The translations under genes and the position numbers were made by a program. Below, in pieces: positions 1 to 64,000 of a stretch of 64,000 nt of DNA. Source of the DNA: Oscillospiraceae bacterium (lineage in GTDB: Bacteria; Bacillota; Clostridia; Lachnospirales; Lachnospiraceae); NCBI GenBank assembly GCA_021771715.1, contig JAETOO010000016.1:1-64000 (forward strand), written 5' to 3'. Positions within the stretch are counted from its first letter, which is position 1. Every line of letters begins with the position of its first letter. The notes under the pieces are model-generated. The model was not told the DNA's origin and did not search any database. It was given only the letters and a program-made list of their open reading frames with translations.

Positions 1-220
1 GACGAGATCCGCAGTGCACTGCAAGAGTATATGCTGTGATGCACGCACGCAGAGGTGGATCGACGAGATCCGCAGTGCACTGCAAGAGTATATGCTGTGA
101 TGCACGCACGCAGAGGGGATCGGCGAGATCCGCAGTGCACTGCAAGAGTATATGCTGTGATGGTGTGGGACGGCGGATCGACGAGATCTGTAGTACGCTG
201 CATAAGTACAGATTGTAAGA
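1..220. repeat. 60-61 bp tandem repeat, about 3.6 copies
   Basis: Three near-identical units start at about 1, 62 and 122, followed by a diverged partial unit from about 180. Each carries the core gacgagatccgcagtgcact followed by gcaagagtatatgctgtgat. The array touches the left edge, so its full length is unknown. It lies just upstream of codB and is GC-balanced. Short reading frames run through it but they only repeat the unit. Function unknown. Confidence 0.9.
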
Positions 221-313
221 TGTTTACAACAGGATTTGCGGGAAAATGGGGGAAGTGTGTGTAAGAAACTGGCGGCTTACAAAGTTACACAGGACGTGAG
301 GAGAGAGAGAAAA

Positions 314-1567
314 ATGAGTGACACAAAGGAAAGGACACAGACAACGGATATTGACTTTGCGGAGAGAGCGGTTCCGCAGGGCAGCAGGCGCGGTCTGCTG
401 ACGATGTTTATGATTATGCTCGGCTTCACCTTCTTTTCGGCGAGCATGTGGGTGGGACAGGAGCTCGCGGACGGGCTGGATTTCGGCGGCTTTCTGGGCG
501 CGCTGATTCTGGGCGGCGCGATTCTGGGATTGTATACCGGGCTGCTCGGCTATGTCGGCGCGAAGACCGGGCTGAGCATGGACCTGCTCGCGCAGCGCTC
601 GTTCGGGATCAAGGGCTCGTACCTGTCGTCGGCGATGATCAGCTTCACACAGATCGGGTGGTTCGGCGTAGGCATCGCGATGTTTGCGATTCCGATCGCG
701 AATCAGCTGTTTGACGGCAGCGTTGCGGCGGAGTATGTGCTTGTGGTGATTGCAGGAGTCTGTATGACGGCGTCGGCGTATTTCGGGATCAAGTCGCTGA
801 CGATCGTCAGCTACATCGCGGTCCCGGCGGTCGCGATCCTCGGCACGGTCGCGATGGTGATGGCGGTCATGCAGGGCGAGGGGACGATCGCGGATCAGTT
901 CGCCGTATCGAGCGGCTCGCTGACGGTGATCGGAGGGGCTGGCCTCGTAGTCGGATCCTTCGTATCCGGCGGCACGGCGACGCCGAACTTTACGCGCTTT
1001 GCAAAGTCGGCGCGTTCGGGAGCCGTCACGACGGTGATTGCGTTTTTCATCGGCAACTCGCTGATGTTCTTTTTCGGCGCGGTGGCCTACATCTTTGTCG
1101 GAGGAAATGATATTTTTGATGTCATGATCCGGCTGAACCTCTTTTATCTCGCCGTGCTTGTGCTCGGGCTGAATATCTGGACGACGAACGACAATGCGCT
1201 GTATTCCGCCGGTCTCGGCCTTGCGAACATCTTCCACCAGAAGAAAAAGCCGATGGTCCTGATCTCTGGCGTGATCGGCACGGTGGCCTCCGTGTGGCTG
1301 TACTGGAACTTCTGCTCCTGGCTGAATATCCTGAACTGCACGCTGCCACCGGTCGGCATCATTCTGGTGCTCGGCTACTTTATGCACAGGGAAGAGTACG
1401 AGGAGAGCAGGGTCAACACGAAGCAGGTGGACTGGTCGGCCGTGATCGGTGTCGTGCTCGGAGCGGTGGTCGCAAACGTCGTGCACTGGGGAATCGCGAG
1501 CCTGAACGGCATGGCGACGGCGGCGCTCTGTTACGTGGTCGGACAACTCATGGCGAGAAGGAAATAA
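314..1567 (+). CDS. codB: Cytosine permease, NCS1 family (CodB-like)
   Basis: An integral membrane protein of 417 residues, the same size as E. coli CodB (about 419), that would import cytosine with a cation across the cytoplasmic membrane. After a hydrophilic N-terminus of about 35 residues there are roughly 12 hydrophobic helices. The first has the NCS1-style stretch MLGFTFFSASMWVGQELADG. The ATG at 314 was chosen over an in-frame ATG at 236 because a purine-rich gaggagag site lies just before it and family members start near here. No cytosine deaminase (codA) is visible downstream; any partner would lie left of the window. A related purine or thiamine NCS1 substrate cannot be excluded. Confidence 0.85.
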   Translation: MSDTKERTQTTDIDFAERAVPQGSRRGLLTMFMIMLGFTFFSASMWVGQELADGLDFGGFLGALILGGAILGLYTGLLGYVGAKTGLSMDLLAQRSFGIKGSYLSSAMISFTQIGWFGVGIAMFAIPIANQLFDGSVAAEYVLVVIAGVCMTASAYFGIKSLTIVSYIAVPAVAILGTVAMVMAVMQGEGTIADQFAVSSGSLTVIGGAGLVVGSFVSGGTATPNFTRFAKSARSGAVTTVIAFFIGNSLMFFFGAVAYIFVGGNDIFDVMIRLNLFYLAVLVLGLNIWTTNDNALYSAGLGLANIFHQKKKPMVLISGVIGTVASVWLYWNFCSWLNILNCTLPPVGIILVLGYFMHREEYEESRVNTKQVDWSAVIGVVLGAVVANVVHWGIASLNGMATAALCYVVGQLMARRK

Positions 1568-1639
1568 GTCTGTGATGCGCGTGTGAGGCAAGAAGGCAGC
1601 ATTTGGATCTGCAGGCGCAGGCGAATTGTTCCGGAAGAC

Positions 1640-1764
1640 ATGCGCTGAGGAAACATAAGAAAGAGCGTAGAAAAAAGCATAGAAAAGAACATAGATAAGA
1701 ACATGGCATAGAAAAATATAGAAAAAAATATAGGAAGAAATATAGGAAGAAATATAGGAAGAAA
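1640..1764. repeat. A/purine-rich low-complexity tract with short repeats
   Basis: The stretch after codB is made of loosely repeated 11-13 bp units on an A-rich background: several variants of catagaaaa, then three near-exact copies of aatataggaag close to 1730-1760. It lies between the codB stop and a strong bidirectional terminator, and encodes nothing recognisable. Confidence 0.7.
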
Positions 1765-1810
1765 CAGGCACCGCCCGGGACATTCAGAATCCGGGCGGTG
1801 CCTGTTTGTT
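1765..1810. terminator. Bidirectional intrinsic terminator between codB and htpG
   Basis: A 14-bp GC-rich perfect stem (caggcaccgcccgg at 1765-1778 with its complement at 1792-1805) has a T-rich run after it on the plus strand and an A-rich tract before it, so it can stop transcription from both convergent genes. Confidence 0.85.
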
Positions 1811-1865
1811 AGATAGTCAGTTTCTTAATAACCAGTTTTGATCGTCTTGTACCGGCCAGCCTTTT

Positions 1866-3977
1866 TTATTTCTCCTCAGCCAGAAGCATCAGGATCTCAT
1901 TGCTGCGGGTGATGAACTTCGTCATCTCGTCCGGGTTCAGCGGCTTGTGCGCGATCATGGCGAGATCGTAGAGCTGCTCGCAGATCATCGGGATGTGCGC
2001 GCTGTCCTTGTGAGCCGCCACGTACTGGACGAGCTGATTGTTCGCGTTGAGGATCAGCGTCTCATCGCCGCCGAACATTGTCGGATCCATGCCGTACATG
2101 CCGTACATCTTCATCATTTCCTGCATGCGGCGGTTCTCCTCGGAGAGCGTGATCATCGAGGATACCTTTGCGTTCTTGAGCTTCTCAACCTTCACGGTGA
2201 GCTTCTCCTTGCCGAGCGCCTTGCGGAAGAGCTCGGTCAGGGTGTCGGTCGTCTCCTTGAGCGCATCCGCGTCGGTCTCCTCCTTGAAGGTGTCCGTCAC
2301 ATCCGCGTCAATCCGCTGGAACTTCACATTGTCGTGCAGCTGCTCCATGTGGGAGATGAAAGCGGTGTCGATGTTGTGCTTGAGGATCACCGCGTCCATG
2401 CCGGCCTCGCGGAACATGTTGATGTACTGGCTCTGCTGAATCTCGTCGGTCACATAGTAGACGGTCGTCTTCTCCGGCTCCTTGTCAGCCGCGTCGTCCG
2501 CCTTTGCATCGGCCGTACCGGAAGCGTCGTTCGTCTCCTCCGCCTTTGCATCGGTCTGATCGGAAGCGTCGTTCGTCTCCTGTGCCTTCGTGTCCTCGGT
2601 CTCCTTCACGAGATCCTTGATAGTCAGGTACTTGCCGTCGAGGTTCTTGTAGAGGATGGAATCGCCCATCTTCTCACCGAACTTGCTGTCCTTGATGCAG
2701 CCGAACTTGATGAACGGGCTGATGTCGTCCCAGTATTTCTCGTAGCTCTCGCGGTCGGTCTTGCACATGCCGGTCAGCTTGTCCGCGACCTTCTTCGTGA
2801 TGTAGTCGGAGATCTTCTTGACGAAGCCGTCGTTCTGCAGCGCGGAGCGGGATACGTTCAGCGGCAGGTCCGGGCAGTCGATGACGCCCTTCAAGAGCAT
2901 CAGGAACTCCGGAATGACCTCCTTGATATTGTCGGCGATGAAGACCTGGTTGTTGTACAGCTTGATCGTGCCCTCGATCGAGTCGTATTCCGTGTTGATC
3001 TTCGGGAAGTAGAGGATGCCCTTTAAGTTGAACGGGTAGTCCATGTTCAGATGAATCCAGAACAGCGGCTCCTTGTAGTCCATGAAGACCTTGCGGTAGA
3101 ACTCCTTGTACTCCTCGTCCGTGCAGTCCTTCGGCTGCTTCGTCCACAGCGGATGGATGTCGCTCAGGGATACCGGGCGCTTGTTGATCTTCACGCGGTC
3201 GCGCGCCGGGGAGATCTCCACGACTTCCTTCTCGCCGTTCTCATTTTCCTTCTCCTCGGTCTTTGCCTCCTCGTGGATCCGCTCGACGATCACGTCGTCC
3301 TCGCGCAGCTCATCCTCGTCGATGGTCTCATACTCCTGCTCGGCGTTTGCCTTGGAGAGGAAGATCTCGACCGGCATGAAGGAGCAGTACTTGTTGATGA
3401 CCTCGCGCATCCGGTACTCATTTGCGAACTCGAGGCAGTCCTCGGAGAGGAACAGCGTGATCTCTGTGCCGACCTGCGTGCGGTTGCCCTCCTCGATCGT
3501 GTAGTCCGTGCCACCGTCGCACTCCCAGTGCACCGGTGCGGCGTCCTTCTGGTAGGAGAGGGTGTCGATGTGTACCTCGTCCGCCACCATGAACACAGAG
3601 TAGAAGCCGAGGCCGAAGTGGCCGATGATCTCATCCTGTGTCGTCTTGTCCTTATATTTATTCAGAAAATCGGTTGCGCCGGAGAAGGCGATCTGTGTGA
3701 TGTACTCCTCCACCTCATCCGCGGTCATGCCAAGGCCGGTATCAATGAACTTTAAAGTCTTCTCCTCCGGGTTGACGACGACCTGGATGCGCTTCTTGTA
3801 TCCGTCCGGATACTCGTACTCGCCCATCATCTCAAGCTTTGCGAGCTTCGTGATCGCATCGCAGCCGTTGGAGATCATCTCGCGCGCGAAAATATCGTGG
3901 TCAGAATACAGCCATTTCTTGATGATCGGGAAAATATTTTCGCTGTTAATCGAAAGGCTTCCTGTCTTCTTGCTCAT
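1866..3977 (-). CDS. htpG: Molecular chaperone HtpG (bacterial Hsp90)
   Basis: A 703-residue cytosolic ATP-dependent chaperone. The N-terminal GHKL ATPase has its expected motifs: NGCDAI near residue 37, DTGLGM near 79 and GHFGLGFYS near 119. The middle and C-terminal Hsp90 domains follow. It is longer than typical bacterial HtpG (about 620-630). Part of the excess is an acidic, Ala/Asp/Glu/Thr-rich insertion at about residues 462-505, built from a 42-bp tandem repeat (roughly 2500-2590), placed inside the middle domain before the TVYYVTDE strand. A strong aaaggag site precedes the ATG. A sigma-A promoter and a perfect CIRCE operator lie upstream, implying HrcA control in heat stress. Confidence 0.97.
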   Translation of the reverse strand: MSKKTGSLSINSENIFPIIKKWLYSDHDIFAREMISNGCDAITKLAKLEMMGEYEYPDGYKKRIQVVVNPEEKTLKFIDTGLGMTADEVEEYITQIAFSGATDFLNKYKDKTTQDEIIGHFGLGFYSVFMVADEVHIDTLSYQKDAAPVHWECDGGTDYTIEEGNRTQVGTEITLFLSEDCLEFANEYRMREVINKYCSFMPVEIFLSKANAEQEYETIDEDELREDDVIVERIHEEAKTEEKENENGEKEVVEISPARDRVKINKRPVSLSDIHPLWTKQPKDCTDEEYKEFYRKVFMDYKEPLFWIHLNMDYPFNLKGILYFPKINTEYDSIEGTIKLYNNQVFIADNIKEVIPEFLMLLKGVIDCPDLPLNVSRSALQNDGFVKKISDYITKKVADKLTGMCKTDRESYEKYWDDISPFIKFGCIKDSKFGEKMGDSILYKNLDGKYLTIKDLVKETEDTKAQETNDASDQTDAKAEETNDASGTADAKADDAADKEPEKTTVYYVTDEIQQSQYINMFREAGMDAVILKHNIDTAFISHMEQLHDNVKFQRIDADVTDTFKEETDADALKETTDTLTELFRKALGKEKLTVKVEKLKNAKVSSMITLSEENRRMQEMMKMYGMYGMDPTMFGGDETLILNANNQLVQYVAAHKDSAHIPMICEQLYDLAMIAHKPLNPDEMTKFITRSNEILMLLAEEK

Positions 3978-4072
3978 GGTAAAACAACTCCTTTAATTTA
4001 AAATGTATTTGTGTGCAATAGAAATGCCCGTGCGGGCGGTGTGTGTGACGTGTTCCGTCAACTTCTGAGGGT

Positions 4073-4101
4073 ATGATAATACTGATAGAACAAAAAGTCA
4101 A
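4073..4101 (-). promoter_or_regulatory. Sigma-A promoter of htpG
   Basis: On the minus strand TTGACT (4096-4101) is followed by a 17-bp spacer and TATCAT (4073-4078), about 95 bp before the htpG start. The CIRCE operator sits 7 bp upstream of the -35. Confidence 0.7.
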
Positions 4102-4108
4102 GAAAAAA

Positions 4109-4135
4109 TTAGCACTCAATTTTGATGAGTGCTAA
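4109..4135. promoter_or_regulatory. CIRCE operator (HrcA binding site)
   Basis: The sequence is an exact match to the CIRCE inverted repeat: TTAGCACTC, 9-bp spacer, GAGTGCTAA. HrcA repressor binds this element and normally controls groESL and dnaK operons. Here it lies between degV and htpG, upstream of the htpG -35 box, so htpG is the likely target. Confidence 0.95.
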
Positions 4136-4172
4136 CAAAAGATACCGTTCAGAATGTTTGCAATGGCAGTGA

Positions 4173-5012
4173 TCAGATCACGACGATGATCCCGCCGTCG
4201 CTGGCGTACAGCGAGGAGATGCCGGCGGTGTCGAGCAGGATGACGTCCCTGACGTGGATGCGCTCGAGGATGGCCGCCTTCACCATCTCGGCGCGGGCCG
4301 GGCAGTTGCAGTGGGAGATCGCGAGGATTTTCTGCTCGGGATCCTCCACGGCCTGCACGACGTAGTTGACCATCTTGACGAGCGCCTTGTTGATGCCGCG
4401 CGCCTGGTCGAGCTGGACGATCGTGCCCTCCGGGGTCGAGCCCATGACAGGTTTGATCTTGAGGGCGGTCGCGACGAACGCCTTCAGATTGCTCAGACGG
4501 CCGTTTTTGCGGAGTGCCTCGAGACTCTCGAGAACAAAATACGTATTCTGGCTGTCAATGTAGTCCTCGACGGTCTCGACCGTCTGCGCAAAGTCCATGC
4601 CGGCGGCCTCGCACTCCTGGATCTTTGTGGTGATCAGCGTCTCCCCGATGGATGCGGAGCGGGAGTTGAAAATGTGGACCTGCAGGTCGGGCCGCTCCTC
4701 GAGCAGCAGATCCTTCGCGAGCACGGCGCTGTTGTAGGAGCCGCTGAGCTCGGCGGAGAGCGTCACCGCGTAGGCACGCCGGTCGGCTCTCGCAAATGCT
4801 TCCTTATAATAATCGGGGGAGGGACAGGCTGACTTCGGGCAGTTCGGGCTGTCCGCCACCTTCTTCAGAAAGTCGGCCTGGTCAAATGTGTCGTCGTCGA
4901 TAAAATGGTAATCGTCCACCTGCATCGTCAGCGGTGCGGCCACGATCCGCTCATCCTGCTTCATTGCAAGCGTGCGCTCGCCGCAGCTGTCCATCACAAT
5001 AATATAATCCAT
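4173..5012 (-). CDS. DegV family fatty-acid-binding protein
   Basis: A 279-residue cytosolic protein of the DegV fold. Family members hold one fatty acid and in Firmicutes can feed it to the FakA kinase. Sequence support: N-terminal YIIVMDSCGE (first strand and loop), the CPKSACPSPDYY loop near residue 57, the SAELSGSYNSA motif near residue 85, and the RKNGRLSN motif near 165 followed by LKIKPVMG. The ATG at 5012 has an aggagga site directly upstream; an in-frame ATG at 5078 lacks one. The substrate is not visible from sequence, and no fakA is nearby. Confidence 0.88.
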   Translation of the reverse strand: MDYIIVMDSCGERTLAMKQDERIVAAPLTMQVDDYHFIDDDTFDQADFLKKVADSPNCPKSACPSPDYYKEAFARADRRAYAVTLSAELSGSYNSAVLAKDLLLEERPDLQVHIFNSRSASIGETLITTKIQECEAAGMDFAQTVETVEDYIDSQNTYFVLESLEALRKNGRLSNLKAFVATALKIKPVMGSTPEGTIVQLDQARGINKALVKMVNYVVQAVEDPEQKILAISHCNCPARAEMVKAAILERIHVRDVILLDTAGISSLYASDGGIIVVI

Positions 5013-5143
5013 ATCTATCCTCCTGTAAGATCGTTCCATTGATATCATGTTTTTAAAATGCCGTAATCTCGTTTTCAATACTACATTATAAATACTATAA
5101 CATAATGAGAGGCAGTTGAAAAGAGGAAAATCATTTTTTCTGT

Positions 5144-5172
5144 TTGCGTTTGGGGATAGTCTGCGGTATAAT
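5144..5172 (+). promoter_or_regulatory. Sigma-A promoter for the DUF5721 gene
   Basis: TTGCGT (5144-5149), 17-bp spacer, TATAAT (5167-5172), 35 bp before the start codon. Confidence 0.65.
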
Positions 5173-5207
5173 CAAAAAAGAGACAGAAGAGCAGGAGGAG
5201 TCAGGGT

Positions 5208-5705
5208 TTGAAGGCTTATCAGATACAGGATGTCCGCGATTTTATGAAGAAACTGCTGCTCGCGGACACGTTTGACACGTTTCTTCTCACGGAGGCGGCG
5301 GTCACGACGTACGCCACCTTCCATGTGGACGGGCAGCTGCACGAGGACTACTTCGGCGCCGACGAGGCGGAGCAGCTCGCGGTCGAGAAGTGCGGGTATG
5401 TGCTCTGGCGTCGCCTGCGGCCGTTTTTTTTCGAGTTGATGAAGGGGAAGAACACACCGCTCTCGTTTCGGATTGTGTTCCGCCTGGCGCCTCACAATGT
5501 CAGCGCGCTGATCCGGCAGTCCGGCCTGGCGGTGGCGGCGGAGGACGTGGACGGGCTCTTTTTGAATGTGCGGTACGACGGGAAGGAGCTCGTCTGCACG
5601 AGTGGGACCGCGCTGCACGTGTTTTCGCTCGACAAGTCTCTGGAACATGCCTGGGACGGGATGCTGGAGCGCTTTTTCAAAAAGAAGGAAATACCGTTTG
5701 TGTAG
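5208..5705 (+). CDS. DUF5721 family protein
   Basis: A 165-residue soluble protein. It matches what I remember of DUF5721, a family of unknown function common in Lachnospiraceae: an N-terminal YQIQDVRDFMKKLL, a central RIVFRL strand after KGKNTPLSF, and a C-terminal DKSLEHAWD before a basic tail. No signal peptide, membrane segment or catalytic motif is evident. The start is a TTG with gcaggaggag 8 bp upstream; no ATG fits. It has its own promoter and diverges from degV. No function can be assigned. Confidence 0.75.
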   Translation: MKAYQIQDVRDFMKKLLLADTFDTFLLTEAAVTTYATFHVDGQLHEDYFGADEAEQLAVEKCGYVLWRRLRPFFFELMKGKNTPLSFRIVFRLAPHNVSALIRQSGLAVAAEDVDGLFLNVRYDGKELVCTSGTALHVFSLDKSLEHAWDGMLERFFKKKEIPFV

Positions 5706-5715
5706 CAAGAAAAAC

Positions 5716-5743
5716 TTGAAATTTTGACGTGATGGTGTATACT
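5716..5743 (+). promoter_or_regulatory. Candidate promoter upstream of the small membrane protein gene
   Basis: TTGAAA (5716-5721), 16-bp spacer, TATACT (5738-5743), about 90 bp before the start codon. Confidence 0.5.
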
Positions 5744-5832
5744 GTTACTATTAAGGCCTGTGCAGAGGTGCGGAGCGAGCTGCTGTACAGAAAGCTGCGC
5801 AGGAGAGTATCGTGCAAAGGAGAGACAGAGAT

Positions 5833-6084
5833 ATGAGTCAGGCGAAGGTTGATCGTTATAAAGAGGAGAAGAAGAATCGCGCGAAGCTGATCCAGAAGGA
5901 GAAGCGTCAGCTGGCGGCGATGAAGGCAGGCGTATCGGTGGTTGCGATCGCGCTGGTCGCGTGGGTCGGCGTGTCCATTTACAATGGCATGCAGCCGGAT
6001 GAGTCAGCGGTAGAGAAGCCGAACTACACGGTGAATACGTCGGCGCTCGACGACTTCATAACGGATCTCGCGGCGGAGGAGTAG
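5833..6084 (+). CDS. Small single-span membrane protein, unknown function
   Basis: An 83-residue protein. Residues 1-35 are very rich in Lys, Arg and Gln and likely helical. A single membrane helix (about residues 37-57, VSVVAIALVAWVGVSIYNG) follows, then a short acidic tail outside the membrane, giving N-in/C-out topology by the positive-inside rule. The ATG at 5833 has aaaggagag upstream; an in-frame GTG at 5812 overlaps that site and is unlikely. I do not recognise the family. Confidence 0.7.
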   Translation: MSQAKVDRYKEEKKNRAKLIQKEKRQLAAMKAGVSVVAIALVAWVGVSIYNGMQPDESAVEKPNYTVNTSALDDFITDLAAEE

Positions 6085-6120
6085 GAGTATCGAACAGCAA
6101 ATGTTTCAGGAGGTAAGGCA

Positions 6121-6234
6121 ATGTTGAAGCGTATCGACAGCTTTCAGAAGGTAGTCGTTATGCAGTCCGCAGTCCCGTGCTATTATTGGCCGAACAGCGG
6201 GCTTACATTGCTATCCCTTTATTCAGGCGATTAG
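6121..6234 (+). CDS. 37-residue small ORF with strong ribosome site
   Basis: An ATG at 6121 follows a near-ideal caggaggtaagg site and opens a 37-residue frame starting MLKRIDSFQKVVVMQSAVPC. It stops at 6234, just before a terminator. No domain is recognised. It may be a genuine small protein. It may instead be the surviving start of a gene cut off by arrival of the lower-GC islet that follows. The strong ribosome site is the only positive evidence for translation. Confidence 0.35.
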   Translation: MLKRIDSFQKVVVMQSAVPCYYWPNSGLTLLSLYSGD

Positions 6235-6264
6235 AGCTTTTTTCTGATCTGATGAAGCGAAATG

Positions 6265-6307
6265 CAGTGCAGGCTATGAGTGGATCTTAGTCTGCACTGT
6301 TTTTTTA
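6265..6307 (+). terminator. Intrinsic terminator
   Basis: The stem cagtgcag (6265-6272) pairs with ctgcactg (6292-6299) and is followed by eight Ts. It ends the DUF5721/small-protein unit before the methyltransferase gene. Confidence 0.75.
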
Positions 6308-6375
6308 TACATTTTTAGCCGCAGCCTGCATGGCGTCCCGGCTGAACTGTAATTATTTTTATAGGAGGGTGAAAG

Positions 6376-7164
6376 ATGGAAACAAAAGACTATCTGACAA
6401 ATTATTATGAGAGCTATGACGAGGAGGGCCGCCTGCTCTCCAGGCATGGGAGGGTAGAGTACGTGACTACCATGAAGTATATCGAGAAATATCTGAGGCC
6501 GGGGATGCGCGTCCTGGAGATCGGTGCAGCTACAGGCCGGTATAGTCATGCCCTGGCGCAGAAGGGCTATCGGGTGGATGCAGTCGAACTGGTAGCGCAT
6601 AATATCGAACTCTTCAGGCAGAACACCGTCGAGGGCGAACCCGTTACGATCACACAGGGGAATGCGATGGATTTGTCTGGATTTGAGAGCGATACTTATG
6701 ATATGACTCTGCTGCTCGGCCCGATGTATCATTTATTTGCGCAGGAAGATAAGCGAAAAGCATTGTCGGAAGCGATCCGGGTGACAAGGAGAGGCGGCGT
6801 TGTGTTTGCCGCATACTGTATGGGCGACGCGTGTGTGTTATCCTACGGCTTTAAAGGAGGGGAAATTTACAGCGTGATAGAAAAATGTATGCTCGACACA
6901 GAGACATTCGAGACCTTCTCGCACCCCTGGGATTTATTCGAGCTGTACCGCAAAGAAGACATCGACCATTTGAGAGCCGAGTTTCCTGTCACACAGCTTC
7001 ACTTCGTTGCCACGGACGGTTACACAAATCATATGAGAGAAACCGTAGACCAGATGGATGAGCGGATGTACGAGCTGTATCTGAAATATCATCTTGCAGT
7101 CTGCGAGAGACAGGATATGGTTGGTTACTCTCATCACACACTTGACATATTCAGAAAGGAATGA
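6376..7164 (+). CDS. Class I SAM-dependent methyltransferase
   Basis: A 262-residue cytosolic enzyme. SAM-binding motif I VLEIGAATGRYS is near residue 50. The acidic residue after the second strand is VDAVEL near residue 72, and motif IV DMTLLLGPMYHL near residue 115 resembles the Methyltransf_11/25 groups. The final ~100 residues have a conserved-looking tail but no substrate signature, so the methyl acceptor is unknown. The start has aggagggtgaaag upstream. The stop overlaps the ATG of the next (GNAT) frame by 4 bp, indicating translational coupling. It opens a stretch with lower GC than its neighbours. Confidence 0.85.
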   Translation: METKDYLTNYYESYDEEGRLLSRHGRVEYVTTMKYIEKYLRPGMRVLEIGAATGRYSHALAQKGYRVDAVELVAHNIELFRQNTVEGEPVTITQGNAMDLSGFESDTYDMTLLLGPMYHLFAQEDKRKALSEAIRVTRRGGVVFAAYCMGDACVLSYGFKGGEIYSVIEKCMLDTETFETFSHPWDLFELYRKEDIDHLRAEFPVTQLHFVATDGYTNHMRETVDQMDERMYELYLKYHLAVCERQDMVGYSHHTLDIFRKE

Positions 7165-7563
7165 CGAACATGAACATAACGATACGAGATGCCCGAAGCC
7201 CGCTACTTTACAAGGGAAGCATTCGCAGAAAGGTTAAACGATCCGAACCACACAATCTACATTGCCGAAGCGGATCATGGCGAGGTGGTAGGATATGCGT
7301 TCGCCTGGATGATTTCTTACAGAAATCACTCTACGTACATCGATCATGACTGCTTCTATATTGACGATATCTGCGTCCTGAAATCGTACCAGAGAAACGG
7401 AATCGGAAAAAGACTGTTTGAGTGCTGTAAGGAAAAGGCGAAAGAAAAGAACTGTAAAAGGCTGGAACTTGGCGTATGGGAATTCAACAAGGATGCGATT
7501 GCATTTTATGAGAGCTGCAAAATGACAGAACGTGTGCGCAGAATGGAATACAGATTGGAGTAG
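7161..7563 (+). pseudogene. GNAT N-acetyltransferase, N-terminal deletion/frameshift
   Basis: The acetyl-CoA-binding core of a GNAT enzyme is intact: DDICVLKSYQRNGIGKRLFE carries the V-x4-Q/R-x2-G-x-G/A motif A, followed by the FYESCKM motif B region. The coupled start at 7161 reads MTNMNITIRDAR, a normal GNAT beginning, but continues in the wrong frame and stops at 7349. The core lies in the next frame, where the first ATG is 7189. Roughly 30-40 residues of the usual first helices are also missing, so a deletion plus frameshift is likely. If 7189 is used, a 124-residue truncated product could still be made. Confidence 0.7.
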
Positions 7564-7582
7564 TTTTTTAAATGTGAGCGCC

Positions 7583-7611
7583 TTGTCTAGTGTATGCATT
7601 CATGGTATCAT
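7583..7611 (+). promoter_or_regulatory. Promoter of the toxin-antitoxin pair
   Basis: TTGTCT (7583-7588), 17-bp spacer, TATCAT (7606-7611), about 75 bp before the antitoxin start. Confidence 0.55.
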
Positions 7612-7684
7612 AATAGAAAATAGAAAACATAAGATTGCTAATAAAGCCGTATCTGCGCAAAGTAAGAAGAAAGGGGAGAAAGTG

Positions 7685-7924
7685 ATGACAAAGCTTAGAC
7701 AGGATGCATTATCACTTCTGGAAGAAATCCCAGAAGATAAATTAATATTTATTATACAGATCATGGAAGGGGTTGCCGGTTTATACGGTCAACAGGAGGA
7801 AAAGCGGGAAAAAGCTTTTCATACATTGGAACGACTTAGAAAAAAAGTTCCGGTTCAGTTAGACTATGAGAAAGAATTGGCAGCTTATCGTGAGGAGAGA
7901 TATGGAAATGCGGGTGTTAATTGA
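7685..7924 (+). CDS. Putative type II antitoxin
   Basis: A 79-residue protein starting at an ATG preceded by aaaggggagaaag. The N-terminal half (LRQDALSLLEEIPEDKLIFI) resembles the helical 'P-E-D-x-L' start seen in many VapB-like or DUF2281-like antitoxins. The C-terminal half is charged and likely disordered, as expected for a toxin-neutralising tail. The evidence is mainly context: it overlaps the start of a PIN-domain gene by 23 bp. By analogy it would bind its own promoter and neutralise the toxin. No DNA-binding fold is obvious. Confidence 0.65.
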   Translation: MTKLRQDALSLLEEIPEDKLIFIIQIMEGVAGLYGQQEEKREKAFHTLERLRKKVPVQLDYEKELAAYREERYGNAGVN

Positions 7925-8330
7925 TACGAATGTTATTCTGGATTATATTTTGAATCGTGAGCCATATGGGACACATGCCGGAAGAATTGTAGAAGCTTGT
8001 AAAGGAAAAAAGATATTTGGATGCATAGCAGCACATACCGTTCCGAATATTTTTTATATTTTGCGTAAGGTATATTCAACGGAGGAGCGACGTGAAATAT
8101 TACTTGCATTGTGTGAACTGTTTGATGTTGAAGGCATTGATGCAGGAAAAATTGAGAATGCGCTGAAAAATGAAAAATTCAGCGATTTTGAAGATTGCTT
8201 ACAAATGGAATGTGCGAAACAATATCATGCCGATTATATTGTTACCAGGAATACCGCAGATTTTGCTGCAAGTAATATCCCATGTATAGAGCCTGAACAG
8301 ATGTGTATATTACTGGAAAACAATATTTGA
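7902..8330 (+). CDS. PIN-domain ribonuclease toxin (VapC-like)
   Basis: A 142-residue PIN domain. The N-terminal VLIDTNVILDYIL holds the first catalytic Asp. Later acidic positions are in the KFSDFEDCLQMECA segment, and the final Asp lies in ADYIVTRNTADF, the usual PIN signature 'D-x-I-V-T-R-N-x-x-D-F'. Such enzymes cleave RNA using a metal ion. The ATG at 7902 follows gaggaga; an ATG at 7908 is also possible. It overlaps the antitoxin frame, as in co-translated toxin-antitoxin pairs. A/T-rich codon use differs strongly from the surrounding genes, suggesting acquisition. Confidence 0.85.
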   Translation: MEMRVLIDTNVILDYILNREPYGTHAGRIVEACKGKKIFGCIAAHTVPNIFYILRKVYSTEERREILLALCELFDVEGIDAGKIENALKNEKFSDFEDCLQMECAKQYHADYIVTRNTADFAASNIPCIEPEQMCILLENNI

Positions 8331-8339
8331 TTCATTTAC

Positions 8340-8382
8340 ACTCCTTTTGCCATGCAAAACTGCTGGCAAAGGAGTTTTTTTA
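8340..8382 (+). terminator. Intrinsic terminator of the toxin-antitoxin pair
   Basis: The stem ctccttttgcca (8341-8352) pairs with tggcaaaggag (8364-8374), followed by seven Ts. Confidence 0.85.
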
Positions 8383-8684
8383 ATGCCGGTCATTTGCCTC
8401 TTTGCAGAACATATTTTTTTCACAGAACGACCACAGCGAGAACACAATTCCATCAAAAAAGAGACACATTCCGGCTCTATAATCATCCTCGAAGCTTGGA
8501 GACCGGGAGGCGGATGAGGACCGTGCGGGGTAGCTTGGCGGCAGCGGTCTGCGATGCGGTGGCCGTGCGGGATGATCGGGCGGCTGCGGTCCGCGAGGCA
8601 GCAGTCATGCGGCGTGACCAGGCGGCCACGGTGCGCCGGTTCCGGGGAGAGCTGACGGAAAAACGATGAATATGGAAGGAGTTC
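8383..8684. other. Intergenic stretch before the NEW3 gene
   Basis: About 300 bp mark the change from the low-GC islet to GC-rich DNA near 8500. An open frame (ATG at 8514 to 8669, 51 codons) gives an Arg/Ala-rich peptide with near-repeated A-V-R-D/E units, more like repeat-derived sequence than a protein. No promoter box is convincing here. Confidence 0.4.
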
Positions 8685-9884
8685 ATGATGATGAAAGGCG
8701 TGAATGGAATGATGAGAAGGACAGGGGCAGGTCTGGCTGCGGCGTCTATGGCCGCGGCGATGATGCTTGGCGCGGCTCCGGTGTATGCGGCGGAGGGGCT
8801 GGATATGAGCACTGCTTATCCGGGCGTGACGGTCAAGGCAGGCGACAGCACGACCTTCGACCTCAAGTTTGACTGTGCCGAGGGAGAATCGTACGACGCA
8901 GATCTCTCGGTGAAATCGCTTCCGGAGAACTGGACCGGCTATTTCAAGGGAGGCAGCAGCCAGATTACGCGCGTCCATGTGGACGGGGACGACACCGAGG
9001 ATCCGGCGACCGCCGATTTCAGCCTGACCGTGCCCAAGGATGCCGAGGACGGCACGTATACGATTGAGCTGGAGGCGGACGGAGGAATAGGCGCGTCGGA
9101 TGTGCTGGAGCTGGCGGTCACAGTCAGCAAGGAGGAGGCGCTGCAGAGCACGTTTTCCTCCGAGTATCCGGAGCAGCAGGGCGCTTCCGGGACTACGTTC
9201 ACGTTCGACACGACGATCGTGAACAACCGCGCGACGGAGCAGTCCTACAGCCTCTCGGCGGATGTGCCGACCGGCTGGCAGGCCACCTTCACCCCGTCGG
9301 GCGAGAGCACGAATGTCGCGAGCCTGAATGTCGAGTCCGGCAGCAGCCAGGGCGTGACCGTGACGGTGACGCCGCCGGCAGAGGTGGAGAAGGGAGACTA
9401 TGTGATTCCGGTATCGGTCATCTCCGCGGAGGACAGTCTCTCCACAGACCTGTCTGTGTCGGTCACCGGTACCTACGACGTATCGCTCTCGACGCCGGAC
9501 GGGCGGCTGAGCTTTGACGCGTACGCAGACAAGGAGTCGACCGTGACGTTGAGCGTGACGAACAACGGCAATGTCGATTTGACGAACCTGAACCTGACCT
9601 CGTCGGCGCCGACAGACTGGGAGGTGTCCTTCAGCGAGTCGACGATCGAGACGCTCGAGGCAGGCGCGACGAAGGAAATCACGGCGACAGTGAAGCCGGC
9701 GCAGAACGTGATCACCGGGGACTATGTGACGGACATCACGATCCGCAACGACGAGACCTCGGATATGGCGGAGTTCCGCGTGTCCGTGAAGACACCGACG
9801 ACCTGGGGCTTTGTGGCGGTGGCAATCATCGTAGTGCTGGTGGTAGCGCTTGGCGCGATCTTTAAGAAGTTCGGGAGACGATAG
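8685..9884 (+). CDS. Secreted NEW3-domain (Ig-like) membrane-anchored protein
   Basis: A 399-residue exported protein. An N-terminal signal peptide (about residues 1-36, ending PVYAAEG) is followed by roughly three beta-sandwich repeats of the NEW3/COG1470 type, each with phrases such as PENWTGYF, PTGWQATF and PTDWEVSF. A C-terminal membrane helix (about 372-392) and a basic end hold it on the outer face of the membrane. The start follows aaggagttc. Its stop is 2 bp before the ABC ATPase start, so it belongs with the transporter. COG1470 proteins are commonly found beside ABC-2 exporters. It probably acts as an extracytoplasmic accessory; ligand unknown. Confidence 0.85.
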   Translation: MMMKGVNGMMRRTGAGLAAASMAAAMMLGAAPVYAAEGLDMSTAYPGVTVKAGDSTTFDLKFDCAEGESYDADLSVKSLPENWTGYFKGGSSQITRVHVDGDDTEDPATADFSLTVPKDAEDGTYTIELEADGGIGASDVLELAVTVSKEEALQSTFSSEYPEQQGASGTTFTFDTTIVNNRATEQSYSLSADVPTGWQATFTPSGESTNVASLNVESGSSQGVTVTVTPPAEVEKGDYVIPVSVISAEDSLSTDLSVSVTGTYDVSLSTPDGRLSFDAYADKESTVTLSVTNNGNVDLTNLNLTSSAPTDWEVSFSESTIETLEAGATKEITATVKPAQNVITGDYVTDITIRNDETSDMAEFRVSVKTPTTWGFVAVAIIVVLVVALGAIFKKFGRR

Positions 9885-9886
9885 GC

Positions 9887-10906
9887 ATGGCTGAAAAAAT
9901 GGAACATATCATTCAGACCTCTCACCTGACGAAGCGGTACGGATCGAAGCTGGCAGTGAACGATCTGAATCTCTCGATTCGAAGAGGAGAGGTGTTCGGA
10001 CTGCTCGGCCCAAACGGCGCGGGCAAGACGACGACGATTCTGATGCTGCTCGGTCTGACCGAACCGACGGCGGGCACAGCTACGATCGACGGCTGTGACT
10101 GCACGAGGAACCCGCTGGAGGTAAAGTCCGTGGTGGGATACCTGCCGGACAACGTCGGGTTCTACACCGACATGACAGGGCGTCAGAATCTGCGGTTCAC
10201 CGGCCGTCTCAACGGGATGGGCGGCCGGGAGCTGGAGGAGCGCATCGACGCGCTTCTGGAGCGGGTCGGCATGACGGAGGCCGCGGATCGGCGGACGGGC
10301 ACGTACTCGAAGGGCATGCGGCAGCGGCTTGGGATCGCCGATGTGCTGATCAAGGACCCGGAGGTCATCATCATGGATGAGCCGACCCTGGGCATCGACC
10401 CGGAGGGCATGCGGGAGCTCTTGAACATCATCCGGGATCTGTCGGTGAAGGACGGCAGGACCGTCCTGATCTCGTCGCACCAGCTGCAGCAGATCCAGCA
10501 GGTCTGCGACCGCGTCGGCATCTACGTTGAGGGAAGCCTGATCGCGTGCGGTACGCTGCCGGAGCTGGAAAAGCAGATTCAGAAGAACGGGACGTATCTT
10601 CTGGAGGTCGATGTGGAGCCGTGCGACGACCAGATCCTCGGGATGCTGGCATCCCAGCCGGGCATCCTCGGGATCCAGAAGGAGGGGCGGCGCTTTATGA
10701 TCACCTCGAAGACAGACATCCGCCCGCAGCTGACGAAATTCCTCGGCGAGCATGACTATACGGTGATGCATCTGCATCAGCGCGGCGGCGATCTGGATGA
10801 GATTTACAGACGTTATTTTGAAAAGGCAGGGCAGAATGATGGAAGCAATGAATCAGAAGCAAGAAGAAAATTTGGCCGGAAGCGGAAGGCTGCCGGGAAC
10901 GGATGA
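9887..10906 (+). CDS. ABC transporter ATP-binding protein
   Basis: A 339-residue ATPase. It has Walker A GLLGPNGAGKTTT (near residue 45), ABC signature SKGMRQRLG (near 143) and Walker B VIIMDEPTLGIDP (near 163). The C-terminal third has the DUF4162-like region of CcmA/DrrA/Nos-type exporters. The last 30 residues are Arg/Lys-rich and overlap the permease start by 71 bp in another frame. It powers the permease encoded next; substrate unknown. Confidence 0.9.
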   Translation: MAEKMEHIIQTSHLTKRYGSKLAVNDLNLSIRRGEVFGLLGPNGAGKTTTILMLLGLTEPTAGTATIDGCDCTRNPLEVKSVVGYLPDNVGFYTDMTGRQNLRFTGRLNGMGGRELEERIDALLERVGMTEAADRRTGTYSKGMRQRLGIADVLIKDPEVIIMDEPTLGIDPEGMRELLNIIRDLSVKDGRTVLISSHQLQQIQQVCDRVGIYVEGSLIACGTLPELEKQIQKNGTYLLEVDVEPCDDQILGMLASQPGILGIQKEGRRFMITSKTDIRPQLTKFLGEHDYTVMHLHQRGGDLDEIYRRYFEKAGQNDGSNESEARRKFGRKRKAAGNG

Positions 10907-11948
10907 GGCATATCCGGCCGCTAAAGGAGCACCGGGATATCCGGTCTCCAAAGGAGCATCGGGAACGGATGAGGCGCGTCCGGCACACGGGCGGCACATC
11001 AAGGGAAGCACAGGCCGGAACGCGCTCGTGAGAAAGGAGCTTGCGGATCATCTGAGGAGCAAGCGGTTCCTGATCCTGCTGGTTCTGATCGGGGCGACGA
11101 GCTTCGCGAGCCTGTACGGGGCGATCTCCGGCCTGGCAGACGCGATCGCAGCGGACAGCAATTTCATTTTCCTGAAGCTGTACACGACGGGCGGGAGCTC
11201 GATTCCATCCTTCATGTCGTTCATCGCGCTGCTTGGGCCGATCATCGGCCTCGCGCTTGGCTTTGACGCCGTGAACAGTGAGCGCGCAAGCGGGACGCTG
11301 AACCGGCTGGTCTCGCAGCCGATCTACCGTGACTCGATCATTGTCGGAAAATTTCTCGCGGGCACGGCGGTGATCGCGATCGTGATCTTCACGATGGGCA
11401 TCGCGCTGGGCGCGATCGGGATGGCGGTGACCGGTCTGGTGCCGGAGACGGAGGAGGTACTGAGAATCCTGATCTTCCTGATTTTCACGGTCGTCTACAT
11501 TGCGTTCTGGCTGGCGCTCTCGATCCTGTTCTCGGTGGTCTGCCGCCATTCGGCGACCTCGGCGCTGGCATCGATCTCCGTGTGGATCTTTTTCGCGATC
11601 TTTATGAGCCTGGTGGCGAGCATCATCGCGAACGCGGTTTACCCGGTCAATGACCAGTACCGTGCGATGTTCAACAGCCTGAACAACTACACGCTGAATC
11701 AGAACCTGAACCGGATTTCCCCGTATTACCTGTACAGCGAGGCGATCTCCACGATCATGAACCCGACGGTGCGCTCCGTCAATGTCGTGACGATGGATCA
11801 GCTGGTCGGCGCGATCAGCGGATATCTGAGCCTGGGGCAGAGCCTTCTGCTCGTGTGGCCGCACCTGACCGGGCTCGCAGCTCTGATGCTGGTGGCCTTC
11901 GGCGGCTCCTACATCGGATTTATGCGGCAGGAGGTAAGGTCGAATTAG
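10836..11948 (+). CDS. ABC-2 type transporter permease
   Basis: A 370-residue membrane protein. It opens with an unusual ~65-residue hydrophilic Gly/Pro/Ala-rich extension containing two near repeats (GTDEA...GAPGYPVSKGASGTDEA). The permease core starts at about RNALVRKELADHLRSKRFLIL. About six hydrophobic helices follow, with the typical FDAVNSERASGTLNRLVSQPI coupling region, which is characteristic of ABC-2 permeases such as NosY. The start at 10836 was chosen over upstream options because agggcag lies in front. It forms an operon with the preceding ATPase and NEW3 protein. Confidence 0.85.
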   Translation: MMEAMNQKQEENLAGSGRLPGTDEAYPAAKGAPGYPVSKGASGTDEARPAHGRHIKGSTGRNALVRKELADHLRSKRFLILLVLIGATSFASLYGAISGLADAIAADSNFIFLKLYTTGGSSIPSFMSFIALLGPIIGLALGFDAVNSERASGTLNRLVSQPIYRDSIIVGKFLAGTAVIAIVIFTMGIALGAIGMAVTGLVPETEEVLRILIFLIFTVVYIAFWLALSILFSVVCRHSATSALASISVWIFFAIFMSLVASIIANAVYPVNDQYRAMFNSLNNYTLNQNLNRISPYYLYSEAISTIMNPTVRSVNVVTMDQLVGAISGYLSLGQSLLLVWPHLTGLAALMLVAFGGSYIGFMRQEVRSN

Positions 11949-12085
11949 GATTGATGTCACAGAATCGCCGTATTTAGCTGTTGTGGCGGTAGAAAGTGAG
12001 TTTGAGACGCTTGGAAGGTTAGTTCCTGGATGGACGGGGATTAAGAAGAGGGCGTAGGTGGGCACAGGATTTGTGAAAAAAGAAA

Positions 12086-12129
12086 ATCCGCAGGAAACGG
12101 TGGAATAGATCGTCTCCTGCGGATCTTTT
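12086..12129. terminator. Bidirectional terminator between the ABC operon and argG
   Basis: A 14-bp stem (atccgcaggaaacg at 12086, one mismatch, with cgtctcctgcggat at 12111-12124) is followed by ctttt on the plus strand and a T-rich run on the minus strand. It serves the convergent ABC operon and argG. Confidence 0.75.
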
Positions 12130-12150
12130 GCTGTCATTTTGGGTTCTCAC

Positions 12151-13383
12151 TTAGTGGCTCTGAGTATTATTTTTCTCCTCCATCAGCTTCATCGCGCGGA
12201 CCTTGAGCGGCAGGCCGAACAGGGTGATGAAGCCGGACGCGTCGTGGTGGTCGTAGAGATCGCCCGTCGTGAAGCTCGCGAGCGACTCGTTGTAGAGGCT
12301 GTACGGGGAGGTCGTTCCCGCCTTGATGATGTTGCCCTTGTAGAGCTGGAAGCGCACCTCGCCGGTCACGTACTGCTGCGTCACCTCGACAAAGGCCTGG
12401 ATCGCCTCGCGCAGCGGGGTGAACCACTTGCCCTCGTAGACGACCTGCGCGAACTGGCTGCCGAGCTTCTTCTTTGTCTCCATCGTCTCGCGGTCGAGGC
12501 AGAGCTCCTCGAGCTGCTCGTGCGCCGCGACGAGAATCGTTCCGCCCGGGGTCTCGTAGACGCCGCGGGACTTCATGCCGACGACGCGGTTCTCGACGAT
12601 GTCGACGATGCCGATGCCGTGCTTGCCGCCCAGGCGGTTCAGTTCGGTGATGATCTCGCGGACGCTCATGGCCTTGCCGTTGATGGTCTTGGGTGTGCCG
12701 GCCTCGAAGGTCATGGTCACGTACTCGCCCTCATCCGGCGCCTCCTGCGGAGTCACGCCCAGGACGAGCATGTTGCCGTAGTTCGGCTCGTTGGAGGGAT
12801 CCTCGAGCTCGAGTCCCTCGTGGCTGATGTGCCAGAGGTTGCGGTCACGGCTGTAGCTGTGGCTGTGGTCGAACGGGAGGTCGATGCCGTGCTGCTTGCA
12901 GAACTCGATCTCGTCGTCGCGGGACTCCAGTTTCCAGATGTCGGTCATGCGCCACGGAGCGATCACCTTCAGATCCGGTGCGAGCGCCTTGATCGCGAGC
13001 TCAAAGCGGATCTGGTCATTTCCCTTTCCGGTCGCGCCGTGACAGATCGTGGTCGCGCCTTCCTTGCGCGCGATCTCGACCAGCTTCTTCGCGATCGCCG
13101 GGCGCGCCATCGAGGTGCCGAGCAGGTACTTGTGCTCGTAGACCGCGCCGGCCTTGACGCAGGGCATGATGAAGTCCTCGCAGAACTCGTCGTTGATGTC
13201 CTCGATGTATAATTTTGCCGCGCCCGAGAGCTTCGCGCGCTCGTCGAGGCCGTCCAGCTCGTTGCCCTGGCCGCAGTCCACACAGCAGCAGACGACATCG
13301 TAGTCAAAATTTTCCTTGAGCCACGGAATCATTGAGGTGGTGTCCAGACCGCCGGAATAGGCGAGAATTACTTTTTCCTTCAT
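12151..13383 (-). CDS. argG: Argininosuccinate synthase
   Basis: A 410-residue cytosolic enzyme that joins citrulline and aspartate using ATP in arginine biosynthesis. The PP-loop AYSGGLDTT is at residues 8-16. Further signature segments are CHGATGKGNDQIRFE (near 115), PFDHSHSYSRDRNLWHISHEG and GVYETPGGTIL. The start follows aggagga on the minus strand; an upstream in-frame ATG at 13434 has no such site. It is divergent from argCJBD across a 232-bp region with ArgR-like boxes. Confidence 0.97.
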   Translation of the reverse strand: MKEKVILAYSGGLDTTSMIPWLKENFDYDVVCCCVDCGQGNELDGLDERAKLSGAAKLYIEDINDEFCEDFIMPCVKAGAVYEHKYLLGTSMARPAIAKKLVEIARKEGATTICHGATGKGNDQIRFELAIKALAPDLKVIAPWRMTDIWKLESRDDEIEFCKQHGIDLPFDHSHSYSRDRNLWHISHEGLELEDPSNEPNYGNMLVLGVTPQEAPDEGEYVTMTFEAGTPKTINGKAMSVREIITELNRLGGKHGIGIVDIVENRVVGMKSRGVYETPGGTILVAAHEQLEELCLDRETMETKKKLGSQFAQVVYEGKWFTPLREAIQAFVEVTQQYVTGEVRFQLYKGNIIKAGTTSPYSLYNESLASFTTGDLYDHHDASGFITLFGLPLKVRAMKLMEEKNNTQSH

Positions 13384-13506
13384 AATAAAATCCTCCTGTA
13401 TGTAAATAAAAGTAAAAACAGAGCGTTGATTCAATCCCTCACACTATACAACAAGAGTCATAAATATGCAAGACCCAAAATTAAATTTGGTGAAAACAGA
13501 AAAAAT

Positions 13507-13559
13507 GCTTGAATATTATGCAATAATTATGTATAATCATGCAAGAATAAAATTCTTTA
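13507..13559. promoter_or_regulatory. Putative ArgR/AhrC operator cluster
   Basis: Imperfect palindromes of ARG-box character (consensus wTGAATwwwwATTCAw) overlap the argC promoter: cTTGAATATTATGCAAT (from 13508), TATGTATAATCATGCAA (from 13527) and the inverted repeat AAGAATAAAATTCTT (13543-13557). Binding of ArgR here would block -35 and -10 when arginine is plentiful. Confidence 0.6.
13509..13537 (+). promoter_or_regulatory. argC promoter
   Basis: TTGAAT (13509-13514), 17-bp spacer, TATAAT (13532-13537), 80 bp before the argC start. It is embedded in ArgR-like boxes. Confidence 0.8.
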
Positions 13560-13616
13560 CTTCTGGTGGGGATTGGTATAGAATTGGGAGAAGCGACTGG
13601 CGAAGGAGGAAAAGCT

Positions 13617-14657
13617 ATGATAAGAGCAGGAATTATAGGCGCGACAGGCTACGCAGGCGGGGAGCTTGTGAGACTGCTGCTCGGACATAAAGATGCAGAA
13701 ATTGTGTGGTACGGCTCGAGAAGCTATGTCGATCAGCCGTACGCGTCGATCTACCAGAACATGTTTCAGCTGGTCGACGCGAAGTGCATGGATGACAATA
13801 TGGAGGAGCTGGCAGGGCAGGCGGATGTGATCTTCACGGCGACGCCGCAGGGGCTCTGCGCTTCCTTAATTAATGAAGCGATTCTGTCGACGACGAAGGT
13901 GATCGACCTGAGCGCGGACTTCCGTCTGAAGGATGTATCGGTCTACGAGGCGTGGTACAAGCTTGCGCACAAGGCGCCGCAGTACATCGACGAGGCGGTC
14001 TACGGGCTCTGTGAGATCAACCGGGAGCAGATCCGGGGGGCGCGGCTGATCGCGAACCCGGGGTGCTATCCGACCTGCAGCACGCTCGCGATTTATCCGT
14101 TATTGAAGGAAGGGCTGATCGACCCGTCGACGATCATCATCGACGCGAAGTCGGGCACCTCCGGGGCGGGCCGCGGCGCGAAGACGGACAATCTGTTCTG
14201 TGAGGTCAATGAGAACATGAAGGCGTACGGTGTGGCGAACCACAGGCACACGCCGGAGATCGAGGAGCAGCTCTCCTACGCGGCGGGCGAGCCGGTGCTG
14301 CTGAACTTTACGCCGCATCTCGTGCCGATGAACCGCGGCATCCTGATCACCGCGTACGCGTCCCTCCGAAGAGACGTCAGCTACGAGGAGGTAAAGGCGG
14401 TGTACGACAAGTATTACGAGAAAGAGCGGTTCGTCCGCGTACTGCCGGCGGATGTCTGCCCGCAGACGAAATGGGTCGAGGGGAGCAATTACGTCGATGT
14501 GAATTTCAAGCTGGACCCGCGCACGCACCGGATCATCATGATGGGCGCGATGGACAATCTCGTAAAGGGAGCCGCCGGGCAGGCCGTCCAGAATATGAAC
14601 CTGCTGTTCGGGCTGGATGAGGCCGAGGGATTGCAGATGGCGCCGATGTTCCCGTAG
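13617..14657 (+). CDS. argC: N-acetyl-gamma-glutamyl-phosphate reductase
   Basis: A 346-residue NADPH-dependent enzyme that reduces N-acetylglutamyl phosphate, the third step of arginine synthesis. The N-terminal nucleotide fold starts AGIIGATGYAGGELVRLL. The catalytic cysteine is in NPGCYPTCSTLAI (near residue 149). KSGTSGAGRGAK and HRHTPEIEEQL are family segments. The ATG at 13617 follows aaggaggaaaagct; an in-frame ATG at 13566 lies before that site. First gene of argCJBD. Confidence 0.96.
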   Translation: MIRAGIIGATGYAGGELVRLLLGHKDAEIVWYGSRSYVDQPYASIYQNMFQLVDAKCMDDNMEELAGQADVIFTATPQGLCASLINEAILSTTKVIDLSADFRLKDVSVYEAWYKLAHKAPQYIDEAVYGLCEINREQIRGARLIANPGCYPTCSTLAIYPLLKEGLIDPSTIIIDAKSGTSGAGRGAKTDNLFCEVNENMKAYGVANHRHTPEIEEQLSYAAGEPVLLNFTPHLVPMNRGILITAYASLRRDVSYEEVKAVYDKYYEKERFVRVLPADVCPQTKWVEGSNYVDVNFKLDPRTHRIIMMGAMDNLVKGAAGQAVQNMNLLFGLDEAEGLQMAPMFP

Positions 14658-14679
14658 AGAGAAAAGGAGAATACCGATT

Positions 14680-15903
14680 ATGTGGAAGGAAATTTCAGGT
14701 GGTGTGACTGCCCCGAAGGGCTTTGAGGCGATCGGCGTTGCCGCCGGGATCAAGGCGGGAAAGAAGGATATGGCGATGATTTACAGCGCCGCGCCGTGCC
14801 AGGTGGCCGGGACGTTTACGACGAATGTGGTGAAGGCGGCCCCCGTAAAATGGGATCAGTCCGTGGTGTACGGAGGCGGCACGGTGCACGCGGTCGTCGT
14901 GAACAGCGGCGTCGCGAACGCGTGCACGGGGGCGGAGGGGCTTGGCTACTGCGCCGAGACGGCGAGGCAGGCGGCCGAGCTTTTCGGGATTGCGCCCGAG
15001 CAGGTGCTGGTCGCGTCGACCGGCGTGATCGGCCGGCAGATTCCGATTGACAAGATCAAGCAGGGCATTGCGCTCATGAAGCCGATGCTCGCTCACACGG
15101 AGGCAGCCGGGACGCTGGCGGCGGAGGCGATCATGACGACGGACACCGTGAAAAAGGAGGTCGCCGTCGAGCTGGAGATCGGCGGGAAGCTCGTGACGAT
15201 CGGTGGCATGTGCAAGGGCTCCGGCATGATCCATCCGAACATGTGCACGATGCTGAGCTTTGTGATGACAGATGCGGCGATCTCGAAGGAGCTGCTGCAG
15301 AAGGCCATGAGCGACAGCGTGAGGGATACGTACAATATGGTCTCCGTCGACGGCGACACCTCGACGAACGACACGGCGCTCGTGCTGGCGAACGGCGAGG
15401 CCGGCAATGCGCGGATCGAGGAAGAAAATGCGGACTACTACACGTTTGCGAAGGCGCTGAATTACGTGAATACATACCTGGCGAAGCACATGGCGGCGGA
15501 CGGGGAAGGCGCGACGGCGCTCTTTGAGGTGAAGGTCGTCGGGGCGAAATCGAAGGAGGACGCGGTCACCCTGAGCAAATCGATCATCACATCGAACCTG
15601 ACGAAGGCGGCGATCTTCGGGCACGACGCGAACTGGGGCCGGATCCTGTGCGCGATGGGGTACTCGGGCGTGCAGTTTGACCCGGAGCAGGTGGACTTGT
15701 ACTTTGAGAGCGCGGCGGGTAGGCTGAAAATCATCGAGGACGGCGTCTCGACGGGCTACAGCGAGGAGGAGGCCACGAAGATCCTCTCCGAGAAGGAAGT
15801 GACCGCGATCGCAGACGTCAAGATGGGCGACGCATCCGCGACGGCCTGGGGCTGTGATCTGACGTACGATTACGTGAAGATCAATGCGGATTACCGTTCG
15901 TAA
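14680..15903 (+). CDS. argJ: Bifunctional glutamate N-acetyltransferase/ornithine acetyltransferase
   Basis: A 407-residue enzyme that recycles acetyl between acetylornithine and glutamate. Some ArgJ also make acetylglutamate from acetyl-CoA. It is made as one chain and cleaves itself before a Thr; family knowledge places the nucleophile in a G-A-T motif, and a candidate site ADGEGATALFEV is near residue 275. VDGDTSTNDTALVLANG and HDANWGRI are also family signatures. The ATG follows aaaggagaata, 22 bp after argC. No separate argA is present. Confidence 0.95.
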   Translation: MWKEISGGVTAPKGFEAIGVAAGIKAGKKDMAMIYSAAPCQVAGTFTTNVVKAAPVKWDQSVVYGGGTVHAVVVNSGVANACTGAEGLGYCAETARQAAELFGIAPEQVLVASTGVIGRQIPIDKIKQGIALMKPMLAHTEAAGTLAAEAIMTTDTVKKEVAVELEIGGKLVTIGGMCKGSGMIHPNMCTMLSFVMTDAAISKELLQKAMSDSVRDTYNMVSVDGDTSTNDTALVLANGEAGNARIEEENADYYTFAKALNYVNTYLAKHMAADGEGATALFEVKVVGAKSKEDAVTLSKSIITSNLTKAAIFGHDANWGRILCAMGYSGVQFDPEQVDLYFESAAGRLKIIEDGVSTGYSEEEATKILSEKEVTAIADVKMGDASATAWGCDLTYDYVKINADYRS

Positions 15904-15996
15904 GGCGGGCACAGCACCCCGCTTGCTGCGTAAGCGATTGGCGATTGTGGCTGAACCGTAACCAGAAAAATATAGAGAGGGAGAGCGGAGACGGAT

Positions 15997-16893
15997 ATGG
16001 AATCAACGATGGAACTGTGGCTGGAAAAAGCGAATGTGCTGATTGAGGCGCTGCCGTATATCCAGCGTTTTCACGGAAAGACGATTGTCGTAAAGTACGG
16101 CGGGAGCGCGATGGTGGACCACGAGCTGAAGAAGAGCGTGATCCGGGATGTCGCGCTGCTGAAGCTGGTGGGCTTCAAGCCGATCATTGTGCACGGAGGC
16201 GGCAAGGAGATCACACGGTGGATCAACAAGGTCGGCCTCGAGACGAATTTTGTGAACGGCCTGCGCGTCACGGACAAGGAGACGATGGAGGTCGCGGAGA
16301 TGGTCCTGAACAAGATCAACAAAGGGCTGGTCTCCATGATGGAAAAGGTCGGCCTGAAGGCGGTCGGCATCAGCGGAAAGGACGGCACGGTGCTGCGCGT
16401 CGACAAGAAGCTGGCAGGCGGGAAGGACATCGGCTACGTCGGCGAGGTCAAGGAGGTCGACACCTCCCTGATCAACACGCTGATTGACAATGATTTCATC
16501 CCGGTGATCTGCCCGATCGGATCCGACGACGCGTATCACTCCTTCAACATCAACGCGGACGATGCGGCGTGTGCGATCGCCACGGCGGTGAAGGCGACAA
16601 AGCTGGCGTTCCTGACGGACATCGAGGGCGTTTACCGCGATCCGCTCGACCGCACCTCACTGATCAGCGAGCTGACGATCCCGGAGGCGAAGGAGTTTCT
16701 GAAGAGCGGGCATGTCGGCGGCGGCATGCTGCCGAAGCTGCAGAACTGCATCCAGGCGATCGAGGCGGGCGTGTCCCGCGTGCATATCCTGGACGGCAGG
16801 ATCGAGCACTGTCTGCTGCTGGAATTTTTCACGAACAAGGGAATTGGCACGGCGATCATCGGGGACGATGAGGAGCACTACTATCAGGAGTAA
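15997..16893 (+). CDS. argB: Acetylglutamate kinase
   Basis: A 298-residue amino-acid kinase that phosphorylates N-acetylglutamate. VVKYGGSAM at residues 28-36 binds ATP phosphate. [13 protein letters not shown] and [20 protein letters not shown] follow, with [12 protein letters not shown] near 185 and [21 protein letters not shown] near the C-terminus. The N-terminal helix before the core is typical of arginine-inhibited forms, so feedback control is possible (inference). It starts 93 bp after argJ and ends 4 bp before argD. Confidence 0.96.
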
Positions 16894-16897
16894 CGAT

Positions 16898-18091
16898 ATG
16901 GACAGCAAAGTATATATGGAAGAGACAGAGCAGTATGTACTGCACACCTACAACCGTTTTCCGGTGGTTCTGGAAAAGGGAGAGGGGGTTTACCTGACCG
17001 ATGTGGACGGAAAGGAGTATCTGGATTTCGGGGCTGGGATTGCGGTGTTCGCGCTTGGCTACGGCAACCAGGCGTACAACGATGCGCTCAAGGCGCAGAT
17101 CGACCGGATCATCCACACCTCGAATCTCTACTACAACGTCCCGCTCAAGGAGGCGGCGGAGAAGCTGGCGAAGGTCAGCGGAATGGACAAGGTGTTCTTC
17201 ACGAACAGCGGGACGGAGGCGATCGAGGGCGCGATCAAGGCAGCGCGGAAATACGCGTACCTCAAGGACGGCCGCACCGACCATGAGATCATTGCGATGA
17301 ACCATTCCTTCCACGGCAGGAGCATCGGCGCGCTCTCCGTGACGGGAAATCCGCACTACCAGGAGGCGTTTCGCCCGCTGATGGGCGGCGTGAAATTCGC
17401 CGACTTCAACGACCTGGAGAACGTGAAGGAGCAGGTGACGGACCGCACGTGCGCCGTCATCCTCGAGACGGTGCAGGGGGAGGGCGGGATCTACCCGGCG
17501 ACGCCGGAGTTCCTGCAGGGCGTGAAAGCGCTCTGCGAGGAGCGCGACATCCTGCTGATTCTCGACGAGATCCAGTGCGGCATGGGGCGGACCGGCAGCT
17601 ATTTTGCGTGGCAGCAGTACGGCGTGGAGCCGGATATCATGACGTGTGCGAAGGCGCTCGGCTGCGGCGTGCCAGTCGGCGCGTTCGTGCTGAACGAGAA
17701 GGTCGCGAACGCGTCGCTCGTCCCGGGGGACCACGGCACGACCTACGGCGGCAACCCGTTCGCCTGCGCGGCGGTCTCGAAGGTCTTTGACCTCTTTGAG
17801 GAGCTGCACGTGGTCGATCATGTGAGAGAGGTGGCTCCGTACCTGGAGCAGAGACTCGATGAGCTGGTCGCAAAGTACGACTTTTTGAGCCTGCGCCGCG
17901 GCATGGGGCTGATGCAGGGGCTTGTCGTGACCGGCCGCCCGGTCGGGGAGCTGGTCGCAAAAGCGCTGGAACACGGCCTGATTGTGCTGAGCGCGGGGGC
18001 GGATGTCCTGCGGCTTGTGCCGCCCCTCGTGATCACGAAGGGGGATGTCGACGAGATGATCCGCAGGCTGGAGCTGGCCTTCCAGGCGTAG
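16898..18091 (+). CDS. argD: Acetylornithine aminotransferase
   Basis: A 397-residue PLP enzyme of aminotransferase class III that makes N-acetylornithine. FTNSGTEAIEGAIKAARKY is near residue 105, LILDEIQCGMGRTG near 220 binds PLP through the Asp, and CAKALGCGVPVGAF has the Schiff-base Lys. The start ATG follows tcaggagtaacg, which overlaps the argB stop, so the two are probably coupled. It ends the argCJBD operon; argF is not in the window. Confidence 0.95.
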   Translation: MDSKVYMEETEQYVLHTYNRFPVVLEKGEGVYLTDVDGKEYLDFGAGIAVFALGYGNQAYNDALKAQIDRIIHTSNLYYNVPLKEAAEKLAKVSGMDKVFFTNSGTEAIEGAIKAARKYAYLKDGRTDHEIIAMNHSFHGRSIGALSVTGNPHYQEAFRPLMGGVKFADFNDLENVKEQVTDRTCAVILETVQGEGGIYPATPEFLQGVKALCEERDILLILDEIQCGMGRTGSYFAWQQYGVEPDIMTCAKALGCGVPVGAFVLNEKVANASLVPGDHGTTYGGNPFACAAVSKVFDLFEELHVVDHVREVAPYLEQRLDELVAKYDFLSLRRGMGLMQGLVVTGRPVGELVAKALEHGLIVLSAGADVLRLVPPLVITKGDVDEMIRRLELAFQA

Positions 18092-18168
18092 AGATTCGCA
18101 ATCTTCCGCATAAAAAAGAGAAAAATGCATATACTTCCAGAAGACATGAGAATGGGAGGTATGCTGTG

Positions 18169-18597
18169 ATGTTCGGAATTCTGATTGCCCTGCTCTCCGG
18201 TGCTCTGATGAGCGTGCAGGGAGTGTTTAACACGGAGGTGACAAAGCAGACGAGTCTTTGGGTCTCGTCTGCTTTTGTGCAGTTTACGGCGCTGCTCGTC
18301 TGCCTTCTGGCCTGGCTCGTGACCGACCGCACGAATTTTCTGCTGCTGGGCCAGGTGGATCACAAGTACATGCTGCTCTCCGGCGTGCTCGGCGCCTTTA
18401 TCACGATCACGGTGGTGAAGAGCATGGCCGCGCTGGGACCAGCCCGCGCGGCCATGCTGATTGTGATTTCGCAGCTGATCGTCGCCTACCTGATCGAGCT
18501 GTTCGGGATCTTCGGCGTCGAGAAGGAGCCGTTTGCGTGGCGGAAGGTGATCGGGATGGCGATCTCCATCGTCGGGATTGTGATCTTTAAATGGTAG
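18169..18597 (+). CDS. DMT-superfamily small transporter (YdcZ/DUF606-like)
   Basis: A 142-residue membrane protein of four to five helices. The opening LIALLSGALMSVQGVFNTEV is the repeat unit of the DUF606 (YdcZ) family. Such half-size DMT proteins work as dimers; substrate unknown. The ATG at 18169 follows tgggaggt with 8-bp spacing. A GTG one codon earlier (18166) is equally in frame. The 3' end overlaps the convergent adenosine deaminase gene by 11 bp. Confidence 0.8.
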   Translation: MFGILIALLSGALMSVQGVFNTEVTKQTSLWVSSAFVQFTALLVCLLAWLVTDRTNFLLLGQVDHKYMLLSGVLGAFITITVVKSMAALGPARAAMLIVISQLIVAYLIELFGIFGVEKEPFAWRKVIGMAISIVGIVIFKW

Positions 18598-19576
18598 CGC
18601 GAAGCAGCTCCTGCTTTTCGTCCTCCGGGAGAAAGGCCGCCCGGATGGCGTTGCGCGTGCACTGTGTGAGCTGCTCTTCGGTGACGCCGATGGCGCGAAG
18701 CTGGCGGTGCTCATTTGCGAGGTCCGTCTCGGAGAAGGTCATATTGTCGGTGTTGATCGTCACGTTCGCGCCCGCCGCAAGCAGCGTCCGGATCGGATGT
18801 GTCTCGTAGGTGAGGCCGAGGAAGAGGTTGGAGGTGACACAGACCTCGAGCGGGATTTGGGTGTCGACGACTTCCTGAAGCCACGCGGGGTCCTGGACGC
18901 AGTTGATGCCGTGTCCGATCCGGTGTGCGCCCATCGCGATGGCCTCTCTGACATGGACGCCTTCGCCCATCTCGCCCGCATGGATCGTGTACGGGATGTT
19001 GCAGGCGCGCGCTTTTTCAAAGAACGGCGCGTAGTCTGTGAACGGGCCGCTGTTCTCGAAGCCTGCGAGATCGAGCGCGACGACGCCGTTTCCGAGCATG
19101 GCTCTGGTCGCCTCGATGGTCTCCAGGTTCTCCTTGTAATTGGCGGACGCGTCTGGCAGCTTGTGCATCAGGCAGTTGATGATGCCGATGCGGATCGACG
19201 GGAAATCCCGCAGGGCATCCCTGCGCCCGTCACAGAGCGCCTCGAGGACCTGTGTCTGGGAGAGACCGCCCTTTGTGTGGTGCTGGGACGCGGCGCGGAT
19301 CTCCGCGTAGATCAGCCCGCTTTTTGCGAGGCGCTCGATCAGCAGGTAGATGGTGTCGTGGAGCTCCTCGCGCGTCTGCATCAGCGCGATCGGGAGGTCG
19401 AACATTTCCATGACCTCCTGGGCGCTTTTCCCGCTGCCGAAGCGCATTTTATCGCAGAAGGCCTCGCGGGTGGTATTCGGTGGCAGGATCCCCTTCCGGA
19501 GCGCCCGCTCAAAAGCCCACGGGAGCGGAAGCGAACCGTCAAGGTGCAGGTGTAAATCTACTTTTGCTGTCTGCAT
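18587..19576 (-). CDS. add: Adenosine deaminase
   Basis: A 329-residue metal-dependent deaminase converting adenosine to inosine for purine salvage. Metal ligands are in KVDLHLHLDGSLP (residues 5-17), YTIHAGE (near 195) and RIGHGINC. The INTDNMTFSETDL stretch near 280 carries the catalytic Asp region, with TDN in place of the usual TDD. The start is the ATG after aaaggagact; the upstream in-frame ATG at 19600 lacks a site. A related amidohydrolase substrate such as aminodeoxyfutalosine cannot be fully excluded. Confidence 0.9.
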   Translation of the reverse strand: MQTAKVDLHLHLDGSLPLPWAFERALRKGILPPNTTREAFCDKMRFGSGKSAQEVMEMFDLPIALMQTREELHDTIYLLIERLAKSGLIYAEIRAASQHHTKGGLSQTQVLEALCDGRRDALRDFPSIRIGIINCLMHKLPDASANYKENLETIEATRAMLGNGVVALDLAGFENSGPFTDYAPFFEKARACNIPYTIHAGEMGEGVHVREAIAMGAHRIGHGINCVQDPAWLQEVVDTQIPLEVCVTSNLFLGLTYETHPIRTLLAAGANVTINTDNMTFSETDLANEHRQLRAIGVTEEQLTQCTRNAIRAAFLPEDEKQELLRATI

Positions 19577-19726
19577 GATAGTCTCCTTTCTGTGTGTCAT
19601 GATGGTTATGCAGCCGTTTATTTCCTATTTTACCATTGATACGGAAAAAGGCAAGAACTACAATTTGTCCGGGACGCCGTGCAGGCCGTCAGATACAATT
19701 TGCCGGATAGAATTTTGAAAAAAATA

Positions 19727-19755
19727 TTGCAAAATCTTTAATTTTCCATTACAAT
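19727..19755 (+). promoter_or_regulatory. comEA promoter
   Basis: TTGCAA (19727-19732), 17-bp spacer, TACAAT (19750-19755), 28 bp before the TTG start of comEA. Confidence 0.65.
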
Positions 19756-19783
19756 ATAAGAATGCATCAGGGAACCGACGGCT

Positions 19784-20515
19784 TTGGCTGGCGAGGGTAT
19801 GCAGTTACAGAGAAGACGACAGAAGAGACAATGGAAGCGGTGGTTCGCGCAGGCGGTGCTGGCAGGGGGGATGCTTCTTGCGGGCGGTTGTGCGCGTGAC
19901 CGGGAAGTATATAGGGCGGGACTTCAGGAGGAGTCCCTTTTCGAGATGGAGCAGGAGACGGAGAGCGCTGCGGCAGAGGTGCCAAAGACAGAGCAGGAGA
20001 CGGAGACTCCGTCCATAATTTATGTCTATGTCTGCGGGGCAGTGCGCAGCCCGGGCGTCTGTGAGATGCGCAGTGGTATGCGCGTGTACGAGGCGATCGC
20101 GCTGGCAGGAGGCTTTGCGGAGGATGCAGATGAGCAGTGGCTGAACCAGGCCGGGGAGGTGTACGACGGCCAGAAGCTGTATGTGTACACGACAGACGAG
20201 ACCCGGCAGATGGAGGCGGAGGCCGCGGCCATCGGGCAGACGTTGGATCCGGCAACCGCCGGGCAGACAGGAGACGCGACATCCGGGATCGCAGGCGTTG
20301 GTCAGACAGGGGTTTCGGAGAATCTTGTAAATTTAAATACGGCGACGCGCGAGGAACTGATGACGCTGCCGGGGATCGGCGGCGCGAAGGCTGACGCGAT
20401 CCTGGAGTACCGGGAGGCTCACGGAAGCTTCACGTCGATTGAGGAGATACAAAACATATCGGGGATTAAGTCCGCGGTATTTTCGAAAATAGAGGACAGG
20501 ATCACGGTGGGCTGA
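19784..20515 (+). CDS. comEA: Competence DNA receptor ComEA (SLBB + helix-hairpin-helix)
   Basis: A 243-residue membrane-anchored protein that binds incoming double-stranded DNA outside the cell and hands it to ComEC. A basic N-terminus leads to a lipobox-like LLAGGC (Cys near residue 36), so it may be a lipoprotein rather than the usual membrane-helix form. An SLBB domain (IIYVYVCGAVRSPGVCEM, residues ~85-150) is followed by a linker and two HhH motifs (VNLNTATREELMTLPGIG; FTSIEEIQNISGI) at the C-terminus. The TTG at 19784 has caggga upstream. An ATG at 19799 sits almost on top of a gaggg site and is less likely. Confidence 0.88.
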   Translation: MAGEGMQLQRRRQKRQWKRWFAQAVLAGGMLLAGGCARDREVYRAGLQEESLFEMEQETESAAAEVPKTEQETETPSIIYVYVCGAVRSPGVCEMRSGMRVYEAIALAGGFAEDADEQWLNQAGEVYDGQKLYVYTTDETRQMEAEAAAIGQTLDPATAGQTGDATSGIAGVGQTGVSENLVNLNTATREELMTLPGIGGAKADAILEYREAHGSFTSIEEIQNISGIKSAVFSKIEDRITVG

Positions 20516-20593
20516 CGGCGGCGCTCGAGGCCGGCTGGCGTGTCACCTGGGTCCGGAACAGTCACAGAGATTGAACTAAAAGGAGTAAAGAGC

Positions 20594-21283
20594 ATGGGAA
20601 AAAAGGTTTTAGTGGTAGATGACGAAAAACTGATCGTAAAGGGAATCCGTTTCAGCCTGGAGCAGGATGATATGGAGGTGGACTGTGCTTATGACGGCGA
20701 GGAAGGACTGCGCATGGCGCAGGATAAGGAGTACGACATCATCCTTCTGGACCTGATGCTTCCGAAGATGGACGGGCTCGAGGTCTGCCAGCAGGTGCGG
20801 GAATTTTCGGATGTCCCGATCGTCATGCTGACGGCCAAGGGCGATGACATGGACAAGATTATGGGGCTTGAGTACGGAGCAGATGACTATATTACGAAGC
20901 CGTTTAACATCCTCGAGGTGAAGGCCCGCCTGAAGGCGATCATGCGTCGCACTGCGCAGAAAGCGCTGGCTGAGCCGAAAGGGAAGCTGGTGGAGGTCGG
21001 CGACCTTGTGCTCGACTGTGAGGGGCGCCGGGTCAGCATCGGAGGCAGGGAGGTCAATCTGACCGCCAAGGAGTTTGACGTGCTGGAGCTTCTGGTGTTC
21101 AATCCGAATAAGGTCTACAGCCGCGAGAATCTGCTGAATATCGTGTGGGGCTACGAGTATCCGGGCGACGTCCGCACCGTGGATGTGCACATCCGGAGGC
21201 TGCGCGAGAAGATTGAGGTGAACCCGAGCGAGCCGAAGTATGTACATACGAAGTGGGGAGTTGGTTACTATTTCCAGCATTAG
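20594..21283 (+). CDS. OmpR-family response regulator
   Basis: A 229-residue regulator. The receiver domain has DDEK (acidic pocket), the phosphorylated Asp in IILLDLMLPKMDG (near residue 53), VMLTAK and the switch Lys in YITKPFN. The C-terminal winged helix has LTAKEFDVLELLVFNPNKVYSRENLL and RTVDVHIRRLREKIE. The ATG follows aaaggagtaaagagc. The kinase frame overlaps its 3' end, so the pair is co-translated. Its closest look is to WalR/PhoP-type regulators; targets unknown. Confidence 0.92.
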   Translation: MGKKVLVVDDEKLIVKGIRFSLEQDDMEVDCAYDGEEGLRMAQDKEYDIILLDLMLPKMDGLEVCQQVREFSDVPIVMLTAKGDDMDKIMGLEYGADDYITKPFNILEVKARLKAIMRRTAQKALAEPKGKLVEVGDLVLDCEGRRVSIGGREVNLTAKEFDVLELLVFNPNKVYSRENLLNIVWGYEYPGDVRTVDVHIRRLREKIEVNPSEPKYVHTKWGVGYYFQH

Positions 21284-22706
21284 GACGAAAGCACTGAACT
21301 ATTTTAAGAGCCTGCAGGCGCGTATTTTTATCATTTTTATTCTGGTCGGGCTGATGCCGATCTTCCTGATGAAATACGTGATTTTGGAGAACTACGTGGC
21401 GCAGGCCGTTGCCCAGAAGCGGGCCACCATGCAGAGCCAGTGTCAGGAGCTGGCGGGGCAGGTCAGCGAGAGCGGGTATATCTACGGCGAGCCGTCGAAG
21501 CAGGTCGACCGCCAGATGGCGCAGGTTGCGAATATCTACAATGGCCGTGTCATTATTGTAAATAACAATTTTAAAATTATCCGCGACACGTTCGGGATCG
21601 ATGAGGATAAGTTTATTATATCAGAGGAGGTGCTCCAGTCGTTTCTGGGGACGGACTCCTCTAATTATGATGAGGAAAATCAGTTCCTCGAGCTGACCGT
21701 GCCGATCAAGGAGCAGGAGACGAAGGAGATCGAGGGGATCATGATCGTCAGCGTCTCGACGGAGGACGTGAACGAGGGAAGAGACGCGCTTGGAAACACG
21801 GTCTGGATCCTGCAGGTCGTGCTGACGGTGTTGATCTGCGCGACCGCGTTTTATGTCGCCAGGATGCTGACGAAGCCGTTCGGGAGGATTACCAAATCGC
21901 TCGAGGAGGTGCGCGGCGGCGTGATCGAAGGGCAGGAGATCTCGATTCCGGACTACACGGAGACGAAACTGCTCTCGGAGGCGTACAACCGGATGCTCAA
22001 CCGCATGAAGGTGCAGGAGGAGTCGCGGCAGGAGTTCGTCTCGAATGTCTCGCACGAGCTGAAGACGCCGATCACGTCGATGAAGGTGCTCGCGGATTCG
22101 CTGCTGGCCCAGGACAATGTGCCGGTCGAGTTGTACAAGGAGTTTATGGGAGATATCGCGGAGGAGATTGACCGGGAGAACAAGATCATCACGGATCTGC
22201 TGTCCCTGGTCAAGATGGACCGCAGATCGTCCGATGTCAATATCCAGGAGACGAATATCAATCAGCTGATCGAGCTGATCCTGAAACGGCTGCGCCCGAT
22301 TGCGGCGAAGCGGGACATCGAGCTGGTGCTGGAGAGCTTTAAGCCGGTGATCGCGGAGGTGGACGAGACGAAGCTGACGCTGGCGCTGTCGAACCTGGTG
22401 GAGAACGGGATCAAGTACAACCGCGACGAGGGCTGGGTGCATGTCTCCTTAAATGTGGACAGCCGCTACTTCTATGTGAAGGTCGAGGATTCCGGGATGG
22501 GGATCCCGGAGGAGTCGCAGGAGCATATTTTTGAGCGCTTTTACCGCGTGGACAAGTCGCATTCCCGCGAGATCGGCGGGACCGGACTGGGACTCGCAAT
22601 TACGAGGAGCGCGGTGCTGATGCACCACGGCGCGATCAAGGTGTACAGCAAGGAAGGGGAAGGCACGACATTTACGGTGCGCATTCCGCTGAAATACGTA
22701 CCGTAG
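21240..22706 (+). CDS. Membrane sensor histidine kinase
   Basis: About 488 residues: membrane helix 1 (IFIIFILVGLMPIFLMKYVI), an extracellular sensor of ~130 residues, helix 2 (LQVVLTVLICATAFYVARML), HAMP, then the phosphoacceptor SNVSHELKTPITSMK and an ATPase domain with NLVENGIKYN, VEDSGMGIP and GGTGLGLAI. It overlaps the regulator gene by 44 bp. The exact start is unsure: ATG at 21240 has no ribosome site, and a TTG at 21261 is in frame right after ggggag. The layout resembles WalK/PhoR. Signal unknown. Confidence 0.88.
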   Translation: MYIRSGELVTISSIRTKALNYFKSLQARIFIIFILVGLMPIFLMKYVILENYVAQAVAQKRATMQSQCQELAGQVSESGYIYGEPSKQVDRQMAQVANIYNGRVIIVNNNFKIIRDTFGIDEDKFIISEEVLQSFLGTDSSNYDEENQFLELTVPIKEQETKEIEGIMIVSVSTEDVNEGRDALGNTVWILQVVLTVLICATAFYVARMLTKPFGRITKSLEEVRGGVIEGQEISIPDYTETKLLSEAYNRMLNRMKVQEESRQEFVSNVSHELKTPITSMKVLADSLLAQDNVPVELYKEFMGDIAEEIDRENKIITDLLSLVKMDRRSSDVNIQETNINQLIELILKRLRPIAAKRDIELVLESFKPVIAEVDETKLTLALSNLVENGIKYNRDEGWVHVSLNVDSRYFYVKVEDSGMGIPEESQEHIFERFYRVDKSHSREIGGTGLGLAITRSAVLMHHGAIKVYSKEGEGTTFTVRIPLKYVP

Positions 22707-22723
22707 GAGAGGTGGTTCATTTC

Positions 22724-23986
22724 GTGAAGAAGACAGGACGGATCCTGCTGCTGCTTTTTTTGGCATTGCTGCTGCTTTGCGGCTGTGAAAAAAAGCAGGC
22801 GGAGGAAAATGAGTATACGGTTTACTATGTCAATGCGACCAGGACGCGTCTCGTGGAGAGCAAGTATGAGCCGGCTGCGAAGACGTTTGAGGAGCTGATG
22901 GAGGAGCTGTTTGACCAGCTGGAGCTGCCGCCGTCCGGGGATATGAGTGTGCTGCAGGACGGTGTGAAGGTGAACGGCTATGAGCGCGGAATTGATGCGC
23001 TTCGGATTGATTTTTCAAAGGAATACTATGAGCTTGGGAACACGGATGAGGTGCTGCTGCGCGCGGCGATCGTGAAGACGTTTTCGCAGATTCCGGGCGT
23101 GACGAAGGTGATGATCACCGTGGAGCAGGAGCAGCTGCACGACGCGCAGGGGCAGCCGGTCGCTGCGATGGATGCGGACTCCTTTATCGACACGAAGGAC
23201 GGAGGGATTAATTCTTATCTCTACGCGAAGCTGGCGCTGTATTTCCCGGATGAGAGCGGGAAGAAGCTGGTGCGCGAGGTGCGGTCGCTGCACTATTCGA
23301 GCAACATGGTGCTGGAGCGCGTGATTATCGAGCAGCTGATTGCCGGGCCGAAGGAGAAAGGCGCGAAGCCGGTGCTCACGGGCGCGGTGAAGATCCAGAA
23401 TCTCTCGATCCGCGACGGGATCTGCACGATCAGCTTTGACGAGGAGGTCAACCGGGTACCGGCGGAGAGTGCGGTGACGGCGGAGGCGGCGCTCTATGCG
23501 ATCGTGAACTCGATCTGTGAGACGTGCGATGAGATCACAGGTGTCCGGATCGAGATCGCCGGGGACGACTCGGTGAAGTTCCGCGAGGAGGTTGATCTGG
23601 AGCAGGTGTTCTCGATGAACTATGCGTTTGTGGAGGAAGGAACGTTTGCGACGGAGGCGCAGAATCTGGCCGCAGAGACACAGGCGGCGGAGGTGCAGAC
23701 GACTGCTGCGGCCGGGCAGACGGAGGCAGGCAGCAGCAGCCCGGCGGACGCAGCGCAGGCCGGAGCGGAGGCAGGTGTGGACACAGGAGCTGCGCAGGGC
23801 GGAGAGGAAGCCGGCGTGGACGCAGGTGCGGTGCAGGTCGGAGCGGAGGCAGGCGTGGACGCAGGAGCAGGGCAGGCCGGAGCGGAAGCAGGCGTGAACG
23901 CAGGTGCGGTGCAGGTCGGAGCGGAGGCAGGCGTGGACGCAGGAGCTGCGCAGGCCGGGGCCGATGTCGCGCAGACGGGAGCATAA
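22724..23986 (+). CDS. Lipoprotein with two GerMN domains and repeat tail
   Basis: A 420-residue exported lipoprotein with lipobox LLLLCGC near residue 19. Two GerMN domains follow (about residues 30-150 and 165-295); the second ends ITGVRIEIAGDD. GerMN proteins include the sporulation protein GerM and the LpqB partner of MtrAB. From about residue 315 the tail is low complexity, with ~6 copies of a 13-residue Ala/Gly/Val/Glu/Gln unit (39-bp DNA repeat, 23750-23960). GTG at 22724 is preferred because aggagagg is well spaced. A GTG at 22712 is too close. It sits directly after the kinase gene. Confidence 0.85.
   Translation: MKKTGRILLLLFLALLLLCGCEKKQAEENEYTVYYVNATRTRLVESKYEPAAKTFEELMEELFDQLELPPSGDMSVLQDGVKVNGYERGIDALRIDFSKEYYELGNTDEVLLRAAIVKTFSQIPGVTKVMITVEQEQLHDAQGQPVAAMDADSFIDTKDGGINSYLYAKLALYFPDESGKKLVREVRSLHYSSNMVLERVIIEQLIAGPKEKGAKPVLTGAVKIQNLSIRDGICTISFDEEVNRVPAESAVTAEAALYAIVNSICETCDEITGVRIEIAGDDSVKFREEVDLEQVFSMNYAFVEEGTFATEAQNLAAETQAAEVQTTAAAGQTEAGSSSPADAAQAGAEAGVDTGAAQGGEEAGVDAGAVQVGAEAGVDAGAGQAGAEAGVNAGAVQVGAEAGVDAGAAQAGADVAQTGA
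23750..23960 (+). repeat. 39-bp coding tandem repeat in the GerMN lipoprotein tail
   Basis: About six units each encode a variant of A-Q-A-G-A-E-A-G-V-D-A-G-A. Units differ by few substitutions, pointing to recent slippage-type expansion. Confidence 0.85.
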
Positions 23987-24223
23987 ACTGCACAAACCGG
24001 TCAGACGGCGCAGACAAGTCAGTTGACAGGCTGAGAGATGCGCAGATGGCTCGAGTGAGTTGGAGGAAGAAGGTTCAGGCAGAGCCAGAGAATGTGCGCA
24101 GATCAGCAGGAACATCCTGTGCGGAAGAAGGACAGCAAATGGAAATGCGCTGCCGCAGGTGCAGATTCAGCTTGAGGGCTGGATCAGGGGGGAAATATTG
24201 AGAGCGGAAAGGATTCGAGTGGC

Positions 24224-26650
24224 TTGCGAAGACCACTGGTATGGGTTTGTCTCGCAGTTATGTTGGTTTCGGCCGTTCGGCTTGCAGCCGGGGAGGCCGG
24301 TATGAAAGCGGAGTTGGAGCGGTCGCAGGAGCTTATTCTAAATGCGGCCGACGGGCAGGGAAGAGTCACGATCAGCGGGAGAATCTGCGCGTGCACGACG
24401 GTGTCGTCCGGCATACAGTATACCCTTGACCGGCTTTCGATCGTCAAAGATGTCAAAGAGGATCGCCCGGAGCAGAGATTGAAGGAGGATCACAGGATCC
24501 TCGTGACGCTGCCGCAGGAGTTGCCGTGGGGCGGGTACGCCGTTGTGCAGGGGACGGCAGCGGCGTTTGAGCGGGCAGGCAATCCGGGGCAGTTCGATGC
24601 GCGGGAATATTACGGCCTGCACGATACGGTGTGCCGGCTTTTGGATGCCAAGGTTCAGAGTGTCAGATCGGGCGGGCATGGGCTTCGGGCACTGCTGTGG
24701 AAGCTCCGGAGGGCGTTGGACGTTTCATACGTCCGGATCCTGGGGGAAAAGGACGCGCAGACGATCTCGGCGGTGAGCCTCGGGGAAAAGGCGTGGATGG
24801 ACCGCGAGGTGAAAGCGCTGTACCAGGAGAGCGGCATCGCGCATATCGCGAGTGTGTCAGGACTGCATATTTCCCTGCTGGGGATGGGGCTGTACCGGTT
24901 GCTGCGCGGTCTTCCGGTCGGGATCGGCTGTTCGGCCGCGGTGTCCGGGAGTGTGCTGACGCTGTATGTGCTTCTGACGGGAGGCTCGGTGTCGGCGGTG
25001 CGGGCGTGGCTGATGTTCTTGCTCTGGCTGCTCGCGAAGCTGACCGGGCGAAAATACGACGCGAAGACGGCGGTGGCCGCTGCGGCGATCCTGCTGCTGG
25101 TCGGGGAGCCGCGCTACCTCAAGGATGCCTCGTTCTGGCTGTCCTTCTCGGCGGTGGCGGTGATCGCGTTCCTGCTGCCGGAGCTCACCGGTGCGTTTTG
25201 CACAGAGGAAGGTCACGGTGCTCGTTTTTTGACTCCGCTTGTCTCCAGCGCGGGAATCTGGTTTGGGATGCTTCCGGTGACGCTGTACTTTTTCTATCAG
25301 ACTCCGCCCTGGAGCATGCTGTTGAACCTGGTGATTGTCCCTCTGATGCCGGTTCTGATGGGGATGGGGCTAGTAAGCGGTTTTGCCGGCCTGGTCTCGA
25401 CGGGGCTTGGGATGTTTCTGGCAGCGCCGGTTCACTACCTGCTGCAGCTCTTTGACCTGCTCTGCCGCCTTGGACAGAGGTTACCCGGGGCCGTCTGGGT
25501 GCTTGGGAGACCGTCTGTGCCGGCGATGATCTTATATTATGCGCTGCTGTGCGTGACCGCAGCGGCGAGCGTGCGAATCCGCGGTATGGCCGGGAGTGCC
25601 GGGCTTGTCAGACGTATCAGACCCACAGAGCCCGCCAGACGTATCAGACCTGCCACGAGGCGTTCCGACGGATCTGGCGGGAAGACGCGGGCGGCAGGGC
25701 ACAGCGGCGGTGGAAGGCAGCTGTGCATTCTGTGGAGCCTTTGCATCTGTGCCTGCCTGTTTTTGGTACAGAGGACACCTCCCCGGCAGTTGGAAGTCCT
25801 CTGCCTCGACGTGGGCCAGGGAGACGGGGCGCTGGTGCGCACGCCGTCCGGGGCGGTCTTCCTGATCGACGGCGGCAGCAGCACCGAGCGGGCGCTCTGG
25901 ACATATAGAATCGGCCAGACGTTGAAGTATTATGGGATTGACACGATTGACGCGGTCTTCCTGTCACATGCGGACGGCGACCACACGAGCGGGGTGCAGG
26001 AGTATCTGGAGGAGTACGAGACGGGATTTCTCGGAGAGAACGTGCACGGCATCACGCTGAGAGAGCTGGTGCTGCCCCCGACGGCTGACCCCGCCGATTT
26101 TGCCGGGCTCGCCGCAGCTGCGGCACAAAAGGGGATTCCGGTGAGCCGGATGGAGCAGGGCGGCGTGTTCGGGTGCAGAAAGGCAGGGCGAAGGAGAGGC
26201 GAAGCGTGGCGTCTGACGTGCCTGGCGCCGGATGGCGCGGCGCTGACCGGCGATAAGAATGAGGACTCGATGGTGCTGCTCTTGCAGTACGGCAGCTTCC
26301 GGATGCTGTTTACCGGGGATCTGGAGGGGGAGGCGGAGCAGAAACTCGCGTCCTCAAACCGGCTGCCGGAGTGTGACGTCCTGAAGGTCGGCCATCACGG
26401 CTCCAAAAACGGGACCTCGGCCTCCTTCCTCGCGCGGGTGCAGCCTGCAGCCGCTGTCGTGTCGTGCGGCGCGCGCAACCGCTACGGCCACCCCTCGAAG
26501 GAGACGCTCTCCCGCCTCGCGGATGCAGGAGTCCGCACGTACTCCACAGCCGAATCCGGCGCGGTCCGGATCTGCACGGATGGGAAGCAGGAGGTTACTG
26601 TGAAAGTAAGTGGGAGTGCGAAGCACAGAGCAATCGATTTTCATGCGTAG
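24224..26650 (+). CDS. comEC: DNA uptake channel ComEC/Rec2
   Basis: An 808-residue membrane protein that carries single-stranded DNA into the cell during transformation. The N-terminal region has an OB-like part and the Competence domain, with the SGLHISLLGMGLYRLL helix region and many further helices (to about residue 455). The C-terminal metallo-beta-lactamase-like domain has CLDVGQGDGALV, FLIDGGSS and LSHADGDHTSGVQ. Between them (about residues 450-500) lies a basic spacer with three near repeats around R-R-I-R-P-T/A. The start is a TTG with ggaaagga upstream. It shares an interval with comEA and the GerMN lipoprotein gene. Confidence 0.9.
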   Translation: MRRPLVWVCLAVMLVSAVRLAAGEAGMKAELERSQELILNAADGQGRVTISGRICACTTVSSGIQYTLDRLSIVKDVKEDRPEQRLKEDHRILVTLPQELPWGGYAVVQGTAAAFERAGNPGQFDAREYYGLHDTVCRLLDAKVQSVRSGGHGLRALLWKLRRALDVSYVRILGEKDAQTISAVSLGEKAWMDREVKALYQESGIAHIASVSGLHISLLGMGLYRLLRGLPVGIGCSAAVSGSVLTLYVLLTGGSVSAVRAWLMFLLWLLAKLTGRKYDAKTAVAAAAILLLVGEPRYLKDASFWLSFSAVAVIAFLLPELTGAFCTEEGHGARFLTPLVSSAGIWFGMLPVTLYFFYQTPPWSMLLNLVIVPLMPVLMGMGLVSGFAGLVSTGLGMFLAAPVHYLLQLFDLLCRLGQRLPGAVWVLGRPSVPAMILYYALLCVTAAASVRIRGMAGSAGLVRRIRPTEPARRIRPATRRSDGSGGKTRAAGHSGGGRQLCILWSLCICACLFLVQRTPPRQLEVLCLDVGQGDGALVRTPSGAVFLIDGGSSTERALWTYRIGQTLKYYGIDTIDAVFLSHADGDHTSGVQEYLEEYETGFLGENVHGITLRELVLPPTADPADFAGLAAAAAQKGIPVSRMEQGGVFGCRKAGRRRGEAWRLTCLAPDGAALTGDKNEDSMVLLLQYGSFRMLFTGDLEGEAEQKLASSNRLPECDVLKVGHHGSKNGTSASFLARVQPAAAVVSCGARNRYGHPSKETLSRLADAGVRTYSTAESGAVRICTDGKQEVTVKVSGSAKHRAIDFHA

Positions 26651-26678
26651 CGGTGCCTGCAAAGCGGGCGGAAATTCG

Positions 26679-26708
26679 TTGACAGGTTCTTCACGCTGGC
26701 AGTAAAAT
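26679..26708 (+). promoter_or_regulatory. Promoter of the dgt-dnaG-rpoD unit
   Basis: TTGACA (26679-26684), 18-bp spacer, TAAAAT (26703-26708), about 70 bp before dgt. Confidence 0.7.
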
Positions 26709-26779
26709 AAAGAATAAATTTTAGTTTGCTGTCATTTTTTGAGACGATTTGGAGTATATTTATAGGGGAGCGTGATCGT

Positions 26780-27787
26780 ATGACCATCAGGGAGCAGACC
26801 GAACAGCTGGAGCTTTCGATTTTCAGCCCGTATGCCGCGTGCAGCCTCTATTCGAGGGGGAGGGACCGCCGGGAGGAGCCCTGCGACATCCGGACGGTCT
26901 ATCAGCGCGACCGGGACCGGATTCTGCACTGCAAGTCCTTCCGCCGGCTGAAGCAGAAGACGCAGGTGTTCCTGATCCCGGAGGGAGATCACTACCGGAC
27001 GCGCCTGACGCACACCCTGGAGGTGTCGCAGCTCGCGCGTACGATCGCGAAGGCGCTTCGGCTCAACGAGGATCTTGTGGATGCGATTGCGCTCGGCCAC
27101 GACCTGGGGCACACGCCGTTCGGCCATGCCGGGGAGCGGGCGCTCAATGAGGTCTGCCCGAGCGGGTTCACACACGTCGAGCAGAGCGTGCGGGTGGTCG
27201 AGCTGCTCGAGAAGGGCGGCGAGGGGCTGAATCTGACGTGGGAGGTGCGGGATGGGATTCGGAACCACCGGACGTCAGGCAAACCGCAGACGCTGGAGGG
27301 ACAGATCGTGCGCTACTGTGACAAGATCGCGTACCTGAACCACGACATCGACGACGCGGAGCGCGCGGGGATCCTGAAGGACGGCGATATCCCCAAGGAG
27401 AGCCGTGAGATGATCGGCGATACGGCGCGCAGGCGGCTGAACACGCTGATCCATGACGTGGTGCGCCACAGCGAGGGGCAGGACCACATCACCATGTCCG
27501 CGGAGATGGAGCAGGCGATGCGGGATCTGAAGGCGTTCATGTTTCGGCGTGTCTACTGCAATGCAGAGGCGAAGCATGAGGAGGACAAGGCGGTGCGGAT
27601 GATACAGGAGCTGTACGGCTACTACAACGACCACCCGGAGGTGCTGCCGGACGAGTATCAGTTCCTGATGCGCGAGAAGGGAGAGCCGAGGGAGCGGGTG
27701 GTCTGTGACTACATCGCAGGCATGACAGACCCGTACTCCATCAAAAAATACACGGATCTGTTTGTGCCGAAGTCGTGGCAGGTGTGA
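26780..27787 (+). CDS. dgt: dGTP triphosphohydrolase-like HD protein
   Basis: A 335-residue HD-superfamily enzyme that removes triphosphate from dNTPs. RDRDRILHCKSFRRLKQKTQV is the family opening. Metal ligands are H in RLTHTLEVSQ, HD in IALGHDLGHTPFGHAGE and a later D in YCDKIAYLNHDIDDA. Size fits the short (type 2) dGTPase class. The ATG follows ataggggagc. Placement before dnaG is common in Clostridia. Confidence 0.9.
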   Translation: MTIREQTEQLELSIFSPYAACSLYSRGRDRREEPCDIRTVYQRDRDRILHCKSFRRLKQKTQVFLIPEGDHYRTRLTHTLEVSQLARTIAKALRLNEDLVDAIALGHDLGHTPFGHAGERALNEVCPSGFTHVEQSVRVVELLEKGGEGLNLTWEVRDGIRNHRTSGKPQTLEGQIVRYCDKIAYLNHDIDDAERAGILKDGDIPKESREMIGDTARRRLNTLIHDVVRHSEGQDHITMSAEMEQAMRDLKAFMFRRVYCNAEAKHEEDKAVRMIQELYGYYNDHPEVLPDEYQFLMREKGEPRERVVCDYIAGMTDPYSIKKYTDLFVPKSWQV

Positions 27788-27846
27788 AAACGGCAGGTTA
27801 GCGGATTTGACAGACCGGGAGAGATCCGGGCACCGGAGGTAGTTGC

Positions 27847-29613
27847 ATGTTTTATTCGGATGATTTGATCGAGGAGGTACGGTCGAGAAACGATATCGTG
27901 GACGTGATCGGGAGCTATGTGAAGCTGCAGCGCAGAGGCAGCTCCTACTTCGGCCTGTGTCCGTTCCACAATGAGAAGTCGCCATCGTTCTCTGTCAGCC
28001 CCGCGAAGCAGATGTTTTACTGCTTTGGCTGCGGGGCGGGCGGAAATGTGTTTACCTTCTTAATGGAATATGAAAATTTTACGTTCCCGGAGGCGCTGAA
28101 GTCGCTCGCCGACCGTGCGGGGGTGGATCTGCCGGAGGTGGAGTATTCCGAGGAGGCGAAAAAGCAGCGGGACCTCAAGAGCGCGGTGCTCGAGGTCAAC
28201 AAGATGGCGGCAACGTTTTTCTACTACCAGCTGCGCGCGCCGCAGGGGGCCAAGGCGATGGAGTATCTGAAGAATCGCGCGCTCTCGGACGAGACGATGC
28301 GCAGATTCGGACTCGGGTACGCGGGGCCATACAGCGATGCGCTGTACCGTTACCTGAAACAAAAGGGGATTTCGGATGCGCTTTTGAAGGAGTCCGGCCT
28401 GATGAGCGTGAACGAGCGGCAGGGGATGTACGACAAGTTCTGGAACCGGGTCATGTTCCCGATCATGGACGTCAACGGGAAGGTGATCGGGTTTGGCGGG
28501 CGCGTGATGGGCGACGCAAAGCCGAAGTATCTGAACTCGCCGGAGACGATCATCTTTGACAAGAGCCGGAACCTGTACGGGCTGCACATTGCCCGCACCT
28601 CGCGGAAAAAATATCTGCTCGTGTGCGAGGGCTACATGGATGTGATCTCCATGCACCAGGCGGGCTTTACGAATGCGGTCGCCTCGCTGGGGACGGCGCT
28701 GACGAGCCAGCACGCCTCACTTTTGAAGCGGTACACGGACGAGGTGATTCTGACGTATGACAGCGATGAGGCGGGAGTCAAGGCGGCGCTGCGGGCGATT
28801 CCGCTCCTGAAGGCGGCGGGGATCGCGACGAAGGTGCTGCACATGGACCCCTACAAGGACCCGGATGAGTTTATTAAGGCGCGCGGGACCGAGGCGTTTG
28901 AGGAGCGGATTGCGCAGGCGGAGAACAGCTTTCTGTTCGAGCTCTCGGTGCTGGAGCGGTCGTACGATATGAGGGATCCGGAGTCGAAGACGCGGTTCCA
29001 CCAGGCGGCTGCGGCCAAGATCGCTGGCTTCGAGCTCGAGCTCGAGCGGGAGAATTATATCGAGGCGGTGGCTGCAAAATACCATGTATCGTTTGAGGGG
29101 CTGCGCAGGATGGTGATGAACTGTCTGATGCAGGGCGTCCCGGCGAGGACGGAGCAGCCGCAGGTGCGCCGCCAGGCGCCAAAGGAGAAGGACGACGGGA
29201 TCCGGAAATCCCAGAGGCTGATCCTGACCTGGCTCTCGGAGTATCCGCAGTTGTTTGCGACGATATCCAGGTACATCCGGCCGGAGGATTTTTCGGACGA
29301 GCTCTACCGGAAGGTGGCGGGGATGCTCTACGGGCAGATGGAGCAGGGCGAGCTGAATCCGGCAAAGATCACGAGCTGCTTTACGGAGCCGGAGGAGCAG
29401 CGGGTGGTCGCACAGCTGTTTAACACGGAGCTTCGCGTGGAGAGCGACGCGGAGCGGGAAAAGGCGATGAAGGAGACCATTTACAAGGTAGTCGAGCACG
29501 GGATCGCGAGGAAGACGGCGGAGCTTGATCCGACCGATATCGCGGGACTCCAGAAGCTCGTAGACGCAAAGAGGAGGCTGCAGGAGATCAGAAAGCTGCA
29601 TATTTCGCTGTAA
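27847..29613 (+). CDS. dnaG: DNA primase
   Basis: A 588-residue primase that makes RNA primers at the replication fork. The CHC2 zinc domain is at residues ~38-64 (CPFHNEKSPSFS, then MFYCFGCGAGG). The Toprim core has VCEGYMDVISMHQAGF (near 260) and YDSDEAGVKAALRA (near 300). The C-terminal part is the helicase-binding domain. ATG at 27847 follows ccggaggtagttgc. It lies between dgt and rpoD, the classic macromolecular synthesis order. Confidence 0.97.
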   Translation: MFYSDDLIEEVRSRNDIVDVIGSYVKLQRRGSSYFGLCPFHNEKSPSFSVSPAKQMFYCFGCGAGGNVFTFLMEYENFTFPEALKSLADRAGVDLPEVEYSEEAKKQRDLKSAVLEVNKMAATFFYYQLRAPQGAKAMEYLKNRALSDETMRRFGLGYAGPYSDALYRYLKQKGISDALLKESGLMSVNERQGMYDKFWNRVMFPIMDVNGKVIGFGGRVMGDAKPKYLNSPETIIFDKSRNLYGLHIARTSRKKYLLVCEGYMDVISMHQAGFTNAVASLGTALTSQHASLLKRYTDEVILTYDSDEAGVKAALRAIPLLKAAGIATKVLHMDPYKDPDEFIKARGTEAFEERIAQAENSFLFELSVLERSYDMRDPESKTRFHQAAAAKIAGFELELERENYIEAVAAKYHVSFEGLRRMVMNCLMQGVPARTEQPQVRRQAPKEKDDGIRKSQRLILTWLSEYPQLFATISRYIRPEDFSDELYRKVAGMLYGQMEQGELNPAKITSCFTEPEEQRVVAQLFNTELRVESDAEREKAMKETIYKVVEHGIARKTAELDPTDIAGLQKLVDAKRRLQEIRKLHISL

Positions 29614-29708
29614 CACGGAAAGAATGAGAGATAGAATCCGCACCGCTGTGCCGGATTTGGAACGTTTCGGGGCAAAAAGCCAGGCCGAACGGAAAGGTAG
29701 GTAGCCGG

Positions 29709-30821
29709 ATGGAGGAACACACGAAGGAGTTTCAGAAAAGACTGCAGGAACTGGTGACACTGGCGCGGAGCAAGAAAAATATTTTGGAGTATGACGAGGT
29801 CCAGAGCTTTTTCGGGACACAGGGGCTCAGCGAGCGCCAATACGAAATGATCTTCGATTACCTGGCGGAGAAGGGCGTCGACGTTCTGAACATCTCGGGC
29901 TCGGAGGAGACACTGCTGGAGCCGGACGAGCTCTACGAGGAGGAGCAGGAGGAAGCGTCAGGGCGCATCGATCTGTCTGCTCCGGAGGGTTCGGCTACGG
30001 ATGACCCAGTCAGGATGTATCTGAAGGAGATCGGGAGGATTCCGCTGCTGACGGCGGAGGAGGAGATCGAGCTCGCAAAACGGATGAGCGAGGGCGACGA
30101 GGAGGCCAAGCAGAAGCTGGTGGAGGCCAATCTGCGCCTTGTCGTGAGCATCGCAAAGCGGTTTGCGGGGCGCGGGATGCAGCTTTTGGATCTGATTCAG
30201 GAGGGAAACCTGGGGCTGATCAAGGCGGTGGAGAAGTTTGACTACACGAAGGGCTACAAGTTCAGCACGTACGCGACGTGGTGGATCAAGCAGGCGATCA
30301 CGCGGGCGCTCGCGGACCAGGCGCGCACCATCCGCATCCCGGTGCATATGGTAGAGACGATGAACCGCGTGGTGCGGACATCACGGCAGCTGGCGCAGCA
30401 GCTTGGCCGGGAGCCAAGGCCGGAGGAGCTGGCCGAAAAGCTGGAGATGACGCCGGCGAAGGTGCAGGAGATCCTGAAGATTTCGCAGGAGCCGGTGTCG
30501 ATGGAGACGCCGGTCGGGGAAGAGGAGGACAGCCACCTGGGAGATTTTATCCGGGATGAGAACATGCCGGTGCCGGAGGAGGAAGCGGCGTACAGCATCC
30601 TGCGCGAGCAGATTGCGGAGGTGCTCGAGACGCTGACAGACCGGGAGCAGCAGGTGATCCGCCTGCGCTTCGGGCTGGATGACGGACATCAGAGGACGCT
30701 CGAGGAGGTCGGAAAGCTGTTCAATGTGACGAGAGAGCGCATCCGGCAGATCGAGGCGAAGGCGATACGGAGGATCAAGCAGCCCAGCCGTGCGCGGAAG
30801 CTGCGGGATTACCTGGAATAG
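29709..30821 (+). CDS. rpoD: RNA polymerase primary sigma factor (SigA/RpoD)
   Basis: A 370-residue sigma-70, the size of B. subtilis SigA. Region 1.1 is at the N-terminus. [21 protein letters not shown] starts region 1.2. Region 2 has [35 protein letters not shown]. Region 4 has the helix-turn-helix [27 protein letters not shown]. The ATG follows aaaggtaggtagccgg. A GC-rich hairpin without a T-tract (30824-30845) lies between rpoD and trmK, so read-through is likely. Confidence 0.98.
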
Positions 30822-30867
30822 AGCGCGGCCCGGCGGTGGGCCGCGGTGTGATGGCGGGAGGTTAGAG

Positions 30868-31650
30868 ATGCAGATATCGAGACGCTTGCAGGCAGTATCC
30901 GGGATGGTGACTTCCGGATTCCGCCTTGCGGATGTGGGGACGGATCACGGGTACATACCGATCGAGCTGGTGCGCTCGGGGCGGGTGCCGCACGCCGTTG
31001 CGATGGACATCAACCGCGGGCCGCTGCTGCGGGCGCAGGAGAATATACGGCGCTATGGGCTCGAGGGACAGATCGAGACGAGGCTCTCGGACGGACTGCA
31101 CGCGCTGGCGCCCGGGGAGGCGGACTCCGTCGTGATCGCCGGGATGGGCGGTCTGCTGGTTGTGCGCATCCTGCAGGAGGGGAGCGCGGCGCTCGAGGGG
31201 GTCCGCGAGCTGATCCTCCAGCCGCAGTCAGAGCTCCGAAGCGTCCGGCTGTACCTGGAGGAAGCAGGGTATGAGATTGCGGACGAGGATCTGGTGTGCG
31301 AGGACGGAAAATTTTACCCGATGATGCGGGCAGTCAGAAAATCCGAAAAATCAGGAGCGGCGAAGCGGGTAGCGGAGGAAAAAGGAGCGGGAGGTGGCGT
31401 GAGACGGGGAACGCCGGAATCGGAACAGGCGGTTCTGCGGGAGCTCGGCCTGTGCTACGGCCCGGTGCTTCTTGGAAAAAAGCACTGCCTGCTGGGGCAG
31501 TACCTTGCCCGGGAGGAGACGCTGATCGTCCGCGTGCTGGAGTCGCTGGCGGGTAAGTGCACAGAGGCGGCGAACGAGCGAAGGGCCGAGCTGCTCGGCC
31601 AGCTGGAGCTGCTGCGGCGTGCAGAGGAATTGCTGGATGGGGAACGATAG
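30868..31650 (+). CDS. trmK: tRNA (adenine(22)-N1)-methyltransferase
   Basis: A 260-residue SAM enzyme of the TrmK family that methylates A22 of tRNA. Motif I is ADVGTDHGYIPIELV (near residue 24), AMDINRGPL follows, and VIAGMGGLL near 88 is the family's catalytic loop. The RELILQPQSELRSVRLYL segment is also typical. A Lys/Glu/Gly-rich insertion of ~25 residues (near 165-190) sits before the C-terminal helical part. The ATG follows gggaggttagag. Position after rpoD is conserved in Firmicutes. Confidence 0.92.
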   Translation: MQISRRLQAVSGMVTSGFRLADVGTDHGYIPIELVRSGRVPHAVAMDINRGPLLRAQENIRRYGLEGQIETRLSDGLHALAPGEADSVVIAGMGGLLVVRILQEGSAALEGVRELILQPQSELRSVRLYLEEAGYEIADEDLVCEDGKFYPMMRAVRKSEKSGAAKRVAEEKGAGGGVRRGTPESEQAVLRELGLCYGPVLLGKKHCLLGQYLAREETLIVRVLESLAGKCTEAANERRAELLGQLELLRRAEELLDGER

Positions 31651-31844
31651 CTCATATAGCGTATCGCCCCCTTGTGGAAATAATTCGGTCTATGCTCACG
31701 GCGTGTGAAACGGAAGATATCTGTGGTGTGCGGTGTGCAAACGATGGCATCTGTGTGCTGACAAATAAGAACGGAATAATCTAAGAATGAAGGACGATGA
31801 GATTGAGAAAGGAGCGGGCAGTGGTCTGACTGCGCAGAAAGCAT

Positions 31845-32627
31845 ATGAATACTGGCAAGATTATCAAGGAGGTTGAGAAGGAGTTTCCGCCGCAGCTGGC
31901 GATGGACTGGGATAATTCGGGGCTGCAGGTCGGAAGCAGAAAGAACAGTGTGAAGAAGGTCGTCGTTGCGGTGGATGCGACAAATGCGGTGATCGAGTCC
32001 TGCGTCGCGTGGAAGGCGGAGCTTCTGATTACGCACCATCCGCTGATGCTCGACGGGATCCGAAAGGTCAACGACGAGTCCATGTACGGGCGGAAGATCC
32101 TGGCGCTTGCGGAGAACGGGATCACGCACTACGCGATGCACACGAACTATGATGTCGCGAAAATGGCGGAGCTCGCCAACCAGGCGCTGAAGCTGAAAAA
32201 ATGTGTTCCGCTGGAGGTGACCGGGTGTGCGGAGGACGGGACAGAGTACGGGATCGGCAGCATCGGCGAGCTCCCCAGGAGGATGACCGCCGCAGACTGC
32301 TGCGAATACGTGAAGAACGCATTTGCCCTGGAGCATGTGCGGCTGTTCGGCAGCCGTGAGGCAAAGGGGAAGCGCGTGGCGCTCTGTCCGGGTGCGGGCA
32401 AGAGCATGCTGGCCGATGCGCTCGCAAAGGAAGCGGACATTTTTATCACGGGCGATTTCGACCATCACAGTGGGCTCGATGCGGTCGACCAGGGGCTCAC
32501 CATCATCGACGCCGGGCATTACGGGGTCGAGAAGCTCTTCATCGCGCAGGTCGCGGACCTTTTGAAGGAGCGGTTCCCGGAGCTGAAGGTAAAGACAATC
32601 TACGGAGAGCCGTTTGAGACGATGTAG
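31845..32627 (+). CDS. Nif3-like dinuclear metal center protein
   Basis: A 260-residue member of the NIF3/YbgI (DUF34) family, which binds two metals and may act as a GTP cyclohydrolase I-type or conjugate hydrolase. AMDWDNSGLQVG is the N-terminal signature. LLITHHPLML gives metal-binding His residues, and FDHHSGLDA plus DAGHYGVEK the others. No clear ribosome site precedes the ATG. It follows trmK, a common pairing in Firmicutes. Function is not settled for the family. Confidence 0.9.
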   Translation: MNTGKIIKEVEKEFPPQLAMDWDNSGLQVGSRKNSVKKVVVAVDATNAVIESCVAWKAELLITHHPLMLDGIRKVNDESMYGRKILALAENGITHYAMHTNYDVAKMAELANQALKLKKCVPLEVTGCAEDGTEYGIGSIGELPRRMTAADCCEYVKNAFALEHVRLFGSREAKGKRVALCPGAGKSMLADALAKEADIFITGDFDHHSGLDAVDQGLTIIDAGHYGVEKLFIAQVADLLKERFPELKVKTIYGEPFETM

Positions 32628-32809
32628 AACTGTTGGGATAGTTGCCGGAGATCCGTGTATCAGGTAAGGCAACACCAGAACATGTCTAGTGCTGCTGCGG
32701 CAGATTGGACAGGACGGTAAGTAAGACATAATTGTGAGTGCGTCTGTAGTTCAGATAGCTTGGGATTATGGATAAGAGATAAAATTCAGGGCAGGAGAGG
32801 TGGCAGGAT

Positions 32810-34480
32810 ATGGAGCGAGGCAGGATCACACTGGAGATCAACGGAGAAAAAAAGGAGTACCCGGCTGGGATCAGCTACAGGGAGCTGGCCGCGGAGTATC
32901 AGGGTGCATACGAATATAAGATCGTTCTGGCGAAGGAGAACGGCAGACTGCGCGAGCTGATGAAGAAGCCGGAGAACGGCAGCCGGATTACGTTCGTGAC
33001 CGTGCGGGATAAGGCGGGCTACAGCACATACCGCCGCAGCATGGTGCTTCTGATGCTGAAGGGAATTTATCATGTGGTCGGAGACAACCGCCGGATTGAC
33101 CGCGTCGGTGTCCATTTTGCGGTCGGCGGCGGCTATTACTGCACCATGCAGGGGAGTGTGGAGCCGACGCAGGAATTTCTCGACCAGGTGAAAGCGTACA
33201 TGCAGCAGCTGATCCGCGAGGCGCAGCCGATCAAAAAGAGTTCGATCGCGACGTACGAGGCGCGCAGGCGTTTCCGGGAGTACCGGATGTACGACAAGGA
33301 GCAGCTCTTCCGCTATCGACGCGCGTCCAAGGTCAATATCTATGAGCTGCTGACGTTTGAGGACTATTTTTACGGCTATATGGTTCCGGACACCTCCTAC
33401 CTGGGCTGTTTTGACCTGACACGCTTCGAGGATGGGTTTGTGCTGCGCTTCCCGCTCCAGAAGGAGCCGGACCGGCTGCCGGAGTTCCGGCCGCAGTATA
33501 AGATCTACCGCGTGCAGAAGGATTCGATGGAGTGGGGGACGCGGCTTGGCATCCCGACGGTCGGCGCGCTGAACGATTTTATCGTGCGTCATGGCGTGAA
33601 GGAGCTGATCATGGTGCAGGAGGCGTACCACGAGAAGCGGATCGCCGAGATTGCGGAGCAGATTGCGGCAAAGCGGGAGCAGAAGATCGTGCTGATCGCG
33701 GGTCCGTCCTCGTCGGGCAAGACGACGTTCTCTCATCGCCTCTCCACGCAGCTGTCCGTCTTTGGACTGAAGCCGCATCCGATCGCCGCCGACGATTATT
33801 TTGTGAACCGGGAGGACACGCCGCGCGATGCGGACGGTAAGTATGACTTCGAGCGGATCGAGGCGATCGACACGAAGCAGCTGAACCAGGATATGCTGGC
33901 TTTGCTGAACGGGGAGACGGTGGAGTTGCCCTCCTTTAATTTCAAGTCGGGAAGGCGGGAATATAAAGGAAAGTACAAGACGCTCGGAAAGGATGACATT
34001 CTGATCATTGAGGGAATCCACTGTCTGAATGACCAGCTGACGCATGCGCTGCCAAGAGAGAGCAAGTTCAAGATCTACATCAGCGCGCTGACGCAGCTGA
34101 ATATCGACGAGCACAACCGGATTCCGACGACGGACGGGAGACTGCTGCGCAGGATTGTCCGCGATGCGCGTACGCGGGGGACGAATGCGAAGGATACGAT
34201 CGGGATGTGGGATTCGGTGCGGCGCGGGGAGGAGAATAATATTTTCCCGTACCAGGAGAGCGCCGATGTGATGTTCAATTCTGCGCTGATCTACGAGCTG
34301 GCGGCGCTGAAGCTCTACGCCGAGCCGCAGCTATTCTCGATCAGCCAGGAGGAGCCGGAGTACGAGGAGGCGAAGCGATTGCTGAAGTTCCTCGACTACT
34401 TCCTCCCGGTTCCGTGCGATGATATCCCGAACAATTCCCTGATCCGCGAGTTTATCGGCGGGGGCTGTTTTGATCTGTAG
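32810..34480 (+). CDS. Nucleoside kinase with TGS domain (uridine kinase-like)
   Basis: A 556-residue fusion. Residues ~1-65 form a TGS-like domain. The next ~200 residues look like the second additional domain of threonyl-tRNA synthetase (RVGVHFAVGGGYYCTM; EFLDQVKAYMQQLI). A P-loop kinase follows with Walker A LIAGPSSSGKTTFSHRL (near residue 300), DDYF and IIEGIHCLND. The kinase half resembles uridine kinase/phosphoribulokinase. Such fusions are standard in Clostridia and Thermotoga. The ATG follows aggagaggtggcagg. The phosphate acceptor is unproven. Confidence 0.88.
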   Translation: MERGRITLEINGEKKEYPAGISYRELAAEYQGAYEYKIVLAKENGRLRELMKKPENGSRITFVTVRDKAGYSTYRRSMVLLMLKGIYHVVGDNRRIDRVGVHFAVGGGYYCTMQGSVEPTQEFLDQVKAYMQQLIREAQPIKKSSIATYEARRRFREYRMYDKEQLFRYRRASKVNIYELLTFEDYFYGYMVPDTSYLGCFDLTRFEDGFVLRFPLQKEPDRLPEFRPQYKIYRVQKDSMEWGTRLGIPTVGALNDFIVRHGVKELIMVQEAYHEKRIAEIAEQIAAKREQKIVLIAGPSSSGKTTFSHRLSTQLSVFGLKPHPIAADDYFVNREDTPRDADGKYDFERIEAIDTKQLNQDMLALLNGETVELPSFNFKSGRREYKGKYKTLGKDDILIIEGIHCLNDQLTHALPRESKFKIYISALTQLNIDEHNRIPTTDGRLLRRIVRDARTRGTNAKDTIGMWDSVRRGEENNIFPYQESADVMFNSALIYELAALKLYAEPQLFSISQEEPEYEEAKRLLKFLDYFLPVPCDDIPNNSLIREFIGGGCFDL

Positions 34481-34496
34481 GAGCTTTGGGGGGAGA

Positions 34497-34640
34497 AGCA
34501 ACGAGGTATTTGGTCTGCGCTAAACGTGTGGTCTCACCTGCCGGCTCGGTCGTTGCTAAACGAGTGCCACCGGCACTTGGCAACACTGGCATACAGCACT
34601 GCCAAATATCTACGCAAGCAGGGCTACTTGGCTCGTTGCT
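34497..34640. repeat. Nested imperfect inverted repeats (structured intergenic element)
   Basis: Outer arms agcaacgag (34497-34505) and ctcgttgct (34632-34640) enclose gtatttgg (34506) against ccaaatat (34602) and an inner hairpin gttgc...gcaac (34552-34584) whose tip is gtgcc-acc-ggcac. It lies between the kinase gene and the shared terminator. Whether it acts as RNA or is a small mobile remnant is unclear. Confidence 0.5.
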
Positions 34641-34650
34641 CACGGAAAAA

Positions 34651-34694
34651 AGAGGGGGTCGCAAAATTGTGATTGAGCGATCCCCTCTTTTTTT
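34651..34694. terminator. Bidirectional terminator between nucleoside kinase and rnpB
   Basis: A stem formed by agaggggg-tcgc and gcga-tcccctct encloses an AT-rich loop and has T-tracts on both strands, so it can end the kinase gene on plus and rnpB on minus. Confidence 0.85.
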
Positions 34695-34700
34695 ATCAAT

Positions 34701-35039
34701 AAGCAGGACGATAAGCCGGGTTATGTCGTGAATGGTCATCTATCTAGGCCTGCCGTTGCCGGCAGGCTCAAGCGACCTACCTGAAGCTGACGGGCAGCCA
34801 TATGCTTCGTTGCGGTCTTGCTTCGGATGGGGTTTACATATGCCCCTCCCGTTACCGGGAAGGCGGTAGTCTCTTACACTGCCCTTCCACCCTTACCGGC
34901 GTGCGCCGGCGGTTCATTTCTGTTGCACTGTCCTTGGAGTCGCCTCCACCGGATGTTATCCGGCATCCTGCCCTGTGAAGCCCGGACTTTCCTCGTCTGG
35001 CACCTTTCGGCCTGCCAGCCGCGACCATTTATCCTACTT
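34701..35039 (-). ncRNA. rnpB: RNase P RNA component
   Basis: Read on the minus strand, this ~339-nt region carries the conserved core of bacterial RNase P RNA, the ribozyme that trims tRNA 5' ends: GAGGAAAGTCCGGGC, CACAGGGCAGGATG, the GGTAAGGGTGGAA and GTAAGAGACTACCG segments, and near the 3' end AGATAGATGACC and ACATAACCCGGCTTA. Helix P1 forms from AAGTAGGA (35039-35032) and TCCTGCTT (34708-34701), which sets the ends. It has its own promoter and a terminator. Confidence 0.96.
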
Positions 35040-35054
35040 ATCTCAAGCAGTAGC

Positions 35055-35083
35055 ATTCTAACACAGGATCGGCAGATTTGCAA
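35055..35083 (-). promoter_or_regulatory. rnpB promoter
   Basis: On the minus strand, TTGCAA (35078-35083), 17-bp spacer, TAGAAT (35055-35060), about 15 bp before the P1 helix. Confidence 0.75.
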
Positions 35084-35144
35084 TCAAAATAATCATCTTT
35101 GAAAAGTTAGAAAAGTTTTAAGAAAAGCCCAGAGAAACCCTTCT

Positions 35145-35172
35145 TTGCTTTTGAAAATCGCTGTGCTATAAT
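35145..35172 (+). promoter_or_regulatory. Promoter of the large surface protein gene
   Basis: TTGCTT (35145-35150), 16-bp spacer, TATAAT (35167-35172). A long leader of about 185 bp follows before the ATG. Confidence 0.6.
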
Positions 35173-35359
35173 GCAGATAGAAAATGAAACGCGGCTGTGA
35201 TCTTACAGAAAGTGACACGGCTGTGATCCAACAGCAGGCGGCATGGCGGTAAACACAGCAGAAAATGACGCCTGCCGTGCTCCGGCAGGGGAGATGTAGC
35301 TTCGGCTGGAGTGATAGCAGGTCCTGGCATGGACCTGGAAAGGGAAAGGAAGGGATCCT

Positions 35360-38300
35360 ATGAAGAGAAGACAGAGAAGAATTGCCGCATTGTTGCTGGC
35401 AGGCATGATGATGTGTGCCCCAGTGTCACAGGTATATGCGGAGAGCTCTTATGACGCATCCACTGGTGTCAGTGCGCAGATTTTGTTTCCAAAGGACAGT
35501 CTGACAGGAATTGTTGACGCCGTATGGGTAAACGGCGCGGAGACGGCACTCGAGCAGGAGGGCGTCTGGACAAATCGGGATGACGCGAAGGTGTACAGCG
35601 CTACGACGCCGGGGGACGGCACGCTCCAGATCAGTGAGGCGGGCTATGTGCTCGACGTGACAGGCGGCGTCTCTAAGAAGGCTTCCGACGGGGACGGGGG
35701 AGATACCTCCGGCTATCACTATCAGTTCAGGGACGAGGAGCAGGCTGATCCGGAGCATCCGGTGGACCGCGCTTACTATGCGGTCGATGAGATCGTGCGC
35801 CTGATCGCGGACAGCGCCCCGGAGGGGATGGAGTTCGCGGGCTGGAAGTGCGACACGGAGGGTGTCACGATCGACGATCTGGCGAGTGCAGACACGACGC
35901 TTCGCATGGTGAATAAGAAGGTCGTGGTCAAGGCCGAGTACCGGGAGATACCGCAGACCGACCCGCCGCAGGAGGAAGTGCCTCAGGAAGATCCGAATAT
36001 GGGCGGTGAGGTAGATCCGAATGCCGATCCGGACATGGGCGGTGAGTTGGATCCGAATGCAGATCCTAATATGAGCGGTGAAGCAGATCCGAATGTAGAT
36101 GTAAATATAGGCGGCGATGCGGATCCGAATACAGACCCGAATATGGGCAGCGATACAGATCCGAATGCAGATGTGAATATAGGCGGCGATGCAGATCCGA
36201 ATGCCGACGTGAATATAGGCGGCGATGCAGATCCGAATGCCGATCCGAATGCGGGCGGTATGGATGACGGCTCGAATACGGTGGATATCACGCTTCCGGG
36301 AGATGGAGGCGTAGATGGTACAGGTGCAGCCGATGGCGGCAGCGATGTGTCCGGCGGTCAGGAGGCGCCGTTCGACATTCAGATATCTGACAGCTACAGC
36401 TCGGAGGAGCCGACGCAGACGCTTTATCAGGTGACAGTCAACAATGGCACGGCGGCAGGCAGCGCCGGAGTGTCGGAGAGCGGGTATGCCGCGGGAGATG
36501 CCATCACGGTTACGGCACTTGACCGGACGGCCGAGGGGCTCGCGTTTACCGGCTGGTATGTCGATTCGATGAATGCGACGGTCCCGGATCTCCTGGCTTC
36601 CACGACGGTCTTTGAGATGCCGGCGGAAGACGTTACACTGACGGCTACTTATCAGGAGAGTGCGCCCGCGGAGTATAAGCTGACGGTGAACAACGGTTCG
36701 TCGGATGCGGAGAGCTACACGGCGCAGACGAGAGTGACGGTCCGCGCGGCTGACCGTTCGGCGGAGGGCTTTGTCTTCACAGGTTGGACTGTGGAGACCG
36801 GCAATGTCCAGCTGGAGGATGGCAGCGCAGCCGAGACAGCATTTGTGATGCCGGCGGAAGAGGTAATTCTGACGGCCAACTATACGGAGCAGACAGACAC
36901 GCCCCAGGGCGACGGAACTCAGCCGGATGGATCACAGGGTGAGGGAAAGCAGCCGGATGGATCACAGGGCGATACAACTCAGCCAGATGGAGGTCAGGAC
37001 GACACAGCTCAGCCAGATGCATCACAGGATAGCACAATTCAGCCGAATGGATCACAGGGTGACACGACTCAGCCGGATGCATCGCAGGACAACACAAATC
37101 AGGGCGATACGACTCAGCCGAATCCGGACGGTACGCCGGACGGAACGGTTGTGAATCCGGTGGACGCGGAGACAAACGCGCCGGCGAATGCGGACCCTGA
37201 CGCAGTTCAGACGGAGCCGGCAGCGCAGAAGTACCAGGTAACGGTAGAGAACAACGGAATCGGCACCGGCGAGTACGCGGCGGGTGAGAATGTCACGGTC
37301 GAGGCGCCGAAGGAGTCTGCGGACGGCCAGGTGTTTGACTCCTGGCAGACGAGCAGCGGAAATGTCGCGCTTGCAGACCCGACACAGGCGGTCACTTCGT
37401 TTGTGATGCCGGCCGAGGCGGTGACGGTGACCCCGACGTATGCAGCTCCGCTGTATGATGTTACGGCTGCGGAGGAGGACCAGGCGAACCCGAAGATCAC
37501 GTTATCCACAACAGAGGGAACAGGCACCCTGGCGCTCAAGGCTGAGGCAGGCAAGACGGTGACAGTTGCCGCGGCGGACCGCTCAGCAGAGGGGCTTCAG
37601 TTCGACCACTGGGAGGCGGAGGTGGCAGATACCGCCAACGCGGTCACATTTGCGGATGCAAAGGCAGCCTCCACGACCTTCACTATGGTGAGCCAGGCAG
37701 TAACCGTAAAGGCAGTGTATACGCAGATCCCGAAGACCTACAAGGTCACGGTGGCCAACGGCCTGATCAACAATTCCGCGTCGGAGCTGATCTGTGAGGA
37801 GAACGCGCAGATCACCGTGACGGCAAATCCGAGCCCGAGCGGTCAGGCATTTGCGCACTGGACGATCAATGACGGGGCGTACAATCTTGGCGATGCGGCC
37901 TACAATCAGACGCTTCAGCTGACGGTGACGGAGAATATGAACATCCGCGCCGAGTATGAGGGAATTCAGTACAATGTCAAGGTAGAGAACGGCCAGAGCA
38001 ACTATGCGACGTGCGTCAGCGGAACCTCCGTTACCGTCACGGCAAACGACGCCCCGGAGGGATATGAGTTCGACTACTGGTCGGTGGACAGCCAGAATGC
38101 ATCCCTGAACAATGTGTACAGCGCGGTAGCGGCGTTCGCGATGCCGGCAGCGGACGTCACACTGTCCGCACACTATCGCCAGGTGGCGTACACGGTGTAC
38201 GTGGAGAACGGAACGGCGGACGATGATCTGTACTACGCGGGAGAGCTCGTGACGGTGAAGTCCAATTATCCGGCGAGCGGCCGCGTGTTTAACAAGTGGG

Positions 38301-38845
38301 AGGCGACAGGAGACGTAACCTTCGAGAACGCGTCGCGGTGGAAGACGACCTTCACGATGCCGGCCGAGGACGTCGATGTGCGTGCGACTTACAAGGATGG
38401 ACCGTCCACAAATGACAATGTGATTCTGGACCTTGTGGCGGGCGGCCAGTATTTTACCGGCGATACGATCAAGTTCACGGCGCAGGGCGCAGGCATGGCG
38501 AACACGAACCCGAATCCGGGAGATTACCGCTATCGCCCGTCCGGCTACCAGATCGGAAACGTGACCGGCACACTGCAGTCGCCGTATTCGATCTCGATGG
38601 CGATTAACGCGACAGGTGAGTACACACTGAAGGTGACTTTTAACAAGGACATCTATGACGGAAAGAATTGGGTGGCTGACGGCACGACGGACACGAAGTC
38701 TGTGACCTTCCAGGTCGTGACAAAGGCGGGCGCGGTGGCAACCGGCGATGAGACGCCGCTTGTGGCAGTCGGTGCAATCGCGGTGATCTCCTGTGTGATT
38801 TTCCTTCTTCTTCTGGTGATCTTCCTGAAGAAAAGAAAGAAATAG
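35360..38845 (+). CDS. Large repeat-rich surface protein (InlB B-repeat-like domains)
   Basis: An 1161-residue exported protein. A signal peptide (residues ~1-27, ending QVYAES) leads into ~8 beta-grasp-like repeats of the divergent InlB B-repeat type, each ~65-75 residues, with Y-x-V-T-V-x-N-G, G-x-x-F-x-x-W and F-x-MPAEDVTL-x-A-x-Y. Two disordered linkers interrupt them: a DPN(A/M)-rich repeat at ~210-305 and a TQPDGSQGD-like repeat at ~515-595. The C-terminus is a membrane helix (VAVGAIAVISCVIFLLLLVIF) and KKRKK. ATGDETP before the helix resembles a worn-down sorting motif, but no true LPxTG is present. It probably mediates adhesion or wall attachment. The start follows aaaggaaggg. Confidence 0.85.
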   Translation: MKRRQRRIAALLLAGMMMCAPVSQVYAESSYDASTGVSAQILFPKDSLTGIVDAVWVNGAETALEQEGVWTNRDDAKVYSATTPGDGTLQISEAGYVLDVTGGVSKKASDGDGGDTSGYHYQFRDEEQADPEHPVDRAYYAVDEIVRLIADSAPEGMEFAGWKCDTEGVTIDDLASADTTLRMVNKKVVVKAEYREIPQTDPPQEEVPQEDPNMGGEVDPNADPDMGGELDPNADPNMSGEADPNVDVNIGGDADPNTDPNMGSDTDPNADVNIGGDADPNADVNIGGDADPNADPNAGGMDDGSNTVDITLPGDGGVDGTGAADGGSDVSGGQEAPFDIQISDSYSSEEPTQTLYQVTVNNGTAAGSAGVSESGYAAGDAITVTALDRTAEGLAFTGWYVDSMNATVPDLLASTTVFEMPAEDVTLTATYQESAPAEYKLTVNNGSSDAESYTAQTRVTVRAADRSAEGFVFTGWTVETGNVQLEDGSAAETAFVMPAEEVILTANYTEQTDTPQGDGTQPDGSQGEGKQPDGSQGDTTQPDGGQDDTAQPDASQDSTIQPNGSQGDTTQPDASQDNTNQGDTTQPNPDGTPDGTVVNPVDAETNAPANADPDAVQTEPAAQKYQVTVENNGIGTGEYAAGENVTVEAPKESADGQVFDSWQTSSGNVALADPTQAVTSFVMPAEAVTVTPTYAAPLYDVTAAEEDQANPKITLSTTEGTGTLALKAEAGKTVTVAAADRSAEGLQFDHWEAEVADTANAVTFADAKAASTTFTMVSQAVTVKAVYTQIPKTYKVTVANGLINNSASELICEENAQITVTANPSPSGQAFAHWTINDGAYNLGDAAYNQTLQLTVTENMNIRAEYEGIQYNVKVENGQSNYATCVSGTSVTVTANDAPEGYEFDYWSVDSQNASLNNVYSAVAAFAMPAADVTLSAHYRQVAYTVYVENGTADDDLYYAGELVTVKSNYPASGRVFNKWEATGDVTFENASRWKTTFTMPAEDVDVRATYKDGPSTNDNVILDLVAGGQYFTGDTIKFTAQGAGMANTNPNPGDYRYRPSGYQIGNVTGTLQSPYSISMAINATGEYTLKVTFNKDIYDGKNWVADGTTDTKSVTFQVVTKAGAVATGDETPLVAVGAIAVISCVIFLLLLVIFLKKRKK
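35990..36255 (+). repeat. Coding repeat (Asp-Pro-Asn rich)
   Basis: About ten 24-33-bp units encode D-P-N-A-D-x-N-x-G-G variants inside the surface protein gene. Copies are nearly identical at DNA level (for example gatccgaatgc), so length may vary between strains. Confidence 0.8.
36900..37110 (+). repeat. Coding repeat (TQPDGSQGD type)
   Basis: Eight or so ~30-bp units encode T-Q-P-D-G-S-Q-G-D and close variants. They form a second flexible spacer in the surface protein. Confidence 0.8.
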
Positions 38846-38880
38846 GGCGAAGCGCCTGACGGGCAGAGTGCCCATGTAGA

Positions 38881-38946
38881 AAAAGAGCTTCCGGGAAGCC
38901 TTCGGCATCAGAGCTGATGCGCAGAACGCTTCCCGGAAGCTTTTCA
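38881..38946. terminator. Bidirectional terminator after the surface protein gene
   Basis: A 14-bp perfect stem (agcttccgggaagc at 38886, complement at 38928-38941) with T-runs on both strands lies between the convergent surface protein and HAD phosphatase genes. Confidence 0.8.
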
Positions 38947-38975
38947 TTATGAAGAAATGCAGTTTCGGATTTCAA

Positions 38976-39797
38976 TCAGATGTCCCCGAGGATGAAGCGG
39001 TGAATAATCTCCGCGACCCCGTCGTGGTTGTTGTCGGCCTGGGTGACATAGGTGCCGTGCCGGGCAATGTCCGGGGAGGCGTTGCGCATCACTGCGCCGA
39101 CGTGCGCCGCTTCGAGCATTGCGATGTCGTTCTGCGCGTCACCGGCGGCGACGGAATCTGTGATCGGGATGCCGAGATAGTCGCACATCCATTTTACTGC
39201 GAAGCCCTTTGAGATGCCGACCGGGACGATCTCGAGGTAGATGTCGCTCGAGAAGAAGCTGTCGAGGATGCCGGAATAGTCCGCGAGGATTTTCTGGCGA
39301 AACGCTTCGAGGTGTGCGTGGTCGTGCTCGTCGATGGCGAGCAGCTTGTAGGGGGCCTCGGACAGGGCGGCGTTGACATCCGCGACAACCTGGTACGGGA
39401 CGAGCGTCCCGCGCGTATAGCCCTGGATTTCCGGGCAGTCGCGCTCTGTGAGCACATGGGTCGCGGAGTAGGTCTGGATGTGGAGGTTCCAGCGGTAAGC
39501 CTCCTCAAACACGGGGCGGATCAGCTCTCTCGGCACAGGCCGTCCGTACAGCGTTTTTTGACGGTACGTATCGTAGATCTGTCCGCCGTTGTAAGTGATG
39601 GCATAGCACCCTTCTTTGGTGAGGCCAAGGCGCTCAGCCTGGATCCGCGCGCTGGCGAGGGGACGGCCGGTCGAGATCACAATCTTGTGTCCGAGGGAGA
39701 GCGCCCGGTCAATGGCCGCCTGGTTGCCGGGTGTGATCTCCTTTTTGTCGTTCAATAGGGTGCCGTCAAGGTCGGTAAAAAGAATTTTCGTATTCAT
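38976..39797 (-). CDS. Cof-type HAD-superfamily phosphatase
   Basis: A 273-residue cytosolic HAD phosphatase of the Cof/YidA subfamily (IIB). Motif I is FTDLDGTLLND (residues ~6-16), motif II is VISTGRP, the motif III Lys is in ISKGFAVKWM, and motif IV is AAGDAQNDIAMLEAA. Its ATG overlaps the stop of the 68-aa gene by 4 bp (ATGA), which supports this start over one at 39830. The natural substrate is usually a sugar phosphate or pyridoxal phosphate and cannot be told here. Confidence 0.92.
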   Translation of the reverse strand: MNTKILFTDLDGTLLNDKKEITPGNQAAIDRALSLGHKIVISTGRPLASARIQAERLGLTKEGCYAITYNGGQIYDTYRQKTLYGRPVPRELIRPVFEEAYRWNLHIQTYSATHVLTERDCPEIQGYTRGTLVPYQVVADVNAALSEAPYKLLAIDEHDHAHLEAFRQKILADYSGILDSFFSSDIYLEIVPVGISKGFAVKWMCDYLGIPITDSVAAGDAQNDIAMLEAAHVGAVMRNASPDIARHGTYVTQADNNHDGVAEIIHRFILGDI

Positions 39798-40000
39798 GAT
39801 GTCTGTTCTTTGCGCTCCTTTTCCATCCATGCTTCCAGCGCCTCGTCACTCTCGCTGATCCAGATATCCTCCTCCTCTGCATTCAGTCCGAGGTATTCGC
39901 GCAAGGTGCAAGTCTCGTCGCTGAAGTTCCACTTGTCGGTCAGATCGAAGATTTCCTCAAAATCTGCCTCGTAGCGCATAAATCGTTCACGAAATGTCAT
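39794..40000 (-). CDS. 68-residue acidic protein, unknown function
   Basis: A small soluble protein beginning MTFRERFMRYEADFEEIFDL, strongly acidic in its second half (AEEEDIWISESDEALEAWME). It overlaps the end of the PHP gene by 14 bp and the start of the HAD gene by 4 bp, so three proteins are made from one tightly coupled message. The ATG follows aaaggagaac. I do not recognise a named family; the coupling argues that it is real. Confidence 0.75.
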   Translation of the reverse strand: MTFRERFMRYEADFEEIFDLTDKWNFSDETCTLREYLGLNAEEEDIWISESDEALEAWMEKERKEQTS

Positions 40001-40994
40001 TCGGTTCTCCTTTCTCTGCGTTTCGGCAGCGCTCTGTCCGTCTGCGGCGCAGCTGCTCGAGAAGGCTGCAGGGGATGTCCAGGTTTCCCATACCGCTGCC
40101 GAGATCAATTTCCGGCTTGTTGGCGCCGTGAAAATCGGAGCCGCCGCTTGGGAGGAGCCCAAAATCGGAAGCGACGGAGGAAAGATATGCTTCGTCCGCC
40201 TTAGAGTGAGTCGAATAATAGACCTCTATGCCAATCAGACCGCGTTCGGTCAGCCTTTTCAGGAGACGGCGCAGGCCGGCGCCATCGAGGCGGTACTGCA
40301 GCGGATGCGCGAGGACCGGAATGCCGCCATGTCTTAGGATCAGCTCCGTGACCTCGAAGGGGTCTGCCTTCTCGCGCGGGATGTAGTACCGGCCGCCCTC
40401 CCCGAGACAGGTGGCAAAGGCTTCGTCCTTATTGCGGACATAGCCGTGCTCGGCGAGGTAGCGCGCGAAATGTGCGCGTGTCCAGATTCCGCTGCCGAAA
40501 CGGTCCGTCATCTGCTCCCTGGAGATGGGGATCCCGTCGGAGGCCATGAGGTCGATCATCCTGAGATTCCGGTGCAGGCGGTCATCGCGAAACCAGCGGA
40601 TCCGTGACCGAAACTCCGGGTCGTGATACGCGATGTCGAGCCCGACGATGTGGATATCGCCCCCAAGATACTCCGTCGAAAACTCGATGCCCGGGATCAC
40701 CTCGAGGCTGCCGGACGCATGGTCGGCGTGCTGTTCAGCCTGACACTCAGTCTGATCTCCCGCAGGAGCAGCGGCAGAGTGTGCAGAAGCGTGCCACTCA
40801 GGCACATCTCCCGGCGTGTCAGCATGCGTGTACGCGGCTGCAGCGCGGATGGCTTCGTCGATTCCGTCGACGCAGTCGTGATCGGTCAGCGCGAACGAGG
40901 AGAGACCTCTGTGTATGGCATAGGCTGTGAGCTCCGCCGGGGAGAGGGTGCCGTCCGAGCAGCTGGAATGTACGTGCAAATCCGTTCGTTTCAT
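39987..40994 (-). CDS. PHP-domain phosphoesterase
   Basis: A 335-residue metal enzyme. DLHVHSSCSDGTLSPAELT (residues 4-22), ALTDHDCVDG, VIPGIEFST, PVLAHP and SGGSDFHGANKP give the metal-binding residues of the PHP family, in the arrangement of YciV/RNase AM-like proteins that act on 3',5'-nucleotide bisphosphates or trim rRNA 5' ends. A low-complexity His/Ala/Gln-rich insertion of ~40 residues (about 52-92) lies after the TDHD motif. The ATG follows gaaggag. First gene of the coupled trio. Confidence 0.9.
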   Translation of the reverse strand: MKRTDLHVHSSCSDGTLSPAELTAYAIHRGLSSFALTDHDCVDGIDEAIRAAAAYTHADTPGDVPEWHASAHSAAAPAGDQTECQAEQHADHASGSLEVIPGIEFSTEYLGGDIHIVGLDIAYHDPEFRSRIRWFRDDRLHRNLRMIDLMASDGIPISREQMTDRFGSGIWTRAHFARYLAEHGYVRNKDEAFATCLGEGGRYYIPREKADPFEVTELILRHGGIPVLAHPLQYRLDGAGLRRLLKRLTERGLIGIEVYYSTHSKADEAYLSSVASDFGLLPSGGSDFHGANKPEIDLGSGMGNLDIPCSLLEQLRRRRTERCRNAEKGEPNDIS

Positions 40995-41061
40995 AAAAAC
41001 TCCTTCAAGATGCAAACCTGGGATATAATTTGTGGGAACGGATGTCCCTGCAAAGTGAATG

Positions 41062-41092
41062 AAAAAAAGCTCACCACAAAATGCGGTGAGCC
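41062..41092 (-). terminator. Terminator of tRNA-Glu
   Basis: On the minus strand gctcaccgc pairs with gtggtgagc, followed by seven Ts, 4 nt beyond the tRNA 3' end. Confidence 0.8.
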
Positions 41093-41095
41093 TTA

Positions 41096-41167
41096 CAGTC
41101 CGTACGAGAATCGAACTCGTGTTTCCGCCGTGAGAGGGCGGCGTCTTAACCGCTTGACCAACGAACC
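41096..41167 (-). tRNA. tRNA-Glu (anticodon CTC)
   Basis: A 72-nt cloverleaf on the minus strand: acceptor GGTTCGT/ACGGACT, D-arm with TGGTCAAGCGGTTAAGAC, anticodon stem CCGCC/GGCGG with loop CTCTCAC (anticodon CTC, reads GAG), T-loop GTTCGATTC. No CCA is encoded, so the CCA-adding enzyme is needed. It stands alone with its own terminator. Confidence 0.95.
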
Positions 41168-41347
41168 AGACTCCAACATTATAACCAGGTTCTTCTGTCT
41201 TGTCAACACTTTTTTTAAAATTTTTTCCGCCTGTCTTTTGCCGCTGTCTTTTGCCCTGTCTGGCGGAGTCTGACGGACTGCGCGATGTCATGGTGCGATG
41301 ATTCTGCGATTGTGTAGAAAAAAGGACAGGAAGCGGGGAGAAAATAG

Positions 41348-41376
41348 TTGACTTATTGGCCTGATATAAGTAAAAT
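41348..41376 (+). promoter_or_regulatory. Promoter of the pilus locus
   Basis: TTGACT (41348-41353), 17-bp spacer, TAAAAT (41371-41376), 95 bp before the prepilin start. Confidence 0.7.
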
Positions 41377-41470
41377 TGAGAAGAAAAGAAGAATCAGACA
41401 GAGAGAGTGTGGGAAAGAAAGAGATTCTTCGAAAATAGAAAAGTGTTTGCGGGTAAAAGGAGGAGGCAGT

Positions 41471-41902
41471 ATGAAGAGACTGAGAAAGTTGTTAAGCAGG
41501 GCAAAGAAAAATCAGAAGGGATTCACGCTGGTGGAGCTGATTGTGGTCCTGGTTATCATCTCGATCCTGGCGGCGATCCTGGTGCCGTCCCTGACGAAGT
41601 GGATTGACAAGGCGAATGAGAAGCAGGTAGTTGTGGACGCGCGCACGGTGTATCTGGCGGCGCAGACGGTGGCTTCCGAGCAGTACGGAATGGGCACCCC
41701 GGTGGGCGATGAGCTGGTGATGGGCGCCAATGCAGGAGATGAGGGAGCCGGTCACGAGGCGACCGATCTGGCGGATCTCGATCCTGCTGGATATGAGGCC
41801 GTGTTTACGATCGTTGACAACAAAGTCGCTTCCGGTACGTATACGACAGACCGCTTTATCGCGACTCTTTCCGACGGAAAGTGGACAGTAACGGCAAGAT
41901 AA
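41471..41902 (+). CDS. Type IV prepilin-like protein
   Basis: A 143-residue prepilin. A 17-residue basic leader ending KNQKG is followed by FTLVELIVVLVIISILAAILVPSL, so prepilin peptidase would cut G17/F18 and leave Glu at mature position 5. The globular part is short, with Gly/Asp/Ala-rich loops (GANAGDEGAGHEATDLADLDP) and a final beta-rich segment. The ATG follows aggaggcagt. It is the only pilin in the locus and lies before a terminator, so it should be made in excess over the machinery. Confidence 0.9.
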   Translation: MKRLRKLLSRAKKNQKGFTLVELIVVLVIISILAAILVPSLTKWIDKANEKQVVVDARTVYLAAQTVASEQYGMGTPVGDELVMGANAGDEGAGHEATDLADLDPAGYEAVFTIVDNKVASGTYTTDRFIATLSDGKWTVTAR

Positions 41903-41916
41903 GAGGATTTCAGAAC

Positions 41917-41943
41917 AAAGCGGCATCAGTGATGCCGCTTTTT
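41917..41943 (+). terminator. Intrinsic terminator after prepilin
   Basis: The stem agcggcatc/gatgccgct with a 3-nt loop is followed by a T-run. It would lower transcription of the peptidase and assembly genes relative to pilin. Confidence 0.75.
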
Positions 41944-41969
41944 ATGATTGAGAGGCTGGGTGATAGGGC

Positions 41970-42461
41970 ATGGCGGCAGGGGTCTTTTCGGGACATGCGC
42001 TCCTTCCGGTGATTCTGTTTTTCGGAATGCTAGCGGCGGTCGCGGTGATTGATGTGAGGACTCTGGAGATTCCAAACGGGCTGGTGCTGGCGGTCGCGAT
42101 CATTGCGGTGGTGGACTATCTGGCCGGGGCAGGGCCCGGATTTGCCGGGAGGCTGCTGGGGGGCTGCTGCGTCAGCATCCCGATGCTCGTCCTGACGCTG
42201 TTGATTCCGGGCGCGTTTGGCGGCGGAGACATCAAGCTGATGGCGGCATGCGGGCTGATGCTCGGCTGGCGGCTTGTGCTGTTTGCGATGTTCGCCGCGG
42301 TTCTGATGGGCGGCTGTGCGGGGATCTTCCTGCTTGCCTCCGGGAGAAAAGGCAGGGCGGATCACTTTGCGTTCGGGCCGTTTCTGTGTGCGGGCTGCAT
42401 CGCTGCACTGCTGTGCGGGGATCCGATCCTGGCGTGGTATCGAGAGCTGCTGGCGCTTTAA
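41970..42461 (+). CDS. Prepilin peptidase (A24 family, peptidase core only)
   Basis: A 163-residue membrane aspartic protease that removes the prepilin leader. The two catalytic Asp residues are in VIDVRTLEIPN (near residue 26) and FGGGDIKLM (near 90). It lacks the N-terminal cytosolic methylase domain with Cys motifs found in full PilD, so the new pilin N-terminus may not be methylated by this enzyme. About six helices. It starts 27 bp past the terminator. Confidence 0.9.
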   Translation: MAAGVFSGHALLPVILFFGMLAAVAVIDVRTLEIPNGLVLAVAIIAVVDYLAGAGPGFAGRLLGGCCVSIPMLVLTLLIPGAFGGGDIKLMAACGLMLGWRLVLFAMFAAVLMGGCAGIFLLASGRKGRADHFAFGPFLCAGCIAALLCGDPILAWYRELLAL

Positions 42462-42632
42462 GCCCCCAGAATGAGGAGCATGTAAGAGGTGAGAGTCTGC
42501 GGAACGATGAGAATTGAGAATGCAGAAAGTACAACCCCCAGAACTATGAGCCCCAGGAGTGCGCCCCAGGCAATTTAGAATTTAAAATCTGCACAGAACC
42601 AGATAGTGCAAAAAAGAAGCAGGAGCAATGGG

Positions 42633-43844
42633 ATGAAGAAATACCGGTATGTGGCAAAGACAGAGGACGGAACGAATGTGAGGGGAAGCGAGTCGGCGCA
42701 GGACGAGGAGGAGCTCTACCGGAAGCTGAGAGGGAAAGGGCTGTACCTGATCTCCTCTCACGCGCAGGCGGAGCTGGAGCGGAACCGCAGGCTGAAGAAG
42801 AAGGAGCTGGCGGATTTCGCCAGGGAGCTCGGCACGCTGCTGCACGCGGGGGTGCCGCTGATCCGGGCGCTTGCGATCCTCGCACAGGCGGAGGATATCC
42901 GATCCTATGAAAAAAAGATCCTGGAGGGAATGCTCCGGCAGCTCCGCCAGGGCGATTCATTCTCGGACGCCGTCGCGGCACAGGGAAATGCCTTTCCGGA
43001 GCTGATGGTGCACATGCTGCGCATTGCGGAGGCGGGAGGCAGACTGGATGAGGTCTGCGCGCGGCTGGCGGTGCACTACGAGAAGGAGCACCGGATGAAC
43101 AGCAAAATCAGGAGTGCGATGACGTACCCGGCGATCCTCGGCGTTGTCATGGTGGTCGTCGTGATGATCATTTTTACGTATGTGATGCCGCAGTTTTCCG
43201 AGCTGTTCGAGGGGCTGGAGAGCCTTCCGGCGTCGACGAAAGTGCTGCTGCGCGTCAGCGAGGCAGTCCGGGGCGGTTGGCCGCAGCTGCTCGCAGGGAT
43301 CGTGCTGGCGGTGCTCCTGATCCGGCTTTTTTTGCGGATCCCGCAGGTGCGCTACCAGAGGGATCGGCTGCATCTGGGGCTTCCGGTCGTGGGCCGGCTG
43401 CTGCGGCGAATCTATACGGCGCGGTTCGCGCGGACGCTGAGCTCGCTGTACGCGTCGGGACTGCCGATGCTGCAGGCGATCCAGGTGAGCAGCCGCACGA
43501 TCGGGAACAGCTACATTGAGCAGCAGTTTCCGGAGGCGCTCGCGCGGATCCGGAAGGGAGAGAGCATGTCGGCCGTGCTCGGCGATATCGACGGCTTCGT
43601 GAAAAAATTTTCGGCGACGGTTTTGGTCGGGGAGGAGACGGGAAGCCTCGACGAGATGCTCGACAGCATGGCGGATGCGCTGGATTTCGACTCGGAGCGC
43701 GCGATCGGACAGCTGATCGCTCTGCTGGAGCCTGCCATGATCGTGGTGATGGCGATCGCGGTCGGGTTTATCATGATCTCGGTGCTCGGGCCGATCTACG
43801 GCTCCTATGATGCGATCGGCTCCTTTGAGTCGATGGGCGTGTAG
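42633..43844 (+). CDS. pilC: Type IV pilus/type II secretion inner-membrane platform protein (PilC/GspF)
   Basis: A 403-residue membrane platform that anchors the assembly ATPase. Two T2SF domains are visible: FARELGTLLHAGVPLIRAL (near residue 60) and FARTLSSLYASGLPMLQAI (near 270). Each is followed by membrane helices (TYPAILGVVMVVVVMIIFTY; ALLEPAMIVVMAIAVGFIMI). The N-terminal Y-x-Y-V-A-K-T-x-D-G-x-x-V-x-G is also typical. The start at 42633 has caggag with good spacing. Confidence 0.92.
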   Translation: MKKYRYVAKTEDGTNVRGSESAQDEEELYRKLRGKGLYLISSHAQAELERNRRLKKKELADFARELGTLLHAGVPLIRALAILAQAEDIRSYEKKILEGMLRQLRQGDSFSDAVAAQGNAFPELMVHMLRIAEAGGRLDEVCARLAVHYEKEHRMNSKIRSAMTYPAILGVVMVVVVMIIFTYVMPQFSELFEGLESLPASTKVLLRVSEAVRGGWPQLLAGIVLAVLLIRLFLRIPQVRYQRDRLHLGLPVVGRLLRRIYTARFARTLSSLYASGLPMLQAIQVSSRTIGNSYIEQQFPEALARIRKGESMSAVLGDIDGFVKKFSATVLVGEETGSLDEMLDSMADALDFDSERAIGQLIALLEPAMIVVMAIAVGFIMISVLGPIYGSYDAIGSFESMGV

Positions 43845-43892
43845 CGGCCTGCGGGGCAGAGCTCTGCAGTCTTGTGGAAAACGGAGGAACGA

Positions 43893-45356
43893 ATGATTAC
43901 ATCAATCTATATTTCAGACAGCTCAGTGGAGGTGGCGGTCGGGACCGCGGGGAGCAGCCATGTGCAGGTAAAGCAGATCCGCAGATACCCGCTGCCGGAG
44001 GGCTGCCTGGTGAACGGGGAGATCCACCGCCCGCGGCAGCTGACAGAGCTGCTGGCGCAGATCCGGAAGGAATGCAGGTGGAAGAAGCGGCGCGTCCGCC
44101 TGGTCATCAACAGTGACCTGGTAAATGTGAAGCGCCTGACGCTCCCGGCAATGTCCGAGAAAAAGCTGCGCAGGCTTTTGCCGCATGAGCTGGAGGCTGC
44201 GCAGGAGGATATGCTGGTCGACTTTCAGAAAATCGAGAGCGGCAAAAAACAGCTCACCCTGTACGGGGTGTCCGTGCCGAGACGGCAGCTGGAGCCGTAC
44301 CGAAAGGCGCTTGCGGACGCGGGCTTTCGGCTCGAGCAGATTTTGGTGTCCCGCTTCTGCATCGAGCGGTTTCTCGGCAGAGTCCGGACACTTCAGGGGA
44401 AGACGTGCATTGTGGAGCTGTTCGATGATCTTCTGATGACGAGCGTGCTGCTGGTGGACGGTGTCTGCGGTTATTTTTCGCAGAGCCATGTCTCCGCGAG
44501 CGGCAGCTTTCAGTTCGGGCTGGAGGTGTCCAGGTCGGTCAGCAACCTGCGCCAGTTCTTCTCCACGCAGGACAAGAACCGCAGGATCGAGGAAGTGTAC
44601 CTGTGCGGCATTTCCGAGAAGGATTTCCTGATCTGCGAGGAGGCCTTGTCGCAGATGGTCACGGACATCGGGGCAGTGCGGATTCAGGAGGTGGAGGAGG
44701 TGCAGCTCTCCGGGAACGTACAGGTGCAGGCAGCAGATTACATCGCGCTCCTTGGCAGCCTGTTCTCGGGACACGGAGGGATCCGGTTTGACCTGAACGA
44801 CAAAAAGCAGAAGGGGAAGGAGGAGCCGGGCGCGCTGGGCAGGTACGGTATGCTTCCGGCCCTGGTGGCGGCCGGCTGCGTTGCAGTCTACGGTGCGCTG
44901 TATCTGACAAATGAGCAGCGCCGGCAGGAGCTTAGCGAGATCGAGGAGTACCTCGCGAGCGCGCACAATCTCTCCGAGTGCGAGCGTGCGGACGCGCTTG
45001 CCCTGGAGAACGGGCGTCTAGCGGCGATGACAGCTTCGGTCGAGTATATGGATGAGGTGCTGGCGTCCTACCCGCACATGAATTCGGAGGTGCTGGCGCA
45101 GATTGAAGCGTGTGCCAAAGGGCGGGCAGAGGCGAAGGTGGAGAGCTACGACGGCGACACCGGCATGCTGACTCTGAACACGGAGGCCAGGGAGGTCGGG
45201 CTGATCAACGAGTTTATCGACGCGCTGCAGGAGACGGGGCTGTTCCACGCGATTGATTACACCGGATATACCTACTCCGGGCAGACCGGGCGGTATGCGA
45301 TCCACGTGAGCTGCTATCTGAAGGAGCAGGCCGGAAAGGAGGGCGCAGGAGAATGA
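43893..45356 (+). CDS. PilM-PilN-like fusion protein
   Basis: A 487-residue protein. Residues ~1-295 look like the PilM/ComGC-type actin-like fold: ISDSSVEVAV opening, RVRLVINSDLVNVKRLTLPAMSEKKLRRLLPHELE, CIVELFDDLLMTSVLL. A short linker with IRFDLNDKKQK, in the place of PilN's cytoplasmic peptide, leads to a single membrane helix (~317-338). A coiled, extracytoplasmic C-terminal part (to 487) with a late ferredoxin-like strand pattern matches PilN. In other species these are two proteins; here they share one chain. The ATG at 43893 follows acggaggaacg. The next gene overlaps its stop by 4 bp. Confidence 0.75.
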   Translation: MITSIYISDSSVEVAVGTAGSSHVQVKQIRRYPLPEGCLVNGEIHRPRQLTELLAQIRKECRWKKRRVRLVINSDLVNVKRLTLPAMSEKKLRRLLPHELEAAQEDMLVDFQKIESGKKQLTLYGVSVPRRQLEPYRKALADAGFRLEQILVSRFCIERFLGRVRTLQGKTCIVELFDDLLMTSVLLVDGVCGYFSQSHVSASGSFQFGLEVSRSVSNLRQFFSTQDKNRRIEEVYLCGISEKDFLICEEALSQMVTDIGAVRIQEVEEVQLSGNVQVQAADYIALLGSLFSGHGGIRFDLNDKKQKGKEEPGALGRYGMLPALVAAGCVAVYGALYLTNEQRRQELSEIEEYLASAHNLSECERADALALENGRLAAMTASVEYMDEVLASYPHMNSEVLAQIEACAKGRAEAKVESYDGDTGMLTLNTEAREVGLINEFIDALQETGLFHAIDYTGYTYSGQTGRYAIHVSCYLKEQAGKEGAGE

Positions 45357-45991
45357 ACATGACGATGACGGAGCGGGATAAAAAGCTGCTCGTGCTTCTG
45401 GCGGTGGTGGTCATTGTGTACATTTTCACGCAGGTTTTGATTTTTCCCGAGCTGGGCCGGTCGGAGGAGCTCGACGAGCAGATCATGAGCGGCGAGGATC
45501 AGCGGTTTGCGATGGAGATGAAAAAGGTGGAGCTCCCGGGGCTGGAGAAGCAAAACGAGGAGCTGCGCGAGGAGTATGAGACGCGCCGGGCAGACTATTA
45601 TCCGATGCTCACGAGCCAGAGCGTGGACAGGGAGATCACGGGGATCCTGCTCGACCACGGGATGGAGATTGACAACATGGAGATCCGGATGGCGGACGCG
45701 CCGTCCGCGCTGGCCCCGTACGCGGCCTCAGAGCTGGCAGGGGAGATGCAGGAGGACGGCGCGCCGGTGCAGCAGACACAGGTGTACGCGGCGGAGATTG
45801 CGGTTACATGCAGCGGGAGTGAACGGCAGATGCAGGAGCTTCTGGATTTCCTCACGGATGAGAAGCAGGCCATCGGAGTACGGCGGTACGAGTATGTAGG
45901 CGGGCAGGAGGAGCCGAGGCTGAAGATCACGCTGCAGCTGTATATGTGCGCGGAAAACGAGACAGAGACGGATTCGGGCGAGGAGGAGTAG
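45353..45991 (+). CDS. PilO-like pilus assembly protein
   Basis: A 212-residue membrane protein. Short cytosolic start, membrane helix (KLLVLLAVVVIVYIFTQVLIF), a coiled coil (residues ~35-85), then a small alpha/beta domain ending VGGQEEPRLKITLQLYM. Size, layout and position after the PilM-N fusion match PilO, which dimerises with PilN outside the membrane. Direct sequence similarity is weak, so this rests on context. The ATG overlaps the previous stop (ATGA). Confidence 0.7.
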   Translation: MNMTMTERDKKLLVLLAVVVIVYIFTQVLIFPELGRSEELDEQIMSGEDQRFAMEMKKVELPGLEKQNEELREEYETRRADYYPMLTSQSVDREITGILLDHGMEIDNMEIRMADAPSALAPYAASELAGEMQEDGAPVQQTQVYAAEIAVTCSGSERQMQELLDFLTDEKQAIGVRRYEYVGGQEEPRLKITLQLYMCAENETETDSGEEE

Positions 45992-45993
45992 CA

Positions 45994-47676
45994 TTGGCAG
46001 GAATCAAGAACCTTCCGATCGGTGAGGTACTGAAGGAGAACGGATATATTACGCAGGAGCAGCTTGAGGAGGCGTTGGCGACGCAGAGGGAGAACAAGGA
46101 TAAGCGCCTTGGAACCGTGCTGATCGAGATGGGATTTATCACCGAGAAGCAGATGCTGGAGGCGCTCGGGCAGAGGCTGCACCTTGAGCAGGTGGAGCTG
46201 TCGGAGGTCCGCGTCGACATCGAGGCAGTGCGCTGTATTCCGCAGAAGCTGGCGGAGCAGTACTGTATGCTCGGTCTTAAGCTGGAGGAGAATGTGCTGA
46301 CAGTCGCGATGAACGACCCGCTGAATTTCTACGGGGTGGAAAATGTGCGGCGGCTGACCGGAAATGATATCCACATCCTGCTGGCGGAGGAGATGCCGCT
46401 GCGCAGGGAGATCCACTATCACTATGCGGAGATCGCCGCCCGGGAGGCGACGGAGCTCGCGAACACGAGCCTGCGCCGCGAGGAGGTGAAGGAGCTGGCC
46501 GTGGAGGCCGGAGAGGGCGACGCGCCGATCATTCAGCTGTTGAATAGCCTGGTGCAGCGCGCGTACAACACAAACGCGAGTGATATCCACATCGAGCCCT
46601 TCGAGGACCGGACGATGGTGCGCATGCGGATCGACGGGACGATCGTCGACTATGTGACGCTGCAGAAAGGGGTTCATGCCTCCCTGATCGCGCGGATCAA
46701 GATCGTGTCCGATCTCGACATCGCGGAAAAGCGGATTCCGCAGGACGGCCACTGTGAGATGCGGATCAACGATGTCCCGGTCAACATCCGCGTGTCGCTG
46801 ATCCCGACGATTTACGGGGAGAAGGCGGTGCTGCGTCTGCTCGCCGGCAACGTCCGGATTGACCACGCCGCGACGTCCGGCATGTGCGAGGAGGATTACC
46901 GGAGATTTCAGGAGATCCTGCAGTCTCCAAACGGGATCGTCTACCTCACAGGCCCGACCGGGTCGGGCAAGTCGACGACGCTCTACATGGTGCTCGAGGA
47001 GCTCGCGAAGGGACAAGTCAACATCTCGACGATTGAGAACCCGGTCGAGAAGCGGGTTGCCCGCATCAATCAGATGCAGGTGAACACGGCGGCGGGACTC
47101 ACCTTTGAGTCGGGGCTGCGGGCGCTGCTGCGCCAGGATCCGGACATCATCATGGTCGGCGAGACCCGGGATTCGGAGACGGCGTCGATCTCCGTCCGGG
47201 CGGCGATCACGGGCCACCTTGTATTTTCGACGCTGCACACGAACAGTGCGACCGCGTCGATCGTGCGGCTGATCGACATGGGGCTGGAGCCGTACCTGAT
47301 CGCAAATTCCGTCGTCGGTCTGGTGGCACAGCGTCTGATGCGGAAGGTCTGCCCGTACTGCTGTGAGGAGGCAGAGCTGGAGGAGAGCGAGCGGGGGCTG
47401 TTCGAGGAGGGCCGCGCGCCCAGGCTTGTGAAGCGCCCGAAGGGCTGCGGCCGCTGCAATCACACGGGGTACAGCGGCCGGATCGCGATCCACGAGATCG
47501 TACGGGTTGACAGTGCGCTGCGGAAAATGATCACGGAGCGCGCCTCCGTGGAGGAGATGACCGCGTACGCGGTGCACGCCCAGGGGATGCGCACGCTGCA
47601 GAGCAGTGCGGGCGAGCTCGTCAGGCAGGGCGTCACGACGGTCGAGGAGCTAAAAAGAGTGGCGTACTATACGTGA
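45994..47676 (+). CDS. pilB: Type IV pilus assembly ATPase (PilB/GspE)
   Basis: A 560-residue hexameric ATPase that drives pilin polymerisation. The N-terminal MshEN-type domain (GEVLKENGYITQEQLEEAL, near residue 10) is followed by the ATPase core: LTGPTGSGKSTTLYMVLEEL (near 322), the Asp box and VGETRDSETA, and the His box GHLVFSTLHTNSA. A four-cysteine zinc motif follows (CPYCC...CGRCNHTGYSGR). The start is a TTG right after gaggaggagtagca. No pilT retraction ATPase is found in the window. Confidence 0.93.
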   Translation: MAGIKNLPIGEVLKENGYITQEQLEEALATQRENKDKRLGTVLIEMGFITEKQMLEALGQRLHLEQVELSEVRVDIEAVRCIPQKLAEQYCMLGLKLEENVLTVAMNDPLNFYGVENVRRLTGNDIHILLAEEMPLRREIHYHYAEIAAREATELANTSLRREEVKELAVEAGEGDAPIIQLLNSLVQRAYNTNASDIHIEPFEDRTMVRMRIDGTIVDYVTLQKGVHASLIARIKIVSDLDIAEKRIPQDGHCEMRINDVPVNIRVSLIPTIYGEKAVLRLLAGNVRIDHAATSGMCEEDYRRFQEILQSPNGIVYLTGPTGSGKSTTLYMVLEELAKGQVNISTIENPVEKRVARINQMQVNTAAGLTFESGLRALLRQDPDIIMVGETRDSETASISVRAAITGHLVFSTLHTNSATASIVRLIDMGLEPYLIANSVVGLVAQRLMRKVCPYCCEEAELEESERGLFEEGRAPRLVKRPKGCGRCNHTGYSGRIAIHEIVRVDSALRKMITERASVEEMTAYAVHAQGMRTLQSSAGELVRQGVTTVEELKRVAYYT

Positions 47677-47742
47677 TGCAGTGCGGGCGAAACCTGTCTG
47701 TTTCCCCAAGAGCATAGATTCAATATTCAGCGTAGCAGAAAA

Positions 47743-47790
47743 GAGCCGGGATCCGTACTTTTTTGTGGGAGGATTTCCGGCTCCTTTTTT
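47743..47790. terminator. Terminator between pilB and the SpoIID-like gene
   Basis: gagccgg (47743-47749) pairs with ccggctc (47777-47783), followed by ctttttta; the loop contains a further T-run for the minus strand. Confidence 0.65.
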
Positions 47791-47800
47791 AGTATGGCAC

Positions 47801-49078
47801 TCAACTCCCCTCGGCAATCTTGGTGACTGCGACGTAGATGTCCTGGATGCGGTACCAGGTCCGGCTGCCGACGATGCCGTCCGGGGTGAGCCCGAAGACG
47901 CGCTGGAACACGCGGACGGCCTCCTGGGTGTTTTCGCCGAAGATGCCGTCCGGGACGAGCTTTGGGATCAGCGGATAGTTGTCGGAGATCCGGTTGAGCT
48001 GTTCCTGAATTTTCAGCACGTTGTCGCCGACACTCCCGATGGAGAGCGGATAGCCGGGGTAGGAGACCGGGACTCCGGAGACTTCCTCTGCATTGTTGAT
48101 GTACATCGTGTCGCCGTAGAAGGTGCGCAGGATCTCGATCGCCTGGTAGCCCTGCTCGCCGAGCGCCATGCTGTCCCACTGCCGCAGCCACTGCGGGCAC
48201 TGGACGCGCTTCCCGTCGCAGTACTGGGTCAGGATGGGCTGGCGTACGTTGGGCCTTGAGAGGTAGTTCCGGAAGACATCCTCGACGGCCTCGTCGATGC
48301 TCTCAAAAATATTCCGCCCGTAAATCCATTTCTGGTCAAAGGCCGTGGATGAGGTGATCGTGAAATTGTAGCCCTTATTGCGGTACCACTCCGTGTAGAT
48401 CCGGTTCATGGTAAAGGACTGGATTGCCAGGATGTTGGCAATCAGCGTCTCGTAGGGCCAGGTCGCATAGATCTCACTGCTCGCGACATTCTTGATGTAA
48501 TCCTTGTAGCGCACATAGTAGTCCCCGGCGGTCGTATCGCGCGGCGTCCCGTTATGGACGACGACGTACTCCGGCACCACCACCTGGTCGAGCACGATCT
48601 CGCCGCTGATGTTTACCGGCTTGATCTCGGCCTCGGCGATCTTCGGCGGGTAATCGCCGTACAGGGTGTGTGCGGGGATGACAATCACGTCCCGCTGCTG
48701 TGCGCCGGGCAGAGGGCGGAGCGTGATCGTCTGCAGGGAGAGCTGAGCGCTCAGAAGCTCCGTCCCCGAGATCACGGCTGTGTCATAGCCGGGGGCGGAG
48801 ATGCGCAGCGTGTACTCCGCGTATGGGGCAAGCTCTGAGGAGGATTCCAGGCTGTACTCGAGCGGGGGTGTGCCAAGACGCACGTCCTCTGTCCGGCCGG
48901 ACGAATCGGTCTGCACCTGCTCGAGCACCGTTTCGGGATCCCCGGTGTAAGAAATCGCCACTGTGGCGTCTGGAACCGGCAGATTCTGCTCCGAGAGCAC
49001 TGCGACCTGCAGGGTGCCCGTGTCGGTCAGCTCCGTCTGTGCGGCGCAGATCCGGCCCCTCATTCTGTTCTGATTCAT
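47801..49078 (-). CDS. SpoIID-like/peptidoglycan-binding protein
   Basis: A 425-residue protein without an obvious signal peptide. Residues ~15-115 resemble a carboxypeptidase-regulatory-like beta domain (VPDATVAISYTGDPET; YTLRISAPGYDTA). The middle (~150-330) resembles SpoIID/LytB: VVVPEYVVVHNGTP, YVRYKDYIKNVASSEIYATWP, LIANILAIQSFTMNRIYTEWY. The C-terminal PG_binding_1 domain has IGSVGDNVLKIQEQLNRI and DGIFGENTQEAVRVFQ. This suggests action on spore cortex or cell wall. The ATG follows aggagtatgct. Catalytic Glu assignment is not certain. Confidence 0.75.
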   Translation of the reverse strand: MNQNRMRGRICAAQTELTDTGTLQVAVLSEQNLPVPDATVAISYTGDPETVLEQVQTDSSGRTEDVRLGTPPLEYSLESSSELAPYAEYTLRISAPGYDTAVISGTELLSAQLSLQTITLRPLPGAQQRDVIVIPAHTLYGDYPPKIAEAEIKPVNISGEIVLDQVVVPEYVVVHNGTPRDTTAGDYYVRYKDYIKNVASSEIYATWPYETLIANILAIQSFTMNRIYTEWYRNKGYNFTITSSTAFDQKWIYGRNIFESIDEAVEDVFRNYLSRPNVRQPILTQYCDGKRVQCPQWLRQWDSMALGEQGYQAIEILRTFYGDTMYINNAEEVSGVPVSYPGYPLSIGSVGDNVLKIQEQLNRISDNYPLIPKLVPDGIFGENTQEAVRVFQRVFGLTPDGIVGSRTWYRIQDIYVAVTKIAEGS

Positions 49079-49155
49079 AGCATACTCCTGGGATGCTTTT
49101 ACTAACTACTATATGCAGCGGGCTGCGATCCGGTCCTTCGCGCCGAAAAAAAGTA

Positions 49156-49184
49156 TTGAAAAGCCGGAGCGGATGTGTTAGAAT
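49156..49184 (+). promoter_or_regulatory. carAB promoter
   Basis: TTGAAA (49156-49161), 17-bp spacer, TAGAAT (49179-49184), 55 bp before carA. A weak ARG-box-like stretch (tacgaatacttc) follows at 49206, but it is too poor to call an operator. Confidence 0.65.
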
Positions 49185-49239
49185 CGTTTCAATTTGAGCA
49201 AAAATACGAATACTTCTGAGAAAGGAATGTGGTGACAGC

Positions 49240-50313
49240 ATGAAAGCATTTCTGATACTGGAAGACGGCACCGTTTTTACAGGACAGAGCATCGGCGCTC
49301 CCCGGGAGGTCATCAGCGAGATTGTCTTCAACACCTCGATGACCGGCTATCTCGAGGTGCTGACTGACCCCTCCTATGCGGGACAGGCCGTCGTTATGAC
49401 GTACCCGTTGATTGGCAACTATGGCATCTGCTATGAGGACATGGAATCAGACCGGCCGTGGCCGGATGCATGGATCGTCCGCGAATTATCCCGCGTCCCA
49501 AGTAACTTCCGCTCGGAGGACACGATTCAGAATTTCTTAGTAAAGTACGACATTCCCGGCATCTCCGGAATTGATACACGGGCTCTCACGAAAATTCTCC
49601 GTGAAAAAGGCACCATGAATGGCTGCATCACGACACAGGCTCCCAGTCAGATCGATCAAATTCTCCCAAAATTAAAAGCGTATAAGACCGGAAAGGTAGT
49701 TGAGCGAGTCACCTGCCGCGAGAAGTATGTCCTCAAGGGGGACGGTCCGCGCGTCGCGCTGCTGGACCTCGGTGCAAAGCGTAACATTGCACGGAGCCTG
49801 AATGCGCGGGGCTGCGAGGTCACAGTCTATCCCGCACTGACGAGCGCCCGGGAGATTCTGGCTGACCGTCCGGACGGCATCATGCTCTCGAACGGGCCGG
49901 GGGATCCGAAGGAGTGCACCTCCATCATCCGGGAAATCAAAGCGCTCTACGACTCCGATGTGCCGATTTTTGCGATCTGCCTGGGGCACCAGCTGATGGC
50001 GCTTGCGAACGGCGCGGACACCTACAAGCTGAAATACGGGCACAGGGGCGGCAATCATCCGGTGCGCGATTTGACGACCGGGCGCGTTTACATTTCCTCG
50101 CAGAACCACGGCTACGTCGTCGACACCGCGACGATGGATCCGTCCGTCGCTGTCCCGGCGTTTGAAAATGTCAATGACGGCACGAACGAGGGCCTTGCCT
50201 ACACCGGAAAGAATATTTTCACGGTGCAGTACCATCCGGAGGCCTGCCCGGGTCCGCGCGATTCGGCGTATCTGTTTGACCGGTTTATGGAAATGATGGG
50301 GGTGAATCAATAA
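49240..50313 (+). CDS. carA: Carbamoyl phosphate synthase small (glutaminase) subunit
   Basis: A 357-residue subunit that releases ammonia from glutamine. The N-terminal domain has FNTSMTGYLEVLTDPSY. The class I amidotransferase domain has LSNGPGDPKE, the nucleophile in AICLGHQLMALA (near residue 245), and the His/Glu of QYHPEACPGP. The ATG follows gaaaggaatgtgg. Its stop overlaps the carB ATG (TAATG). It supplies carbamoyl phosphate to arginine and pyrimidine pathways. Confidence 0.97.
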   Translation: MKAFLILEDGTVFTGQSIGAPREVISEIVFNTSMTGYLEVLTDPSYAGQAVVMTYPLIGNYGICYEDMESDRPWPDAWIVRELSRVPSNFRSEDTIQNFLVKYDIPGISGIDTRALTKILREKGTMNGCITTQAPSQIDQILPKLKAYKTGKVVERVTCREKYVLKGDGPRVALLDLGAKRNIARSLNARGCEVTVYPALTSAREILADRPDGIMLSNGPGDPKECTSIIREIKALYDSDVPIFAICLGHQLMALANGADTYKLKYGHRGGNHPVRDLTTGRVYISSQNHGYVVDTATMDPSVAVPAFENVNDGTNEGLAYTGKNIFTVQYHPEACPGPRDSAYLFDRFMEMMGVNQ

Positions 50314-53300
50314 TGCCGAGAAATCCGGAAATCAAGAAGGTACTGATGCTTGGCTCCGGTCCGATCGTGATCGGCCAGGCGGCGGAGTTCGACTACGCGG
50401 GGACGCAGGCGTGCCGCTCTCTGAAGGAGGAGGGCATCGAGGTAGTTCTCCTCAATTCCAACCCGGCGACGATCATGACGGACAAGGACATCGCGGACCG
50501 TGTCTACATTGAGCCGCTGACGGTGGAGGTCGTGGAGCAGCTGATTTTGAAGGAGCGTCCCGACTCTGTGCTGCCCACCTTAGGCGGCCAGGCGGGGCTG
50601 AACCTCGCGATGGAGCTCGAGGAGCGCGGCTTTTTGAGGGAGCATCAGGTGCGGCTGATCGGCACGACGGCCGAGACGATCAAAAAGGCGGAGGACCGCC
50701 AGGAATTTAAGGATACGATGGAGAAAATCGGGGAGCCGGTCGCGGCCTCGAAGGTGGTGCGCACGGTGCCGGAGGGCGTCGAGTTCACGCAGAAGATCGG
50801 CTATCCGGTCGTGCTGCGCCCGGCCTATACCCTGGGCGGCAGCGGCGGAGGCATCGCGCACAATTATGCGGAGCTGGTCGAGATCCTCGAGAACGGCCTG
50901 CGGCTCTCCCGCGTCGGGGAAGTGCTCGTGGAGCGCTGCATCGCGGGCTGGAAGGAGATCGAGTACGAGGTCATGCGCGACGGCGCGGGCAACGTGATCA
51001 CGGTCTGCAACATGGAAAACATCGACCCGGTCGGCGTGCACACCGGGGACAGCATCGTCGTGGCCCCGTCCCAGACGCTCGGCGACAAGGAGTACCAGAT
51101 GCTTCGAACCTCCGCCCTGAACATCATCAGCGAGCTGAAGATCACCGGGGGCTGCAATGTCCAGTTCGCCCTGAATCCGGACAGCTTCGAGTACTGCGTC
51201 ATCGAGGTGAACCCGCGCGTCAGCCGCTCCTCGGCGCTTGCGTCGAAGGCGACGGGCTACCCGATCGCAAAGGTGGCGGCGAAGATCGCGCTTGGCTACA
51301 CGCTCGACGAGATCAAAAATGCGATCACCGGGAAGACGTACGCGAGCTTTGAGCCGATGCTCGACTACTGTGTGGTCAAGATGCCGCGGTTGCCGTTCGA
51401 CAAATTCATCAGCGCCAGCCGTAAGCTCACGACGCAGATGAAGGCGACCGGTGAGGTTATGAGCATCTGCGACAATTTTGAGGGCGGTCTGATGAAGGCG
51501 ATCCGCTCTCTCGAGCAGCACGTCGACTGCCTCCTGTCGTACGACTTTTCGGAGCTCGACGAGGAGCAGCTGAGAGCGCAGCTGGCCGTGGTCGACGATC
51601 GGCGGATCTGGGTGATCGCCGAGGCGCTGCGCCGCGGGTTCTCCTACGAGGAGATTCATGAGATCACAAAGATTGACGTGTGGTTTATCGACAAGCTGGC
51701 GATTCTCGTCGAGATGGAGCAAGCGCTTCGGACGCAGGAGCTGACGCCCGAGCTTCTGCGGGAGGCGAAGCGCATCGAGTACCCGGACAGTGTGATCGCG
51801 CGTCTGACTGGAAGGACGGAGCAGGAGATCCGGGCGCTGCGGTACGAGAACGGCATCACGGCCGCCTACAAGATGGTCGACACGTGCGCGGCGGAGTTCG
51901 CGGCGGCGACGCCGTACTATTACTCGGTGTTCGGCAGCGAGAACGAGGCGGGAGAGATGTGGTGTGCGCAGGATGAGAAAAAGAAAATTCTCGTCCTGGG
52001 TTCCGGCCCGATCCGGATCGGACAGGGGATCGAGTTCGACTTCTGCTCGGTGCACTGCACGTGGGCGTTCCAGAAGGAGGGCTACGAGACAATCATCATC
52101 AACAACAACCCGGAGACGGTCAGCACGGACTTTGACATTGCGGACCGGCTGTACTTCGAGCCGCTGACGCCGGAGGATGTCGAGAGCGTCGTGAAGCTGG
52201 AGCAGCCGGACGGCGCGGTCGTGCAGTTCGGCGGCCAGACCGCGATCAAGCTCACGGAGGCGCTGATGAAGATGGGGGTGCCGATCCTGGGAACTTCGGC
52301 GGAGAATGTCGACCGCGCGGAAGACCGCGAGCTCTTCGACGAGGTGCTCGAGCGCTGCAGCATCCCGCGCCCGGCCGGCCACACCGTATTCACGGCCGAG
52401 GAGGCGAAGAAGGCCGCGCACGCGCTGGGGTATCCGGTGCTCGTGCGCCCGTCCTACGTGCTCGGCGGCCAGGGCATGCAGATCGCGATCAACGACGAGG
52501 ACATCGACGCGTTTATCGGGATCATCAACCGGATCGCGCAGGAGCACCCGATCCTCGTCGACAAGTATCTGGTCGGCAAGGAGATCGAGGTCGACGCGGT
52601 CTGCGACGGCACCGACGTGCTGATCCCCGGCATCATGGAGCACATTGAGCGCGCCGGCATCCACTCGGGGGACAGCATCTCTGTTTACCCGGCACAGAGT
52701 ATTTCAAAGAAAATCAAGCGTGTGATCGAGGATTATACGCGGAAGCTCGCAAAGGAGCTGCATGTGATCGGCCTGATCAACATTCAGTTCATCGTGAGCA
52801 ACGACGAGGTCTATGTGATCGAGGTCAACCCGCGCTCGAGCCGCACCGTGCCGTACATCAGCAAGGTGACGGGGATCCCGATTGTCCCGCTCGCGACGAA
52901 GGTGATTCTCGGGAGCACGATCCGCGGCCTGGGTTACGAGCCGGGCCTGCAGCCGGAGGCAGATTACGTTGCGATCAAGATGCCGGTCTTCTCCTTCGAG
53001 AAAATCCGCGGCGCGGACATCAGCCTCGGGCCGGAGATGAAGTCGACGGGAGAGTGCCTCGGCATCGCGCGGACCTTCGACGAGGCGCTCTACAAGGCCT
53101 TCCTGGGAGCCGGGATCAATCTTCCGAAGCACAAGAACATGATTATCACGGTCAAGGATTCCGACAAGCTCGATATCATTGACATCGCGCGCCGCTTTGA
53201 GGCGATCGGCTATCGCATCTTCTCGACCCGCGGCACGGCGCGCGCCCTGAATGAGCACGGGATCCATGCGCGCCAGATCAACAAGATCGAGGGGGAATCC

Positions 53301-53531
53301 CCGAACCTGATGGACTTGATTCTGGGACACGAGGTGGATCTCGTGATCGACACGCCTTCGCAGGGAGTCGGGCACGCGAAGGACGGCTTTCTGATCCGCC
53401 GCTGCGCGATCGAGACGGGCGTCAACGTCCTGACGTCTCTCGACACAGCGCAGGCGCTGATCACCAGCCTGGAGAACAACAACATCAACAAGCTGACGCT
53501 GATCGACATCGCCGCGGTGGCGACGAGATAG
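50313..53531 (+). CDS. carB: Carbamoyl phosphate synthase large subunit
   Basis: A 1072-residue synthetase, full length for the family. Two homologous ATP-grasp halves start [24 protein letters not shown] (residue ~4) and [22 protein letters not shown] (residue ~554). [23 protein letters not shown] and [20 protein letters not shown] are the ATP-binding ends. The C-terminal MGS-like allosteric domain begins near 935. It is co-translated with carA. The last 83 bp including the stop are duplicated in tandem downstream; the reading frame itself is intact. Confidence 0.97.
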   Translation: [1072 protein letters not shown]

Positions 53532-53614
53532 CGCAGGCGCTGATCACCAGCCTGGAGAACAACAACATCAACAAGCTGACGCTGATCGACATCGCCGTGG
53601 TGGCGACGAGATAG
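53449..53614 (+). repeat. 83-bp tandem duplication of the carB 3' end
   Basis: 53449-53531 and 53532-53614 are identical except for one base (gccgcggtgg versus gccgtggtgg). A partial third copy (gcgcaggc) follows. Because 83 is not a multiple of three and the stop lies at the end of copy 1, copy 2 is untranslated. The short direct repeat agcgcaggc at each junction fits slippage or unequal exchange. Confidence 0.97.
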
Positions 53615-53829
53615 CGCAGGCTGCAAGAGAGGCGCATGGCACCCGGAGAACCAGTTCCGAGGGGCTGTGCGCTTTTCTTTCTCTCATTACATTTCCAAAA
53701 GTCAGCAGTTGCGAAAGTCTGCGTTTGGGAGTATGCTGTAGGCAGGGTATTGGCGTCCTGCGAAGCACTCCGTTTTCGAGGAGGATTTGACTTCGCAGGA
53801 GGAGAAGGACAGAGACAAAGGAGCGTTCT

Positions 53830-54444
53830 ATGCGAAAAAAATCACATCTATCACTTGCAGGCTATCTTGTGCGGGAGCTGGATATGAAGGAGCTTCGCAG
53901 ACACAAAAAGGCATTTTACCTGGGCTCGATCCTGCCGGATCTGACACCGAAGATGTTTATGGCGCCGCATGAGTTCGGCACCTCGTACGAAGAGCTGAAA
54001 GGGCGGATCCGGGGGCTGGTCGCAGAGGCGCAGGAGGGGGCGTGCCGGGATCGCGTGCTGTTCCGGCACCTCGGCGTCGTGATGCACTACGTGGCGGATT
54101 ATTTTACGTTTCCACACAATGTGACGTACGACGGGAATCTGAAGGATCACTGTCTGTACGAGCGCGACATGAAGCATACGCTGCGGGAGTACGTGCGCAC
54201 GCCCGAGGCGGTGCAGATCTTCCGGCTGCAGGAAATGCGGAAGGGACAGATCCGCTCGGTGCAGGAGCTGTTTGCCTACATCGAGCAGATGCATAGGAAT
54301 TATCTGAAAAAGCAGCATTCTGTGGCAGATGACTGCCGCTGGATCGTTGCGCTCTGTTCCTGGGTACTGCTGGGGCTGGTGAATATCCTGGGACTGCAGC
54401 TTGCATCCGTTCCGTCCGGCTGCGGGTTTCATTCCTGTCTCTGA
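53830..54444 (+). CDS. Zinc-dependent phospholipase C-like protein
   Basis: A 204-residue cytosolic-looking protein. HLSLAGYLVREL, FYLGSILPDLTP and RHLGVVMHYVADYFTFPHN give the His/Asp pattern of the zinc-dependent phospholipase C/S1-P1 nuclease fold. A C-terminal hydrophobic helix (IVALCSWVLLGLVNILGL) may touch the membrane. The ATG follows aaaggagcgttct. No signal peptide is seen, so export is doubtful. The last ~14 codons lie in the first unit of a 52-bp tandem repeat, suggesting the natural C-terminus has been altered. Confidence 0.78.
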   Translation: MRKKSHLSLAGYLVRELDMKELRRHKKAFYLGSILPDLTPKMFMAPHEFGTSYEELKGRIRGLVAEAQEGACRDRVLFRHLGVVMHYVADYFTFPHNVTYDGNLKDHCLYERDMKHTLREYVRTPEAVQIFRLQEMRKGQIRSVQELFAYIEQMHRNYLKKQHSVADDCRWIVALCSWVLLGLVNILGLQLASVPSGCGFHSCL

Positions 54445-54559
54445 TGTGCGGGAAGCATCCGTACGGTCCAGCTGCGGGTTTCGTTCCTGCTTCTGATGTG
54501 CGGGAAACATCCGTACCGTTTGGCTGTGGTTGCCGCTTCTGTCTGTTGGGTGTGGGAAG
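54404..54559. repeat. 52-bp tandem repeat, three copies
   Basis: Units start at 54404, 54456 and 54508, each opening with catccgt and carrying ggctgcgggtttc...ctgatgtgcgggaa. Divergence grows from the first to the third unit. Unit 1 contains the stop codon of the phospholipase-like gene. Confidence 0.85.
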
Positions 54560-54714
54560 CATCCTGCGACGGGCGGGAATTAAGAAAAAAATTTGTTGTG
54601 GCATGGTATGTGATCTGATATCATATAAGGAAACAATCAGCTTTGTGCCAGGAGCAATTTGAGGCCTGAGAGTCCGGCGCTTTTGTGCCGGCAGGCAGAC
54701 GGGAGGAACGGAAT

Positions 54715-56076
54715 ATGGGACTTATCAGGGCAGCGTTGAATGCGGCGGGCGGTGTGATGGCCGATCAGTGGAAGGAATATTTTTACTGTGATGCAATGGA
54801 TGCGGATGTGCTCGTGGAGCGGGGGCACAAGCGCACGTCGAGGCGGTCGTCGAACCGCGGCAATGACAATATCATTACGGACGGCTCCGGGATCGCGGTG
54901 GCGGACGGGCAGTGCATGATGATCGTCGAGAGCGGGAAGGTCGTCGAGGTCTGTGCGGAGCCGGGAGAGTACACGTATGACAATGCGGCGGAGCCGAGCA
55001 TTTTCGAGGGAAGTCTCGGTGAGGGTATTCGCAGGACGTTCGAGCAGATCGGCAGGCGCTTTACCTACGGGGGGCAGGCGGCTGGAGATCAGCGCGTCTA
55101 CTATTTTAATATGAAGGAAATCCTCGGAAATAAATACGGGACCGCGACGCCGGTGCCGTTCCGCGTCGTGGACCGGAACATCGGGCTCGACGTCGACATC
55201 TCTGTGCGGTGCAACGGGGAATACTCCTACTGCATCGTCGATCCGATCCTGTTTTACACGAATGTCTGCGGGAATGTCGCGGATGTCTACGAGCGGTCAG
55301 AGCTGGACAGTATGCTGAAAAGCGAGCTGCTGACGGCGCTGCAGCCTGCGTTTGCGAAGTTCTCGGAGCAGGGAATCCGCTACAGCGCGCTGCCGGGACA
55401 CACGTTTGAGATTGCGGACGCGCTGAATGAGGTCCTCTCGAAAAAGTGGAAGGAGACGCGCGGGATTGCGGTCGCCTCGTTTGCGATCAACTCGATCTCC
55501 GCGCCCAAGGAAGACGAGGAGATGATCAAGCAGCTGCAGAAGAGCGCTGTGATGCGCGACCCGACGATGGCGGCCGCGCAGCTGGTCGGTGCGCAGAGCG
55601 ATGCCATGCGCGCAGCCGCGTCCAACCAGGCCGGCGCCATGACCGGATTTATGGGAATGGGGATGGCAGCCCAGACGGGCGGCATGAACGCGCAGGATCT
55701 GTACGCGATGGGGATGCAGCGGACCAAAAGCGGCGCGGGCGCGCAGGAATCGGGCAGCAACACGGCAACCGCAGCCGGCAAAGGCGGACCCCGGGCGGAG
55801 GCCGAGGGCTGGAAATGTGCCTGCGGCGCCGTAAATACCGGCAAATTCTGCGCCGAGTGCGGTGCGAAGCGCCCGGAGGACGGCTGGATCTGCCCGGAGT
55901 GCGGCGCGGTGAACCGGGGAAAGTTCTGCCAGGAGTGCGGCAGGAAGCGTCCGCAGGGAGCGCCGGTCTATCAGTGCGACAAGTGCGGCTGGCAGCCGGA
56001 GGATCCGGCACATCCGCCGAAGTTCTGTCCGGAGTGCGGGGACCCGTTTGACGAGAGTGACAGGAGAGCAGAATGA
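54715..56076 (+). CDS. ydjI: SPFH-domain protein with C-terminal zinc ribbons (YdjI-like)
   Basis: A 453-residue protein. Residues ~1-300 are an SPFH/band-7-like domain of the 'virion core protein' group (ADQWKEYFYCDAMDADVLVERG; DRNIGLDVDISVRCNGEYSYCI). A Gly/Met/Ala-rich linker is followed by three zinc ribbons (residues ~370-450): CACGAVNTGKFCAECG, CPECGAVNRGKFCQECG, CDKCG...FCPECG. In B. subtilis YdjI works with YdjG and YdjH to hold PspA at the membrane. The same three families are adjacent here. The ATG follows gggaggaacgg; the next gene overlaps by 4 bp. Confidence 0.85.
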   Translation: MGLIRAALNAAGGVMADQWKEYFYCDAMDADVLVERGHKRTSRRSSNRGNDNIITDGSGIAVADGQCMMIVESGKVVEVCAEPGEYTYDNAAEPSIFEGSLGEGIRRTFEQIGRRFTYGGQAAGDQRVYYFNMKEILGNKYGTATPVPFRVVDRNIGLDVDISVRCNGEYSYCIVDPILFYTNVCGNVADVYERSELDSMLKSELLTALQPAFAKFSEQGIRYSALPGHTFEIADALNEVLSKKWKETRGIAVASFAINSISAPKEDEEMIKQLQKSAVMRDPTMAAAQLVGAQSDAMRAAASNQAGAMTGFMGMGMAAQTGGMNAQDLYAMGMQRTKSGAGAQESGSNTATAAGKGGPRAEAEGWKCACGAVNTGKFCAECGAKRPEDGWICPECGAVNRGKFCQECGRKRPQGAPVYQCDKCGWQPEDPAHPPKFCPECGDPFDESDRRAE

Positions 56077-57149
56077 GCGAGACACTGGAATACAAATGCC
56101 CGTGCTGCGGCGGCGCAATCGTGTTTGACAGCCGCAGCCAGAAGCTGAAATGTCCCTACTGCGATACGGAGTTTGAGGTCGATGCGCTGCGCGAGTACAG
56201 CAGCCACGGGGAGACGGATGAGGAGCCCGAGTGGGATTCCATGCAGGTGGAGCGGCCCTCTGAGCGGTTGGAGGCGGACGGGACGCTCGACGCCTATCAG
56301 TGTGAATCCTGCGGCGGAGAGATCGTGGCGGATGCGAATACGGCGGCGACGAGCTGCCCGTACTGCGGCAATCCGGTCATCGTGAAGAAGCAGTTCGAGG
56401 GCATGCTGCGGCCGGAGCTGGTGATCCCGTTCAAGCTGGACAAGAAGCAGGCGGAGCAGAACCTGAAGGAGCACCTGAGAGGAAAGGCGCTGCTGCCGAA
56501 GATTTTCAAGACGGAGAACCGGATCCGGGAGGTCAAGGGGCTGTACGTTCCGTTCTGGCTGTACGACAGCGACGCCGAGGCCGATATCCGCTGTCACGCG
56601 ACCCGCGTGAGAAACTGGAGGAGCGGAGACTATGAGTACACGGAGACGGCGCATTTTCTGGTCACGCGGAGCGGGGAGATCAGCTTTGACGAGGTGCCGG
56701 CCGACGGTTCCGAGAAGATGCCGGACGACCTGATGGAGTCGATCGAGCCGTTTCGCTACGAGGACGCGGTCGAGTTCCAGACGGCATACCTGGCCGGCTA
56801 CTACGCGGACCGGTACGATGTGTCCGCGAAGGAGTGTGCACAGAGGACGAATGAGCGGATGCGCCAGAGCACGGAGCGCGCGTTTCTGAACACGATACAC
56901 GGCTACACGACGTGTTTGCCGCAGCACACGGACATCCGTCTGTGTCAGGGCAGGATCCGGTATGCGTTTCTGCCGGTCTGGGTGCTGAGCACAAAATACA
57001 GGGATCAGGTGTACACCTTCGCGATGAACGGGCAGACTGGGAAGTTCGTCGGCGACCTGCCGGCAGACAAGGGCCGGGCGGCCGGGATCGCGGCGGGTGT
57101 ATTTGCGGCGGCGTTCGCGCTGACCTTCCTGCTGCTGGGGCTGTTGTGA
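56073..57149 (+). CDS. ydjG: Zinc-ribbon membrane protein (YdjG-like)
   Basis: A 358-residue protein. Two N-terminal zinc ribbons (CPCCGGAIVFDSRSQKLKCPYC, residues 9-30; CESCGGEI...CPYCGNPV near 77-100) precede a long alpha/beta domain, which has VKGLYVPFWLYDSDAEADI and RIRYAFLPVWVLSTKY. A single C-terminal membrane helix (~335-356) follows. This layout matches B. subtilis YdjG. The ATG overlaps the ydjI stop (ATGA), so equal synthesis is expected. The zinc ribbons may mediate protein contacts rather than DNA binding. Confidence 0.8.
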   Translation: MSETLEYKCPCCGGAIVFDSRSQKLKCPYCDTEFEVDALREYSSHGETDEEPEWDSMQVERPSERLEADGTLDAYQCESCGGEIVADANTAATSCPYCGNPVIVKKQFEGMLRPELVIPFKLDKKQAEQNLKEHLRGKALLPKIFKTENRIREVKGLYVPFWLYDSDAEADIRCHATRVRNWRSGDYEYTETAHFLVTRSGEISFDEVPADGSEKMPDDLMESIEPFRYEDAVEFQTAYLAGYYADRYDVSAKECAQRTNERMRQSTERAFLNTIHGYTTCLPQHTDIRLCQGRIRYAFLPVWVLSTKYRDQVYTFAMNGQTGKFVGDLPADKGRAAGIAAGVFAAAFALTFLLLGLL

Positions 57150-57351
57150 TCAAGAGCTAGTGCGTTCCCTGCGCCAGTCAGGTGACAGGAAGCCATGAGG
57201 GACAGATTGTCTATTTAGAATGGGCGATAAGGAGCGGGGATAAAGAGAAGCTCTACGTCGCCGGAATCTATTTGCTGCCGGAAGATGGAGGTTGTGGAGA
57301 TTGGTTCATCCAGAGGGAGCGGGAAGAGTAGGACGGATTATGGAGTGTGGA

Positions 57352-58116
57352 ATGAAAAAAATCAGATGTTTGCTGGCAGTTTTCATGCTGCTGGTGTTTG
57401 GAATGTCTGCGGTTGTCTGTGCGGAGAACAGAGACAAGGTCGTTGACCGGGCAAATTTGCTGACCGACACGCAGGAGGAGCGGCTCGAAGCACAGTTCAC
57501 AGAGATCGCCGAGCGGTATCAGTGCGATGTGGCCGTTGTCACGACGGACAGCCTGGGCCAAAAGAGCGCGATGACCTACACGGATGACTACTACGATGCG
57601 AACGGCTACGGCTATGGGCCGGATCTGGACGGGATCATCCTGATGGTGAGCATGGAAGAGCGCGACTGGTGGATGGCGACGCGCGGGAAGGCGATCCAGA
57701 TTTTTACAGACCGCAGACTGGAGAATATCAGGGATGAGTTTTTGGAGTCCCTGAGCGACGGTGATTACTACGAGGCGTTCTCCGTGTTTGGGGAAGAGGC
57801 GGAACACTATATGCGGGTGTACGAGGAGGGGCCGCTGTCCCTCGCGGCACGCCTTGCCATCTCGGCGGCCGTGGGTCTGGTGGCAGCGCTGCTCGTCGTT
57901 TTTGCGCTGTTTCATCAGCTCCGGACGGTGCGGCCGAAGCATGAGGCGCGCGATTACGTGCGCGGCGGCAGCTTCCGCGTGACCCGGGCGAACGATCTGT
58001 TCCTGTACCGGACGCTCATGCGCAGAAAGATCGAGGCGCCAAGCTCGGGAGGCGGCAGCTCAACGCACTCGACATCGGGCGGCGGCCGCGCAGGCGGGAT
58101 CGGAGGAAAATTTTAG
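57352..58116 (+). CDS. ydjH: TPM-domain membrane protein (YdjH/YgcG-like)
   Basis: A 254-residue protein. A signal peptide/anchor (residues ~1-25) leads to a TPM domain (VVDRANLLTDTQEERLEAQF; IILMVSMEERDWWMATRGKAI; DGDYYEAFSVFGEEAEHYM) on the outside. A membrane helix (LAISAAVGLVAALLVVFALF, near 170-190) and a Gly/Ser-rich tail (SGGGSSTHSTSGGGRAGGIGG) follow. TPM proteins include Psb27-like and phosphatase-type members. It is third in the ydjI-ydjG-ydjH set, 202 bp after ydjG. Start at 57352 follows ggagtgtgg; ATG at 57340 is also possible. Confidence 0.82.
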   Translation: MKKIRCLLAVFMLLVFGMSAVVCAENRDKVVDRANLLTDTQEERLEAQFTEIAERYQCDVAVVTTDSLGQKSAMTYTDDYYDANGYGYGPDLDGIILMVSMEERDWWMATRGKAIQIFTDRRLENIRDEFLESLSDGDYYEAFSVFGEEAEHYMRVYEEGPLSLAARLAISAAVGLVAALLVVFALFHQLRTVRPKHEARDYVRGGSFRVTRANDLFLYRTLMRRKIEAPSSGGGSSTHSTSGGGRAGGIGGKF

Positions 58117-58145
58117 GTCGTTTAGCATGGGCTGAACTTGTCTCA

Positions 58146-58219
58146 TAAAATCCCCGCTGGAATTCAGAGGAGGATCTGTCGGAAGGCAGTCCTGATCGGA
58201 TTCCAGCGGGGATTTTTTT
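58146..58219. terminator. Bidirectional terminator between ydjH and the ABC-F gene
   Basis: aaaatccccgctggaat pairs with attccagcggggatttttt across a ~34-nt loop. T-runs follow on both strands between these convergent genes. Confidence 0.8.
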
Positions 58220-58239
58220 ACATCGTGTGTGGACCTTGT

Positions 58240-59877
58240 TCAATCGCCGAGCATCGACTCGTCTGCCGAGTACACCTGTCTCTTTCTCGCCATCTCGTCG
58301 CTGTCGAGGTATTCGTCGTACGTCGTGATCTTGTCGATCAGCTTGCCGTTTGGCAGGATCTCCATGATCCGGTTGGCCGTTGTCTGGACGATCTGGTGGT
58401 CGCGGGAGGAGAAGAGCAGCACACCCGGGAACTTGATCAGGCCGTTGTTCAATGCCGTGATGGATTCCATGTCGAGGTGGTTCGTCGGCTCGTCGAGCAG
58501 CAGGATGTTCGCACCAGAGATCATCATCTTCGAGAGCAGGCAGCGCACGCGCTCGCCTCCGGAGAGGATGTTCAGGTGCTTGACGCCGTCCTCGCCTGCG
58601 AAGAGCATGCGCCCCAGGAAGCCGCGGACGTATGTCGCGTCCTTGATCTCGGAGAACTGCGTCAGCCAGTCGACGATCGTGAGATCCGTGTCGAACTCCT
58701 TCGTGCTGTCCTTGGGGAAGTACGCCTGGCTCGTCGTGACGCCCCACTTGAAATGGCCCTCATCCGGCTCGAGCTCCCCCATCAGGATGCGGAAGAACGT
58801 GGTCTTCGCGAGCTCATTTCCGCCGACAAACGCGACCTTGTCGTTGTGGCCGAGCGTGAAGGTGAGATTGTCGAGTACCTTGACGCCGTCGATCGTCTTG
58901 GAGAGGTTCTCGACCTGAAGGACCTCATTTCCGATCTCGCGGTTCGGGCGGAAATCAATGTACGGGTATTTGCGGCTCGACGGACGGATCTCATCGAGCT
59001 GAATCTTTTCCAGCGCGCGCTTTCGGGAGGTCGCCTGCTTGGATTTGGAAGCGTTGGCGGAGAACCGGGAGATAAATTCCTGCAGCTCCTTGATTTTCTC
59101 CTCCTTTTTCTTGTTTGCCTCCTTCATCTGGCGGATAATGAGCTGGCTGGACTCGTACCAGAAATCGTAGTTGCCCGCGTAGAGCTGGATCTTCCCGTAG
59201 TCGATGTCAGCGATCTGCGTGCAGACCTTGTTCAGGAAATAGCGGTCGTGGGAGACGACGATGACTGTGTTCTCGAAATTGATCAGGAACTCCTCGAGCC
59301 AGTTGATCGCGTCGAGGTCGAGGTGGTTCGTCGGCTCGTCGAGCAGCAGGATGTCCGGGTTGCCGAACAGCGCGCGGGCGAGCAGCACCTTGACCTTGTC
59401 ATTTCCGTTCATATCCTTCATCAAATTATAGTGCATCGACGGATCGATGCCGAGGCCGTTCAGCAGAGTGGCCGCGTCGGACTCCGCCTCCCAGCCGTTC
59501 ATCTCAGCAAATTCGCCCTCGAGCTCACTGGCGCGGATGCCGTCCTCGTCGGTGAAATCCTCCTTGGCGTAGATGGCCTCCTTCTCCTTCATGATGTCAT
59601 ACAGGCGCTGATTGCCCATGATGACAGTGTCGAGTACCGGAAACTCATCATATTTAAAGTGGTCCTGCTCCAGCACGGAGAGCCGCTGCCCCGCCGTCAT
59701 GACGATGTCGCCGTTCGTAGTCTCGAGCTGCCCGGATAAAATCTTGAGGAAGGTAGACTTCCCCGCGCCGTTCGCCCCGATGACCCCATAACAGTTCCCC
59801 TCGGTAAACTTAATATTGACATCCTCAAATAAAGCCTTTTTCCCTACACGGTAAGTTACATTGTTTGCACTGATCAT
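58240..59877 (-). CDS. ABC-F family ATPase (YbiT/YkpA type)
   Basis: A 545-residue soluble protein with two ABC domains and no membrane part; ABC-F proteins act on ribosomes. Domain 1 has GANGAGKSTFLKIL (near residue 35) and ILLLDEPTNHLDLDAI, with a shortened signature (MNGNDKVKVLLARALF) instead of LSGG. Domain 2 has an altered Walker A (GGNELAKTTFF) but a normal LSGGERVRCLLSKMM and DEPTNHLDMESI. These departures occur in this subfamily as I remember it. The inter-domain linker is basic and coiled (KEANKKKEEKIKELQEF). The ATG follows a weak site. A large palindrome lies 96 bp upstream. Confidence 0.9.
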   Translation of the reverse strand: MISANNVTYRVGKKALFEDVNIKFTEGNCYGVIGANGAGKSTFLKILSGQLETTNGDIVMTAGQRLSVLEQDHFKYDEFPVLDTVIMGNQRLYDIMKEKEAIYAKEDFTDEDGIRASELEGEFAEMNGWEAESDAATLLNGLGIDPSMHYNLMKDMNGNDKVKVLLARALFGNPDILLLDEPTNHLDLDAINWLEEFLINFENTVIVVSHDRYFLNKVCTQIADIDYGKIQLYAGNYDFWYESSQLIIRQMKEANKKKEEKIKELQEFISRFSANASKSKQATSRKRALEKIQLDEIRPSSRKYPYIDFRPNREIGNEVLQVENLSKTIDGVKVLDNLTFTLGHNDKVAFVGGNELAKTTFFRILMGELEPDEGHFKWGVTTSQAYFPKDSTKEFDTDLTIVDWLTQFSEIKDATYVRGFLGRMLFAGEDGVKHLNILSGGERVRCLLSKMMISGANILLLDEPTNHLDMESITALNNGLIKFPGVLLFSSRDHQIVQTTANRIMEILPNGKLIDKITTYDEYLDSDEMARKRQVYSADESMLGD

Positions 59878-59972
59878 TTAATACCTCATTTCTGCAACAC
59901 TCCGGCTTCGGCAGAGCATTACATTATTTCTATATTAATATTAGTTAGTTAAATTCGAGGCAACCACTGTCA

Positions 59973-60215
59973 GAGAAGATTGCAGAGGGGTCGGAAAGCG
60001 ACTATAGCGAGTCTTTACAAGTACTTGGGTCTCAGAAGGCCGGAGCATCTGTAAAAATCCTGCTTTCATGCAGGATTTTTAGCTGGCACTGTCTGAGCAA
60101 AATGTGCATCAGGCACATTTTGTGAGTTGCCAGCGGCAGATGCGCAGGCCTTCTGAGGCCCTTAGTACTTGTAGACGAGCGATCCGGAGCTTTCCGACCC
60201 CTCTGCAATCTTCTC
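59973..60215. repeat. 243-bp branched palindrome (candidate structured RNA or MITE)
   Basis: Terminal arms of 27 bp are perfect inverted repeats (59973-59999 against 60189-60215). Inside, tacaagtact (60016) pairs with agtacttgta (60164) and ctcagaaggcc (60031) with ggccttctgag (60147). gcatctg (60045) pairs with cagatgc (60137). The tip carries two hairpins: aaaaatcctgc/gcaggattttt (60053-60080), terminator-like on both strands, and gctggca/tgccagc (60082-60134) enclosing aaaatgtgc/gcacatttt. No clear target-site duplication or gene is seen. It fills most of the gap between the divergent ABC-F and MATE genes. Confidence 0.85.
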
Positions 60216-60398
60216 GTCCGCGCCGCTCAAACTGCAATTCCCATTGTACAGAATTCGCCGGAAATTGCAAGCGTTTTCTTGCTTTTCAGGATACAATGCG
60301 CTAAGATAGGGATGCGGAAGAATCCGAACGAAAAACGGCTGCCTTTTCATCATCCAGACCGGAAAGAGGCCGCCGAAAGAAATACGGGGGAAGAAAAA

Positions 60399-61844
60399 GT
60401 GGACAGCAGTGCAGAACAGAAGCAAACAAGTGAAACAATGAAAAACCAGGAAGCCCAGAGCCACGGAAAATGGAAGGCCGGTCCCGGGTATCGGAGAAAG
60501 GAGCCGACGATCGACATGCTGAACGGGCCGCTCGCGGGGAAGATTCTGATCTTCACGCTGCCTGTGATGCTGTCGGGACTCCTGCAGCTGCTCTTCAACG
60601 CGGCAGATATTATCGTGGTCGGCCGCTTTGCCGGGAGCAACTCACTGGCCGCGGTGGGCTCGAACGGTGCGCTGATCAACCTCATCGTCAATCTCCTGAT
60701 CGGTCTGTCGATCGGGTCGGCGGTGGCGGTTGGTTTCTATTACGGCGCAAACGACAAAAGACAGGTCAGCGAGACGATCCACACGTCGATCGCGGTGAGC
60801 CTGATCGGCGGCGTGATCTGTCTGGCGGCGGGGCTGCTCCTGAGCCCGGTGCTGCTGCGGCTGATGGGGACACCGGAGAGTATTCTCGGAAAGGCGGAGC
60901 TGTACCTGCGCATCTATTTTGTCGGCCTGCCGGCGATGTCGATTTTCAATTTCGGCAGTGCGATCCTGCGCGCGCTCGGGGATACGAAGCACCCGCTGTA
61001 CTATCTGACGACTGCCGGGGTGATCAATATCGTCCTGAATGTGATCTTTGTCGCGGGCTTTCACATGGACGTCGCAGGGGTCGCGATCGCGACGGTCGTC
61101 TCGCAGGTGGTGTCGGCGCTTCTGATCCTGCGCCACATGATGCAGATGGAGGAGGAACTGCGCCTGGAGTGGAAACGTGTGCGGATCTCGCGCTCGAAGC
61201 TGATCCGGATCGCGCGCGTCGGCATCCCGTCCGGCATCCAGTCGACGGTGTTTTCGATCTCCAATGTCCTGATCCAGTCGTCAGTCAACAGCTTTGGGGA
61301 GATTGCGGTCGCGGGCAATTCAGCCGCGTCCAATATCGAGAACTTTATCTATGTCGCGATGAACTCGTTCTACCAGTCGGCGCAGACCTTCACGAGCCAG
61401 AATGTGGGCGGACAGAAGTATGAACGCATCAACCGCGTCCTGTTTTGCTGCTGCGGGATGGTGCTGCTGACCGGACTGATTTTCGGAAACGGCGCCTATC
61501 TGTGCGGCCGGCGGTTGCTCGGCATCTATCTGCCGGGTGATCCGGAGGCAATCCGGTTTGGGCTGATCCGCATGAGCGTGATCGCTACGACATACTGCAT
61601 ATGCGGCCTGATGGACGTGCTCTCCGGCATGCTCCGCGGCATGGGAGAGTCGGTGCTGCCGATGATCGTCTCGATCGTGGGCTCGTGCCTGCTGCGCGTG
61701 GTCTGGATCTACACCGTGTTCGCACATAATCGCGAGCCGCTCGTGCTATACTATTCCTACCCGATCAGCTGGGTGCTGACCGGATCGGTGCATTTGCTGT
61801 GTTACTTCTATGTGAAGAAGCGGCTGGTGAAGCGGTATGTGTAA
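60399..61844 (+). CDS. MATE family efflux transporter
   Basis: A 481-residue, ~12-helix antiporter that expels drugs or metabolites using an ion gradient. LIFTLPVMLSGLLQLLFNAADIIVVGRFAG (near residue 50) is the family opening. FNFGSAILRALGDTKHPLYY and GIPSGIQSTVFSISNVLIQSSVNSFG mark the two pseudo-repeats. GTG at 60399 was chosen for the gggggaag site upstream. ATGs at 60312 and 60438 are alternatives, and earlier ones would add an unusual basic N-terminus. It faces the ABC-F gene across the palindrome. Confidence 0.9.
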   Translation: MDSSAEQKQTSETMKNQEAQSHGKWKAGPGYRRKEPTIDMLNGPLAGKILIFTLPVMLSGLLQLLFNAADIIVVGRFAGSNSLAAVGSNGALINLIVNLLIGLSIGSAVAVGFYYGANDKRQVSETIHTSIAVSLIGGVICLAAGLLLSPVLLRLMGTPESILGKAELYLRIYFVGLPAMSIFNFGSAILRALGDTKHPLYYLTTAGVINIVLNVIFVAGFHMDVAGVAIATVVSQVVSALLILRHMMQMEEELRLEWKRVRISRSKLIRIARVGIPSGIQSTVFSISNVLIQSSVNSFGEIAVAGNSAASNIENFIYVAMNSFYQSAQTFTSQNVGGQKYERINRVLFCCCGMVLLTGLIFGNGAYLCGRRLLGIYLPGDPEAIRFGLIRMSVIATTYCICGLMDVLSGMLRGMGESVLPMIVSIVGSCLLRVVWIYTVFAHNREPLVLYYSYPISWVLTGSVHLLCYFYVKKRLVKRYV

Positions 61845-61883
61845 GGCCGCGGGAATGGACAGAGAAAAACAGACAAAATAAAT

Positions 61884-61934
61884 ATAGATAAACGAAAACA
61901 GGGACGTCAGACGATCCCTGTTTTCGTTTATCTA
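61884..61934. terminator. Bidirectional terminator between MATE and pyruvyl transferase
   Basis: A perfect 21-bp stem (atagataaacgaaaacaggg to its complement ending 61934) with a 9-nt loop and T-rich flanks on both strands separates the convergent genes. It overlaps the end of the pyruvyl transferase coding strand by a base or so. Confidence 0.8.
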
Positions 61935-63644
61935 TCATTGGAGGGAAGAAGGCTTCCATACCGCTTCCGCGACCATTTTTGAGATGCGGTTGACCGAAAG
62001 GAAGGGTAAAAGCGCTTCATCCTCAAATAAGAGCGGCTCTTGTACGTCAGATGCAGTTGTATCCATCAGAAGTGATCCGTCTGTTTTGCACCAGAACCAG
62101 CGGTTGTCGATTAATATGCGGATCTTCCAGCCGCAAAAGATATGGTGTTTCGCGCAATATCCGTTTTTGAGGAGACGCGCGCATCCGTCGTTGGTGACAA
62201 GGATATCATTTGGATGGTATTCCAGTACGCCGGAATCAAGACGGATTAATTCGCCTGAACGCTCATCATAAGAAGAGGTACACGCTGTTCCGTCCAGAAC
62301 ACTATTGTATATAATTGAGTAAGTCAGGCTCCGCTTGTATGGGAGATAATCCCTTTTCGGAGGTTCGGTCTGCTCCATTGTCCGTAATGTGCCAAGAAGA
62401 AAATCGATGGACTCCCTGCGTCTGCGCATCAGGATATCACGGACAGGTGCATAGTCAATTTCCTTTTCCCAAAGAAGCGCAGACGGCAAATACCGGTGTG
62501 CATAACGTACGAGGCGGCGCTTTACCTTCTGCATGAAAGAATTGCTGCCGGCAGAGGGCAGGCAACGGCTAAGCAGCCCAAATGAGCCGAGCAGATCAGT
62601 GACCTTATCACTCTTGCGGAAGCCTGCAAAAAATTTTTTCTCAAAAAGGATGGAAAAACAGCAGGCATGGAAGGAGTTTGTAAAGATACAGTCTGCATAG
62701 CGCAGGTATCCCAGCCATTCTTCGATCCCGATATCAAACAGAAACGTACATTCGACATCCGGGTAGCGTGCGGATACGGATCCTCCCTTAATGGGGTGAT
62801 CCGTGATCTCGATAATGCGCAGACGGTGGTTACGCGCATACTCTACGGCGCTGCGAATGGTGTCATGGGCTTTTTCCATTACATAGTAGAGCAGCAGGTA
62901 ATGTTCCTCCTGCGGCTTTGTAAGAAATCCCTCATAAAAAGAAGCGTCATTTAGCAGCACGGGGTCTAGCAAATGAGCCGCAGTAAGGGAGGAATTGTGC
63001 TCGATATAGTTTTTCAGACTGGTTTCGCGTACGGAGAGCGCGTCGAGATCACTCAGATAATGGAAAAAGAGTTTCTTTTCCGAAGGAGATTTGGCGACAT
63101 AAGCGCCCTGGCTGACGGCATACGCGAGCTTCCATTTCTGCTCCATACAGGAGCTTCCAAGAAAAAATCCGCGGTCAAAGCCATAATTTGGCTCATTTTT
63201 CCAGATAACATCGGTGACGCAGATATAGCAGTCAAAACCTGGGTCAAGCACCTCAAGTAAATCGGAGTCATAGCAGATACTGGTCTTAATATAATTGGTT
63301 TCAATGAAAGTCTGTAGCTTATGATACCTTTTTTCACGCTCCTGATAGAGAGCTGCCCAGGAAGAAGCACGCTTTTTGTAATAAGCCAGCTTTTCCTGGA
63401 ATGCTTTCTGTTCTTCGGCAGACAGGTTTTTTGGCGGGGAGGATTCCTTCTTCTGGATTAATTCCTCATAGTAGCACGAAGGATGCTCCAAGTTAAAATT
63501 GTCATAGTAGATTGGCTTGTAATCAATGATGGTGCTTTCAATGCCATTTGCCAGCAAAAATTGCTGAAACGCGTAAGTATGCAGCGGACAGGCAAAATTG
63601 AGTCCTTTTGAATACATATTGATAGAGATAAGACCGATTTTCAT
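61935..63644 (-). CDS. Polysaccharide pyruvyl transferase family protein
   Basis: A 569-residue protein. The N-terminal ~390 residues match the polysaccharide pyruvyl transferase domain: MKIGLISINMYSKGLNFACPLHTYAFQQFL, CYICVTDVIWKNEP, YAVSQGAYVAKSPSEKKLF, DALSVRETSLKNYIE and IFTNSFHACCFSILFEKKFF. The usual 'G-x-N-x-G' opening is replaced by GLNFACPLHTYA. About 180 further residues form a C-terminal region with short beta-rich stretches I do not recognise. It likely modifies a cell-surface glycan. The ATG follows tggaggttctca. No other glycan genes are adjacent. Confidence 0.8.
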   Translation of the reverse strand: MKIGLISINMYSKGLNFACPLHTYAFQQFLLANGIESTIIDYKPIYYDNFNLEHPSCYYEELIQKKESSPPKNLSAEEQKAFQEKLAYYKKRASSWAALYQEREKRYHKLQTFIETNYIKTSICYDSDLLEVLDPGFDCYICVTDVIWKNEPNYGFDRGFFLGSSCMEQKWKLAYAVSQGAYVAKSPSEKKLFFHYLSDLDALSVRETSLKNYIEHNSSLTAAHLLDPVLLNDASFYEGFLTKPQEEHYLLLYYVMEKAHDTIRSAVEYARNHRLRIIEITDHPIKGGSVSARYPDVECTFLFDIGIEEWLGYLRYADCIFTNSFHACCFSILFEKKFFAGFRKSDKVTDLLGSFGLLSRCLPSAGSNSFMQKVKRRLVRYAHRYLPSALLWEKEIDYAPVRDILMRRRRESIDFLLGTLRTMEQTEPPKRDYLPYKRSLTYSIIYNSVLDGTACTSSYDERSGELIRLDSGVLEYHPNDILVTNDGCARLLKNGYCAKHHIFCGWKIRILIDNRWFWCKTDGSLLMDTTASDVQEPLLFEDEALLPFLSVNRISKMVAEAVWKPSSLQ

Positions 63645-63840
63645 TGAGAACCTCCAATGAATTATTTTATGATGAAACCTGTTTTGTATGAGGCTTAGAT
63701 TGTTTTTTAGTATAACATCTCGCACATATTACTGCAATCGTTAGTTTTGTGTTCTCTCTTTTTTGTCATTCCGTCAGCCGGTCTTTTCGTTCTGTACCAC
63801 GAAAAGTACAAAAAAAAGCGAAAAAACCGCACCGCGGAAA

Positions 63841-63869
63841 TAGACAAAGATTCTAACTTGTGCTAAAAT
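63841..63869 (+). promoter_or_regulatory. Promoter of the pyruvate:ferredoxin oxidoreductase gene
   Basis: TAGACA (63841-63846), 17-bp spacer, TAAAAT (63864-63869), 65 bp before the start. Confidence 0.6.
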
Positions 63870-63934
63870 AAAATTTGTATGAGATGTTATAAAGAGTTTC
63901 CCAACTCTTAATAAAATAAGGAGGAATGATTCAA

Positions 63935-64000
63935 ATGGCTAGAAAAATGAAGACTATGGATGGTAATCATGCTGCGGCTCATGCTTCGTATGCATTTACG
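63935..64000 (+). CDS. nifJ: Pyruvate:ferredoxin (flavodoxin) oxidoreductase, N-terminal fragment
   Basis: The first 22 codons (MARKMKTMDGNHAAAHASYA then FT) match the highly conserved start of pyruvate:ferredoxin oxidoreductase, which oxidises pyruvate to acetyl-CoA and reduces ferredoxin in anaerobes. The ATG follows aaggaggaatgattcaa, a strong ribosome site. The gene runs off the right edge. Identification rests on this short but distinctive stretch. Confidence 0.85.
   Translation, partial: MARKMKTMDGNHAAAHASYAFT

Follow-up and report, generated by a model that had tools for sequence, protein, structure and literature searches.

A mobile palindromic element of Lachnospiraceae whose folded core appears to be constrained after insertion, possibly as an RNA

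What is the large branched palindrome that lies between an ABC-F gene and a MATE gene in a Lachnospiraceae genome: a transposable element, a structured RNA, or a regulator of one of its neighbors? The window referred to here is the whole analyzed stretch of 64,000 nt (contig JAETOO010000016.1, positions 1 to 64,000). An earlier note on this DNA described a 243-bp element closed by perfect 27-bp terminal inverted repeats, with further paired segments, two tip hairpins and pairing far beyond chance, all of which we found. Specifically, positions 59973–59999 pair with 60189–60215 without a mismatch, and these arms enclose interrupted helices, a three-way junction and the two tip hairpins (60053–60080 and 60097–60123). 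The 243 nt fold with −164.5 kcal/mol on the (+) strand (shuffle mean: −76.6; z = −18.4) and with −148.8 kcal/mol on the (−) strand (z = −17.9), and none of the 200 dinucleotide shuffles generated per strand folded as well. A chance local inversion was rejected on the basis of z-scores of about −18 on either strand and the 40 genomic places at which the element occurs (see below). No Rfam family reached its gathering score inside the core of the element in the window, where the two weak matches (E = 0.31 and 0.74) scored 21.6 and 24.5 bits compared with gathering scores of 55 and 54; at four loci of relatives, nothing was found within the core at E-values up to 0.5. Elsewhere in the window, a bacterial RNase P class A RNA was recognized at 34696–35040 on the (−) strand (305.8 bits).

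In the source genome (G000; 4.18 Mb in 54 contigs), the element was found at 40 places dispersed over many contigs. Thirty-three of these align whole (alignment A1), which omits one partial copy (C41:16499) and six copies truncated at contig ends, some of which may be two halves of one copy. Six contigs (C5, C10, C36, C37, C41, and C43) end inside element copies, so that the repeat interrupts the assembly and the real number of copies may be different. The full unit measures 288–290 bp in the five copies with both ends and has the inverted repeats GTTACAGTTCAGCC at its termini. The 18-mer of the terminal inverted repeat (TIR), GTTACAGTTCAGCCAGCC, has 75 matches in the genome with ≤3 mismatches, compared with 1 and 2 for the reversed control. 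Target duplications were assessed in copies with both ends kept: an 8-bp duplication identical at 8/8 positions flanks one of five full-length copies, four of six short derivatives and, in a sister MITE family, one of 13 members, and at ≥7/8 positions the counts are one of five, five of six and five of 13. The remaining full-length copies agree at 6, 5, 3, and 1 of the 8 bases, the last three (i.e., three of the five) showing no clear duplication. The interior of the element holds no ORF of ≥80 aa, and one 100-aa ORF overlaps its right part. Because it occurs at 40 places, has GTTACAGTTCAGCC TIRs and shows 8-bp duplications at part of the young insertions, the palindrome in the window is a MITE, as the earlier note had proposed among its options. 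The element is a MITE by anatomy, with every sequence feature looked for being present except an autonomous partner: PF00872, the one DDE transposase family searched for, has no match in this draft genome.

Two further groups of elements share these ends. The short derivatives (49–141 bp; C41:17777–17917 [L066], L087, L088, L089, L090, and C2:168356–168404 [L079]) are internal deletions that keep the TIRs and, in most cases, both sides of the base of the outer helix; they look young because four of the six carry perfect 8-bp duplications. The sister MITE family of the source genome (L066:7775–8061 of C41, L084, L085, L086, L081, and others) has the same GTTACAGTTCAGCC ends around a different, modular interior of hairpin modules (86–391 bp), with 8-bp duplications in some members and, in many copies, a right end that reads GCGTCC just inside the TIR.

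Another proposal made for this locus was a leader attenuator for the ABC-F gene. The element lies upstream of both neighbors (ABC-F gene at 58240–59877 on the [−] strand; MATE gene at 60279–61844 on the [+] strand; genes called with a simple codon-usage script), and the reported adjacency to the ABC-F gene is correct, although the gap to its start codon measures 95 bp rather than 96 bp. Some ABC-F genes are attenuated, which, together with this short distance, speaks for a cis-regulatory RNA. The evidence from the family points the other way and makes such a leader very improbable, since the 40 places have varied neighbors and copies sit in either orientation. Among the 33 of 40 places with both neighbors called, 12 lie between divergent genes, 20 between tandem genes (nine sense and 11 antisense) and one between convergent genes. 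A Pfam scan of 40 of the 47 genes whose starts face the element revealed varied functions with no evident shared function and three genes without a family; recurring neighbors (three AraC-type regulators, one each of the GntR, PadR, and PucR types, two histidine kinases, and three glycoside hydrolases) were noticed, with no enrichment statistic. In 43 flanks leading to a gene start, promoter-like scores were higher away from the element than into it (9.14 vs. 8.21; p = 0.0004); the 23 flanks leading to gene ends showed no difference (7.96 and 7.91). The copies thus show a tendency to lie ahead of promoters rather than inside leaders. The window copy has three 9-of-12 promoter-like matches compared with 0.7 expected; one of them falls in the stretch separating the ABC-F gene from the element and points toward the gene (59952–59923, [−] strand). 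The other two, both weak (9/12), read into the copy (59908–59936 on the [+] strand and 60270–60243 on the [−] strand).

One tip hairpin had also been likened to a bidirectional terminator, a suggestion that did not hold: the terminator scan returned 0 terminator-like sites at the window copy. Moreover, the A/U tracts of the tip hairpin are interrupted in four of the 33 copies of alignment A1 (L064, L063:8673, L035, and L036), and because these changes leave the helix intact, it is the pairing and not the U-run that is conserved.

With regard to genomic placement, the single convergent location (1/33) was considered as avoidance and dismissed, given that convergent gaps make up 6.6% of intergenic bases (P = 0.35) and 11.7% of gaps (P = 0.09) in the background. 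The excess of divergent gaps (12/33) has P = 0.0006 against their 13% share of bases, a background of 15 gaps only, and P = 0.010 against four of 22 control MITEs (six of 28 that lie in predicted ORFs were left out); over so small a background sample, we treat it as a lead.

The ends proposed for the element, 59973 and 60215, are those of the inverted repeats and do stand as such, but the feature runs on beyond them. The core comprises ~257 nt from CCAC (59964–59967) to GTCCG (60216–60220), and what lies outside it are decayed TIRs. Rates along the element were counted as changes per site on a parsimony tree; this tree was built from 31 copies, the two lacking the 5′ arm being dropped. The parts of the window copy are as follows.

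59948..59965, (+) strand: left TIR, decayed; 12/18 match to the family consensus GTTACAGTTCAGCCAGCC
59964..59972, (+) strand: 5′ foot CCAC-NNN-CA, the left core border; CCAC 0–3 and CA 0 changes/site
59973..59999, (+) strand: outer helix H1, 5′ arm, 27 bp; basal GAGAAG near-invariant, middle highly variable yet paired
60000..60014, (+) strand: internal loop, 5′ side, with the CGAG of the symmetric CGAG/CGAG motif; nearly invariant, with facing GA steps
60053..60080, (+) strand: tip hairpin T (AAAAATCCTGC / GCAGGATTTTT); helix conserved rather than the U-run
60082..60134, (+) strand: second tip branch H5/H6; conserved UGUCUGAG ... GAGUUG internal loop, hairpin loop in GCAUCAGGC
60173..60188, (+) strand: CGAG internal loop, 3′ side (AGACGAGCGATCCGGA); from the alignment and per-site profile
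60189..60215, (+) strand: H1, 3′ arm; terminates in near-invariant CTTCTC
60216..60220, (+) strand: 3′ foot GTCCG, the right core border; mean of 0.6 changes/site over alignment columns
60221..60238, (+) strand: right TIR, decayed; 9/18 match to the consensus GGTTGGCTGAACTGTAAC

The element's own ends provide a built-in clock, against which the folded interior is nearly frozen. The left and right TIRs accumulated 9.1 and 12.7 changes per site, respectively, compared with 16.7 for random letters; because the TIRs were read at fixed offsets, small indels near the ends inflate their counts. In comparison, H1 accumulated 3.5 changes per site, the other paired sites 1.9, the 11 hairpin-loop sites 4.2, and the 39 internal-loop and bulge sites 0.87. 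The per-site profile drops inwards at both borders, from 8–15 just beyond GTCCG to 1–3 within it (at fixed offsets) and from 7–12 just outside CCAC to 0–3 within it, while the three bases that separate CCAC from CA are free to vary (7–12 changes per site). Across the 33 copies, the TIR match ranges from 35/36 to 7/36 (the right end being scored as the best of three offsets), and over this range the identity of the unpaired core stays at 0.88–1.00 and pairing at 0.95–1.00, with the exception of a value of 0.82 in a copy without the 5′ arm. Among 31 copies, TIR decay was related neither to loop identity (rho = −0.16, p = 0.40) nor to the pairs kept (rho = 0.15, p = 0.43), and it rose with the drift of stem sequence (rho = 0.60, p = 0.0003). 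Because the core stays intact while the ends of the element decay, these data suggest that the folded core is a working part, not debris. In the window copy, 21 of 36 TIR bases remain, unpaired consensus bases are kept at a fraction of 0.90, and none of the 96 pairs of the consensus fold is lost; its ends have decayed, its structure is intact, and nothing links it specifically to the ABC-F or MATE gene.

Homologues of the core occur patchily across other Lachnospiraceae genera. Within the genus, covariance model R1 detected the core in four of 47 genomes including the source, with 16 rows in G043, five in G004 and three in G024; blastn with a G004 copy added further rows in G004 and G024. Among 397 Lachnospiraceae genomes, at least five, including the source, have the core (the others being G263, G265, G307, and G311), a lower bound because this search scored five candidates per genome under stricter filters. 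Deeper scoring with R1 gave 11 rows in G311, four in G265 and one in G263 (fragments included). A deleted core copy is identical in two different genera (L157 of G307 and L141:2850–2988 of G043), which suggests contamination of a metagenome-assembled genome (MAG) or very recent transfer. A first pattern scan of GTDB was empty, and a second returned 10 stretches, of which six Lachnospiraceae loci were confirmed by R1 (in the MAGs UBA7160, S26M_St_55_sub, SUG1588, and UBA3692); the other four (Leucobacter, a cyanobacterium, Halalkalirubrum, and Oscillibacter) had no R1 match and were taken as chance. A viral collection searched with two exact patterns, as well as phages and plasmids searched by blastn with the window copy, yielded nothing.

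The relatives also differ in how the core is packaged. In G311, core units form divergent pairs ~225–330 bp apart around an AT-rich spacer, enclosed in a ~1-kb unit with A-type and B-type flanks and ends of about CTAAACAGCAAT. Nine loci there have a whole core unit: six show two core units (L172–L175, L177, and L180; the second is reduced or cut in two of these), L176 and L179 are single, and L178 begins near a contig end. G024 also has a pair (L132), and so, probably, does G004 (L138), where the second unit (E = 0.0013) is truncated at a contig end. Across species, the feet read approximately CAGCC...CGTCC as judged by eye, and the internal-loop motif of H5/H6 recurs.

The consensus fold on alignment A1 comprises 96 pairs, and 97.9% of its 3,166 base-pair cells form standard pairs, compared with 87.1% in shuffled alignments and 38–43% with slid partners. 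Two-sided changes occur in 56 of the 96 pairs (26.7 in shuffled alignments; 12–22 with slid partners). Both covariation beyond chance, which template switching can mimic, and conserved unpaired bases with defined borders, as expected of a structured RNA, were thus found in this family. The earlier note had treated dispersed copies as the mark of a MITE and covariation as that of a functional RNA, a dichotomy that breaks down because the two were found together.

Much of the covariation could, in fact, have arisen by template switching between the arms of the palindrome, a process that creates and repairs stems (PMC8794818). An ordinary MITE without a host function would then suffice, in which template switching keeps the stems, ectopic gene conversion homogenizes the interiors, and nothing is selected after insertion. 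The reconstructed changes are in keeping with such an account: ~169 are double Watson-Crick changes (78 in H1 and 92 elsewhere) compared with ~84 single steps from Watson-Crick to another kind, and the double changes in H1 comprise ~44 transversions and 34 transitions. Adjacent pairs also change together in excess, both in H1 (7 vs. 3.7 expected; 33 of 500 nulls as high) and outside it (10 vs. 4.6 expected; 3 of 500 nulls as high). Covariation alone is therefore no proof of selection, since this double-change pattern fits template switching between arms. However, correction between arms should erase mismatched internal loops, which are instead the slowest sites of the element (0.87 changes/site), and a U.G pair is retained in 29 of 33 copies. 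Gene conversion, in turn, predicts a smooth rise in divergence toward the edges, whereas at GTCCG the rate rises abruptly over a few bases and the loops of the central hairpins (4.2) vary more than the internal loops. The fold is also kept across genera. The slow loops and core borders are thus stronger evidence of selection than the covariation, and on these grounds we consider a purely mutational origin of the pattern unlikely.

If the fold is selected, in which form does it act? The (+) strand accumulated ~44 changes to G.U (12 in H1 and 32 elsewhere) compared with 25 to A.C (7 and 18, respectively), a bias that is modest and comes from copies that are not independent. By gene setting, the ratio of G.U to A.C is 22:6 in sense copies, 18:9 in antisense copies, 27:10 in divergent gaps and 3:4 in two other copies. 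These ratios hint at a role for the (+) strand of the element itself, independent of what its neighbors do, either as its own transcript or as a specific DNA strand. A cis-acting read-through RNA was also considered, and the failure of the G.U excess to reverse in antisense copies (18 vs. 9) is mildly against it. The conserved U.G pair sits well with a predicted RNA, as does the U-C of the tip loop, which is invariant in 26 sequences from five species; the two internal loops with facing GA steps (CGAG/CGAG and YGAG/CGAG) would form tandem G.A pairs, as judged by eye from the alignment.

The same strand asymmetry would fit single-stranded DNA through G.T versus A.C. attC sites and REP/REPIN hairpins conserve a structure with feet and unpaired bases while their stem sequence is free, and the core could likewise work as folded DNA, i.e., as a strand or extruded cruciform that a recombinase or DNA-binding protein recognizes, reading the feet and unpaired bases by sequence and needing the stems only to pair. 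Slow feet and internal loops next to free stems are consistent with this reading, which we regard as unlikely; so is the location of 12 of the 33 copies in divergent gaps, in which transcription from either neighbor is not expected to cover them. No general promoter signal leads into the element: promoter-like scores into the core over 33 copies were no higher than those of control directions, and the signal in the spacers of five paired elements was not clearly above shuffles. The absence of a shared promoter is the weakest point of the RNA reading. Matches to the Y1 transposase family (PF01797; RAYT/Y1) are present in six of the seven core carriers tested, but they are also present in five of eight genus genomes without a core match, amount to two partial matches in G000 and are absent from G004. 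Copies in tandem gene pairs show no orientation preference (nine vs. 11), which replication-strand specificity might have produced, and young copies have TIRs and 8-bp duplications, neither of which HUH elements are known to have.

On balance, comparison of the copies makes it probable that this is a mobile element with a selected, strand-specific core fold, for which we favor RNA over folded DNA and over a purely mutational account. A non-autonomous DNA transposon (a MITE of ~290 bp with GTTACAGTTCAGCC termini and an 8-bp duplication) carries the ~257-nt core, and the unit would be spread in trans by a transposase that acts on its TIRs. Once inserted, the core may go on functioning in a folded state, chiefly through its (+) strand and with well-defined feet. 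Its most likely form is a structured RNA produced at many loci, which would be bound or processed where the feet and internal loops are conserved. Selection on the core fold would explain why the mobility signals rot while the loops and pairing persist. The unrecognized structured RNA offered as one option in the earlier note gains support in part from the covariation, the frozen loops and the homologues in other genera, which the folded-DNA reading may also accommodate. A more specific proposal is possible but distinctly tentative: a class of mobile noncoding RNA genes of Lachnospiraceae, encoding a putative RNA of ~257 nt, may spread between loci and genera as the cargo of a small transposon, singly or as divergent pairs, with its hosts keeping dozens of copies functional even when the transposon ends have died.

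MITEs are often read as passengers and their hairpins as by-products of inverted repeats; here, the decaying ends make it testable inside one genome whether the fold of a bacterial MITE has a function of its own. If the RNA reading is true, Rfam would lack a large structured RNA that is present in dozens of copies in one genome and has a route for horizontal spread; if the DNA reading is true, the element would be a recognition hairpin that greatly exceeds attC and REP in size. The family is not described in the titles and abstract openings among the literature matches listed, which scarcely cover subscription journals.

Among known systems, attC sites and REP/REPIN hairpins resemble the core in their conserved structure, feet and unpaired bases and their free stem sequence, but they are much shorter, are tied to IntI or RAYT recombinases, and lack TIRs and 8-bp duplications. 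The large bacterial RNAs GOLLD, ROOL, and OLE (PMC12286853) share with the core a large, elaborate, conserved fold, whereas the core travels as a MITE and its Rfam matches are only weak and far below gathering scores. In the portion available of PMC2267715, bacterial stem-loop repeat families likewise appear as repeats, many of them intergenic, with conserved predicted structure, but in other organisms and with no analysis of mobility or of the period after insertion described there. Closest in anatomy are the prokaryotic MITEs with stem-loop transcripts, Correia/NEMIS, ERIC, and QMITE2, which, in the text available for them (PMC10969869, PMC2229807), are also short, multicopy, intergenic, TIR-bounded, and very stable in predicted folding; QMITE2 has direct repeats of 7–9 bp, compared with 8 bp here. 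Relative to these descriptions, the present element differs in its three-way junction with slow internal loops, in covariation across both copies and genera, and in a core whose rate of change is far below that of its TIRs. What sets it apart from other MITEs is the constrained fold that it carries as cargo.
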